DNA of 53,581 nucleotides from an uncultured Pseudomonadota bacterium (GTDB taxonomy: Bacteria; Pseudomonadota; Alphaproteobacteria; Rs-D84), in the NCBI GenBank assembly GCA_947303585.1, contig CAMYYT010000004.1, forward strand, positions 1 through 53,581, given 5' to 3'. The position numbers were made by a program, and so were the translations under genes. Positions 1-53,581 of this stretch are shown here, one piece after another (the stretch's first letter is position 1; each line of letters opens with the position of its first letter). The notes below the pieces were generated by a model that ran no database searches, was not told the DNA's origin, and was given only the letters and a program-made list of their open reading frames with translations.

Positions 1-54
1 GGACAAGAGATTTTGGTTCTCTTTATCATGGTTCGAATCCGTGCGCTCCAACCA
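1..54 (+). tRNA. tRNA-Gln (anticodon TTG), 5' truncated by window edge
   Basis: Anticodon arm AGAGA-TTTTGGT-TCTCT (loop positions 34-36 = TTG), T-arm CATGG-TTCGAAT-CCGTG, acceptor 3' strand CGCTCCA-A-CCA. Confidence 0.85.
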
Positions 55-61
55 AAAATTC

Positions 62-88
62 AACCGGCTTTATGCCGGTTTAATTTTT
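62..88 (+). terminator. Intrinsic terminator after tRNA-Gln
   Basis: AACCGGC-TTTAT-GCCGGTT followed by TAATTTTT. Confidence 0.7.
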
Positions 89-474
89 GGTCGCGCACGG
101 ATCGGTCAGAGCCCGCAAGGGCGCATGACCAATACGAGAATACACAATTAGAAAAATGTTAAAAAATCGAAGTTCACAAGATTTTTTTAATTTTTATTAT
201 TGTGTATCGAGGACACGTGCGTATTCCAGGAATTTGTATGGTGCGTTTTAATATTGGGTTCGTCGCGCCCGTTTGATTTGAAATCATCGTCCGCCTTTGG
301 CGAGACAGGTTCGACTATGAGTAAGCAAAAACAAGCCTTGCGCAGTTTGAGCGCTAACGAATGCGGCGCAGTGTCGGCACAGCCGACCGAGCCAATCCGT
401 GCGCCCGCAATATTTTTAATAGAGTTTTTGCATAGGGCTTTCGTTTGTTTTTGTCATAGTTACATCCTTTTTGT

Positions 475-993
475 TTATTTTATTTTTTCGTTTGATTTAT
501 TCAATAATTCCACCAAACGTGTTGGATATTCATTGGTTTTGACCGGCCAAATTTGGTGTAAATTTTTGTCTGTAACAATATCTTTTTGATTTAAATGCCA
601 CCCACAAAAGCGATATTCAAATCTAGAGTACGGCCGACCGCTTTCATCAATCATCGGTATTGATTCTTGTCTGACGCCATCAAACCACATAGGCACATTA
701 TCATCAGCACACCGACGTTCAAAATCCAAAACATTACCATAATTGTCCTTAAGTATTTTACGAATATCATTCGGATAAAGTAATTTTACAGCGACATGAA
801 AAAACAATTCGTCTGTAATTCGTTCTGGCGATATACCGTCACTTACTTTGCAGGTAACATAAACATTATAATAATCAAAACGACAGTTTTGCGCATAAGC
901 TTTTAATTCTGCAAAGTTTCTTATATAATAATCGATTTTAAAATCTTTTGGAATAACATTGTATTCCAGCCAAGATCCGACCTTATAATTCAT
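475..993 (-). CDS. Hypothetical protein (172 aa)
   Basis: Intact ORF; no recognised motif. Confidence 0.6.
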   Translation of the reverse strand: MNYKVGSWLEYNVIPKDFKIDYYIRNFAELKAYAQNCRFDYYNVYVTCKVSDGISPERITDELFFHVAVKLLYPNDIRKILKDNYGNVLDFERRCADDNVPMWFDGVRQESIPMIDESGRPYSRFEYRFCGWHLNQKDIVTDKNLHQIWPVKTNEYPTRLVELLNKSNEKIK

Positions 994-1218
994 TTCAGTG
1001 TCCTTAAATGTATATTACCCATAGACACTCTCTGCTCCGGTATTTGACAGGATAGCATATTTTTGGCTGATGTCAACGAATTGGCACAAACAACATACCC
1101 ATTGAATTTATAACATAAAACAATCTAAAACAAAATTATGATTTCTATTGACCGGGCTTTTGGTAAAGTTATATGATTACAGACACAGGAAAACAATCTT
1201 TAACAAAAAGGATTCAAT

Positions 1219-1683
1219 ATGAAAAAATTGTTTTTAGTAAGTATGTGTTGTGTAATGGGTGCTACGTCTTCCGCAAATGCAGGCTGGTTCGATAATTTAT
1301 TCAAAAAAGATGCGGAACCACAAACATTAAGCGAAGCATGCAACACAGATGAAATCACTGCGGTTTGTCCTGAAATTGCATTGGGCGAAAAAACTTTGGC
1401 TGGATGTTTGTCTGACAATATAAAATCTTTATCAAGCAAATGCGCAAAATATGTTAAAAAATCTATCAAAGAAAACAAAGAATTGATTTTGGGTCAAAAA
1501 GAAGACACAACAAATGCAGCAAATGAACAGGTTAAAACAGCAAAAGATACTGTCGTAGAAACGAAAGCAACAGTAAAAACAAGTGCAAAAGCGGCCGGCA
1601 AGGAATTAAAAGACACAGCCAAGGCTGTTAAAACAACCGCAATAGAAACAGGTAAAGCTGTTAAAGAAATAGTTACCGAATAA
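1219..1683 (+). CDS. Secreted protein with a Cys-rich repeat and Lys/Ala/Thr-rich amphipathic tail
   Basis: Signal peptide MKKLFLVSMCCVMGATSSANA; ACNTDEITAVCPEIALGEKTLAGCLSDNIKSLSSKC resembles the Cys_rich_FGFR/GLG1-type repeat; C-terminal KTAKDTVVETKATVKTSAKAAGKELKDTAKAVKTTA. Confidence 0.75.
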   Translation: MKKLFLVSMCCVMGATSSANAGWFDNLFKKDAEPQTLSEACNTDEITAVCPEIALGEKTLAGCLSDNIKSLSSKCAKYVKKSIKENKELILGQKEDTTNAANEQVKTAKDTVVETKATVKTSAKAAGKELKDTAKAVKTTAIETGKAVKEIVTE

Positions 1684-1709
1684 AAAATCGCCTGTTGGGC
1701 GATTTTTTT
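1682..1709 (+). terminator. Intrinsic terminator
   Basis: AAAAATCGCCTGTTGGGCGATTTTTTT. Confidence 0.8.
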
Positions 1710-1715
1710 CTAGAA

Positions 1716-1946
1716 CTATTTTTTACGTTTTTTATTTATGACTTTCTTAGCCTGGTAATGTTCATCAACATAAGCCAATATTTTTTTGGTATTTTTTCTC
1801 ATTATCGATTGCATATCTGTACAATGATTTTCCATTTCAGACATTAAAAAGCTTACCATTTCTTTTGCTGATTTCTGTTTTTTCCAAACACATTTACCAA
1901 ACAAATAATATTTCTTGTAAAACGGATCTTCTTTTTTTGTAAACAT
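1716..1946 (-). CDS. Hypothetical protein (76 aa, basic C-terminus)
   Basis: Intact ORF convergent with a terminator. Confidence 0.5.
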   Translation of the reverse strand: MFTKKEDPFYKKYYLFGKCVWKKQKSAKEMVSFLMSEMENHCTDMQSIMRKNTKKILAYVDEHYQAKKVINKKRKK

Positions 1947-2037
1947 CTAGTCCACCCCTTTATAATGTTATTTCTAACCTTGGTACATTAATCATTATAC
2001 CAAAATTTTCATATTTTATCAATATTTAAACACAAGA

Positions 2038-2943
2038 TTATCTAATAATATATATAATTGGCACGTTGTGGCCGGTGCAAAAATCTATGAAGAAATTGGC
2101 AAAGGCACGCACTTTTGGGGATTCTGCAATTTCAGTTCTGCAAATACATTGCATTTCTGTTTCATATTTAAAATCTAAATCTTTTAAACAAACAAGGTTT
2201 TTACTACTTTCTTCAAACCATTGTGGAAAAACAGTAATGCCATCCCCATCATTAACCAACCGGTATATCAAAGCCAAAGAATCTGATGTTGTATTCAAGT
2301 GTTTTGCATGTTTCATAATATCTTGAAATTCTGGTAAATTCATATATCGATTAAGCATACACAAATCATGATTTTCCAACAAATCGGCCAGATTTTTTGG
2401 AATGCCGTGTGTTTCCAGATATTTTTTACTGGCATAAAATTTCTTGTGTGCTTTGAATTTAAATAAAACTGTTCCATGAATATTTGGGTGAACTTTGGAA
2501 TTAACAATCAAAATATCTGTATTAGATATATCTGGTTCTTGTTTCATTAATAATTCCAAACGAATTTTTGGATATTTAGCATAAAATTCCGATAAATCTT
2601 TTAACATAAAACTGCCGAACAAACCTTCTTCGGTCCAGACGGATATAGAACCGGACAAAGCATCTATGTCTACAAAGTTTTCTGAAATTTTATTAAGCAA
2701 TTCTTCTATGGCGCAAATATCGTTGTATATAAGTTGTGCAGAATTTGTTGGCTGACTGCCGTCAAAGTTTCTGTTGATAAGTTTAGTATTAAATCTATCT
2801 TCTAAATCCTTAATCAGCTGGGACAGATTAGAATTCTTCATACCGTTTTCATTAGCGGCGATTTGAATACTGCCCTTATCAACAACTTCTTTCAAAGCCA
2901 GCAATTCTTTTAATAAAATTATTTTCGTTTTTAATGTTGACAT
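2038..2943 (-). CDS. LysR-family transcriptional regulator
   Basis: N-terminal LysR-type wHTH (LLALKEVVDKGSIQIAANENGMKNSNLSQLIKDLEDRFNTKLINR) and effector-domain-like C-terminus. Confidence 0.8.
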   Translation of the reverse strand: MSTLKTKIILLKELLALKEVVDKGSIQIAANENGMKNSNLSQLIKDLEDRFNTKLINRNFDGSQPTNSAQLIYNDICAIEELLNKISENFVDIDALSGSISVWTEEGLFGSFMLKDLSEFYAKYPKIRLELLMKQEPDISNTDILIVNSKVHPNIHGTVLFKFKAHKKFYASKKYLETHGIPKNLADLLENHDLCMLNRYMNLPEFQDIMKHAKHLNTTSDSLALIYRLVNDGDGITVFPQWFEESSKNLVCLKDLDFKYETEMQCICRTEIAESPKVRAFANFFIDFCTGHNVPIIYIIR

Positions 2944-2986
2944 ATTCCTATATTATACAGATAAACTTATTTGTAAATAAAAATAT

Positions 2987-3214
2987 TTATTTGCAAATAC
3001 ATTTTATAAAATCATCCAAAGTTTTACCCGTAGAATTTAATATTTTTGCAATACTGCCTGTCGAAGGCCATCTGGGTTGACCATATTTAGACCAACGTTT
3101 ACTTTTGTTAAATGTCGTTGCATCCAGACCAGAAAGTTTTGCCAATCCCGAACAGGACATATTTTGTTGAAGTGCGAAATTATCTATTGCTTGCCATATA
3201 TCTTGATGTGTCAT
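2987..3214 (-). CDS. Stand-alone HTH protein resembling the N-terminal domain of S24/LexA-like repressors
   Basis: MTHQDIWQAIDNFALQQNMSCSGLAKLSGLDATTFNKSKRW...GQPRWPSTGSIAKILNSTGKTLDDF; no peptidase domain follows. Confidence 0.7.
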   Translation of the reverse strand: MTHQDIWQAIDNFALQQNMSCSGLAKLSGLDATTFNKSKRWSKYGQPRWPSTGSIAKILNSTGKTLDDFIKCICK

Positions 3215-3441
3215 GTTAAACTCCTTTTGTTGTTACGATATTTATTATATTCGTCCTAGGAAATTTTGTTTTATCCTGTTTTTATAAAACGGGTATCTAA
3301 AAAGGGGTAAAACCAGACCATAAAAAACATTAAAATTGGCAAAATTATCCTGAAATCAGGTATTTTTGCATAAAAATCAACACGGTAAAAACAGTATATT
3401 TTTTCCTATTTGCCACAAGAATTTTTTGCAAATATTGAATA

Positions 3442-4008
3442 TTAAAACTTTATAATCGGCATAATTTCTGGCAATGTTGATCTAACAAAGTGACCGTATC
3501 CTGAAAATTCATGAAGACGGATGTCTGGCAAATTCTTTGTTATATTGTCAACGCTGCTTAAAATATAGGGCGCATCATCATCAGACACCAATAAATCAAC
3601 ACCATATTTAGTCCGCGATATAATATTCGATTTAAAATCTATGTCTTTATAAAAGCCAAACGGTTGATAATTTTCTGCATCACACCAAGGAGCAACTAAA
3701 ATAATTTGTCGAACCATTAAATTTGGATGCAAAGAAAAATATTTTAAGATAAACCCACCCCCTGCAGAATGACCAATTAAAACTGTATCTTCGTTTATGT
3801 CTTGGGTGTCCATTATTTTTTCCCATTCGCTATATTTCATTAATGCCACATGAGCGTGCGGAAAACGAGGCATTTGCATTAAAACATCATGTTCAAATTC
3901 TGTATAAAACTGTAACCAATCTTTCCAACCTTTTATTTCGTTAAAAGTTCGATTTTTCCAATCTTCTTCTGGCCCCATAACACCATGACAAAAAATAATA
4001 TTCACCAA
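3442..4008 (-). CDS. Alpha/beta hydrolase, RBBP9/YdeN-like serine hydrolase
   Basis: FCHG N-terminus, nucleophile elbow GHSAGG, C-terminal GYGHF. Confidence 0.75.
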   Translation of the reverse strand: MVNIIFCHGVMGPEEDWKNRTFNEIKGWKDWLQFYTEFEHDVLMQMPRFPHAHVALMKYSEWEKIMDTQDINEDTVLIGHSAGGGFILKYFSLHPNLMVRQIILVAPWCDAENYQPFGFYKDIDFKSNIISRTKYGVDLLVSDDDAPYILSSVDNITKNLPDIRLHEFSGYGHFVRSTLPEIMPIIKF

Positions 4009-4097
4009 TATACTCCTTTTGTGGTTAATATATCATTTTGATATAAAAAATCAACCCGCCTTTGTGAGACGGGTCGATTCAATAAGATAATTAGTCA

Positions 4098-4541
4098 TTA
4101 TTCATATTCTGATTGTTTTTGCTTTACAAGCATAAATTCTTGATTTAATCCAGCACACAAATTGTCATATCCCCTTTTGGTAAAACCTATAAATGGTGCA
4201 ATTTGTTCACCGTGCTTCCAAGTAGCCATTAAAATCTTAAATGTATTTTCTTTTGCAAAATACAACGCTTCAGACGCAACAGTTTTATCAAATTTTAATA
4301 CTGCCGCCACAGCATCATTAAAAGTTTTTTCTGTTAATTCTTTTTCATGACGACTGCGCATAAGACCTTGTAAACATTTTCCCAAAGTAATTGCCGCTTT
4401 TGCTGGGAAAGCCCTGTCTAGTGAATCTTTGTCATTTGTTATTATTTTCAACAATTTTGGATTTTTACAGCAATATTTTTCCGTACGCATTATTTTATTA
4501 TACAAAGCTTCGTTTATATCAATAGTATCATTTTCAATCAT
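4098..4541 (-). CDS. Hypothetical protein (147 aa)
   Basis: Intact ORF with its own extended -10 promoter candidate. Confidence 0.55.
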   Translation of the reverse strand: MIENDTIDINEALYNKIMRTEKYCCKNPKLLKIITNDKDSLDRAFPAKAAITLGKCLQGLMRSRHEKELTEKTFNDAVAAVLKFDKTVASEALYFAKENTFKILMATWKHGEQIAPFIGFTKRGYDNLCAGLNQEFMLVKQKQSEYE

Positions 4542-4569
4542 AATCTCGCTCTCCTTGTACTTTCCTTAA

Positions 4570-4628
4570 TTATACCACAAAAAACATGAAAATAATAATT
4601 TTTATTAATTTTTATTTGTGGTATAATC
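4570..4628. promoter_or_regulatory. Divergent promoter pair in mirrored TTATACCACAAA...TTTGTGGTATAA repeats
   Basis: Each arm reads TGTGGTATAAT (extended -10) toward one of the two divergent genes. Confidence 0.65.
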
Positions 4629-4641
4629 TGGGTAGAGATAC

Positions 4642-5577
4642 ATGCGAACAGTGACATCTATATTTTTGTTGGGAACTTTTGTATTTCCGCTATCTGTGAT
4701 GTCGGAAAGTTTTTTATCTGCTGAAACTTTTCCATCAACTGTTGATGATTTAAGTTTTTCCGCAAAAGTAGAACTTGATGAAGATAGCTATAAACCTTTT
4801 GCTGGGCTTGATTCTTACCAGATACTGGAAATTGTCGAAACAGACCGTGGTATAGTTGAAGAAATGGAAGCCGCTGACATTATTGATGCTGACCAATCTG
4901 CAAATACATCTTTTTCTGTTGATACCAGCTCTTCATCAAATCAAATCACGCCTCAATCTACAGTAAATTATTCTGGCGGATATTGCACGATGAAAAACAA
5001 TGCATTGTCGTCAAATCAAACCATACCTATTGGTAAACCAGTATTCCACAACGATTATAAGTTTTGTTCTAAATATGGATGGCGTAATTTTGGTTCAACA
5101 GAAAAACCGTCCTGGGATTACCATCATGGCTTTGACATAGGCTGTACTTTGAAGCATTATGGCAAGCCAGTATTTGCCACAGCAAACGGAACAGTTGAAA
5201 AAGCACAACCTAACAGAAAAGGGAGTTCTGCTGGTAATTATATCGTCATTAATCACGGCGGTGGTTTTAAAACAAAATATATGCATCTTAAAACAATTAT
5301 GGTAAAAAAAGGACAATCTGTTCAGGCAGGCTGTCAAATTGGAGAAATTGGCAATACTGGCGGTGCAAAAAAATACAAAGAATCATTCAAAAACAATCCG
5401 TATCCTACTATGAGCAAAAACGCTGCTCATTTACATTACGAAATACATTATACTGGCAACCAAAGTTCGATACAAGCAAATGGAAAAAACATTACAATTA
5501 CCAAAGGTCGTAAAACTGATCCAAATACTGTGAAAGATGATAGTGTTGATCCATTACCCTTTATGAATGCGAAATAA
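4642..5577 (+). CDS. Secreted M23-family metallopeptidase (LytM-type)
   Basis: Signal peptide; HHGFDIG, GNYIVINHGGGFKTKYMHL, AHLHYE motifs. Confidence 0.85.
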   Translation: MRTVTSIFLLGTFVFPLSVMSESFLSAETFPSTVDDLSFSAKVELDEDSYKPFAGLDSYQILEIVETDRGIVEEMEAADIIDADQSANTSFSVDTSSSSNQITPQSTVNYSGGYCTMKNNALSSNQTIPIGKPVFHNDYKFCSKYGWRNFGSTEKPSWDYHHGFDIGCTLKHYGKPVFATANGTVEKAQPNRKGSSAGNYIVINHGGGFKTKYMHLKTIMVKKGQSVQAGCQIGEIGNTGGAKKYKESFKNNPYPTMSKNAAHLHYEIHYTGNQSSIQANGKNITITKGRKTDPNTVKDDSVDPLPFMNAK

Positions 5578-5657
5578 TTTTTCTTTTCAATTATTAGACT
5601 TGCATATATACCTTTTTTTATTTATGATTTTAATCGTAATAAACCAAGAGGTTTTTC

Positions 5658-6575
5658 ATGTATAAATACAGCAAATTTCGTCAAATAAGCGCAACCGTTG
5701 CTGGATTGTTTGGCAAAGACAGGGCGGCACGCCGCATAAACCGCGACAAAATAAGATACAAAGGTTTAATTTCTACAACAGGTCAAAATATAATTCCAAG
5801 AAAGAAATACGAACATAAAATACCTGTGGCTTTTTGTTTTGATGGGCGTGGTTGTAAAATGGCAGCTGTGACAATAAAATCCTTGCTGATTGCATCTGTT
5901 AACCGTTGTGATTATGATATTTATTGTGTTATTGGTGAAGATGTAGATGAATCTTTGCAAAAAATTATAACTGATATTGTGAAAGATAGTGGTTCAACAA
6001 TTCATTTCGTTTATGGAAATCACGATTTTGATAAATCTAATCGGCGCAAATGGCCTGTGGCTATGTGGTATAGATTAATGTTACCAAAATTACTACCAGA
6101 TGTTTCCAGAATCATTTATGCTGATTTAGATATAATATTCTGTCGTGATTTAATTGATGTATATGAAATTGATTTGGGTGATAATGTAATCGCCGCGGTC
6201 AAAACAAGAACTAACGGATATTTCAATTCTGGGTTTTTATTAATGGATTTAGATAAAATTCGCAAAGACAAAATCTATCCACAATGGATAAAGTCTTCTG
6301 TGGAAAATGATTTTAAAAATCCAGACCAAGATGTGTTAAATAATACTCTGGCGGGACGCGTATTATATTTACCACTTAAATACAATTTCCAACTTTCACA
6401 TGGTTCAAGAATATTCAAAATATACAGCGAAGCAGAATTAGATGATTTGAAACACAATTTGGTGACATTGCATTATTCTGATTATATAAAACCATGGGGC
6501 GAAAAAGGTCGCAGACCAGTATTTTCTGAAATATGGTGGAATGTTGCGAAACAGACTGGATTATTTGAAGAATAA
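5658..6575 (+). CDS. Glycosyltransferase family 8 protein
   Basis: RIIYADLDIIFCRDL (DxD), YFNSGFLLMDLDKIR, DQDVLNN, LHYSDYIKPW. Confidence 0.85.
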   Translation: MYKYSKFRQISATVAGLFGKDRAARRINRDKIRYKGLISTTGQNIIPRKKYEHKIPVAFCFDGRGCKMAAVTIKSLLIASVNRCDYDIYCVIGEDVDESLQKIITDIVKDSGSTIHFVYGNHDFDKSNRRKWPVAMWYRLMLPKLLPDVSRIIYADLDIIFCRDLIDVYEIDLGDNVIAAVKTRTNGYFNSGFLLMDLDKIRKDKIYPQWIKSSVENDFKNPDQDVLNNTLAGRVLYLPLKYNFQLSHGSRIFKIYSEAELDDLKHNLVTLHYSDYIKPWGEKGRRPVFSEIWWNVAKQTGLFEE

Positions 6576-6600
6576 AAAACGCCCAAATGGGCGTTTTTTT
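6574..6600 (+). terminator. Intrinsic terminator
   Basis: AAAAAACGCCCAAATGGGCGTTTTTTT. Confidence 0.8.
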
Positions 6601-6609
6601 TATTGGTCT

Positions 6610-9600
6610 TTACCTGCGATATATACGACCTTTGCCGCGCATATTTACAGGTTTTTTTCCTGGCTCAAAACGAACCCCATTTTGATGAAAGATATCTATA
6701 TCCTGTGGATGTCTTGTTATATATCTGTCTATCATTTCGTCCGTGGATAGACCAGATGGAAGCACAAAATCAAAAAGTGACATATTTATCAATGTGGCTT
6801 TGTCTAATTTTTCAAAATTATCTTTGCCAATCATATTGAAAATTCTTTTCATAAAAGAGTCCGATTCATTTTTATCCTTATCTTTTTTCTTGTTCAATTC
6901 TTTAACAATACTTTGACCATGGTTGAACTGGGCGGCAAAGCTTTGTTTTTCATGTATTTCATCAGCGTGTTTTTTATTATCCTCTTTGGCTTTTGATGCT
7001 TCTGTTTGTTTTCCTTCGACAAGATTATGTTTCACAGGAACAGCCCTATAAAAAGTATCTTCTGCTGGTATCTCAGATTTTAATTGCTCTATTTCTTCTT
7101 GTGCTTTGGCAATTTCGTATTCATGGTATTTTATTTCAGCAGCCCTTTTACCCGTTGGATTGAATTCCTGTTTTTCTGCCAGTTCTTTTTCCTTCTCTTC
7201 TAAATCATGTCTTTTATATGCATGCTGCATTGCATCCGCCAATACATCTTTGTCAGGGTCGCCATAACGATTTAAGATTTCGTTCAAATTACCCTGATAC
7301 TTATTTATTGCTCTCCTTAGTTCCGCACTTTCTCTTTTCTCATTGGATGCAGACAACACCTCTCGTAATTTAGCGAGTTTTTCGCGGTGTTTATTAATTT
7401 TTTTCGCATCTTCATAAGTTATAAACAAATGCTTTTCTTCGGGCTTTTTCATTTCAAGCAACCCACGAACCCCTCTGCCTTCGATTTGCTTTTGTTCTTT
7501 CGGTTTCTTATATTCGATTTGCTTTTGGTCTTCCGGTTCATCATACTCGATTTGCTTTTGTTTTTTCGGCTCGTTATACCCTATTTGCTTTTGTTCTTTC
7601 GGTTCATCATACTCGATTTGCTTTTGTTCTTCAGGTTCCTCATATTCGATTTGCTTTTGTTCTTTTGGTGGAACAGGTGGAGTAATTTCATCCTTTTTAT
7701 CAGCCAAGCTACCTGGTCTATCTTTCAATTTAGCTTTGTGTTCTTTGTTATAATTTCCAAATGTCGCCATTAAACCCGGTGAATCTACTTGAGTCTGTGT
7801 TGTAACATCGACATTTCCAAAATCTTCCACTATTCTTGTTGTCACATCAATCGGGGAATTTCCGTTAGCGTATGTAGAATAACCCATTTGTCCGTTACCC
7901 AAATCAACATTCAACGGTTTTAACACATGATCAAGATGCACAGGAGCACCAGTTGTGATTCCTACTTCGTTTATAGGTGAAACCATCTGATCTACTTTCA
8001 TAGCAGCCGCCATAGCATCATCAGATATTGTCGGTCCATTAAACATATTACGCAAAGCGTCTATTTCCGCTACAGAAGTGCCGTGTTCACTACCCCAATG
8101 TGGAGTCAATACTGTATGATGACCACCAGAATGAACAACACCGCCACCATCAACGTGCAACGCCATATTATCCGCCGTCATACCGCCAGCGTCTGCATTT
8201 AACATAACTGCACGATATGGGTCGATATGCGTTCCGTGGGCCGCATTATATTCATTTACCATATCAACACGTTGTTGCAAAAGATCTGGATTATCACGAT
8301 ACCACATTTTTGCGATTCTTTCAGCGTTATCTAGTGTTTCTTGTTTATAAGTTATATCCGTTTCTTCGTGTTCGCCAATTTTTCTGGTTTCTGTATGTGT
8401 TTCCGTTCTGGTATTAAGACCTGCGGAATCAGATATCGCTTTCCCTGCGAAACGCCCCATGAAACCACCAGCAACAACCGCAGCGGCATTTGCCAAAGCC
8501 CATGCTATTGATTCGGCTTTGCCCATACCTGCATTTTTAGCGTCTTGATATGTAGACAGAGCATTATTTGATGCACCCAATGTCAAAGCACCATACCCCA
8601 GTGTTGCAGCCGCGGCAGTAACGCCAGCCGCACCAAATGCCAACGCAATAGCAGCAATCGCACTGGTTCCTAATGTCATCATCATTCGTCTATCTTTAAG
8701 TAATGCTTGGATACCGGCATCTTCGCCCGCTTCACGTCTGGCTTTGCGCCATTTATGTAATTGGATTCCAGCCATAACGATAGAGCTAACAATACCTATG
8801 ACCGCCAAAGACAACGCCAAGCTTGCCCCTGAAATAGTTGCAGCAGCGGCGGCAATAACAGTTATTGTTGTAGAAACCAAAAACGCACAACCAAAACCTT
8901 TCAACATACGAACGAAAAATTCTATACGTTTTTGTCTTTTATCTTTTGGCGTTTGACCTTCTATTCTGTCATCTTTGCGTTTGTCTATTTTTTGGATAGG
9001 TTTAAATACCTTACCAAAAAAACCTATTGCTTTATTGCCAAATTTTCCAAGTTTTTGTTTGACACGTGCAGCAAAACCAGCAGTTTTGTTTACTTGGGCA
9101 TCCATAGCGGCTTCATAGCCTTGTTCTGAAATACTGCCGCCATTTGCATTTAAATTAGAAATAAAATCTTGAAAGTGTTTCGGGTCTGTGAAACGTTCTG
9201 GGTCTTCGGTACATCCCTTGGCAATTTTTTCAGCCGTATCTAGTTCAAACAACTTATGCAATGCATCTTGGTCTAGCTCTTGTTGAACCTCATCCTCGCT
9301 CATAGTTTCTACAGGATTATCTTTGATATGATCCAGACTAAAATCATGTCTTACCAAATCAAGAACATCATTTAATTCACCATTGGATAATACTGTATAA
9401 CCCGGTTTATATTCTGTCGTTAAATTTCCTTTGTCGTCTATAAACTGTGGTTTTTCTTCACCCTTTTTGTTCAAAAATTTATATCTAGATGCACTGTATA
9501 ATGTTTCTTCACTTGGCTGCCATCCAGAAGCAATATTTGTTGCAGCATCATAATTTTTTTCTATTGTTGCTGCATCGCTTTCTTTTTCATCAAGCGTAGA

Positions 9601-10184
9601 TATGCCGTGTTCATCGTCATATTTTTTGATATAATTTTCTAAAGCGACGCGATTAAGGTTTATTTGTTGACGCAAATTAGAATCTTCTTTTAAATCTGAT
9701 TCACGCGCATCAAACATTTTATTATATCCCGCGTAAACATCAGCGATATTTGTCGTGTCAACAAAATGATATCCTATATTTTCGGCAAAATCTTTTATTA
9801 AACTGTCAATGCGTTTTGTGACTTTGTCCAAGCGATTTTCCAGTTTGTCCCGCCTTTCTTGGGATAAATTTGAATCTTCTAATCTTTTTTGGTTTGTGTA
9901 TAAGCTAATGCCAATGTATATGGTGGAACACAATCCAAATAATCTTGGTCTTCGGCAAGTATTGTATCAATAAAACGTTCCGAAAATTCTAACTCTTTTT
10001 TACCTTGCAAATCTTCAATGGTTTGCAGCAATTTTATTTGCTTGGTCGCATCACCCTTGACAGCATCAAAGCTTTCTTGGCTTATGATGTTCATTTTTAC
10101 AAAAACTTGCAACGCTATTTCATCTATGATTCTTTGATTTTCATCTGATGAATTAGATCTGATACGAGCATTTATTGATGGCAT
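6610..10184 (-). CDS. Large (~1190 aa) membrane-spanning protein with internal repeats; read as two ORFs (10184..9879 and 9933..6610) joined by a putative -1 frameshift
   Basis: The two ORFs overlap at ACC AAA AAA GAT TAG. The second ORF has only a TTG start inside the first. Span is 3575 nt (3n+2), so one extra nt or a -1 slip fuses them. Central hydrophobic Ala/Gly-rich segments. Confidence 0.6.
7482..7669 (-). repeat. 33-bp in-frame tandem repeat (~5-6 units) encoding EP[KE]EQKQIEYD
   Basis: TCGATTTGCTTTTGTTCTTTCGGTTCATCATAC recurs at 33-bp spacing. Confidence 0.9.
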
Positions 10185-10325
10185 TTTATCCCCTCTTTAT
10201 TTTTTCATAATGTTTTAATTATATCACAAAAACGCGGTCAAACCAAGTGCAAAAAGAAACAAGTAAAATCAATAAATTATGCGCATCACAGTTTTAAATT
10301 TTCATCAAAAACACATTTTTTTAAC

Positions 10326-10895
10326 TTGATATATATGATTTTTATTTGTATGTTTTACAACATGAATGTAAACACCAAAGGCATTTTTGAATTTTATGAT
10401 ATGCGTACAATTTGCCATGTACAATCCGTAAAATATTTTGCATCTCTTTTACATATTGATGTCAAAGAACACGATGAAGATAAAATGTGCAGTCCACTAC
10501 GTGAATTATATGCCCCGGTAATATACAGACTTTACTATCCAGATTTTCACGTATCCAAAGAACACATGGTTTTATTTCAAAGACAAAAAACTTTGCATCA
10601 CAAACACGCCAAACATCATTTTCAACATTATAAAAATATCAAAGATATTAATGACAAGTACTTATATGAAATGATTGCGGATTGGGCTGCCACTAATTTT
10701 GAGAAAAAAAATATATTACACCAAAAAGATTCCACAGAATTAACAGATTGGTATAGAAAAAATATGTCTGACCAGGGTTGGACTGCACTCCAAAAGAAAC
10801 AAATTGAAAAGGCATTAAACATAATTGATACAAAAACCAATAACAAGACGCTTGGTTTAATTTGGCAACCTTTGCTTGAAAAAGTAAATTCATAG
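10326..10895 (+). CDS. DUF5662-like protein (tentative)
   Basis: HH/HKHAKHHFQHY and EMIADWAATN resemble DUF5662 proteins from memory; start codon uncertain. Confidence 0.5.
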   Translation: MIYMIFICMFYNMNVNTKGIFEFYDMRTICHVQSVKYFASLLHIDVKEHDEDKMCSPLRELYAPVIYRLYYPDFHVSKEHMVLFQRQKTLHHKHAKHHFQHYKNIKDINDKYLYEMIADWAATNFEKKNILHQKDSTELTDWYRKNMSDQGWTALQKKQIEKALNIIDTKTNNKTLGLIWQPLLEKVNS

Positions 10896-10914
10896 TATTA
10901 GAATGTTGACAACT

Positions 10915-10989
10915 GGTCCCATCGTCTAGCGGTTAGGACATCGGATTCTCATTCCGGTAACACGGGTTCGATTCCCGTTGGGACTGCCA
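10915..10989 (+). tRNA. tRNA-Glu (anticodon CTC)
   Basis: Cloverleaf GGTCCCATCGTCTAGCGGTTAGGACATCGGATTCTCATTCCGGTAACACGGGTTCGATTCCCGTTGGGACTGCCA; loop TTCTCAT. Confidence 0.95.
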
Positions 10990-11032
10990 AATTTCGTTAT
11001 TGCGTGCAAGGACGCAATCTCACCTGTAAAAA

Positions 11033-11058
11033 CACCGGCATTTGCCGGCTTTTTTCGT
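11033..11058 (+). terminator. Intrinsic terminator after tRNA-Glu
   Basis: CCGGCATTTGCCGGCTTTTTT. Confidence 0.75.
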
Positions 11059-11134
11059 TATTTTTTATCACGAAATTAAACTATTTTATTTCGTATAAAA
11101 AATGCCGGCATTTACCGGCCTTTTCGTTATTTTT

Positions 11135-11518
11135 TTAATCAAGAAACATTTTCGCCTGATTCAACAATTTTATCGCGATATCTATATCGTTTTTTTCAAA
11201 TTCATCCAGTTCTGTTTTTTTCGGCGCGACCATATTTTTTGGTTGTTTATGCACTGTTTTTATTTCATCTCCAAAAGAACCATTATGCAGAATTTTTTTG
11301 ACACCTGCGATTGTCATTCCTTTGTCATAAAGCAATGATTTTATCGTTTCTATTTTTTCCACAGTATCTGCACGATAATAACGACGATTTCCAGCCCCCG
11401 TCACAGGTCTTATTGCACCAGGAAATTGTTTTTCCCAATAACGCAATGTATGCGCAGGCACATCAAGTCTTTTTGATACTTCATTTATAGCTATGAAATA
11501 TTCGCCTTTGTTTTCCAT
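11135..11518 (-). CDS. MerR-family transcriptional regulator
   Basis: AINEVSKRLDVPAHTLRYWEKQFPGAIRPVTGAGNRRYYRADTVEKIETIKSLLYDKGMTIAGVKKIL. Confidence 0.85.
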   Translation of the reverse strand: MENKGEYFIAINEVSKRLDVPAHTLRYWEKQFPGAIRPVTGAGNRRYYRADTVEKIETIKSLLYDKGMTIAGVKKILHNGSFGDEIKTVHKQPKNMVAPKKTELDEFEKNDIDIAIKLLNQAKMFLD

Positions 11519-11536
11519 TTCGTGTGCCTGCGTTTT

Positions 11537-14284
11537 TTATTCCGCGTTATTTGCGGTGGTTTCTTCTGAGATTGTATCTTCGCTTTCTTCTTCGTGATCA
11601 ATAGCGATTGCAGATACAACTTTTTCACCTTCGGCTGTTCTAAACAATGTCACACCCGCCGTTGAACGTCCAGCAATACGAACGTCCGCAACCGGGGTTC
11701 TGATTATCTTTCCGCCATTAGTTACCATAATAACATCTTGGTTGTCATTAACCGGGAAAGAACCAGCAACCGCGGTATTTTTGCCACCTAATTTAATATT
11801 AGTAAATCCGCCGCCGCCACGATGAGTAAGGCGATATTCATACGAAGATGTGCGTTTACCAAATCCATTTTCTGATATAGTCAAAATAAATTCTTCGTTT
11901 AATGCCATTTTCGCCATTTGTTCATCGTTAAGAACCAATGTTGTATTTTCTTCTTCAGCATCTGCTTCTTCTTCAATGCCAGTTTGTGCGCGACGCAATG
12001 CACGGCTTTGTTTCACATAAGCAGCACGAACCACAGAATCAGATTCACCATGATTCAACATTGCCATACCGATAATATAATCGTCTTTTTGTAATGTAAG
12101 ACCACGAACACCAGTTGAATTACGGCCTGCAAAGATACGAATTTCTGGAACTGCAAATCTTATGCAGCGTCCGCGATATGTCGATAAAAATACATCTTGG
12201 TCTTCGGTGCAAGGCAATACAGAAATCAAAGAATCGCCTTCGTCCAATTTCATAGCAATCTTGCCATTTGCGCGTATAGAATCAAAATCAGACATACGAT
12301 TACGGCGCACCGTGCCAGAGGCAGTTGCAAACATCAAGAAATGTTCTTTGCCGGATTCTTGAACGCGTTTAACTTCTTCTTCATCAACCGGCAATATTGC
12401 AGTGATTGTTTCGCCTTCGGTTAATGGTAATAAATTAACCAATGGGCGACCTTTGCCTGCGGCAGTTGCTTCTGGTAATTTATATGTTTTTAATTTATAG
12501 CACAATCCCTTGGACGAGAAGAACAACAACGGTGTATGAGTATTCGCAACAAATACATTTACCACATAATCATCGTCTTTGGTTGTCATAGCGTTGCGCC
12601 CTTTGCCGCCGCGTTTTTGTGCGCGATAAGTATCCAAACTGACGCGTTTGATATAACCTGTGTTAGATACAGTTACAACCATATCTTCGCGTGCTATTAA
12701 ATCTTCGATATCAATATCAATTTCTGCATCAGAAATTTCGCTGCGTCTTGGTTGCGACCAATTATCACGAACCGCCGTTGTTTCTTCGCGAATAATTTGA
12801 ACTATGCGTTCATGACTGCTTAAAATCGCAAGCAAATCTTTGATAACAGCACCAAGTTCCGTCAAATCATTATGGATTTTGTCGCGTTCCAACCCAGTCA
12901 AGCGATGTAATTGTAATTCCAGAATTGCTTTGGCTTGGTCTTCGGACATATAGAACATACCGTCTTTGTATTCGGTATTTGGATCATCAATCAAATTTAT
13001 ATAAGATTCAATATCAGATGCCGCCCAACCGCGCGAAATCAAAGCAGTGCGTGCTTCGTCTGGATTAGCAGATTCTTTAATCAATTTAATTACTTCGTCC
13101 AAATTACCACACGCCACAGACAACCCCAACAAAGTGTGCGCACGATTGCGCGCTTTGTTCAAATCAAATATAGTGCGTCGTCTGATAACTTCTTCGCGGA
13201 ATTCGATAAATGCATCCAAAACTGTGCGGACAGTAAACAACATTGGACGACCACGATTCAATGCCATCATGTTTACAGGAAAATTAGATTGCATTTCTGT
13301 ATCTTGAAACAAATGATTCAAGACTACTTCGGGCATAGTATCGCGCTTCAATTCAATGACAACACGCAAACCTTCTTTGGACGATTCATCGCGGATGTCA
13401 GATATTCCTTCGATACGTTTGTCTTTGACCATTTCTGCAATTTTAATAATTAATTGAGATTTATTAACCTGATACGGCAATTCATCAACAATAATCGCAG
13501 GATGTTCATGCAATGTTTCAAAATGTGTTTTAGAACGAACAATCACAGAACCACGACCTGTTGTGTGTGCTTTGTATGCGCCAGCATGCCCCATAATAAT
13601 TCCACCAGTTGGAAAATCAGGTCCCGGGATAATTGAAAACAATTCATCATCAGATACATCTTTGTTATCAAGTATCGCCAAAATACCATTACACACTTCG
13701 CCCAAATTGTAAGTCGGAACATTTGTTGCCATACCCACAGCAATACCAGAACCGCCATTTACCAAAAAATTAGGAAACTTGGTCGGCAAAACAATTGGTT
13801 CTTGTAATGTACCATCAAAGTTTGGCTGCCAATCAACAGTATCTTTGTCTAAATCTTCCATCAATGTTGCACCAAGTTTTGAAAGACGTGCTTCGGTATA
13901 ACGCATAGCCGCAGGTTTATCACCATCGCGCGAACCAAAGTTACCTTGACCTTGGACCAGCATTTCACCCATTGAAAAATCTTGTGCCATACGCGCCATT
14001 GCTTCATAAATAGAAGAATCCCCATGTGGATGATAACGTCCCATCACATCACCCACGATACGCGCCGATTTCACAGTTGATTTTGTTGCCGGTGCTACTT
14101 CGTTCATAACATACAAAATACGACGATGCACAGGTTTACAACCATCCCTTACATCTGGCAAAGCACGATCAACAATAACAGACATCGCATAATCCAAAAA
14201 CGATGTTCGCATTTCGTGTTCAATAGGAGAAGTTGGTACTTTGATTTCGTTAATTTCGTTATTTATTTCATTCATTTCAGACAT
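11537..14284 (-). CDS. gyrA: DNA gyrase subunit A
   Basis: [64 protein letters not shown]-terminal beta-pinwheel motifs. Confidence 0.96.
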
Positions 14285-14387
14285 TACTTTTTCCCTTGTT
14301 TTTCAATACTCAAAGACTAGCAAAAAATTAACACTCAGGTCAAGGAATAAAGCAAAAAAATCACCAAAAAATTCAAGTAAAAAACTA

Positions 14388-14415
14388 TTGACAAAACAAT
14401 GTTGTGTATTATAAT
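14388..14415 (+). promoter_or_regulatory. Consensus sigma70-type promoter upstream of small ORF and rpmH
   Basis: TTGACA (14388-14393), 16-nt spacer, TATAAT (14410-14415). Confidence 0.8.
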
Positions 14416-14442
14416 ATAAGTAAAGAATAAAAAGGATACAAA

Positions 14443-14553
14443 ATGAAAGCTTCAAATATCTTCTTACCATTTTGGAAATTGGTGGAGGCTATTTTTGTCT
14501 GGTATTTGTTTTTAGAAGGCCTTAAATCATTGGGTTTGATAAAAAGTAAATAA
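14443..14553 (+). CDS. Putative 36-aa small hydrophobic protein
   Basis: MKASNIFLPFWKLVEAIFVWYLFLEGLKSLGLIKSK*, AAAGGA Shine-Dalgarno-like site, directly after the consensus promoter. Confidence 0.55.
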   Translation: MKASNIFLPFWKLVEAIFVWYLFLEGLKSLGLIKSK

Positions 14554-14611
14554 AATAGTTGCGTTTTGCAAAAAGGTATGATTAAATAGGTGTCAGCAAA
14601 AGGATTTTAAT

Positions 14612-14764
14612 ATGGCAACAAAAAGAACTTATCAACCATCGAAAACACGTCGTGTAAAAACACATGGCTTTCGTGAAAAAATGGCTACCAAAAGCGGACG
14701 CGATGTTTTGAACCGCAGACGCGCGGCGGGACGCAAACGTTTGGCTGTATCTGCTGTTAACTAA
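14612..14764 (+). CDS. rpmH: 50S ribosomal protein L34
   Basis: [50 protein letters not shown]. Confidence 0.95.
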
Positions 14765-14782
14765 GCGATGGTAAAAAAAATT

Positions 14783-14813
14783 TGAAACACCACCCGATTG
14801 GGTGGTGTTTTTT
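14783..14813 (+). terminator. Intrinsic terminator after rpmH
   Basis: AACACCACCCGATTGGGTGGTGTTTTTTT. Confidence 0.85.
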
Positions 14814-14913
14814 TACCCCCCTCTTGCTGCGCCCCCCCGGTGGGGGAGAATAAAAAACTACGACAAAGACAACAAAAAAACCGCCGAAACGGCGGTGAAT
14901 ATTTTTTATTTTA

Positions 14914-17121
14914 TTACCAACGATTATAACCTGATTTTTTAGCATCCATTTCATCAATTTTATCTTGGATAGCTGTTATTTCACTAAAGTATTCACCCAA
15001 ACACGCACTACAATCAGTTATCGTATTTTTAGCATAACATTTTCTATCATCATCTTTTTTGCTGTCTTTAGTTTTTGTATAAGCATTCGCAGTATTCAAA
15101 TCTTTGGCGATTTGTTCTTTGACAGCCTTGCATCTCTTGGCGTTTACTTCGGCATCTAATTTGCTGTAATTGCTGCGCAAACAATACAAAGTTTCTTCAC
15201 GACTTTTTCCCACACAATTATCAAATTGTGTATTGCTGGTTTTGCTGCTGGATGAAGAGCTGTCTGTACCGGCAGCAACATCCAAATTAACACCTACCAT
15301 CGCTTTCTTTAATTGAATTTCTAATCTGCGGATAGTTGCATCCAAATATTGATATTGTTTATATAATTGTTGCGAAAGAACCGTGGTTTTAAGCCCCAAA
15401 ATTTCTTTGATTTCATTTGCATCGCTGCTGTCGTTTGCATTGTGTTTATGCGCATCACAAATCGCATATACAGAACTTATATACGGACAATCTTGTTCGT
15501 AGGTGTTTTCCCATTTTGTTTTGTTAGGTCCCGTGACACAAATAGCATCTTTTGGATCTTTGCTGTTTAAAGATTTGCTTAATGATTTAGAATGCAAAGT
15601 ATTTTTCATTGTTTCAATCTGCTCAACAGAGCAGTACGATTCCGGTTTTGGATCCTTACATTGTTCATCGGTCCCCTTATAACATTTATCTGGTTCAACC
15701 TGGGATATCCAGCGATCCAATACTTCAAGATCAACCATACCGGTTCCGCCGCGTCTTTTCATCATATGCGCAAACAAAGTGTTATTTTGCAACACCCCAG
15801 AATAGCACGCGATTACCGTTGTATTACCGTTACCACTGGGGTCTTCTTGGTTTACCCAACCGGTATAAACTTCGTCAGCCTCAGTTAACACCTTCTGCAC
15901 AGTACACGGACGACAATTCTTCGCTATGCCACACGTGTAATTACAATGTTCAACCGTGGTACTGATGACTAATGGATTATTCTTATTGCTTACACACGCC
16001 TTCAGACAGGTTTCTTGCACACTTGTAAGTCCACCACAAGATTGTGGTGATGTTGGCTTTGTCCCATCATAGGTATATTCTATTCTATCTCCTGGGGGAC
16101 ATGCGAATTGCGCCCATTGATTACAAGAATTATCCAACATTAAATAGATTTGTGATATATCTACACCCGTACCTTGGGCAGTAATAAGCGCATTATATAT
16201 ATCTTCGACAGTTTTATCGTATGGATCAATAAACGCACGCGCCAATTCACGCCATTTCTTGACACGTGTTGGCCCAGAACAATTATTACCGTGTGAATCA
16301 CAATGTCCATATTCAAAAAGTGTATTTAATGCCTTTTGCGCAGCAACCAAATTTGTTTTTGCGTTTTCTACTTCGGTACAAACCTGACCCGTCAATGTTT
16401 GACGAGATATTAAATCCGTAGCAACACCCCTGTCAATTGCTTCTTGTTGATACGAAGTGACATTTTTATCACCAGCAACATTTTTTTCCGCTGCTTCTGT
16501 TGCAGCAGCCTTCATATCATCTAATGCCTGTTGCTGCTGTTGCGCCTGTTGATTTAATGCAGATTGCAACTGACGCGCAGATTCTTCTTGCTGGCGTTCC
16601 ATTTGTTGTTGCATTTCTTGCATTTGTTGCTGCATCTGTTGCATTTGCTGCGATTGCGCATTTGCAGCAGCCGTCGCCGCTGCCGCATTAGCTTCGGCTT
16701 GGATTCGGGCTGCATCCAGCGCAGCCTGTTGTTCGTTCGCTTTGGCAGCAGCACTTGCCACCAATTGCGCAGACATAGATTCAATTAAATCTTCGCCATA
16801 TTTTTTACATGTTTTATTAGATTTTACGCAACCTTCGACTATCTTTTCTGCAATATCATATTCTGCACAGCCACCATTTCCACATTTTGGTTGCGCACAA
16901 CGCAATATAAGCGCATTACAATTACCAAAATCAACCTTGGCTGTCGAAGAACCATCATAACGGCTGTTTGTTAATGTCGCCCATTGATTGTTATTCGCAT
17001 TACTGGGGTTATAACTTGTTAAATCGTGTCCAGATGTTGTTGCAACCTGACCCGCAGCGCCCGCATACGCAAGCGGTGCACAACATAAAATTGTTGTCAA
17101 AATGCGTGATAAATTCTTCAT
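14914..17121 (-). CDS. Secreted Cys-rich protein with Gln-rich coiled coil
   Basis: Signal peptide MKNLSRILTTILCCAPLAYAGA; QQMQQMQQQMQEMQQQMERQQEE; many Cys. Start placed at 17121 rather than the longer track ORF. Confidence 0.75.
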   Translation of the reverse strand: MKNLSRILTTILCCAPLAYAGAAGQVATTSGHDLTSYNPSNANNNQWATLTNSRYDGSSTAKVDFGNCNALILRCAQPKCGNGGCAEYDIAEKIVEGCVKSNKTCKKYGEDLIESMSAQLVASAAAKANEQQAALDAARIQAEANAAAATAAANAQSQQMQQMQQQMQEMQQQMERQQEESARQLQSALNQQAQQQQQALDDMKAAATEAAEKNVAGDKNVTSYQQEAIDRGVATDLISRQTLTGQVCTEVENAKTNLVAAQKALNTLFEYGHCDSHGNNCSGPTRVKKWRELARAFIDPYDKTVEDIYNALITAQGTGVDISQIYLMLDNSCNQWAQFACPPGDRIEYTYDGTKPTSPQSCGGLTSVQETCLKACVSNKNNPLVISTTVEHCNYTCGIAKNCRPCTVQKVLTEADEVYTGWVNQEDPSGNGNTTVIACYSGVLQNNTLFAHMMKRRGGTGMVDLEVLDRWISQVEPDKCYKGTDEQCKDPKPESYCSVEQIETMKNTLHSKSLSKSLNSKDPKDAICVTGPNKTKWENTYEQDCPYISSVYAICDAHKHNANDSSDANEIKEILGLKTTVLSQQLYKQYQYLDATIRRLEIQLKKAMVGVNLDVAAGTDSSSSSSKTSNTQFDNCVGKSREETLYCLRSNYSKLDAEVNAKRCKAVKEQIAKDLNTANAYTKTKDSKKDDDRKCYAKNTITDCSACLGEYFSEITAIQDKIDEMDAKKSGYNRW

Positions 17122-17177
17122 CTCTCTTGGGTGTAATTTTAACATAAAAAAGAGTATGTGTAAAGAAGAAGTTTTTA

Positions 17178-17906
17178 TTATCTGTCTTCCCAATAACAGA
17201 CTATATTCGCATGTTCTATGCCAGCAGTCATTATTTTGTGATGAGTCACATTACCATCAAACGCCGTTTCTATCCTTACTGTTGGCGTAGTCGGATTAAT
17301 TTCATGTTCAAAGTATATATCTATGCCACGCAATTTATGTGTGTTACGAAAATCAAAACCGACGCTTTCTGTTGCCCAGACCGTATAAACCGCATTGTTT
17401 ATATGCTGATTTACATCTATGTCATCAAAACGGCAAGCCATGACGCTTGTTTTTGTTGGAACAAAATCTTTGCACTTATCAAATTCACGATCCCATACAC
17501 GTTCTGGCAAACCAGTCCAATTTGGAATATGATCTGATATACGCGCAGGTCTGCGTGTTTTCAAATCTATTAAAACCCATTGACTTATTGCACGAACTTT
17601 TAACTTTCCACTTATGTCTTTGATTTCAAAATCACGTTCACTGCGCACAGCGCCACTAACGGATGGCCAAGTAGAATAAACCAACATTTCTTCGGCACGT
17701 GGCATATCTACGATATCTACAAACATATGAGTCAATACCCACGCAACATCATGAGAAAGGCAATATTCGCGACCCGCCCCCAGCATTTCTGCATGAGTTC
17801 CAGCCAACCCTTGCAATTTATTCATCAAAGATATTGGACGCAAATAACCATAGCGGTCGCATTGATATGTTTTTAATTTTCTTTCTTTGACTAATTTGTT
17901 TATCAT
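17178..17906 (-). CDS. Acyl-ACP thioesterase (FatA-like)
   Basis: SLMNKLQGLAGTHAEMLG, WVLTHMFVDI, DIDVNQHINNAVYTVWATES. Confidence 0.8.
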   Translation of the reverse strand: MINKLVKERKLKTYQCDRYGYLRPISLMNKLQGLAGTHAEMLGAGREYCLSHDVAWVLTHMFVDIVDMPRAEEMLVYSTWPSVSGAVRSERDFEIKDISGKLKVRAISQWVLIDLKTRRPARISDHIPNWTGLPERVWDREFDKCKDFVPTKTSVMACRFDDIDVNQHINNAVYTVWATESVGFDFRNTHKLRGIDIYFEHEINPTTPTVRIETAFDGNVTHHKIMTAGIEHANIVCYWEDR

Positions 17907-17958
17907 GACGTTTTCTCTCTGTTTATAGTCCCAACCATTATTACATATTATGCCATTT

Positions 17959-20355
17959 TTATGCGTTTTGAGCAACTGTAAAATCTATGTCTGTACCAAG
18001 CACGATTTCATTGGCACGCGCTGCAGATTTAATAAGCCCATGCAAAATTTCTGGTGTATCAGACGAAATAGTCAAAGTTTCAAGTTTCGCACCGTTACCA
18101 ATTTTACGCTCTGTCCGAAGTCCACGAACTTTTTTTAGTATTTCCAATGCAATATTCATCGTTTCAACATCCGTGTTATATTCTTCTTTTGCTTCTGGAT
18201 ATTGTGTCAGATGCAATGTTTCGCCACTTTCGAAATCACGATAAATCTTTTGCCATAATTCTTCGGTAATAAATGGGATAAACGGCGCATACAAACCAAT
18301 TATGTTGCGCAAGACTGTATACAAAGTCCATTGGGCAGATAATTTTGATTCTGGTGAATATTTTTCAGGACTCCAAAATCTGTCCTTGATGAATTCCAAA
18401 TACTGGTCGCAGAATATTTCCCAGAAGAATGTATCAATAGAAGCACGTGCATTGTAATTGTCGTATTTATCCAAATTTTTGCGTGTTTCTTCAATTGCTT
18501 TGTTCAATTCAGCAAGCACCCATCTATCTTCGATAAACCTTTCGCTTACCGGTATTTCCTTTGCAGATTTTGGATCAAAATCAGTTAAATTCATCAACAC
18601 ATATTTAGATGCATTCCACAATTTAGTTAAAAGTTTAGAACCACGTTTAACTTCGTCTTCGTTATAAGGCAGATTAGTTCCAATTGGCGCAGTAGCAATC
18701 CAATAACGCAATGCATCCACACCAAATTTTTCAACCGCTTCCATTGGGTCTGTACCATTACCTTTGCTCTTTGACATTTTCTTGCCGAATTTATCAACAA
18801 CCATGCCATGCATATATACTGTCTTGAAAGGGACATCGCCCATAACGTACAATCCCATCATCATCATACGCGCAACCCAGAAAAAGATTAAATCTGAACC
18901 TGTACACAAATAATCTGTCGGGTAATATCTTTCTAATTCAGGTGTTTTATCAGGCCAACCAAGTGTTGAAAATGGCCAAAGCCCCGATGAAAACCAAGTA
19001 TCAAGTGTATCTGCATCTTGGGTTAATTTTTTACCACCAGATTGCTTAATTGCCTCTTCTTCTGTTTCTGCAACATATACATTTCCTTCTTCGTCATACC
19101 ATGCTGGTATATGATGCCCCCACCATAACTGACGCGATATAGTCCAAGGACGAATATTATTCATCCATGCCATAAACAGATTATATCTGTGGTCTGGTAA
19201 AAATTTTGTTTTTAAATCTTCTGCTGCTTGGATTGCAGGAACCGATAATTTTTTTGCATCGACAAACCATTGTGTTGTTAACATTGGTTCAACCGGTACA
19301 CCACCACGTTCTGAATAAGGTGTTGGAATAACTTTGTCTTCCACTTTTATCATCAATCCAGCCGCTTCGATATCTTCGACAATTGCTTTGCGCGCAACAT
19401 ATCTGTCCATACCACGATACTTTTCTGGCACCACAGATTCATTATTTAATTTCGCATCTAATGTCAAAATACACAAAGGTTCCAAATTATGACGAAGACC
19501 AACTTCATAGTCATCAAAGTCGTGTGCTGGTGTAATTTTCACAGCACCTGTACCTTTTTCAGGGTCAGCGTGTTCGTCACCCACAATTGGAATTTCAATG
19601 TTTGTTAATGGGATAATCGCATGCTTTCCAATCAAATGATTTAATTTTTTGTTTTCTGGATGAACCGCAATTGCTTTGTCCCCAAATAGAGTTTCAGGAC
19701 GCGTTGTCGCAATTTCTACAAAACCACCGTCCGTAAGCGGATATTTAAAATAATAAAATTTACCATGTTCTTCGCGGGTTTCGATTTCCAAATCTGAAAC
19801 AGAAGTTTGCTGTTTAGGACACCAATTCACCAGACGTTTATCACGATAAATTAAACCTTCGTTATACATTTTTACAAACAATTGAGTCACTGCTTTTGAT
19901 AACCCTTCGTCCATAGTAAATCTTTCACGCTTCCATGTTGGCGTCACACCTAAAATATGCAATTGTGTTAAGATTTGCCCACCTTTTTCTGCTTTCCACT
20001 TCCATGCATAATCTAATTTTTCTTTTAACGAAAGCGCGTGTGGATTTATACCTTTTTTAGACAAATCTCGTTCAACCAATAATTGAGTTGCGATTGCGGC
20101 ATGGTCTGTGCCTGGCTGCCACAAAACATCAAATCCAGCCATTCTTTTATAGCGGCACACAATATCAGTCAACACATTATCCAATGCGTGCCCCATATGC
20201 AAATTACCAGTCACATTTGGCGGAGGCATCATTACACAAAATGATTTTTTATTCGAATTTACATCATTATCCCAAAAACTATTTTCATCCCAAAATTTTT
20301 GAATTTTGGTTTCTAATTCACGTGTGTCAATGTTTTTTCCTAAATCAATATTCAT
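17959..20355 (-). CDS. valS: Valyl-tRNA synthetase
   Basis: PPPNVTGNLHMGHALDN, KMSKSKGNGTDPMEAVEKFGVDALRYW. Confidence 0.95.
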   Translation of the reverse strand: MNIDLGKNIDTRELETKIQKFWDENSFWDNDVNSNKKSFCVMMPPPNVTGNLHMGHALDNVLTDIVCRYKRMAGFDVLWQPGTDHAAIATQLLVERDLSKKGINPHALSLKEKLDYAWKWKAEKGGQILTQLHILGVTPTWKRERFTMDEGLSKAVTQLFVKMYNEGLIYRDKRLVNWCPKQQTSVSDLEIETREEHGKFYYFKYPLTDGGFVEIATTRPETLFGDKAIAVHPENKKLNHLIGKHAIIPLTNIEIPIVGDEHADPEKGTGAVKITPAHDFDDYEVGLRHNLEPLCILTLDAKLNNESVVPEKYRGMDRYVARKAIVEDIEAAGLMIKVEDKVIPTPYSERGGVPVEPMLTTQWFVDAKKLSVPAIQAAEDLKTKFLPDHRYNLFMAWMNNIRPWTISRQLWWGHHIPAWYDEEGNVYVAETEEEAIKQSGGKKLTQDADTLDTWFSSGLWPFSTLGWPDKTPELERYYPTDYLCTGSDLIFFWVARMMMMGLYVMGDVPFKTVYMHGMVVDKFGKKMSKSKGNGTDPMEAVEKFGVDALRYWIATAPIGTNLPYNEDEVKRGSKLLTKLWNASKYVLMNLTDFDPKSAKEIPVSERFIEDRWVLAELNKAIEETRKNLDKYDNYNARASIDTFFWEIFCDQYLEFIKDRFWSPEKYSPESKLSAQWTLYTVLRNIIGLYAPFIPFITEELWQKIYRDFESGETLHLTQYPEAKEEYNTDVETMNIALEILKKVRGLRTERKIGNGAKLETLTISSDTPEILHGLIKSAARANEIVLGTDIDFTVAQNA

Positions 20356-20498
20356 TTTGTGCCTCGTCTGATTTGTTTATAAACAGACGAATTTTACACA
20401 ATAAAAAACACAAAATCAAGTGGTCGAACAACAAAAGATTCCTAGTGAAACAAAAACTTAAAAAGCATATTATTTTTATAAAAAACAGGGGGCAACAC

Positions 20499-20861
20499 AT
20501 GAATAAAATTCTTAAAATGCTGGTCAAAGAAGCTATTCACAACAATATGATTTCAACAGTAAAAACTAATCGCGGTGATGAATATAAAATATTCGGCAAA
20601 AACAAACGAGAAATACTGTCTGTGATAAATGGATGGGCAATCAATTATTACAGTTTATTTGTTAATGGGAAAAATATTCTTTCTGTAAAATGGGACGAAA
20701 CAAATAGCAAACCTTTGACGCGCGAACAAAAAGATATGATAGACATCATTAATGCCTGCAAAGAAAAAATAGATTTACAAGAAACTGCACAGACTATGAG
20801 CGCCCAAGAATTAGAAACTGCTAATTTTTTACAACAATCTTTGTGTTCTGTTAGTTCTTAG
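20499..20861 (+). CDS. Hypothetical protein (~120 aa)
   Basis: ATG at 20499 with AGGGGG upstream; the longer track ORF from 20088 is antisense to valS. Confidence 0.55.
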   Translation: MNKILKMLVKEAIHNNMISTVKTNRGDEYKIFGKNKREILSVINGWAINYYSLFVNGKNILSVKWDETNSKPLTREQKDMIDIINACKEKIDLQETAQTMSAQELETANFLQQSLCSVSS

Positions 20862-21580
20862 ATTGCATGAACTACACGACAAAACGAAACGCCGTATACG
20901 GCAGATGCCCCGGCTTTGCGCAAAACACGATTAAGTTCATAAAATGTTGCTCCACTGGTCATAACATCATCTACCAGCAAAATCTTTTTACCACGAATTT
21001 TGTCTTGGTTTACTACTTTGAATACACCACGAACATTTTCTTGTCTTTGCTTGCTGGTTTTATGTCCCATATCTGGTTTATATTTTCGCAAAACAGAATC
21101 TGTATCAAGAATTGCTTTGTAATATTCTGCGATTGGATATGCCAAAAGTGTTGCTTGGTTATATCCGCGCTTGAAAATACGGCGCCACGCAAGAGGCACA
21201 GGCATAACCGTATCTACTTCTAAATTCAAATCACGCAAACAATTTATCATCGCACGCGACATCAAAGTTTTATATTTTAATTGAGACGCATGTTTAAAAG
21301 GCAACATTATATTTTTAGACACTTCATCATAAACACACGCAGAACGTATAAAATCCAAATCACATTCACCAGCCGCACAATGCGGACACATTGGTTTTGC
21401 ACCCAAATCTAAATTTGCTGGAAACGGATACCCGCATTTGAAACATTTGGGATTTGATATCCAATTAAAAGTCGCCCAACAAGATGCACACAAATTACCA
21501 TGACTTTCTACACTTGCGCCACAAAGTGGGCAAATCGGGGGATAAACAAAATCGATAAAAGATTTAATAAATTTTACCAC
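20858..21580 (-). CDS. comF: ComF-family phosphoribosyltransferase-like protein
   Basis: CPLCGASV...LCASCW, CFKCGYPF, CPHC, PRTase loop ILLVDDVMTSGATF. Confidence 0.9.
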   Translation of the reverse strand: MVKFIKSFIDFVYPPICPLCGASVESHGNLCASCWATFNWISNPKCFKCGYPFPANLDLGAKPMCPHCAAGECDLDFIRSACVYDEVSKNIMLPFKHASQLKYKTLMSRAMINCLRDLNLEVDTVMPVPLAWRRIFKRGYNQATLLAYPIAEYYKAILDTDSVLRKYKPDMGHKTSKQRQENVRGVFKVVNQDKIRGKKILLVDDVMTSGATFYELNRVLRKAGASAVYGVSFCRVVHAI

Positions 21581-22878
21581 GACATACTTTTGTATGTCTT
21601 CTTGGACATACTGTCACCAAACATATTGCGTTTTTGTTGTGTCAAAGATTCAAATACCTCATTAGAAATCACACGCAACACAAAAACATCATCACTGCGT
21701 TGGGATAACACAGGAACTATACGCTGTTCAGCAACACCTGTATCCCGTAAAACTTGTTCAACAATAGCCAATCTGCGCGCAGCCAATTTACGTGCTTCTT
21801 TGTCATGTGTCACAGATTCTGGTATAGCAATTTGAATCGCACGCGTCGGTTTATTTACAACTATGGATGCAGTTTGACTTAACAAGTCAAAATTATCACG
21901 CGACAAAGCCGCATCGCCATTTAAAAACGATATTTTTATTTCCAAAGGACGAATATCGCCATCCATTTCAGATAAATCGCGTTGAGCAGTAAAACCTTCA
22001 ATACTCGAACGCATATCACTTGCCACATCGTATCTATCTTCTGTTGGGTAAGTAGATAAATGTTTATTTTCTGATAAATATGTCTTTTTGAAAGCCTTCT
22101 TTAATTCATTAGGAGACATATCAGACATTTTTTTCACAGATGTTAATTTTGGTTCTGCAACAGAATTATTCGTTTCGCGCAAAGCGATTTCTTTTGGTGA
22201 TGCAACAATTTCGCGCCTTAATGAACCAGCACGATTTTCATCTGTTTTATTAACCGCAGGTTTTACATCTGTTTCGCCACTTATCGGTGTTTGAACAACC
22301 ATTGGACGCACATTAGCAATTTTTTCTTGGGTTTGCAATTGTAATGCGGTTAATCTTGAAATATCTTCGCGCAATTGTTTTAATTCTTGCATTGCATCAT
22401 CACGCGAAATACGTGTATCTTCTGTGGCTTTCACAGGTTGCGTTTTCGCGACACGTTGCACAGGCTTAACCTGTTTCACAGATTTTGCAACAGGTTTTAC
22501 GTCCAATGTTTCTTCGGGTAATATAGCATCAGAATTTATCAAAGCAATTTCATCCAAACGCGGCATACGCAAAGGTGCATCACTTTGCGCCCATAAATCA
22601 GAACGCGGTTTTTGCGGTCTTAACACATCTGCGCTTGCAACAACATTATTAGCGGCAACTGTTTTTTGCGCACTGCGCGAAACAACTTTTTTTTGAATCT
22701 TCTCCGGAACAGAGGCAACATTAACCGCAGATACTGCGACAGACGGCTTGACTTCTTCGCCAAACGCAGCGCGTGCAGAAACGATGCCATTTGATACATC
22801 TACAACCGGCAAATATGCACAATATCCGGCATTTACGCACGCAAAAGAAAACAATATATATAACGGAAAACGTTGCAT
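21574..22878 (-). CDS. Secreted protein with coiled coil and OmpA-like C-terminal region
   Basis: MQRFPLYILFSFACVNAGYC signal peptide; C-term FLNGDAALSRDNFDLLSQTASIV...ARKLAARRLAIVEQVLRDTGV. Confidence 0.65.
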   Translation of the reverse strand: MQRFPLYILFSFACVNAGYCAYLPVVDVSNGIVSARAAFGEEVKPSVAVSAVNVASVPEKIQKKVVSRSAQKTVAANNVVASADVLRPQKPRSDLWAQSDAPLRMPRLDEIALINSDAILPEETLDVKPVAKSVKQVKPVQRVAKTQPVKATEDTRISRDDAMQELKQLREDISRLTALQLQTQEKIANVRPMVVQTPISGETDVKPAVNKTDENRAGSLRREIVASPKEIALRETNNSVAEPKLTSVKKMSDMSPNELKKAFKKTYLSENKHLSTYPTEDRYDVASDMRSSIEGFTAQRDLSEMDGDIRPLEIKISFLNGDAALSRDNFDLLSQTASIVVNKPTRAIQIAIPESVTHDKEARKLAARRLAIVEQVLRDTGVAEQRIVPVLSQRSDDVFVLRVISNEVFESLTQQKRNMFGDSMSKKTYKSMSW

Positions 22879-22998
22879 GTTCCTTTCCTTCCTTAATTCA
22901 ATCATAGAACAAATTCAAAAAGTCAATCAAGCAAAAAATGAATATAAAAATTATATTTTTTAATTTTTGTTTATCAAGGTGGAAACTTTTTATTGATT

Positions 22999-23135
22999 AT
23001 TTTTTACCCCCTCCCCTGGCACTTTGTGCCACCCCCTCCAACGGGGGAATTTTTAATGTTCTCCCCTTGGGGGGAGTACGGTCGAAGACCGGGAGGGAGG
23101 TTACAAAAAAACCGTCCCCACACAGGGACGGCTTC
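22999..23135. repeat. GC-rich intergenic hairpin element
   Basis: CCCCCTCCCCTGGCACTTTGTGCCACCCCCTCCAACGGGGG...GGGGGGAGTACGGTCGAAGACCGGGAGGGAGG; a shorter related stretch lies at 14814-14850. Confidence 0.5.
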
Positions 23136-23155
23136 TTTCTTGGGGAAAGAAACTT

Positions 23156-24078
23156 TTATTCGATGACACTTAATAATATATTTCTTTTTGTCGCATTGTA
23201 TGCCGCCCACGTATACCCACATTTTTCCGAACACTCGTTAGAACACATGTTGTAAAGATTGTCGCCATCCATTATCCCTTCATCAGAGACAAATACCCAT
23301 ACCGATGAATTCGCGTTACACATTTGGCCCCCATTTGGTTTATAACCTGTTACGCGACACCAACAATATCTTCTTTCGCCACTTGCGTTTGTTAATGTAG
23401 TTTCATCCGAGGTCCAATCAGAAACATTCCCACCATACTGTCCATTATGATTATTTCCATTTCGGGCGCTACATATCGTTTCACCAAACAATTCTGTATA
23501 ATCATTGTAATCATCATAAGCACTAAATACAGCTATCCATTGCCCAGGTTCTAAAGCTGCCATTTTTTCATTTGCAAGATTACCCAAGCCCCGGTATGCA
23601 TTATTCACATTCCTAGTTGAACCACCTCCGCTAGATATGATGGCAGCATGGTTCGAGTAGTTACTTACATCAAAACTAGCCATACAACTTCTCACCTTCC
23701 ATCCCCCGAATGTATACCCTGGTCTGGCTGCGGGGGTTGGGGGTGTAAGTGCATCATCATATGTACATGTTGCGGGAATATTATTTCCTGTTAATTGTGT
23801 TCCATTACTATACCATGTTGTATTTATTGTGTTGGCGCTGAAGTCTGGTTCAAGCGACGCGCTGCCATTCGCAATATTTTGCGCACCCAAAACGGTTGTT
23901 GTACATCCCGGGTCGGTTGTTGGTATATTTTCGGCTGATGCAAAATTTGGGAATATTAAAAAGGAAAATGCAAAACAAATCGTTCCGATTTGTTTTAGGC
24001 TTTTAACGAAACTATCTGTGTGTGTGTGTGTGTGTAGAAAACTGCGGCTTTACGCGTGTTGACAAATTTTTTGTTCAT
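23156..24078 (-). CDS. Secreted InlB-repeat-like Cys-containing protein, out of frame in this sequence through a (TG)9T tract (putative phase-variable gene)
   Basis: ATG at 24078 with GGAAGG upstream gives MNKKFVNTRKAAVFYTHTHT then stops. The other frame encodes DSFVKSLKQIGTICFAFSFLIFPNFASA|ENIPTTDPGC...TTWYSNGTQLTGNNIPATCTYDDALTPPTPAARPGYTFGGWKV with no start codon upstream. Span 923 nt = 3n+2. Confidence 0.8.
24017..24035 (+). repeat. (TG)9T dinucleotide microsatellite
   Basis: TGTGTGTGTGTGTGTGTGT read directly. Confidence 0.98.
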
Positions 24079-24186
24079 TTTCCTTCCCCCCTTGTTGGTT
24101 CGTTTTTTGTTTTCTTTATGTTCCTATGTTATCAAATTTCAAAAATAAATAAAAGTGAAAAATCATATAAAAAAACACAGGCTTTT

Positions 24187-25236
24187 TTAAGCCTGTGTTA
24201 TTGTGTCTGCGATTTTTTCAACAGCCAAATTTTTTACATACGATTTTTTCGCCATTTTATCAAGGCGCGCCGGATTATCGAACAATTCATCCAAAGTACT
24301 TGATAACCATTTGGCAGAAAACTTATCTTGTGCAATTGCAAAACCACCACCCAATTTTTCAAAAGATGCCGCGTTAGCCGCTTGGTCTGGGTTGATATTT
24401 AATGGCACCAATATCGCAGGACGACCAATTGTTTCCAATTCTATGACTGTGCTAGCCCCGGAACGCCCGATAATTAAATCTGCATCTATAATCGAAGATG
24501 CCATATCGCGAATAAAAGACAAAACATTTGCATGAATTTTATGTTCTGCATAAAATCTTTGCAGTTTTTCTACATTTTCAGGGCGCGTTTGATGCGTTAC
24601 AAATATTTTTTTATTCTTCATTTCTGATACAGCAATTGGAACTATGTCATCCAAAATTTGTGCGCCAAGTGAACCACCTGTGACCAAGATTTTATTTTCA
24701 TGTTTTAATGGCGCGTTGGAATTGTTTATAAAATCGCTGCGCACTGGTAAGCCTGTATAAACAACTTTGATTTTCGTTTGTTTGGGTAAGCCATCTACCG
24801 TTTCAAAGCTTGTCATCAAAGTTTTTACCCAGCGCAATGCGAATTTATTAGCACGTCCTATTGCTGCATTTTGTTCATGCAGATATGTTGGTATTTTCCA
24901 AACATGTGCAGCAAACACAGCCGGCACAGACGCATATCCACCAAACGCAACAACGCGGTCTGGCCGATTAAATAAAAACCTTAATATCAAAGCAACTGCA
25001 GAAATACCTATTTTTGACAAAGCAACCATTTGTTTTACTTTTGATTTAGCCCCCACACCCGAAGCCCAAACAAATGCAACGCGCGCTGTTTTTGGTTTAC
25101 CATCTTGAACCATTTTCATAACACGACCATCTGTGGAAATCGTGATTTTATGACCACGGCGTGCCAATTCGTTTGCCACGCTTAATGCTGGAAAAACATG
25201 TCCACCTGTGCCACCTGTTGCAATCCATATTTTCAT
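24187..25236 (-). CDS. murG: UDP-GlcNAc:lipid II GlcNAc-transferase
   Basis: MKIWIATGGTGGHVFPALSVANEL, VTGGSLGAQ, IGRSGASTVIELETIGRPAILVPLN. Confidence 0.95.
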   Translation of the reverse strand: MKIWIATGGTGGHVFPALSVANELARRGHKITISTDGRVMKMVQDGKPKTARVAFVWASGVGAKSKVKQMVALSKIGISAVALILRFLFNRPDRVVAFGGYASVPAVFAAHVWKIPTYLHEQNAAIGRANKFALRWVKTLMTSFETVDGLPKQTKIKVVYTGLPVRSDFINNSNAPLKHENKILVTGGSLGAQILDDIVPIAVSEMKNKKIFVTHQTRPENVEKLQRFYAEHKIHANVLSFIRDMASSIIDADLIIGRSGASTVIELETIGRPAILVPLNINPDQAANAASFEKLGGGFAIAQDKFSAKWLSSTLDELFDNPARLDKMAKKSYVKNLAVEKIADTITQA

Positions 25237-25250
25237 TTTTTACCCCCGTA

Positions 25251-26396
25251 TCATTTATTCCATGTGTCTTCGCGTATCAATGCCATTACTATACCAAACA
25301 GCACACAGAAAGTCACAAACGACACCCCACCATAAGATATAAATGGTAATGTCATCCCTTTGCTTATCACCAAATGCAACGCTGTCATTAAATTAAAGCA
25401 AATTTGTCCGCCGAACAACGCTGCCACCCCAACTGTTGCATAGATAACAAAATTATCACGCGCATGTATCGCATGGTTTATCAATTTATTTAACACAAAC
25501 AACAATAATAAAACCAATGCTATACAACCAATTGCACCCCAATCTTCAGCAATAGCCGCATACACAAAATCGTTTGTTGATTCTGGCAATACATCTTTGA
25601 CATATGCATCAGACCCACTTCCAAAAAGCCCACCATGCTTGATTGAATTTATTGAATACCAAGCCTGAGACCATCTGTCTACATCAAATATATGTTGAAA
25701 ACGACCACGCACATGTTCTTTGGTCATAATAACTACTGTTGCTAAAACACCCATTACACCAACGACACCTGGAATAAACTTCCATGGGAATCCCGCGACA
25801 AACAGCATAATAAACAAAACACAAATATACAAAAACAAATTTCCAATATCAGGATGTTTGAAAAATGTCGCGGCGCATATTCCAAAAACAACCAGATATG
25901 GCCACCAACTTAGCCATCTGGCACGCCATGCCTCTTTGTTAAGAAATATATCACTTCCATAAACATTGTGCATTTTGTTCAAAAACCATGCAGTTAAAAC
26001 CACAAAAGCAGGCTTTAATACATCGGCTGGCATAAAGCCAAATCCACCGATGTGCGCCCAACGAGCACTTCCTTTGACAGCCACCGGATGAACCAATGTT
26101 ATAAGCAAACCGATTATTCCCAAAACCAAACATACGATAGATAATCTTATAACACCTTGTTTACTTAACATGCTTGAACCAAATAAACATACCAGCCCTA
26201 AAAGATATGCAGGGATTGCTTTTTTGATAAAAAAGAACCATGGCTGTCCCATTTTTGCTGCTTCCGCAGAACCAGCTGTAATCATTGTTATTGCACCAAT
26301 TACCACCAACAACAAAATCAAGCCAAGCAAACCACGGTCTATTTCAAAATACCAACTTGTTAATTTACTTTCCTCACCACGCGTAATTCTTAACAT
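25251..26396 (-). CDS. ftsW: SEDS-family peptidoglycan glycosyltransferase FtsW
   Basis: FxxxKKAIPAYLLGL, KHPDIGNL, GSGSDAYVKDVLPESTNDFVYAAIAEDWG, SYGG. Confidence 0.93.
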   Translation of the reverse strand: MLRITRGEESKLTSWYFEIDRGLLGLILLLVVIGAITMITAGSAEAAKMGQPWFFFIKKAIPAYLLGLVCLFGSSMLSKQGVIRLSIVCLVLGIIGLLITLVHPVAVKGSARWAHIGGFGFMPADVLKPAFVVLTAWFLNKMHNVYGSDIFLNKEAWRARWLSWWPYLVVFGICAATFFKHPDIGNLFLYICVLFIMLFVAGFPWKFIPGVVGVMGVLATVVIMTKEHVRGRFQHIFDVDRWSQAWYSINSIKHGGLFGSGSDAYVKDVLPESTNDFVYAAIAEDWGAIGCIALVLLLLFVLNKLINHAIHARDNFVIYATVGVAALFGGQICFNLMTALHLVISKGMTLPFISYGGVSFVTFCVLFGIVMALIREDTWNK

Positions 26397-26413
26397 AACC
26401 TACACCCATGGTT

Positions 26414-27547
26414 TTAAGCGAACTTTAATAAAATCAAAGCCAAGCCAGAAAATAATACTGACATTATAAAAAATCTATCTACGATTTTTGTTTCGTCCCA
26501 TCCCAATTCTTCAAAATGATGATGAAGAGGCGCACGCAAAAAGATTCTTTTTCCTGTCCCTGTCATTTTTCTACTGATTTTGAAATACATTGTTTGAGTA
26601 AATGAAGATAACAAAATCAAAACCATCATACCTGCTGCAACACCCATGATAATTTCTGACTTTAACAACATTGCAACCGTCCCCATAAAACCACCAAGTG
26701 CCAAGGACCCAACATCCCCCATAAAGATTGTTGCAGGACGCGCATTAAACCACAAAAAGCCAAGAACACCTCCAAATACTGCCCCCAACACACCATAAAG
26801 AGCGCTGGTTTCTGGCAAGAATATAACAGCATCCATAAAGCCTGTCCGAGTTGCACCATAAAGAGCCACAACCAAAACTATTAAAACAGGTAAATATAAT
26901 TTAGCCAACATTCCATCCAGACCGTCTGTTATATTGGTTGCATTCGCCGAACCACAAATTACAAAATACGCAAACACATAATACAAAAAACCACATGTTA
27001 TAGAAAAACCAAATAAATCACAGATATGCCATGCGTTTAATGGTAATTCTATGCTAGAACCCAAAACGATAGACAAACTGGGGACATAACCTGGCATCGT
27101 TTTGTTTATACAATACGCAAGAACAGCCACACATATTGCTTCCAATCCCAGACGCATAGATGGCGACAAACCATTTGATGCTTTCTTGGATTGACTATGT
27201 ATTTTTTTATAATCATCAACAAAACCAATTGCACCAAACATCAAAAGCGAAGCAAGCGCAATCCAACCTGTTGCGTTATGCATTGGCATAAACAAAAGCG
27301 CACTGACAAATACCGCAATCAAAATCAATATCCCACCCATAGACGGGGTGCCTGCTTTTTTACGGTGTTGAATCGGAACATTTTCACTTATTGGTTGACC
27401 TTTGCCCTGAATTTTATGCATGAATTTAATAAAACTGCGCCCAAAAACAATCATTATCATAAACGCCGTTCCAAAAGCCGCGGCAAACTGGGTCCAGCCG
27501 CTTGCAAAAAAACTAAAACCGCGCCCTATTAAAAAATCCGTCAGCAT
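26414..27547 (-). CDS. mraY: Phospho-MurNAc-pentapeptide transferase
   Basis: HRKKAGTPSMGGILI, GFVDDYKKI, NATNITDGLDGM, FMGDVGSLALGG, APLHHHFEELGW. Confidence 0.96.
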   Translation of the reverse strand: MLTDFLIGRGFSFFASGWTQFAAAFGTAFMIMIVFGRSFIKFMHKIQGKGQPISENVPIQHRKKAGTPSMGGILILIAVFVSALLFMPMHNATGWIALASLLMFGAIGFVDDYKKIHSQSKKASNGLSPSMRLGLEAICVAVLAYCINKTMPGYVPSLSIVLGSSIELPLNAWHICDLFGFSITCGFLYYVFAYFVICGSANATNITDGLDGMLAKLYLPVLIVLVVALYGATRTGFMDAVIFLPETSALYGVLGAVFGGVLGFLWFNARPATIFMGDVGSLALGGFMGTVAMLLKSEIIMGVAAGMMVLILLSSFTQTMYFKISRKMTGTGKRIFLRAPLHHHFEELGWDETKIVDRFFIMSVLFSGLALILLKFA

Positions 27548-27621
27548 AAAAAACTCCTTTTCTTTATGTGACTATTTTATCATAAAAAAATACTGAAATG
27601 AAATAATAATATATAAATATA

Positions 27622-29670
27622 TTAAAATATACCACCAACCACAGGTCTTTCTGTTTGGACCTCTGATGTTTCTAATTTATTTGGTGCTTGTCCTGGTTTA
27701 AAAGCTTCATTTATAATCGTTCCATTCGGGTCTTGAGCAGCAGAAACACCTGTATTTCTGTTAACACGCATAAAAGTCAAGCCGTTTGGCACAGGGAAAG
27801 GTTGATTACTTTCGTTTTGTAATGCAACACGCATAAAATCAGAAAACACACGCGCAGCCATGTGTGAACCGGCGCCTTTGCCCAATGATTTAGGTGTATC
27901 ATATCCCAAATATACCCCCGCTATCAAATTCTTAGAAAAGCCAACAAACCAAACATCTTTGACATCGTTTGTTGTACCTGTTTTTCCAGCAATAGTATGT
28001 CCTGGAACTGCTGCCTGTCTGCCCGTACCACGTTCAACTACACCCTGCAACATAGAAACTAATTGATATAAACTTTGCGCATCAGACAAAGGTTCGGTCT
28101 TTTCATCAGCATCCACAGGCAATAATGATTCATTCCATTCAATTTGTTCATGCTTTTGACCGTTGATAAGATTGCCATATCTGTCTTCAATATAATCAAC
28201 CATTTTTGGTTCTATAGCGCGTCCGCCATTTACAAACGCAGAATACCCCAAGACTAATTTTTGTAATGTTGTTTCACCGCTTCCCAATGCCATTGATTCG
28301 TTTACAGCCGATAAATCTTTTGGATATACACCAAATTTTTGTGCTGTTTCAATCGCATCACGAACGCCTATTTGTTCAACAAGACGAACCGCAGGGACAT
28401 TACGCGAAGTTTCCAATGCAAAACGCAATGGGATATTACCCAAGAATTTTTTATCATAATTTTCTGGACGCCACTCTTTGTTATTTTCACGCCAGCCAAC
28501 AATAGGTGCATCCAAAATCAAACTTTCTGGGCTGTACCCTTTTTCAAGTGCCGACAAATACACAAAAGGTTTAATTGTAGAACCAATTTGACGATATGCC
28601 TGTGTTGCACGATTAAAAGAACTTTGACGGAAAGAGCGTCCGCCACTCATCGCAACGATTCGTCCAGTATGTGGATTCATAGCAATAATTGCACCCTGTA
28701 ATTTAGGTTCGTTTGCAGATTTGTTGGCATTGTACGCGTCTAATTCTTTGGCCAATGCCGCAGCCGCAGCGCGCTGATATTCAGGAACAATTGTCGTTTT
28801 TATATAAAGTCCTTGGTTATACAGAGTATCACGACCAATCGTTTCTAATAATTTGCGTCTTACATCTTCGGCAAAATATTGAAAATCAACCTCCATCTGG
28901 GCAGTAAAACCCGAATTGATATTCAAAGGTTCATTTGATGCAATTTGTGCTTCTTCTTTTGTAATATAGCCATCATCAACCATACGACGCAATACATAAT
29001 TTCTGCGTTCCACAGCACGATTTCTATCGTTCGGTGCCTTTGGCAGAGATGCCAAAAATGCACATTCTGATAAACTTAAATCTTTCACAGGTTTATTAAA
29101 ATACATCAATGCAGCAGAACCAACACCGTACGCACGCGCACCTAAAAATATTTCATTAAGATACAATGTCATTATATGTTTTTTGGAAAAACTGCGTTCC
29201 AAGCGCAAAGCCAAAATCGCTTCTTTGACCTTTCTTGAAATTGTCCTGTCAGATGTAAGAAAGAAATTTTTAGCAACCTGTTGTGTAATGGTTGATGCAC
29301 CTGTAAATTTTGCATCAAATCCCAAAAGACGCATACCGTTATTCAAACTGGCGCGAATAATACCTTGGACATCAATACCCGGATGAGTCCAAAAATTTTG
29401 ATCTTCGGCCGCAACAAAAGCATTTATTAATTGCGATGGCATATCATCAAAGTCAATAAATACGCGCCTTTCTTCGGCATATTCAATCAAAAGAGAACCA
29501 TCACTGGCATACAAACGCGTCGCCACAGGTGGCGTATATGTAGCCAAATTTTTATAATCTGGTAAATCATGCCCATAAATTAAAATCAGTGCCGCCAATC
29601 CAGCAATAGCAGCAACTATGCACCAAAACACAAAATTGATAAACAAGCGCAAATATTTTTTAAATTTCAT
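27622..29670 (-). CDS. mrcA: Penicillin-binding protein 1A
   Basis: GT51 motifs (AAEDQNFWTHPGID, GASTITQQVAKNFFL, KEAILALRLERSFSKKHIMTLYLNEIFLG) and transpeptidase motifs (GSTIKPF, KTGTT). Confidence 0.95.
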   Translation of the reverse strand: MKFKKYLRLFINFVFWCIVAAIAGLAALILIYGHDLPDYKNLATYTPPVATRLYASDGSLLIEYAEERRVFIDFDDMPSQLINAFVAAEDQNFWTHPGIDVQGIIRASLNNGMRLLGFDAKFTGASTITQQVAKNFFLTSDRTISRKVKEAILALRLERSFSKKHIMTLYLNEIFLGARAYGVGSAALMYFNKPVKDLSLSECAFLASLPKAPNDRNRAVERRNYVLRRMVDDGYITKEEAQIASNEPLNINSGFTAQMEVDFQYFAEDVRRKLLETIGRDTLYNQGLYIKTTIVPEYQRAAAAALAKELDAYNANKSANEPKLQGAIIAMNPHTGRIVAMSGGRSFRQSSFNRATQAYRQIGSTIKPFVYLSALEKGYSPESLILDAPIVGWRENNKEWRPENYDKKFLGNIPLRFALETSRNVPAVRLVEQIGVRDAIETAQKFGVYPKDLSAVNESMALGSGETTLQKLVLGYSAFVNGGRAIEPKMVDYIEDRYGNLINGQKHEQIEWNESLLPVDADEKTEPLSDAQSLYQLVSMLQGVVERGTGRQAAVPGHTIAGKTGTTNDVKDVWFVGFSKNLIAGVYLGYDTPKSLGKGAGSHMAARVFSDFMRVALQNESNQPFPVPNGLTFMRVNRNTGVSAAQDPNGTIINEAFKPGQAPNKLETSEVQTERPVVGGIF

Positions 29671-29733
29671 ACGTATAATTTTATGATAAATATTTAAACT
29701 TTGCAAGTGATGGTTTCAATTAAATAAAAAAAA

Positions 29734-29752
29734 ACCGGCAACGCCGGTCTTG
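29734..29752. terminator. Intrinsic terminator hairpin
   Basis: AAAAAAAACCGGCAACGCCGGTCTTGTT. Confidence 0.55.
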
Positions 29753-30463
29753 TTAAAATTCAACTTTGCCGTTCGTGGCAATAATATCCCCGTTGTTTTC
29801 AAATAATTTTCCGCCAGCTTCACGTATCAATAATTCGCCGGCTGCAATTTCAGCATAATCAATCGGGTCAGATATAAACGCATCCAACTTTCCAGCAGCA
29901 ACCCATGCTAAATCCAAAGCTGGACATCCTGTTTCGCGCGCGGCGCCACTAATTATTGGGCGAATACCATTTGTGTTATATCCAATTGTCAAATCAACCG
30001 GTTCTTTCAAATTAGATACACGAATCTTTTCAGAATGATATGCAGAAAATACATAAGCGCCATTACCTTTTTCTGCATAATATAATCTTTCATCTATCGG
30101 AGAATAAACCAAAGCAATTTTCGTTTCACCATTAGTACGCAAAGCCAAAGATATTGCAAAATGCGCGTTACCACGAACAAAATTAGCAGCACCAGACAAG
30201 GCCAACACAAATTCATCGCGTCCATCGCCCGTCTTTGATACATCAGGTGTTAACAAGCCCGCACTTGGGCGAACAAGCTGTAAATCAGATAATATACTTT
30301 CTTCGATTCTTGCAGATGCTTTGGCAACAAAATCACGCGCGCTGTTCAAAGATTGCTGAAGATTTTCAACTTCGCCGAAATCATGGCGCAAACCGGACGC
30401 AGTATTTTGAAGCGCTGCGAACATTTTGTTTAATTCAGTCGAACCTTTAATCAGCAAATCCAT
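29753..30463 (-). CDS. Inositol monophosphatase-fold protein, catalytic motifs degenerate
   Basis: IMPase-like layout (FVLALSGAANFVRGNAHFAISLAL, ALDLAWVAAGKLDAF, IAAGELLIREAGG) but the DPxDG metal site is ALSG. Confidence 0.7.
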   Translation of the reverse strand: MDLLIKGSTELNKMFAALQNTASGLRHDFGEVENLQQSLNSARDFVAKASARIEESILSDLQLVRPSAGLLTPDVSKTGDGRDEFVLALSGAANFVRGNAHFAISLALRTNGETKIALVYSPIDERLYYAEKGNGAYVFSAYHSEKIRVSNLKEPVDLTIGYNTNGIRPIISGAARETGCPALDLAWVAAGKLDAFISDPIDYAEIAAGELLIREAGGKLFENNGDIIATNGKVEF

Positions 30464-30490
30464 TGATATGCCCTTTTATTCAAAAATGAA

Positions 30491-30703
30491 TTAAAATTTG
30501 AATCCTGCAAATTTACTTTTGAATTCTTCTGCACGTTTACCTTTGGCACCTTCGTTACTGCGCTGACCAGTCCAAGCTGGATGGTTCAAATTGTCAGTAG
30601 ACAAAACCAAATCTTTTTTAACAGAAGAATACATTTTTACAGTTTTACCGTCAGTAGTTGTGACGTTAATTTCATGATATTCTGGATGAATTCCTTTTTT
30701 CAT
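30491..30703 (-). CDS. rpmE: 50S ribosomal protein L31
   Basis: MKKGIHPEYHEINVTTTDGKTVKMYSS...HPAWTGQ. Confidence 0.92.
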   Translation of the reverse strand: MKKGIHPEYHEINVTTTDGKTVKMYSSVKKDLVLSTDNLNHPAWTGQRSNEGAKGKRAEEFKSKFAGFKF

Positions 30704-30797
30704 CTTGATGTCCTTTGTTTATAATTTATTCAATATAGCCCGAAGATTATACCTGCTTTTTTCGTAAAATCAAGATAAAGTTATCTTTGTTTTATTG

Positions 30798-31307
30798 TTA
30801 ATATTGCCCGATACACCCAAGATAAGAATTTCCTGTCGATTCGATGATATTTATAAACTGATTTTGATTTTTCCCAGAAAACAAAGCCAAAATCGTCCCA
30901 GCATCAGTAGCCAACATATCTGTAACAGTAGCTATGGATGAATTCATTTTCTTGAAAAAACCGCTGGCAGGTCTAATTTCAGCGGCAAACAATCGATTTG
31001 TTCCATGCGTTTTAGCATGTGTTTCATCAACAATAACCATCAGCTGACATTCTGGGGATATAATCATTTTATCAACAATTGTGGCATTAGCGCCCAACAA
31101 TTCCCCCCACCAGCCAGTCGATTCACAAAACACAGGATAATAAACAACCGATTCGGGTTTTTTTTCAAAAATAGAAGCCAAATCTAAATCAGACGCTATG
31201 ACTTCTGGCATAAGACCGTTTTCCCCATTAATAACCTTACGCGCCAACTGGTAATCAGCATTACCAGTTGTTTTATATGGCCAGTAAAGAATCGGAAATC
31301 TACTCAT
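30798..31307 (-). CDS. Hypothetical protein (169 aa)
   Basis: Intact ORF, no recognised family. Confidence 0.55.
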   Translation of the reverse strand: MSRFPILYWPYKTTGNADYQLARKVINGENGLMPEVIASDLDLASIFEKKPESVVYYPVFCESTGWWGELLGANATIVDKMIISPECQLMVIVDETHAKTHGTNRLFAAEIRPASGFFKKMNSSIATVTDMLATDAGTILALFSGKNQNQFINIIESTGNSYLGCIGQY

Positions 31308-31375
31308 CGCTATGAATTATATCAGATTCGGCTCAAATAAAAAAGACCACTTTGTTAAATAAATTACTTGATTTT

Positions 31376-32677
31376 TTATTTTTTTATTGAGGACCACATT
31401 TTTTTAAGGTCTTTCCACATTGTTCCGACATCATTTTTTGCTGTTTGATAATACTTGTCAGATATTTTTACTTTGAAGAACATAGAGGTTAACTGTGGAA
31501 TCATAGTCATAAACATCGCGATAAATACACCCATCAAAATCACAGTAATTAAACTATCATTGTTCAAAAGCAAACCATTTATAATTTCTTGCGAATCGCC
31601 ACTTTCTATGATTTCTTTGATTTTTAATATTCCACTACTTCTGCTAAATGCAGAATTTACAAACATCACAGCAAAACATAAAAATATTATTGTCAAAGCT
31701 ATTCCAACCATAGCTTGAACTACATCTTCTATCATTTTACGAATCGTTCGTCCGCCCTTTGGCAACAATGTAAATTCGTCTTCGTCAAACAGCCAAGCCA
31801 TCAACATTAATGGCAACATAACAAAATCCATAGCCAATTTTATAAATACTTCCAGAAAATATAATGGTATAGGCAACAGAGCATAAAAGAATAATACCAA
31901 TATTAATAATCCCGCAAAAAACAACACAACGTTTGGAAAAATCGGAACCTTGTCCAAAATCTTATGCCAGTATTCTATATCAAAAGCCATATTCAACATT
32001 GTCCACCCAACCGTCATACCCAAGCCTGTGATTTGATGAACATGCGCCAATTCGCAAAGCATTTGATGCCGAAGTTTTGGCGAAAAAGCCCCACCTTGTT
32101 CAAGTTGGACATTTTTGACATCTTCCAAAGCTGTGGCAACCATGCAATTAGCGAATGTTTTATCATCTGATGATATTATCGAATCGAAAGATGTACCTAT
32201 TTGAAAAGCAGGTTCTATCAAAGTGTTTGATATAAAATACGGCAAATTAAATCGCCCAATTGGGATTAATAATACTATCAATATTGTTAATTTTACGAAT
32301 CTGTGGCTGAAGTTTCCAAAAATTTTTGAAGCGCTTTCCATTTTATTATTCAACATATTAGAAACAAGGCGCCATGCAATATAGACTGCCAAAAGAGCCA
32401 CAGACATCGGAATAATTATTTTACCAAGGGTTTTATAAACCGATGGAATCAAAGTGGACATAGCAACCATTATGTCTGAAAAAACCTGACAGGTCCAACA
32501 AGATGAAAAAAAGTTAAATGCTTCGTTGGTGTCTACCGGAGCAACACTTCGCCATATTGAAACGCCTACGATACCAACACCTGTCGCAATCAAACCTGCC
32601 ACAATTGGTGCAACCGCCCCTGCCGAAAATGGCATAGCCGCTAAAAACGCTATAAAAAATTTTTTTAACGATTTCAT
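31376..32677 (-). CDS. VirB6/TrbL-like polytopic membrane protein (paralogue 1, divergent)
   Basis: Signal/TM N-terminus MKSLKKFFIAFLAAMPFSAGA; SCWTCQVFSDIM; multiple TMs; C-terminal DVGTMWKDLKKMWSSIKK. Start at 32677. Confidence 0.7.
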   Translation of the reverse strand: MKSLKKFFIAFLAAMPFSAGAVAPIVAGLIATGVGIVGVSIWRSVAPVDTNEAFNFFSSCWTCQVFSDIMVAMSTLIPSVYKTLGKIIIPMSVALLAVYIAWRLVSNMLNNKMESASKIFGNFSHRFVKLTILIVLLIPIGRFNLPYFISNTLIEPAFQIGTSFDSIISSDDKTFANCMVATALEDVKNVQLEQGGAFSPKLRHQMLCELAHVHQITGLGMTVGWTMLNMAFDIEYWHKILDKVPIFPNVVLFFAGLLILVLFFYALLPIPLYFLEVFIKLAMDFVMLPLMLMAWLFDEDEFTLLPKGGRTIRKMIEDVVQAMVGIALTIIFLCFAVMFVNSAFSRSSGILKIKEIIESGDSQEIINGLLLNNDSLITVILMGVFIAMFMTMIPQLTSMFFKVKISDKYYQTAKNDVGTMWKDLKKMWSSIKK

Positions 32678-32747
32678 AATTTTAATTATACCACAAATTA
32701 TTAAAAATGTGATATAATTCAATACATAATATATATAAATGTAAAGA

Positions 32748-34049
32748 ATGTATAAAAATAGGTTGAAAATATCACGATTATTGCCCAGTTCCAAAGTCGC
32801 GTTTTTGGGCTGTGTTTTGTGCACATTATTTATTCAACCTGCAAATGCAGCGGGACTAATAGACAAATTGGACCTTTCGCCGTTCGTTCCTTTGGTTTTA
32901 GAAACTTTGATGAACGCAGCAACTTCCATTTACAAAGTGTTAATTGGCAACAACGGAACAGGATTTTTGTATTTAATCATCTATGCTTTTTTGGCTTTTT
33001 CTGTGTCGTTGTATCTTATAAAAATGCATCTACCAAAAGATTGGCTGTCCTTTTTTGGTTTTTCCGAAGGTGGCGAAATGTGGGATAATCCACCAAGCGG
33101 TATGACAATCGCAAAAAATGTTTTTATGCCTTGTTTGCGAGCAGCTATTGCTTGTATTTTATTATTACAAATCAGTCCTCAAAATATGACAAAATATGTG
33201 GTGTCGCCATTTTTGGAATTTGGTGCATACTATACAAACGGCGTTTTAGAGATGGTTACCAATCCAGAAGCAAATGCAAGTGCTGCTATTCCATGTCCTG
33301 AATCTGTTTTAGAAGAAGGATGGCTGACAAGAAACAGCTGTAATTTTCTTATTCAACCTGTTCATACTATTTCTCATGAAAACAATCGGGTAATTAGTTA
33401 TGGGTTCAGACTTTTAAAATCTGGGCTGCGTGGTATGATGACATTAATTCCACACGGTGGGCAAAATTTTTTAAATGTTATCACTGGACTTTTGTTAATT
33501 ACTACTTTTGTTGCATCTAATGTGTTTATGGCTTTGTTGATTATCCAAGCAATATTTGATTTTGGGACATCATTGATAATGTATCCTTTTGGTGTTACGA
33601 CATGGGTTATAAAAAAATCTGACAAGTGGTTTGATGTTTTACCTGTGTTTAACCAAATAATCGATTCTGTAAAAAAGCTTATTATAACTATGATTGCGTG
33701 CGCATTTATATTATGCATAAATATTGCAATAGTCAGGGCCGTATTTAATTGGTCTTCATCAAATTTCGTTGTGGCCGCGGGTGGCACTTCTGTTTCAAAT
33801 GTACCATCTGGGGCAGTCGAAAACTTTGGAACACATTCTGTGTTATGGTTAACATCTTTGCTTACAATATTTGTATTAAAAAGCATTTTTGATATGACAC
33901 GCGAACGACTTGAAATGTATACCAGTGGTACTTCTAAAGATTTATATAAAAATGTGAGTGGCGATGCAAAAACTTTGTGGGGCAAAGCAAAGGCTGCACC
34001 TGGTAAAATAGAAAACATCGTAAAAATCGTAAAAAAAATAAAGAAGTAA
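32748..34049 (+). CDS. VirB6/TrbL-like polytopic membrane protein (paralogue 2)
   Basis: Multiple TMs, YVVSPFLEFG, C-terminal GDAKTLWGKAKAAPGKIENIVKIVKKIKK. Confidence 0.7.
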   Translation: MYKNRLKISRLLPSSKVAFLGCVLCTLFIQPANAAGLIDKLDLSPFVPLVLETLMNAATSIYKVLIGNNGTGFLYLIIYAFLAFSVSLYLIKMHLPKDWLSFFGFSEGGEMWDNPPSGMTIAKNVFMPCLRAAIACILLLQISPQNMTKYVVSPFLEFGAYYTNGVLEMVTNPEANASAAIPCPESVLEEGWLTRNSCNFLIQPVHTISHENNRVISYGFRLLKSGLRGMMTLIPHGGQNFLNVITGLLLITTFVASNVFMALLIIQAIFDFGTSLIMYPFGVTTWVIKKSDKWFDVLPVFNQIIDSVKKLIITMIACAFILCINIAIVRAVFNWSSSNFVVAAGGTSVSNVPSGAVENFGTHSVLWLTSLLTIFVLKSIFDMTRERLEMYTSGTSKDLYKNVSGDAKTLWGKAKAAPGKIENIVKIVKKIKK

Positions 34050-34056
34050 AAAACAT

Positions 34057-35325
34057 ATGTTGGAATTAGGACAAAACATCAATGAAACTTTGGGACAATG
34101 CTGGGCGTGTCCTGTGTTTGATTATTTGTTCACAATTATTTCCAAGTGCGCCGCAATGGCATATAAAAACCTGACCTTGATTGGTGTTGGTATTTTCATA
34201 ATATTGTTAAGTTTTTATATTTATAATGTTGTTTGGAACAATATTAAAAATGGCGGCAAAGATTCAACATTCAAAAAAACTCTGCAGCCTGTATTGATAA
34301 AATCTTTGGTTGCATTGACTTTGCTGGGGTTTGGTTTACAACTTCCGCGCGCTATATCAACTGTGACTTTGGAACCTGTTGCGACGATAACATTGGAATT
34401 TTCAAAAACTATTTTACCAGACGGTGGTGCAAATATAACGCCTTATGAAACGAATCAAAATCTTGGTGACAACGGTTTCTTTACAGAAGATTTGCGTATT
34501 ACTTTGTTAACTTTGATAAAAGCTACCGTGACTAATTTTCAATCGTATGTAAATGTTGGGTTGAATATCATGAATGAATCTTTTTCGTTACAAAGATTGG
34601 TTGGCACAACTATAACTGGTAATTTAGTCCGGGAAATAATCATATTCTTTTTGGGATTATTTTTAACTTATAATTTTGGTAAATTGTTCATTAAATATTC
34701 GTTTTGTTTTATGGATGTTATTGTCGCAATGGCTCTATTTGCGTTTTTCTTTCCGTTGTCTATTGTATTTTTCATATTCCAAAATGCAGCAGACGCACCA
34801 AAATGGATGACGGGTTTTGGCAAATCTTTGGGAGCAGGTCAAATAAAAAAACTTATAAACGCGATAGTGTCTATAAGTGCAAGTATTTTAACGTACACCA
34901 TCATAATTGCTATTATTGCTGGCTTTTTAACCCAACAGGGTGTTGATATAGACAGTTTCAGCGGAGACCCTAATTTCTTTAAAACATTTTTTGAAATCGA
35001 TTTGGATAAAGAAGCTTCGTTAGAACAAATATCTGTTATCGGTTTGATTGTTTTGGTTTTCATTATAAATCATCTATCTAATCAAGTTGGCGAAGTCACA
35101 AAAAAAGTTTTATCTACTTTTGGTATAACCCAAGAAGACTCTGCATCCAAAGAAATGGGTGAAAATATGTGGAATTTAACTAATATTGCTTTTGACAATG
35201 TTAAAAATATGACAAAAATAGTTGTGACTAGTGGTGCATCAGCCCTTAAAAAAGATGGTGACAAAACAGATTCAACCAAGGATAATAAAACCGAAAAAGA
35301 ACAACCAAAAGAAGATAAAAAATAA
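34057..35325 (+). CDS. VirB6/TrbL-like polytopic membrane protein (paralogue 3)
   Basis: QCWACPVFDYLF, TVTLEPVATITLEFSK, multiple TMs, MGENMWNLTNIAFDNVKNMTK. Confidence 0.7.
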   Translation: MLELGQNINETLGQCWACPVFDYLFTIISKCAAMAYKNLTLIGVGIFIILLSFYIYNVVWNNIKNGGKDSTFKKTLQPVLIKSLVALTLLGFGLQLPRAISTVTLEPVATITLEFSKTILPDGGANITPYETNQNLGDNGFFTEDLRITLLTLIKATVTNFQSYVNVGLNIMNESFSLQRLVGTTITGNLVREIIIFFLGLFLTYNFGKLFIKYSFCFMDVIVAMALFAFFFPLSIVFFIFQNAADAPKWMTGFGKSLGAGQIKKLINAIVSISASILTYTIIIAIIAGFLTQQGVDIDSFSGDPNFFKTFFEIDLDKEASLEQISVIGLIVLVFIINHLSNQVGEVTKKVLSTFGITQEDSASKEMGENMWNLTNIAFDNVKNMTKIVVTSGASALKKDGDKTDSTKDNKTEKEQPKEDKK

Positions 35326-36770
35326 TGTTTAAAAAATGGCTGATTGAAAAAATAATTACATTTGTGATATGCATAATCGCATTGGGTGTTGGTATTTGGT
35401 ATTTAAGTTCTTCTATTGGTGGCACATCCTTATCTTATACCAATCTAGATTTATTTATGAAACAAATTGGTGCAGAAGGTGGTAATGCTGAAAGCGTAAA
35501 CGGTTGCTTTTTATGTGGATATATTGAAAAGTTGTTCGAGTTTATTGGGGATGCAACAGAAACTTTTTGGACCGCTATTGTGCATAATTTGTGGATAGTG
35601 ATGGCTATCGGGTTTGGTGTATTTATAATTATTCATACTGTTAAATATCTTCGTGAACAAGCCGCATCAAAGGATATCACAGATTTAACCACAGCAGAGC
35701 CTTCTTTTGATTTTAAAAAGTGGTTTGATAAAGTTTGGAAAACAGGGTTTAGAGTCTTGGCAGCCGGAATAATTATTGGCGCAATAAGTTGGTCGGGGAC
35801 TGGCGCTTTGCGATTGATAACTAATATCACGATAACACCTGTTATGTATTTAGGAACACAAGTGTCAATGGCAGCAACTGGTGCAATCAGCGGCGAAACT
35901 TGCAATATTGAAATTAAAGCCGACACAGAAAATACAAGTGATATATTAAACCCTGTGCTTAGACCTTTTATGTGTGTTATGGGTAATCTTAATACGGTTA
36001 TGCTGGCGGGTGCTGCTGGCGGTTTTGCATTGATGAATTATTCGTATCTTGGACTTGGCGGGGGAACATTTACTTGGATTGCAGGACTAGGCTTGGTTTT
36101 ATTATTCCTGGTATTAGGTTTTGATTTAATTTTTCAGGTTCTAAATGTTATATTTAAGTTAATATTTGTTATCGTATTTATACCTTTGCTGGTGGCAGCA
36201 AGCGCTTTTGAACAAGTATGGAGCAAGGCTAAAGATTTGACCGGTAATGCTATTAATTTAGTTGTTAATTCAGCAGTAAGTATTATCAAAATAAGTTTAA
36301 AAATATCTATTCTTTATGCTATTGTATTTTTTGCTGCTGACACTTATTTTCCGGGCCCAAAAGACAGATTTACTTCTATATTACCGCCATTAATGGGGCA
36401 AAATATGGAATTTATTGATACACAATCTGCATCTGTCGCCGAAGTCTTTTCTTCTTGTGAACAAACCGCCACAGTTGATGGCGAAATAGACAAAGATACT
36501 TTTGTTTCTTGTTTCAAAGAAAAGAAACACGAAGTCGAACAAAGATACCCTGGGGCTTTTGATTTTATGGACGACGGGTTCTTTTTCTTGTTATTTATGA
36601 TTGGTGTATTCTTCTTGTACTTTTGGATTTTATCTCCAAAGATTGATACTTTGATTGGTGGTGATTCAAAAGAATCTATTGATTATGGAACATGGGTGAA
36701 AGATACAGGGAAAGTTATTTATCACGCCCCGGGCAAAATAGTCACATGGGTAAAAGACAAAATGAAGTAG
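35325..36770 (+). CDS. VirB6/TrbL-like polytopic membrane protein (paralogue 4)
   Basis: GCFLCGYIEKLFEF, NITITPVMYLGTQVS, TMs, YGTWVKDTGKVIYHAPGKIVTWVKDKMK; start overlaps the previous stop (TAATG). Confidence 0.7.
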   Translation: MFKKWLIEKIITFVICIIALGVGIWYLSSSIGGTSLSYTNLDLFMKQIGAEGGNAESVNGCFLCGYIEKLFEFIGDATETFWTAIVHNLWIVMAIGFGVFIIIHTVKYLREQAASKDITDLTTAEPSFDFKKWFDKVWKTGFRVLAAGIIIGAISWSGTGALRLITNITITPVMYLGTQVSMAATGAISGETCNIEIKADTENTSDILNPVLRPFMCVMGNLNTVMLAGAAGGFALMNYSYLGLGGGTFTWIAGLGLVLLFLVLGFDLIFQVLNVIFKLIFVIVFIPLLVAASAFEQVWSKAKDLTGNAINLVVNSAVSIIKISLKISILYAIVFFAADTYFPGPKDRFTSILPPLMGQNMEFIDTQSASVAEVFSSCEQTATVDGEIDKDTFVSCFKEKKHEVEQRYPGAFDFMDDGFFFLLFMIGVFFLYFWILSPKIDTLIGGDSKESIDYGTWVKDTGKVIYHAPGKIVTWVKDKMK

Positions 36771-36779
36771 GATAAACAA

Positions 36780-38114
36780 ATGCAGCTGAAAAAAATTTTA
36801 TCGCGGTTATTGATTTGTGCTTTGTGCATCGGTTGCTTTTATACTTCTGCTGCGCCTGCGCTAGATAATGTCCCGCACGGCGATGTTGGTGAATATGGTG
36901 ATTGGTTGGGTGGTGATAACATTGTAAAATTTCACGACCAGATGGATACTGATGTTGATACAATTGAACAACAATACGAAAGGCATGTTAACGATTCTAA
37001 ATTTGTCCCAATCGAAGCAAAAATCGGGTTAGCGTTTATGTATGCTATATCAAGTGTAAGTGACGGTGTTTTGGGAAATCCAGATGAAGGCGGGCCTTCG
37101 CTTATAAAGTTTACAATTATATTTTTATTTGTCATGTATGCTTTTTGGATTGCGTTGGAAGCATGGAGATTAATACACGAAGGTTCAGATTATAAAACTG
37201 TAATTTATGAAATATTTAAGCGCGGCTTTATTATATCTTTTTGGGTCTTGATGTTAACTGATGACAATGCACAGAAAATATTTATGGGGATTTTGACTGT
37301 TATACTTGATTTGTCCACATATTTTTCGACAGTAATATTGGATACCGTTGCAGAAACTTATAATTTGGATGTGCCAGATATATGTAGAAATATACACGAC
37401 TATGTAAATTCATCTGGCATTAAAAATGACGAAATATTATTAGGCAAAGACGCGGCTGCAAATATGATGTGTTTGCCTGGAAGATTTTCTGTGTATTTTT
37501 ATAAAGCCGTTGGGCTTGGTTTCAAATGGATGGTTCAAGGCTTTCATATTGGTGAACCAACTGCAAAAATTTTTGTGGGTGGCGTTTGTGTGTATGTGTT
37601 TATAAAAACTATATTCAAATATGCATTTATGACTTTGGGGGTTGTTGCTGATTTATTTTTAAGATTGGTTATGTTACCTTTTACAGCCATAGCAGAATCA
37701 ATGCCAAGCACGAAAGAACAAGGATATTTAGGACAAACTTTCAATGGATTCTTGAAAGTGTTAAACACTAAAAAATTATCTGACATAATCGCTACCTTTA
37801 TTAATGCGGCTGTTTATTTTGTAAGTTTATCTATCATGATGTCAATATGCGCAACATTATTAAATGGAATTATTTCTTTTGATTCTTCGTCCAGCATCGG
37901 CGAAGAAAGTGCCATGATGATTGTAATTTTGGGTGGGTGTTTAATACTTTATATGACTGGTAAAATCGAAGACTTTGCAAAACAAATTGGTGGCAGCATA
38001 GATAATTCTTTGGGTCAAAAGTGGCAGGGAGACGCAAAAAATCTTTGGGGCGATGTTAAAAATGTTGGTGGAAAGATTTACAAAGATTGGTTAAAAAAAG
38101 ATAAAAAATCTTAG
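36780..38114 (+). CDS. VirB6/TrbL-like polytopic membrane protein (paralogue 5)
   Basis: Signal peptide, multiple TMs, QGDAKNLWGDVKNVGGKIYKDWLKKDKKS. Confidence 0.7.
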   Translation: MQLKKILSRLLICALCIGCFYTSAAPALDNVPHGDVGEYGDWLGGDNIVKFHDQMDTDVDTIEQQYERHVNDSKFVPIEAKIGLAFMYAISSVSDGVLGNPDEGGPSLIKFTIIFLFVMYAFWIALEAWRLIHEGSDYKTVIYEIFKRGFIISFWVLMLTDDNAQKIFMGILTVILDLSTYFSTVILDTVAETYNLDVPDICRNIHDYVNSSGIKNDEILLGKDAAANMMCLPGRFSVYFYKAVGLGFKWMVQGFHIGEPTAKIFVGGVCVYVFIKTIFKYAFMTLGVVADLFLRLVMLPFTAIAESMPSTKEQGYLGQTFNGFLKVLNTKKLSDIIATFINAAVYFVSLSIMMSICATLLNGIISFDSSSSIGEESAMMIVILGGCLILYMTGKIEDFAKQIGGSIDNSLGQKWQGDAKNLWGDVKNVGGKIYKDWLKKDKKS

Positions 38115-40183
38115 ATAAATTTTACAAAACTGCGTTCAACATTTTTTATACCACGTGTTTTGAACGCGACAGTCAAAGTGTTTCCATTTTCTGCGATAAC
38201 AACACCAGAACCCATTTCATTATGTTGAACCATTTTACCAACTGATGATTCTATTTTTTTACAAGTTGGTTTTGTATATGTTTTTACATTTTCACTTGGT
38301 CTTGTGCGCATATTGTCATTTACAAATCGTTTATCTATTTCGCCAATAAATCGTGAAGGCATTTGATACATTCTTTGTCCAAAGACTGTACGTACCATAG
38401 CATTTGTTATTATTACACGAACGCGCGCACGCGTAATCGCAACATATGCAAGTCGCCTTTCTTCTTCAATATCATTATCTGATTTCTTTTCATTTGGGAA
38501 AATTCCTTCTTCCCATGCTGGTAAAAATACTGTGTTAAATTCAAGACCTTTGGCTGCATGAATTGTCATGATACTGACCAGATTCTTGTCATCTGATTCA
38601 TTGTCATTATCATCCGTCATCATTAATGCAGCATGTTCAAGAAAAGCCGGCAAAGTATCATATTTTGAAACAACACCATTTATCAATTCACGAATATGCT
38701 CCAATCTTTCAGGGGCATCTGTATCTTTGGATTCACGCCACATTTTTAAATACCCACTGCGTTCTAATAATTGTTGCACAGCTTCTTTTGGCGCAGTATT
38801 TTGCCAATCAAAATCAAACGCAGATAAAAATTCATCCGCATTTGCCCTTTGTTGTGCTGATAATTTTGTTGTCTTCAAAGCATCCATTAATGATTTACCA
38901 CTTTCGCGTAATTTAGAAATTGCAACAGTTCCTATTTTTCTGCTTGGTTTTGATATTACACGTTCAAAAGAGATGTTATCAAACGGATAAACTAATAATC
39001 TTATGTATGCAATTGCATCGCGTATTTCTGCCCTGTCATAGAATTTTTGAGCACCAATCAATCTGTATGGAACACCACGCGATGTAAATTCTTCTTCAAA
39101 AGTACGAGATATAGACCCTGTACGAATCAATACTGCAAAATTTGAAAATGTATTGTTTGCATTTCTTAAAATCGTATCAGCAACAAAGCGCGCTTCGTCC
39201 CAATCAGATGGCACAGTTAAAACATATACCGGTTCCCCGCTTTCTGCAGTATTTATGGGGCGCAAATCTTTGCCAAGTCGTCCCATATTATTTTTTATCA
39301 ATGAATTAGCGGCGCCCAAGATATTCGCGCTGCTTCTGTAATTAGTTTCAAGACGAATTATTTTTGCACCAATGTAATTTTTTTCAAATTCCAGAATATT
39401 TCTTATTTCTGCACCACGCCAAGAATATATAGATTGATCATCATCGCCAACACAACAAATATTCGGATTTTCGCTGTCTTTGGTAAGCATTTTTAACAAT
39501 GCCATTTGTGCCGCATTAGTGTCTTGGAATTCATCAACTAAAATATATTTAAACTGATTTTGATATTTGAGTAAAACATCTTCGTGATTTGAAAATAATT
39601 TCAAAACAAACAAGATAATATCTCCAAAATCTACCGCCCCCAATTTTAATAATTCTTCGTTATACGCGTTTACTATTTGTTGCGATATTTTGGAAAGCCC
39701 CATTTTTTCAATATCAAATATTCCTTTGTCTTTAAGGTTAGATATTTTATCTACCCAATCGGATGGATTAAATTCTTTGGCATCCAGACCTAAATCATTT
39801 ATAACGCGTTTAAAGACCGCTTTTTGCTCATCTTCGCCATATATTAAAAAGTCATGGCGCAAACCAGCCAATGCCCAATTAGAACGCAAAATACGCAAAC
39901 ACACAGAATGAAAAGTCCCCATCCACAAATCACCACAAAGATGAGATATTTCATTATATTGCGCAACACGAAAACGCATTTCATTGGCCGCCTTGTTCGT
40001 GAAAGTTAATGCCAATATCTCCCAAGGACGCGCAAAGCCATTATACAAAATATGAGCAATTCTGGATGTTAAAACGCGTGTTTTGCCAGTTCCTGCACCG
40101 GAAAGCACCAAAAGCGGCCCATCAACAGTCGTGACGGCTAATTTTTGTTCGCTGTTCAAATCGTTCATATAATCTGCAGACAT
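38111..40183 (-). CDS. uvrD: UvrD/PcrA-family DNA helicase
   Basis: LNSEQKLAV, GAGTGKTRVL, TFTNKAANEM, LVDEFQDTNAAQ, DDDQSIYSWRGA, TIHAAKGLEF, YVAITRAR. Confidence 0.93.
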   Translation of the reverse strand: MSADYMNDLNSEQKLAVTTVDGPLLVLSGAGTGKTRVLTSRIAHILYNGFARPWEILALTFTNKAANEMRFRVAQYNEISHLCGDLWMGTFHSVCLRILRSNWALAGLRHDFLIYGEDEQKAVFKRVINDLGLDAKEFNPSDWVDKISNLKDKGIFDIEKMGLSKISQQIVNAYNEELLKLGAVDFGDIILFVLKLFSNHEDVLLKYQNQFKYILVDEFQDTNAAQMALLKMLTKDSENPNICCVGDDDQSIYSWRGAEIRNILEFEKNYIGAKIIRLETNYRSSANILGAANSLIKNNMGRLGKDLRPINTAESGEPVYVLTVPSDWDEARFVADTILRNANNTFSNFAVLIRTGSISRTFEEEFTSRGVPYRLIGAQKFYDRAEIRDAIAYIRLLVYPFDNISFERVISKPSRKIGTVAISKLRESGKSLMDALKTTKLSAQQRANADEFLSAFDFDWQNTAPKEAVQQLLERSGYLKMWRESKDTDAPERLEHIRELINGVVSKYDTLPAFLEHAALMMTDDNDNESDDKNLVSIMTIHAAKGLEFNTVFLPAWEEGIFPNEKKSDNDIEEERRLAYVAITRARVRVIITNAMVRTVFGQRMYQMPSRFIGEIDKRFVNDNMRTRPSENVKTYTKPTCKKIESSVGKMVQHNEMGSGVVIAENGNTLTVAFKTRGIKNVERSFVKFI

Positions 40184-40255
40184 TTTTTTAATTTTCCATA
40201 TTGTAATTTATAAAAGTTTTATATACAATCATTTTGTTTAGAAAACAGGAAACTT

Positions 40256-40942
40256 ATGTCAAGAATCATTTGCTTTGATATTGAAACAACAGGATTTGAA
40301 TATATGCGCGGCGACCGCTGTATTGAAATTGGCGCTGTAGAATTGATAGATGGCAAATTAACTGACAAGACTTTTCACGAATATATCAATCCCGAAGGAA
40401 AAATAATTCCGCCAGAAACTTATATGGTTCACAAAATATCAAACGCATTTTTGGAAGACAAACCAAAGATGTCTGTTGTTGCGCCAAAGTTTTTGGAATT
40501 TATCGGGGATGCACAAGTTGTCGCTCATAACGGATTGGATTTTGACTTTCCTTTTATAAATTATGAATTGGAAAAACTGCATTTGAAACCTATTCCGCGG
40601 TCACAGATGCTGGATTCTATCGTTATCGCCAGAAATCGTGTATATGGACCCAAAAGTTATACTTTGGATGCATTGGCGAAATGGTTTGGGGTTTCGTTAA
40701 CTGCGCGTGCAGATGCACATGGTGCGTTGATTGACGCTGAAATTTTAGCACATGTGTATTTGGAATTGGAAAACACGGCACCAGCCATAGATATAAACGA
40801 ATTAATGGACGAACAACATGCGGCTTTTTTGAAAACTCCAAAGATAGGCGCAGATTTTCCGCACCGCACATTTGAAGTACCATCTGATGAATTAGAGATA
40901 CATAATCAATTTATGGATAAATTATTAAATCCAAAAAAATAA
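40256..40942 (+). CDS. dnaQ: DNA polymerase III epsilon subunit (3'-5' exonuclease)
   Basis: FDIETTGF, GDRCIEIGAVEL, VAHNGLDFDFPFINYEL, HGALIDAEILAHVYLEL. Confidence 0.93.
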   Translation: MSRIICFDIETTGFEYMRGDRCIEIGAVELIDGKLTDKTFHEYINPEGKIIPPETYMVHKISNAFLEDKPKMSVVAPKFLEFIGDAQVVAHNGLDFDFPFINYELEKLHLKPIPRSQMLDSIVIARNRVYGPKSYTLDALAKWFGVSLTARADAHGALIDAEILAHVYLELENTAPAIDINELMDEQHAAFLKTPKIGADFPHRTFEVPSDELEIHNQFMDKLLNPKK

Positions 40943-40943
40943 A

Positions 40944-40966
40944 ACGGACAAAATGCCCGTTTTTTA
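40944..40966. terminator. Intrinsic terminator
   Basis: AACGGACAAAATGCCCGTTTTTT. Confidence 0.65.
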
Positions 40967-43354
40967 ACGTATATATACAGCAGATGTACTTTGTACAAGC
41001 TGTGTTGTAGATGTGGTATTCTGCTGTGTTGATGAAGATTGCGTATCTTGCAAGCGACACATTTCATGTTCTCTGGTATCATCTCCTCCTCTTAGCTCAT
41101 AACCAGCAGGACACACAGAACACACGCCCAAATCATTACGATATTGGCTTTCGTTATCGCAAGACAACAAACAAGAGCCGTTCCACGCTGTATAGCCTGT
41201 ATCACATTTACATTTTGTATTTACCCAGCCATTTTTGATTCTATTATCTGTCGTTTCACTTGTTTCATATGCGTCATTATAATTTGAATGTTCTGGGCAA
41301 AGGAACGATTGATAGAATATTTCTGAAATACCTTGAATAAGTTTTAATTTTTGTGCAGAATCTTGCGCAGATGTCATATTGCTTATCGGTACTGTTTCAT
41401 TTCCACATTGACATTGGTTGTTATCACAAGAACAAGTATCGTTGCTGCTGCAATTATTATTATCAAACAATACACGACACATTTCTTCTGCCATAGGCGC
41501 ATCATACGCAAACACAGCATAACCACAAGTTAATGCAACATTATAACATGCGCCCGTCATAACACGATAGATATTATCAACCGAAGCTGTTGTTGTCCAA
41601 GATGTAATCTGGGTATTTTGTTGATTATAACAGGCTTCTACTTCGGACATACAAGTTGATGCATAATTTGATACAATTCTGCTTTGTGCTGCTTTGATAT
41701 TTACCATTGCACGTTTGACATAATTCACAACAATATCATTATATGGTTTATAGGTTGTCTTTTTTGCGTTTTTATCATAAGTATAATATTGACATTTATC
41801 TAATACTGGGCGACATAATCCACCATCTTTGACCGATTGACCTGTCCCAATTTTTTGCATCAGATAATTCACTATACATCCACCATCATGATTAGCGCAA
41901 GTAGTATCATTCGAAGAATTTTTAATAAATTCTGTCGTGATGTTTGTATTGTTATAATTCGTCATAAAATTAGTTATGTTCGCAATATTGCGTCCCAAAA
42001 CTACATTACCATTTTCATCAATATAACGTTTGGTTGGATCAAGACACTTTAAATAATCTTCACCACACACCATATCGTCAAGCATACATTTATCCAGCGC
42101 AGCAACACAATCTTTGGCATCATATTCGTTCTTGTTTTGTAATACCGCAAGACGCGCTTTTTGCAGCATTAAATTAGCGCTGCGAACATTATTCAAAAGC
42201 GTTTGATTTAATTTTTCCAAACCTTGTTCATACGCCATACAATCTTTATCAATTGCCAATTCATAATTGCCAGAAATTTGACTTTCTGTGCCACCTGCAT
42301 CTTTGCAACGATTAAGAACAGTTTTACAACGCTTTTTGGCTTCGTTATAAAGAGCCGTTCCACGTTTCGAAGAAATATCATTAGACGAAGTATTAAATAT
42401 ATCAAGCCCAAACAAATTTGAAGAATCCGATGAAAAATCAAATTCCATATCCAACAATGACGACATATCGTTATTTGAATCATTTGTCGCAGTTGAACTT
42501 GGGTCCTTAATCATATCAGCAATATCATCCAATAACGAACGCGTTTGCGTATTATCTTTTGTTTTATCTAATTCCAGTTCTGCTTCGGTTGCAGACATAA
42601 TCGCACGAATTTCATCCGCAGACAAACCAATATAACGAATTCGTTGCGCAACATCGTTTAATTCTGTATTCGCATCTTGAACCGCCTTTTGAGCCTTGAC
42701 ATATCTATCAAGATTTGCAGAACATGAACATCTTTTTTGATTAGTATCAACAACACTGCAATATTGATCCATGCATTCGTTATATTGCTGTTGACAAGTG
42801 TTGTTCAAATCAGATGTCTTTTCCAAAATATCTTTGGCAGCCGCCAAAGATTCTGCCGTTACTGCTTTTGTTTTCGTAGAACTGTTTGCCGCACGATTTT
42901 TTATTCCACGCACCTGTTCATCTATGTTAGAACCTGTTTGAATGCCAGTATTCCCGATTGTTGCACGCCCCCCTACTTCGGCAGTAGATGCACGCAAAAC
43001 AATCCCAGCACGACGAAGCGCAGGATTACTGTTTATACTGGCCTTTTCTGTTCTGGGGTTACGACCACCCGTATTCACAGCCGCTTCCAAAGTGGAACGA
43101 GTTGTGTTTTTACGATTGCTTACAGAACGCGTTGTTGCGGCTTCTGATTGATTTGTTGAACGCCCAGAATTGTTTTGCACCGAACGATTAACCGCACGCG
43201 CAGAACGATTTTTAACAGTTGAATTTTCTGTTTTTTGTTCAACATTTTCATTTGAATTTTTCGTTGGAATTGCACGAGATATAGCAGCAGTCGCCGCAAA
43301 TGCATTTGCGGTGACAAAAAGACCGATGAAAATCCACAATGAAACCTTTTTCAT
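40964..43354 (-). CDS. Large secreted Cys-rich protein (family A)
   Basis: Signal peptide MKKVSLWIFIGLFVTANAFA; R/S/N/T-rich stalk; CQQQYNECMDQYCSVVDTNQKRCSCSANLDRYVKAQKAVQDANTEL; EGF-like Cys-rich C-terminus. Start at 43354. Confidence 0.8.
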   Translation of the reverse strand: MKKVSLWIFIGLFVTANAFAATAAISRAIPTKNSNENVEQKTENSTVKNRSARAVNRSVQNNSGRSTNQSEAATTRSVSNRKNTTRSTLEAAVNTGGRNPRTEKASINSNPALRRAGIVLRASTAEVGGRATIGNTGIQTGSNIDEQVRGIKNRAANSSTKTKAVTAESLAAAKDILEKTSDLNNTCQQQYNECMDQYCSVVDTNQKRCSCSANLDRYVKAQKAVQDANTELNDVAQRIRYIGLSADEIRAIMSATEAELELDKTKDNTQTRSLLDDIADMIKDPSSTATNDSNNDMSSLLDMEFDFSSDSSNLFGLDIFNTSSNDISSKRGTALYNEAKKRCKTVLNRCKDAGGTESQISGNYELAIDKDCMAYEQGLEKLNQTLLNNVRSANLMLQKARLAVLQNKNEYDAKDCVAALDKCMLDDMVCGEDYLKCLDPTKRYIDENGNVVLGRNIANITNFMTNYNNTNITTEFIKNSSNDTTCANHDGGCIVNYLMQKIGTGQSVKDGGLCRPVLDKCQYYTYDKNAKKTTYKPYNDIVVNYVKRAMVNIKAAQSRIVSNYASTCMSEVEACYNQQNTQITSWTTTASVDNIYRVMTGACYNVALTCGYAVFAYDAPMAEEMCRVLFDNNNCSSNDTCSCDNNQCQCGNETVPISNMTSAQDSAQKLKLIQGISEIFYQSFLCPEHSNYNDAYETSETTDNRIKNGWVNTKCKCDTGYTAWNGSCLLSCDNESQYRNDLGVCSVCPAGYELRGGDDTREHEMCRLQDTQSSSTQQNTTSTTQLVQSTSAVYIR

Positions 43355-43404
43355 CTCTCTTGTCAATTATATCACAAAAACAGAGCAAAAAAAAGAAGAT
43401 TTAG

Positions 43405-43436
43405 ATAAAAAACACCGCCCAGTTGGGCGGCGTCGA
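43405..43436. terminator. Terminator hairpin
   Basis: AAAAAACACCGCCCAGTTGGGCGGCG. Confidence 0.6.
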
Positions 43437-43450
43437 TAAATAACTGTTCG

Positions 43451-43717
43451 TTATTTTGATTCTGTATCAGGAACAACAGAAACTGTTTTTCTGTCGCCGT
43501 TGCCACGTTTGAATTTGACAACACCTGCGATTTTTGCGAACAAAGTATGATCTTTGCCCATACCAACATTCAGACCTGGATGAACAGCTGTACCACGTTG
43601 ACGAATGATGATATTACCTGGGATAACGCGTGATCCACCACTTTTCTTCACACCCAATCTGCGTCCGGCTGAATCGCGTCCGTTTGTTGATGCTGAACCA
43701 GCTTTCTTATGTGCCAT
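43451..43717 (-). CDS. rpmA: 50S ribosomal protein L27
   Basis: [48 protein letters not shown]. Confidence 0.97.
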
Positions 43718-43753
43718 AATTAAACTCCTTAGGTTCTTATAGTGGGTCTGTTA

Positions 43754-44053
43754 TTAGGCCTTGATTGATTTGATTTTCAAAACCGTGATAAACTGACGAT
43801 GTCCGGCAGTTCTGCGATAGTTTTGGCGACGTTTTTTCTTGAACACCAAAATTTTATCATCACGTTTTTGTTCGATTACATCAGCCACAACTTTGGCACC
43901 ACTAATGAAAGGTGTTCCAACTTTGTCGCCAACCATTAAAACTTGGTCAAATTCGACCGAACCAGTGGCATTAAGTTTTTCAACCTTTACAATATCACCT
44001 TCGGTTACGCGATATTGTTTGCCGCCAGTTTGAAAGATTGCAAATGTAGCCAT
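43754..44053 (-). CDS. rplU: 50S ribosomal protein L21
   Basis: MATFAIFQTGGKQYRVTEGDIVKVEKL...KKRRQNYRRTAGHRQFITVLKI; start at 44053 within a longer track ORF. Confidence 0.95.
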   Translation of the reverse strand: MATFAIFQTGGKQYRVTEGDIVKVEKLNATGSVEFDQVLMVGDKVGTPFISGAKVVADVIEQKRDDKILVFKKKRRQNYRRTAGHRQFITVLKIKSIKA

Positions 44054-44244
44054 TATACTTTCTCTTTTGTTAGTTTTTGTTAATGTTAAAATTTCGTTTG
44101 TAATCGCAGCACTTTCGGTGCGGATGCACAAAATTTTATGCAAATTATACCTATAAAATATCAAAAGTCAATGTTTTTGTTGAAAAATTTATGCAAATCA
44201 GATTTTTAGATTATAAAAAATACCGCCCAAACGGGCGGTCTGTT

Positions 44245-46428
44245 TTAATCTGTTGCATTCTGAGTTAACGTCTTTTTCCAGCCGCGCAAACAGTAATTAC
44301 TTTCTGTTTGATCGTTGTCAGATATCCCCCTAGAAGAATCGCAACCCAAAGCTTCTCGCAAACATTGTTCACGCAAAGCGGCAGATTTACCACTTGTTGC
44401 GCCAACAGCAGCTGCTTCTTCGCCCGTACCATACAAAATTTCACTGATTGTTACAATGTTACGGCATGCTTCGCGCCCTTCGTAAACAAATTCACCATTA
44501 TCATCTTTGAGTTTACAAGAACCATAATCTGCAACATCAACAACCGCAGTTAACTGAGATTGCAATGGCGAACAAATCATAGTTTCGTAACAATGCGGAA
44601 CCTGGGAAACTTGGGAACAATATGCCTTGATTCTGGCAGTTGTCCATTTTTCTTCGTCTTCGTAAGTTTCATAACAATCCCATATTTCGCTTATACATTC
44701 ATTGAAATTATCAATCGCGCTTTTAGCATCAGCAAGTCTTTTGTTTTCTTCTTCTTGTCTAAATTCAAGACGTTTTGCTTGCAACGCTTGTTCGGCAGCA
44801 ATCTTTTGATAATTAATGTTTTGCGCCGTTTGTTTCAATGCCGCACCATAAGTATCACACGCCGCGTTAGCATCTAATAAATATTTCTGCATAATACTGC
44901 GTCTGGCATCCGCAACCGGTCCACGCAACGAATAATACGGGTCAGACGATGCACTTGACACCGTTCTGGTTCCTGTCGTTGTTGTAGTTGTAGTCGTATA
45001 ACCAAAACAAGATGCAGAAGATGACAAAGTCGATGTATTATTACTTCTGTCGTTCAAAACAACGTCACCCGTATCAGTATCAACAGAGATATAACTGTTG
45101 TAATTAAATGGACAATTAGAAGTTGCACCGTTTGCACATTTTACACGAACTGTTTTACCATCTTCGGTTACAGATTTCGGCGTTCCGCACGCTTCATAGA
45201 TTCCGTTAAAGCAAGAATCAAGCACGCGTCCGCAAACATTATTATGAGCATATTGGAACAAATCGTATCCCCATTTGTTTGCCAAAGAATCCAATTCAGC
45301 ATTTGAAGTCGACGAATCTGTGATACCAGCCAAAGCATCAACATACTTTGCCGTTGTTGCATACTTGCTTATCATAGCATCAGTATCGTTTGTTGTATAT
45401 TGTTTTGCCAAATCTTTGGCATCTGCCCATGCCTTTAATTGTGCCAAAATATCCGAAGACGAACCATCAATATTGCTGATATCAAAACCAAAATTGTTGC
45501 TGTTTTTGTTACAATATTCAGGCATATTGCATGATGCAACAGTACCATCATCATTGTATGATGGATGTTCTTCGCACCACGTGTTTTTATCTTCTGCCTC
45601 TTTATACGACACGCAATTCATAACTTTTTCAGCATCCGTCAAAGAAAATGCGTAAGATAAATCTTTACCCTTACCCTTGGTTGAAATCAACAAAGACAAT
45701 TGACCAGACAATTTAATCAATTCTTCGTTTGCAGTTTCCAACGCTTCTTCGGCAGCCAAGAAATTATTAGCACGACCAGCGCAAGAACAACGGCCCTTGG
45801 TATCACTTCTGGCGGTACAGATTTCATCCATACATGTGTAATAACTTTCCAAACAATTTGAATATGCGTCCGCAGAAATCAAACCCGTTGTAGAATCAAT
45901 AATATTTGCGTATGAACCCGTGTACAATTTACTGCTTAAATACGAATATGTAGTTGATGTTGTACCAGCACGTGACCCCGCAGACATCACTGTCCCCGTA
46001 GCACCCACGCGCGATGGTGTTGAAGATGTACGCGCACGGACAGCGCGATTATTGGTCGCTGTCGTACGATTTGCAGTATTAGAACGAGACACCACATTAC
46101 GAGAAGTTGCGTTTGTTGAACGCGTTGGTGTTATAGAACGCGAAGAAACACTTCTGTTTGCCGTACCACGAGACACGGTGGGGCGCGACGCAGTTTGAAC
46201 ACTGGGACGAGCAACCGTTGAACGCGACACGTTTGCACGCGAAGTTGTTGATGTTGCGCGCGGACTGGTTCTGCCTGTTTTTTGTGGCAATGTATCAGCA
46301 GGCGCGATTGGGTCTGCAAACACAGAACGCATCGAAATAAATGTCGAACAAACGAAAAACGCAGCAGCCAAAAGAAACACTGTCCCCATGGCGTTTTTAC
46401 AAGAATTTGCATTTATACGAAATGTCAT
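44245..46428 (-). CDS. Large secreted Cys-rich protein (family A paralogue)
   Basis: N-terminal TM/signal; R/S/T-rich low-complexity stalk; CLESYYTCMDEICTARSDTKGRCSCAGRANNFLAAEEALETANEEL. Start at 46428 behind AGGAGA. Confidence 0.8.
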   Translation of the reverse strand: MTFRINANSCKNAMGTVFLLAAAFFVCSTFISMRSVFADPIAPADTLPQKTGRTSPRATSTTSRANVSRSTVARPSVQTASRPTVSRGTANRSVSSRSITPTRSTNATSRNVVSRSNTANRTTATNNRAVRARTSSTPSRVGATGTVMSAGSRAGTTSTTYSYLSSKLYTGSYANIIDSTTGLISADAYSNCLESYYTCMDEICTARSDTKGRCSCAGRANNFLAAEEALETANEELIKLSGQLSLLISTKGKGKDLSYAFSLTDAEKVMNCVSYKEAEDKNTWCEEHPSYNDDGTVASCNMPEYCNKNSNNFGFDISNIDGSSSDILAQLKAWADAKDLAKQYTTNDTDAMISKYATTAKYVDALAGITDSSTSNAELDSLANKWGYDLFQYAHNNVCGRVLDSCFNGIYEACGTPKSVTEDGKTVRVKCANGATSNCPFNYNSYISVDTDTGDVVLNDRSNNTSTLSSSASCFGYTTTTTTTTGTRTVSSASSDPYYSLRGPVADARRSIMQKYLLDANAACDTYGAALKQTAQNINYQKIAAEQALQAKRLEFRQEEENKRLADAKSAIDNFNECISEIWDCYETYEDEEKWTTARIKAYCSQVSQVPHCYETMICSPLQSQLTAVVDVADYGSCKLKDDNGEFVYEGREACRNIVTISEILYGTGEEAAAVGATSGKSAALREQCLREALGCDSSRGISDNDQTESNYCLRGWKKTLTQNATD

Positions 46429-46628
46429 AAAAATCTCCTGTCCTTTCATTATACGCAAAACGCCCGAAAAATCGGGAAAAAGCATATAATTATCCTTTAC
46501 ATAATTAAAATTATAACATTTTTGTTGAATTATGTAAACAATAAAAATTAGGTTCTAGGCATATAATCTTTGAGATTTTATTAGACACAAAAAATAAAAA
46601 TATTATAATCAAGTCAAAGGAATTAAAA

Positions 46629-47183
46629 ATGAGAAAAATTCTAGCAGCTTTGGCTTTTTGCACAATGTTAAATTCATCTTTTGCAGACACCAATGTATTT
46701 TTTGGTGAAAAGATAAATTCTTTCGCTCTTTATGGTGCGCAAAGCACAGGTTCTGGTTCTTTGTTAAAACTGGTTCAACCAGGAATTTGGGATTTTAACC
46801 CACAGACTTTGATAATGGTACAATACAGCCAACCCATAAAATTCTTTCGTCTTGATTCGCGACTTAATCTTGATATCGGACAAAATTTTGCTTATAAATC
46901 CAGCCACGGATTGCATTTTTTAGGTATCGGAATATCTGTTGATTCTGCGCTTTTGCAATATGATGGCTGGTATATGGGAATCGGTATTGGACCGTTTATG
47001 CGCGACAATATGGACAGATGGGTAGAAAGCCGTTTAGTGTTTGCTGAAAAAGTTTTTATTGGAAAAAATTTGAACGATAATTGGAACATAGAACTGTTCA
47101 CTATACATTTTTCAAACGGCAATTTTACACCTGTTAATGAAGGGTTTAATTTCGCAGGTTTGGGTTTTGGGTATAAATTCTAG
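46629..47183 (+). CDS. PagL-like lipid A 3-O-deacylase (acyloxyacyl hydrolase family)
   Basis: Signal peptide; 8-stranded-barrel-like alternation; C-terminal FTIHFSNGNFTPVNEGFNFAGLGFGYKF (H-x-S-N motif). Confidence 0.75.
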   Translation: MRKILAALAFCTMLNSSFADTNVFFGEKINSFALYGAQSTGSGSLLKLVQPGIWDFNPQTLIMVQYSQPIKFFRLDSRLNLDIGQNFAYKSSHGLHFLGIGISVDSALLQYDGWYMGIGIGPFMRDNMDRWVESRLVFAEKVFIGKNLNDNWNIELFTIHFSNGNFTPVNEGFNFAGLGFGYKF

Positions 47184-47189
47184 GCATTT

Positions 47190-47395
47190 GAGAATTCATA
47201 CCTGTGGTTTTCTTTACAAAAATAAAACATAATATGATTGTCTATGAAACACAGCAAGTCCAAAGATTTTATATCGACGGCGGCTTGAGTTGACTAGACC
47301 CAGCAATGCCCCACATACTGTGGACGCGGCGTTGCAGACGGCCGCTTGCATGACCTTCATTTCAACAATGATACTAATTGCAAGCGGCTTTTTCT
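47190..47395 (+). ncRNA. Candidate structured RNA with terminator-like 3' end (unassigned)
   Basis: GCAATGCC(47303-47310):GGCGTTGC(47328-47335) enclosing CCACA-TAC-TGTGG; GCGGC(47280-47284):GCCGC(47341-47345); GCCGCTTGC(47341-47349):GCAAGCGGC(47380-47388)+TTTTTC. Boundaries approximate. Confidence 0.45.
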
Positions 47396-48099
47396 TTGTA
47401 TCTGTTCCAATATTTCATAAATATTTGCATATCTTTGTTTTTATCGTTTGTTATTGATAAACTATCAAAATCAATTAAACCTATGATATTCATATCGTTA
47501 TCAAACAAAAAATTGCGAACATTTAAATCAAGATGTGCCAGAACACTTTCATCCGTGACTGGTTCTGGTTTCGTTTTTTTAGAAGTCGTTTCCAAAGCAA
47601 CGCAAAAACGCGCCGCATTTGGAATTTTATGTAAATTTATGTTTTGCAAAGAAAATATTATTTGTTCAACTTGTGTCAAAATTTTTGCTTCATATCGCAA
47701 AACAAATTTTTCATCAAAATCGTATATACTTTTACCTTCTATCTTTTCGGTGGCATAGATATTATCAGCCTTGCCTATATAAACCTTTGGGATGTTTACA
47801 GAAACATTATTACGGACATAATTTACCAAGAATTCAAAATTTTCCAATTTTTCATGCGACATCTTTTTAAATATCTTTACAAAATATCTATCATTAACCA
47901 CACATACAAACCGCGATGGTGTATGCTGGCGCACAAATTTTATTGTATGTGCTTTTTCGCCAAAAACTTTTTTCACAAATCGTGCAACGATTGGGGAATA
48001 GAAAAAATTATTCACATTACCGCGCGCATTAGAACGCCGACGCGAACCCAAAACAAAACACGCTAGAAAATTTCCAATATAAAAAGGGAATTTCATCAT
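47374..48099 (-). CDS. Aminoglycoside phosphotransferase/kinase-like protein
   Basis: VAHLDLNVRNFLFD and GLIDFDS catalytic motifs; YFVKIFKK. Confidence 0.7.
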   Translation of the reverse strand: MMKFPFYIGNFLACFVLGSRRRSNARGNVNNFFYSPIVARFVKKVFGEKAHTIKFVRQHTPSRFVCVVNDRYFVKIFKKMSHEKLENFEFLVNYVRNNVSVNIPKVYIGKADNIYATEKIEGKSIYDFDEKFVLRYEAKILTQVEQIIFSLQNINLHKIPNAARFCVALETTSKKTKPEPVTDESVLAHLDLNVRNFLFDNDMNIIGLIDFDSLSITNDKNKDMQIFMKYWNRYKEKAACN

Positions 48100-48165
48100 A
48101 AACCTTTTTTTGTTTTTCAAAAGGTATTATGACACAATTCCCATAACAATCAAAATATTTATTTT

Positions 48166-48528
48166 TTATCTTCTATATCTTGCTTCATAAGGGAGAAACA
48201 ACGACAACAAAGGAAAATTTTGTTCTATTTTTTGTATTTTCGCATCGTACTCTTTTTTGGTTGATTGGTATTTTTTATAGGTTTTATACGATGGGCAACT
48301 TTCGTTTTGACATCCATCTTGGTGTTCAAAATTAGGGCAATAATCTATTGAATCTACCTCAATCACAGGTTCCCATTCGCCATAACTGACCAATGTTTCT
48401 TTGTATTTAAAAAAACACTTGTGTTTATCTTGGTAATATTTGCCAGAAATTTGCGCATCGTACTTTCTTAATTTTTCAGCAAGTTTAATCGCATCCAGTT
48501 TTAAAAGTCTGTAATCATAAAGTCCCAT
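48166..48528 (-). CDS. Hypothetical protein (120 aa)
   Basis: Intact ORF; CPNFEHQDGCQNESCPSY may bind metal. Confidence 0.55.
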   Translation of the reverse strand: MGLYDYRLLKLDAIKLAEKLRKYDAQISGKYYQDKHKCFFKYKETLVSYGEWEPVIEVDSIDYCPNFEHQDGCQNESCPSYKTYKKYQSTKKEYDAKIQKIEQNFPLLSLFLPYEARYRR

Positions 48529-48574
48529 TTTTTACTCCTTTGATTAAAAAAACATCACTGAAAAGTGATGTTTC

Positions 48575-48853
48575 TTATTTTTGTTTTGTTTTAACAGCAT
48601 CTATTAAATTATTTTTTATTTGCAATGTATCTATTGAATTATTATCTGGACCAGATTTGGTTGTTTGAACTTCTTGGTCTAATTTATATTTTGATACAAC
48701 AAAACTTAATGCCATAGTAGCACCACCAACAGATAACATAACCCCTGCATATACAGCAACAAGTTTAATTAAACTGCACAAAGATTCTTTGGGTGAAGAA
48801 TGAATATGGTGCACATCTCTGCACAATTCATCAGCCCAATCTTTGTCGTACAT
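48575..48853 (-). CDS. Hypothetical single-pass membrane protein
   Basis: MYDKDWADELC...LIKLVAVYAGVMLSVGGATMALSFVVSKY. Confidence 0.6.
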   Translation of the reverse strand: MYDKDWADELCRDVHHIHSSPKESLCSLIKLVAVYAGVMLSVGGATMALSFVVSKYKLDQEVQTTKSGPDNNSIDTLQIKNNLIDAVKTKQK

Positions 48854-48889
48854 TATTTTTCCTTTTTTCCCTTTCTTTGACACAAAAAA

Positions 48890-48915
48890 AACACCACCAT
48901 AAAAGGTGGTGTTTT
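48890..48915 (-). terminator. Terminator hairpin
   Basis: AAACACCACCATAAAAGGTGGTGTTT. Confidence 0.6.
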
Positions 48916-48918
48916 AAA

Positions 48919-49299
48919 TTAACAACCTGTTGTGCAAGTTGGTTTTACGCGTGTATATGTGCCAGCTGGAACATATTGAACAACTGGTTTGTATTGTTGC
49001 ACAGTTTCGCGAACAAAATATTCACGTTTTACAACTTCTTCTTGTGTACCACAACCCAAATCACATCCGCCGCTGTATGTTTGAACTCTTTGCATTGGTG
49101 CAGATTTAGTTGTTGTACGAACGATACCATTGTCGCATTCAACAATTGTGATTACTGCACGACCATTTCTTGTAGCGCGATCCAATGCTGCGCGCATTTC
49201 GCCTTCGTCACAAGAATTTACTGATTCACGATACATGTCTGCCATTGCAACTGAAGAAAAAAGAGATGCAACCAAAGACAACAAAATAAATTTTTTCAT
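48919..49299 (-). CDS. Secreted hypothetical protein
   Basis: Signal peptide MKKFILLSLVASLFSSVAMA; paired Cys (GGCDLGCG, CTTGC). Confidence 0.65.
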   Translation of the reverse strand: MKKFILLSLVASLFSSVAMADMYRESVNSCDEGEMRAALDRATRNGRAVITIVECDNGIVRTTTKSAPMQRVQTYSGGCDLGCGTQEEVVKREYFVRETVQQYKPVVQYVPAGTYTRVKPTCTTGC

Positions 49300-49399
49300 A
49301 TCAAAACCTTTTCGTTTGCTCTCTCTCCCAGCCATCATAGCCTATATTTTCATGATTTCAAGAAAAAATTGTCAAAAAACACTATTTGTTCATTTTTTA

Positions 49400-49607
49400 T
49401 TGTTATTATATTTTCTTGTGTTATAATAACAGAGATATGCATATATCTGCATATTGGGCTTCAGAACCCGCCTACAGGCGTCTGTTAAGACGAAAAACTC
49501 CAACAAAAAAATGGTTGGAGTGTGTGGAATAAATTGAATAACACACGCAATTACTTGTAGATTGTTCTGAAACTCCAACCACCTGTTTTTCTGGTGGTTT
49601 TGTTTGT
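49400..49607 (+). promoter_or_regulatory. Promoter plus structured leader with intrinsic terminator upstream of the DUF1796-like gene (candidate attenuator/riboswitch-like element or sRNA)
   Basis: TGTTATAAT at 49419-49427; helices TTCAGAAC:GTTCTGAA, CGCC-TACA-GGCG, ACTCCAAC:GTTGGAGT, GTGTG:CACAC; terminator AACCACC-TGTTTTTCT-GGTGGTTTTG. Confidence 0.6.
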
Positions 49608-49623
49608 TTTATAGCAAAGAGGT

Positions 49624-53581: not shown

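Follow-up and report, generated by a model that had tools for sequence, protein, structure and literature searches.

The locus lies on the minus strand of a window of 53,581 nucleotides (the whole stretch of DNA that was analysed), which belongs to a genome designated G000 (852 kb, 74% complete). Next to murG is a gene for a putative secreted protein whose start codon is separated from its signal peptide by ACACACACACACACACACA, a pure dinucleotide repeat with a unit length that is not divisible by three (Table 1). This tract is the sole dinucleotide run of at least 10 nt in the 53.6-kb window. A first-order Markov model built on the window and scaled to the 852-kb genome gives an expectation per genome of 1.2e-5 tracts of 19 nt and 2.6e-3 tracts of 15 nt. 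The leader begins with MNKKF, an N-terminus common to six copies within G000, and the ribosome-binding site 5' of its ATG is rated strong. The register set by this ATG reads MNKKFVNTRKAAVFYTHTHTQIVSLKA and ends at the TAA at 23997-23995, whereas the next register reads DSFVKSLKQIGTICFAFSFLIFPNFASA|ENIP and continues to the TAA at 23158-23156. Upstream, the latter register is first closed by the TAA at 24052-24050, and between this stop and the tract it contains none of the start codons ATG, GTG and TTG. The sequence-only reading from which we started had placed the ATG at 24078, the (AC)9A tract at 24017-24035 and the final stop 923 nt from the ATG; these coordinates and the arithmetic are correct. 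Its statements that the signal peptide lacks a start codon of its own and that the present copy is OFF also hold.

Table 1 Features of the focal locus, in coordinates of the window
Feature	Position	Strand	Basis
Terminator stem 3' of the focal gene, followed by TTTTTTT	23112..23131	-	Terminator scan and sequence
Mature secreted protein (258 aa) with stop codon	23156..23932	-	Aligned with attenuator-controlled proteins of sister species
Listeria-Bacteroides-type repeat, sub-threshold	23696..23815	-	Resemblance only
Signal peptide DSFVKSLKQIGTICFAFSFLIFPNFASA, out of frame with the ATG	23933..24016	-	Hydrophobicity only
Putative hairpin AAAACAAATCG-gaa-CGATTTGTTTT after the tract	23971..23997	-	Folding; arms identical in other G000 copies
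TAA closing the present (OFF) register	23995..23997	-	Sequence
TAG closing one OFF register right after the tract	24012..24014	-	Sequence
Slippage tract (AC)9A, ACACACACACACACACACA, 19 nt	24017..24035	-	Sequence
Conserved DNA core GTAAAGCCGCAGTTTTCT preceding the tract	24036..24053	-	Family-wide consensus
Leader start codon ATG	24076..24078	-	Sequence
Purine-rich ribosome-binding site GGGGGGAAGGA	24081..24091	-	Sequence
Extended -10-like promoter element TG-A-TAACAT	24126..24134	-	By eye; weak
Terminator between murG and the focal gene	24174..24199	-	Terminator scan
murG, upstream neighbour	24187..25236	-	

The -10-like element is absent from the list produced by the consensus scan; copies in sister species carry TG-N-TATAAT at the same position. 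Because a terminator separates murG from the focal gene, the latter is probably transcribed alone. A strong intrinsic terminator is absent between the focal tract and the gene, where the only structure is a weak coding-region hairpin (-10.9 kcal/mol, z -1.9).

The mature protein is Cys-rich, in agreement with the sequence-only reading. The InlB-type repeat proposed in the same reading stands as a resemblance to the Listeria-Bacteroides repeat PF09479 (22.8-23.2 bits, E=1e-4), but the score of 22.8 bits does not reach the Pfam gathering cut-off of 27 bits. The secreted proteins associated with the module described below gave no Pfam or NCBIfam match above cut-off, and the predicted structure of the focal mature protein is poor (pLDDT 52.7), with no credible fold match. 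The C-terminal region of the focal protein (YCWC...WVF...C...C) aligns with proteins that are placed behind attenuators in sister species. Thus, related cargo is found under one module in two ways. A second cargo family, found behind the module in several species (L101, L103, L105, L288 and the copy on contig C3 of G000), consists of small, coiled-coil-like secreted proteins that contain a membrane-like stretch rich in glycine.

A pattern search of G000 for AC tracts of at least 15 nt revealed seven such tracts, far more than chance would give, and all seven lie inside one 5' module. The modules on contigs C4 (the window), C5, C7, C8 and C18, with tracts of 19, 31, 23, 25 and 25 nt, respectively, open into the same signal peptide and mature N-terminus. 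The module on C15 leads into an unrelated secreted protein and is continuous from the conserved MNKKF start through the tract, that is, in the ON state. On C3, a hairpin and a perfect intrinsic terminator come after the module, and the secreted-protein gene beyond them is separate. Further analysis revealed an eighth copy (L288, at C7:17570) in which the tract is mutated by point changes (ACATACACACATG) and the 330-aa ORF is intact; this copy looks like a locked-ON relic. G000 also encodes paralogues without the module, which have ordinary signal peptides. One of these, at C8:33577, reads MSSFLFTTIAAVVGVVMLAPSYA|TNIPTTNPGC, and its mature N-terminus equals that of the module copies. The sequence-only reading had held that homologues lacking the repeat but with their signal peptide intact would point to an assembly error or a fixed pseudogene. 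In a limited sense, such tract-less paralogues do exist, but they coexist with module copies in the same genome and so mark the part that the module replaces, without indicating that the module is dead.

The module extends well beyond the focal genome. We searched 183 genomes of the family with the pattern SCGYRG-NNNN-CT-ACACACAC. The core CCGCAG-NNNN-CT followed by (AC)n occurs at approximately 118 places in 34 of the 183 genomes, these 34 representing 8 genera, compared with 2 matches in the control; no (AC)n copy was found among 18 sampled genomes from other families of the order. The same core followed by AGAGAGAG, an (AG)n repeat, was matched at 24 places, which are spread over 16 genomes, and never in the control. 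The AC or AG form is present in 47 of the 183 genomes, about a quarter of the sampled species, with up to 14 module copies per genome. Among the places listed, the long AC tracts of members of the genus that lie away from contig ends carry the core. A strict contig-wide pattern that included the downstream bases of the focal species gave no match, whereas a looser contig-wide pattern led to two carriers in public records, RUG14070 (CADBLE01) and SRR873606_bin.79 (CAMORN01). Both are uncultured, and the latter is recorded as Alphaproteobacteria. The (AG)n copies (L253-L276) often have a short hairpin right after the tract, for example TAACCC-ttgc-GGGTTA. They are found in G024, G026, G027, G031, G052, G081, G088, G094, G133, G140, G161, G162, G167, G168, G171 and G172; five places in G171 and G172, which have a divergent core and no signal peptide, may have arisen by chance.

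What is conserved in the core is DNA or RNA rather than peptide. Bases at would-be third codon positions are kept as strictly as the others (0.94-1.00), the core is read in all three frames as judged by the place of the start codon (63, 47 and 9 copies), and it is kept before both AC and AG repeats. A search of five leader loci against Rfam gave no family at the gathering score. These findings raise the question of why a DNA core of ~16 bp is constant before two different dinucleotide repeats. Loss of mismatch repair was considered as a cause of the long tracts and ruled out, since MutS is present in 175 of the 183 genomes.

Comparison of the copies revealed two architectures. In the first, the tract is fused to a signal peptide and secreted protein, as in the focal copy. 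In the second, a short leader ORF ends in or beside an intrinsic terminator, which is followed by an intact secreted-protein gene. Automatic classification of 122 copies yielded 56 signal-peptide-like fused ORFs, 24 attenuators, 27 copies cut by contig ends and 15 unclassified copies. A stricter test was applied to the 90 copies whose downstream sequence is long enough; 53 of them qualify as signal-peptide fusions, compared with 6% of random positions in the window. A stop codon occupies the position of the post-tract TAG in 87 of 108 copies.

The attenuator architecture, in which a repeat-bearing leader ORF lies 5' of an intrinsic terminator and an intact gene, is found on C3 of G000 and in the sister species G091 and G128, where all copies that can be read far enough are attenuators. 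Up to 12 attenuator copies occur per genome, and the two sister genomes carry 12 and 6 tracts. The leader in G091 and G128 has the form ATG/GTG...KAAVFY(TH)n and is followed by a first hairpin, TTGTGCGAAT-GAA-ATTCGCACAA or a covarying version of it, and then by the terminator AACAGACAAATAACGT-TGATG-ACGTTATTTGTCTGTTTTTTT. A ribosome-binding site lies 3' of the terminator and, where the sequence extends far enough, is followed by a secreted-protein gene with its own start codon. The hairpin after the focal tract is probably a remnant of the first hairpin of the attenuator. The stems of hairpin and terminator covary: 98.1% of cells are paired, compared with 37-54% when the alignment is slid, and both-sided changes occur in 6 pairs versus 2.1 when shuffled (0 of 500). 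The predicted fold of the terminator has an energy of -22.7 kcal/mol (z -7.4). In every completely read leader except L056, exactly one register ends at a TAA in the 5' arm of the terminator; of the remaining registers, one stops at +2 and one at +15 or +19. Insertions and deletions between tract and terminator shift which register reaches the terminator, but one is always retained. In L056, a partial duplication of the hairpin region adds an earlier stop, and the corresponding register ends before the terminator. L068 likewise has part of the hairpin region duplicated just after the tract, here by 33 nt and in frame, which leaves the long register open to the terminator. Attenuation by His/Thr supply, which the (Thr-His)n leader brings to mind, was ruled out because (AG)n codes for Glu and Arg and the length of the repeat varies widely.

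Tract length differs both among paralogues of G000 (19-31 nt) and at orthologous sites, the latter comparison being between species and not strains. The sequence-only reading had proposed counting repeat units in related genomes, and the length differs at all five orthologous sites of the sister species G091 and G128; flanks are 93-97% identical, whereas the tracts measure 31/21, 21/31, 27/35, 27/23 and 31/55 nt. In another orthologous comparison, one position is occupied by (AC)n in two species but by (AG)n in a third, G140. Two copies within G142 that are 98.7% identical have tracts of 23 and 37 nt. Tracts range overall from 9 to 55 nt; since all genomes are assemblies and 27 of the 122 copies lie at contig ends, long tract lengths may be imprecise. 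When each copy is assigned its best start codon, the expressing register is found in 26 of 78, compared with one third expected under free slippage. Little slippage would be expected in tracts no longer than 15 nt, and four of five fusions with such tracts are in register, versus 14 of 50 with longer ones (p=0.035). All of these register counts are approximate, since start codons were assigned by a simple rule and some copies offer possible starts in two registers.

The window gene at 21574-22905 has an orthologue that comes directly after murG in G091, G128, G003, G110 and G055. Between these two genes, G000 and G008 have a module and a secreted-protein gene, with cargo that differs by species, and in G024 a module likewise lies 3' of murG. 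The focal gene is therefore accessory cargo at a conserved position.

The organization and recurrence of these elements suggest that the focal gene is very probably one copy of a family-wide module for slipped-strand phase variation. Phase variation had been put forward in the sequence-only reading, and it gains support from the presence of the module in 34 genomes, from the differences in length among paralogues and orthologues and from the existence of in-frame copies. We propose that slipped-strand mispairing at replication would add or remove AC units. Ribosomes that start at the upstream ATG would, in one register out of three, read through the tract and go on to make the signal peptide and secreted protein (ON); in the remaining two, they would stop within ~20 nt of the tract (OFF), as in the focal copy. 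In the sister species, where the module precedes a transcription terminator instead of a signal peptide, only one register would bring the leader-translating ribosome to the terminator. A ribosome at this position would block folding of the terminator and allow the secreted-protein gene to be transcribed. Every copy would switch independently, and a population would therefore show varied subsets of surface or secreted proteins, a diversity from which the bacteria may benefit. Counted against phase variation are the 15 of 122 copies that fit neither architecture, the tract-less paralogues with ordinary signal peptides and the presence of MutS, which would be expected to damp dinucleotide slippage.

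It is possible, but rather unlikely, that the conserved core is itself a functional or mobile element. As a site for a cellular factor, or as a unit of gene conversion or insertion, it would seed and maintain (AC)n or (AG)n tracts at the 5' ends of secreted-protein genes. These genes would then owe their phase variation to a dedicated cassette and would not have acquired it one by one. We consider it improbable that the module is chiefly a repeat element, mobile or spread by gene conversion, whose landing sites are gene 5' ends, with phase variation as a side effect and no regulatory role. Conservation of the core as DNA, in different frames and with two repeats, would fit such a repeat, as would the position of the focal gene between murG and a gene that adjoins murG in five relatives. 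However, the copies are systematically oriented and positioned relative to signal peptides or terminators, and the attenuators retain a terminator-ending register despite indels that change which register it is. Moreover, mobility and regulation are not mutually exclusive.

It is more doubtful still that the focal gene is a fixed pseudogene or an assembly artefact, with a broken or mis-assembled frame and no protein made. Most module copies in G000, the focal one included, are out of frame, intact tract-less paralogues exist and such tracts form the ends of many contigs in related assemblies. Against this explanation, the focal copy has 287 open codons after the tract and its paralogues likewise stay open over long distances, roughly a third of all copies in the family are in register, and a tract of 19 nt is well inside the length of a short read. 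The sequence-only reading had named an assembly error or fixed pseudogene as its alternative; this is disfavoured by the five copies in G000 that share one signal peptide behind tracts of 19-31 nt and by the in-frame, intact copies on C15 and at C7:17570 in the same genome. Programmed ribosomal frameshifting at the tract, which would give a fixed protein level at any tract length, is scarcely credible: a hairpin that might aid it follows the tract in the focal copy and many others, but frameshift sites are normally short and constant in length, whereas the length of these tracts ranges from 9 to 55 nt and is not the same at orthologous sites. Short tracts are mostly held in the zero frame, and classical slippery sites are not known to include (AC)n or (AG)n.

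Repeat-driven phase variation has been described chiefly in cultured pathogens, one gene at a time. The present module occurs across an uncultured family with ~1-Mb genomes and appears to be used in two mechanistically different ways. Its fusion form resembles oipA of Helicobacter pylori, in which CT repeats in the signal-peptide region set ON or OFF by their register (PMC10564699); the two share a dinucleotide tract within the part of a surface-protein gene that encodes the signal peptide, as well as control by register, which is predicted for the module. However, oipA is one gene family in one pathogen species, whereas the module combines AC or AG repeats with a conserved DNA core of non-coding type, is present many times per genome and precedes many cargo proteins that are unrelated to one another. 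The opa genes of Neisseria form a multigene surface-protein family with CTCTT coding repeats in the leader-peptide region (PMC3960869). They share with the module multiple copies of surface genes, repeats in the leader-peptide coding region and, as predicted for the module, switching of each copy alone, but opa has a pentamer and one protein family, whereas the module has dinucleotides, several families and a second, transcriptional form. The attenuator form resembles pil1 of Streptococcus gallolyticus. GCAGA repeats lie in the leader peptides of pil1 and pil3, and in pil1 their register decides whether the ribosome opens a premature intrinsic terminator (PMC3894217); in both systems, the repeat lies in a leader ORF and the ON-state stop is within or next to the stem. 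The pil1 and pil3 systems are Gram-positive, comprise two pilus operons and use a pentamer, whereas the module uses AC or AG, has up to 12 attenuators per genome and an extra covarying hairpin before the terminator, and exists in a fusion form as well. The best reading of these comparisons is that the fusion form would work like opa and oipA, and the attenuator form like S. gallolyticus pil1. A literature search, with most subscription journals outside its scope, yielded no further example of a repeat-register attenuator and no account of phase variation in these bacteria. What appears to be new is a single conserved module with two uses and two repeat types that is spread through a family. 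The module provides a ready sequence signature with which to find phase-variable genes in metagenomes, and it suggests that small-genome bacteria without a cultured member can diversify their surface stochastically.

Two further repeats were noticed in G000. Contig C10 (~19828-26253) contains a 2309-aa ORF with several diverged copies of the C-terminal domain of the focal protein. In the window, positions 7481-7669 hold a 33-bp tandem repeat (5.7 copies, in-frame period) within a 1107-aa ORF at 6610-9933.
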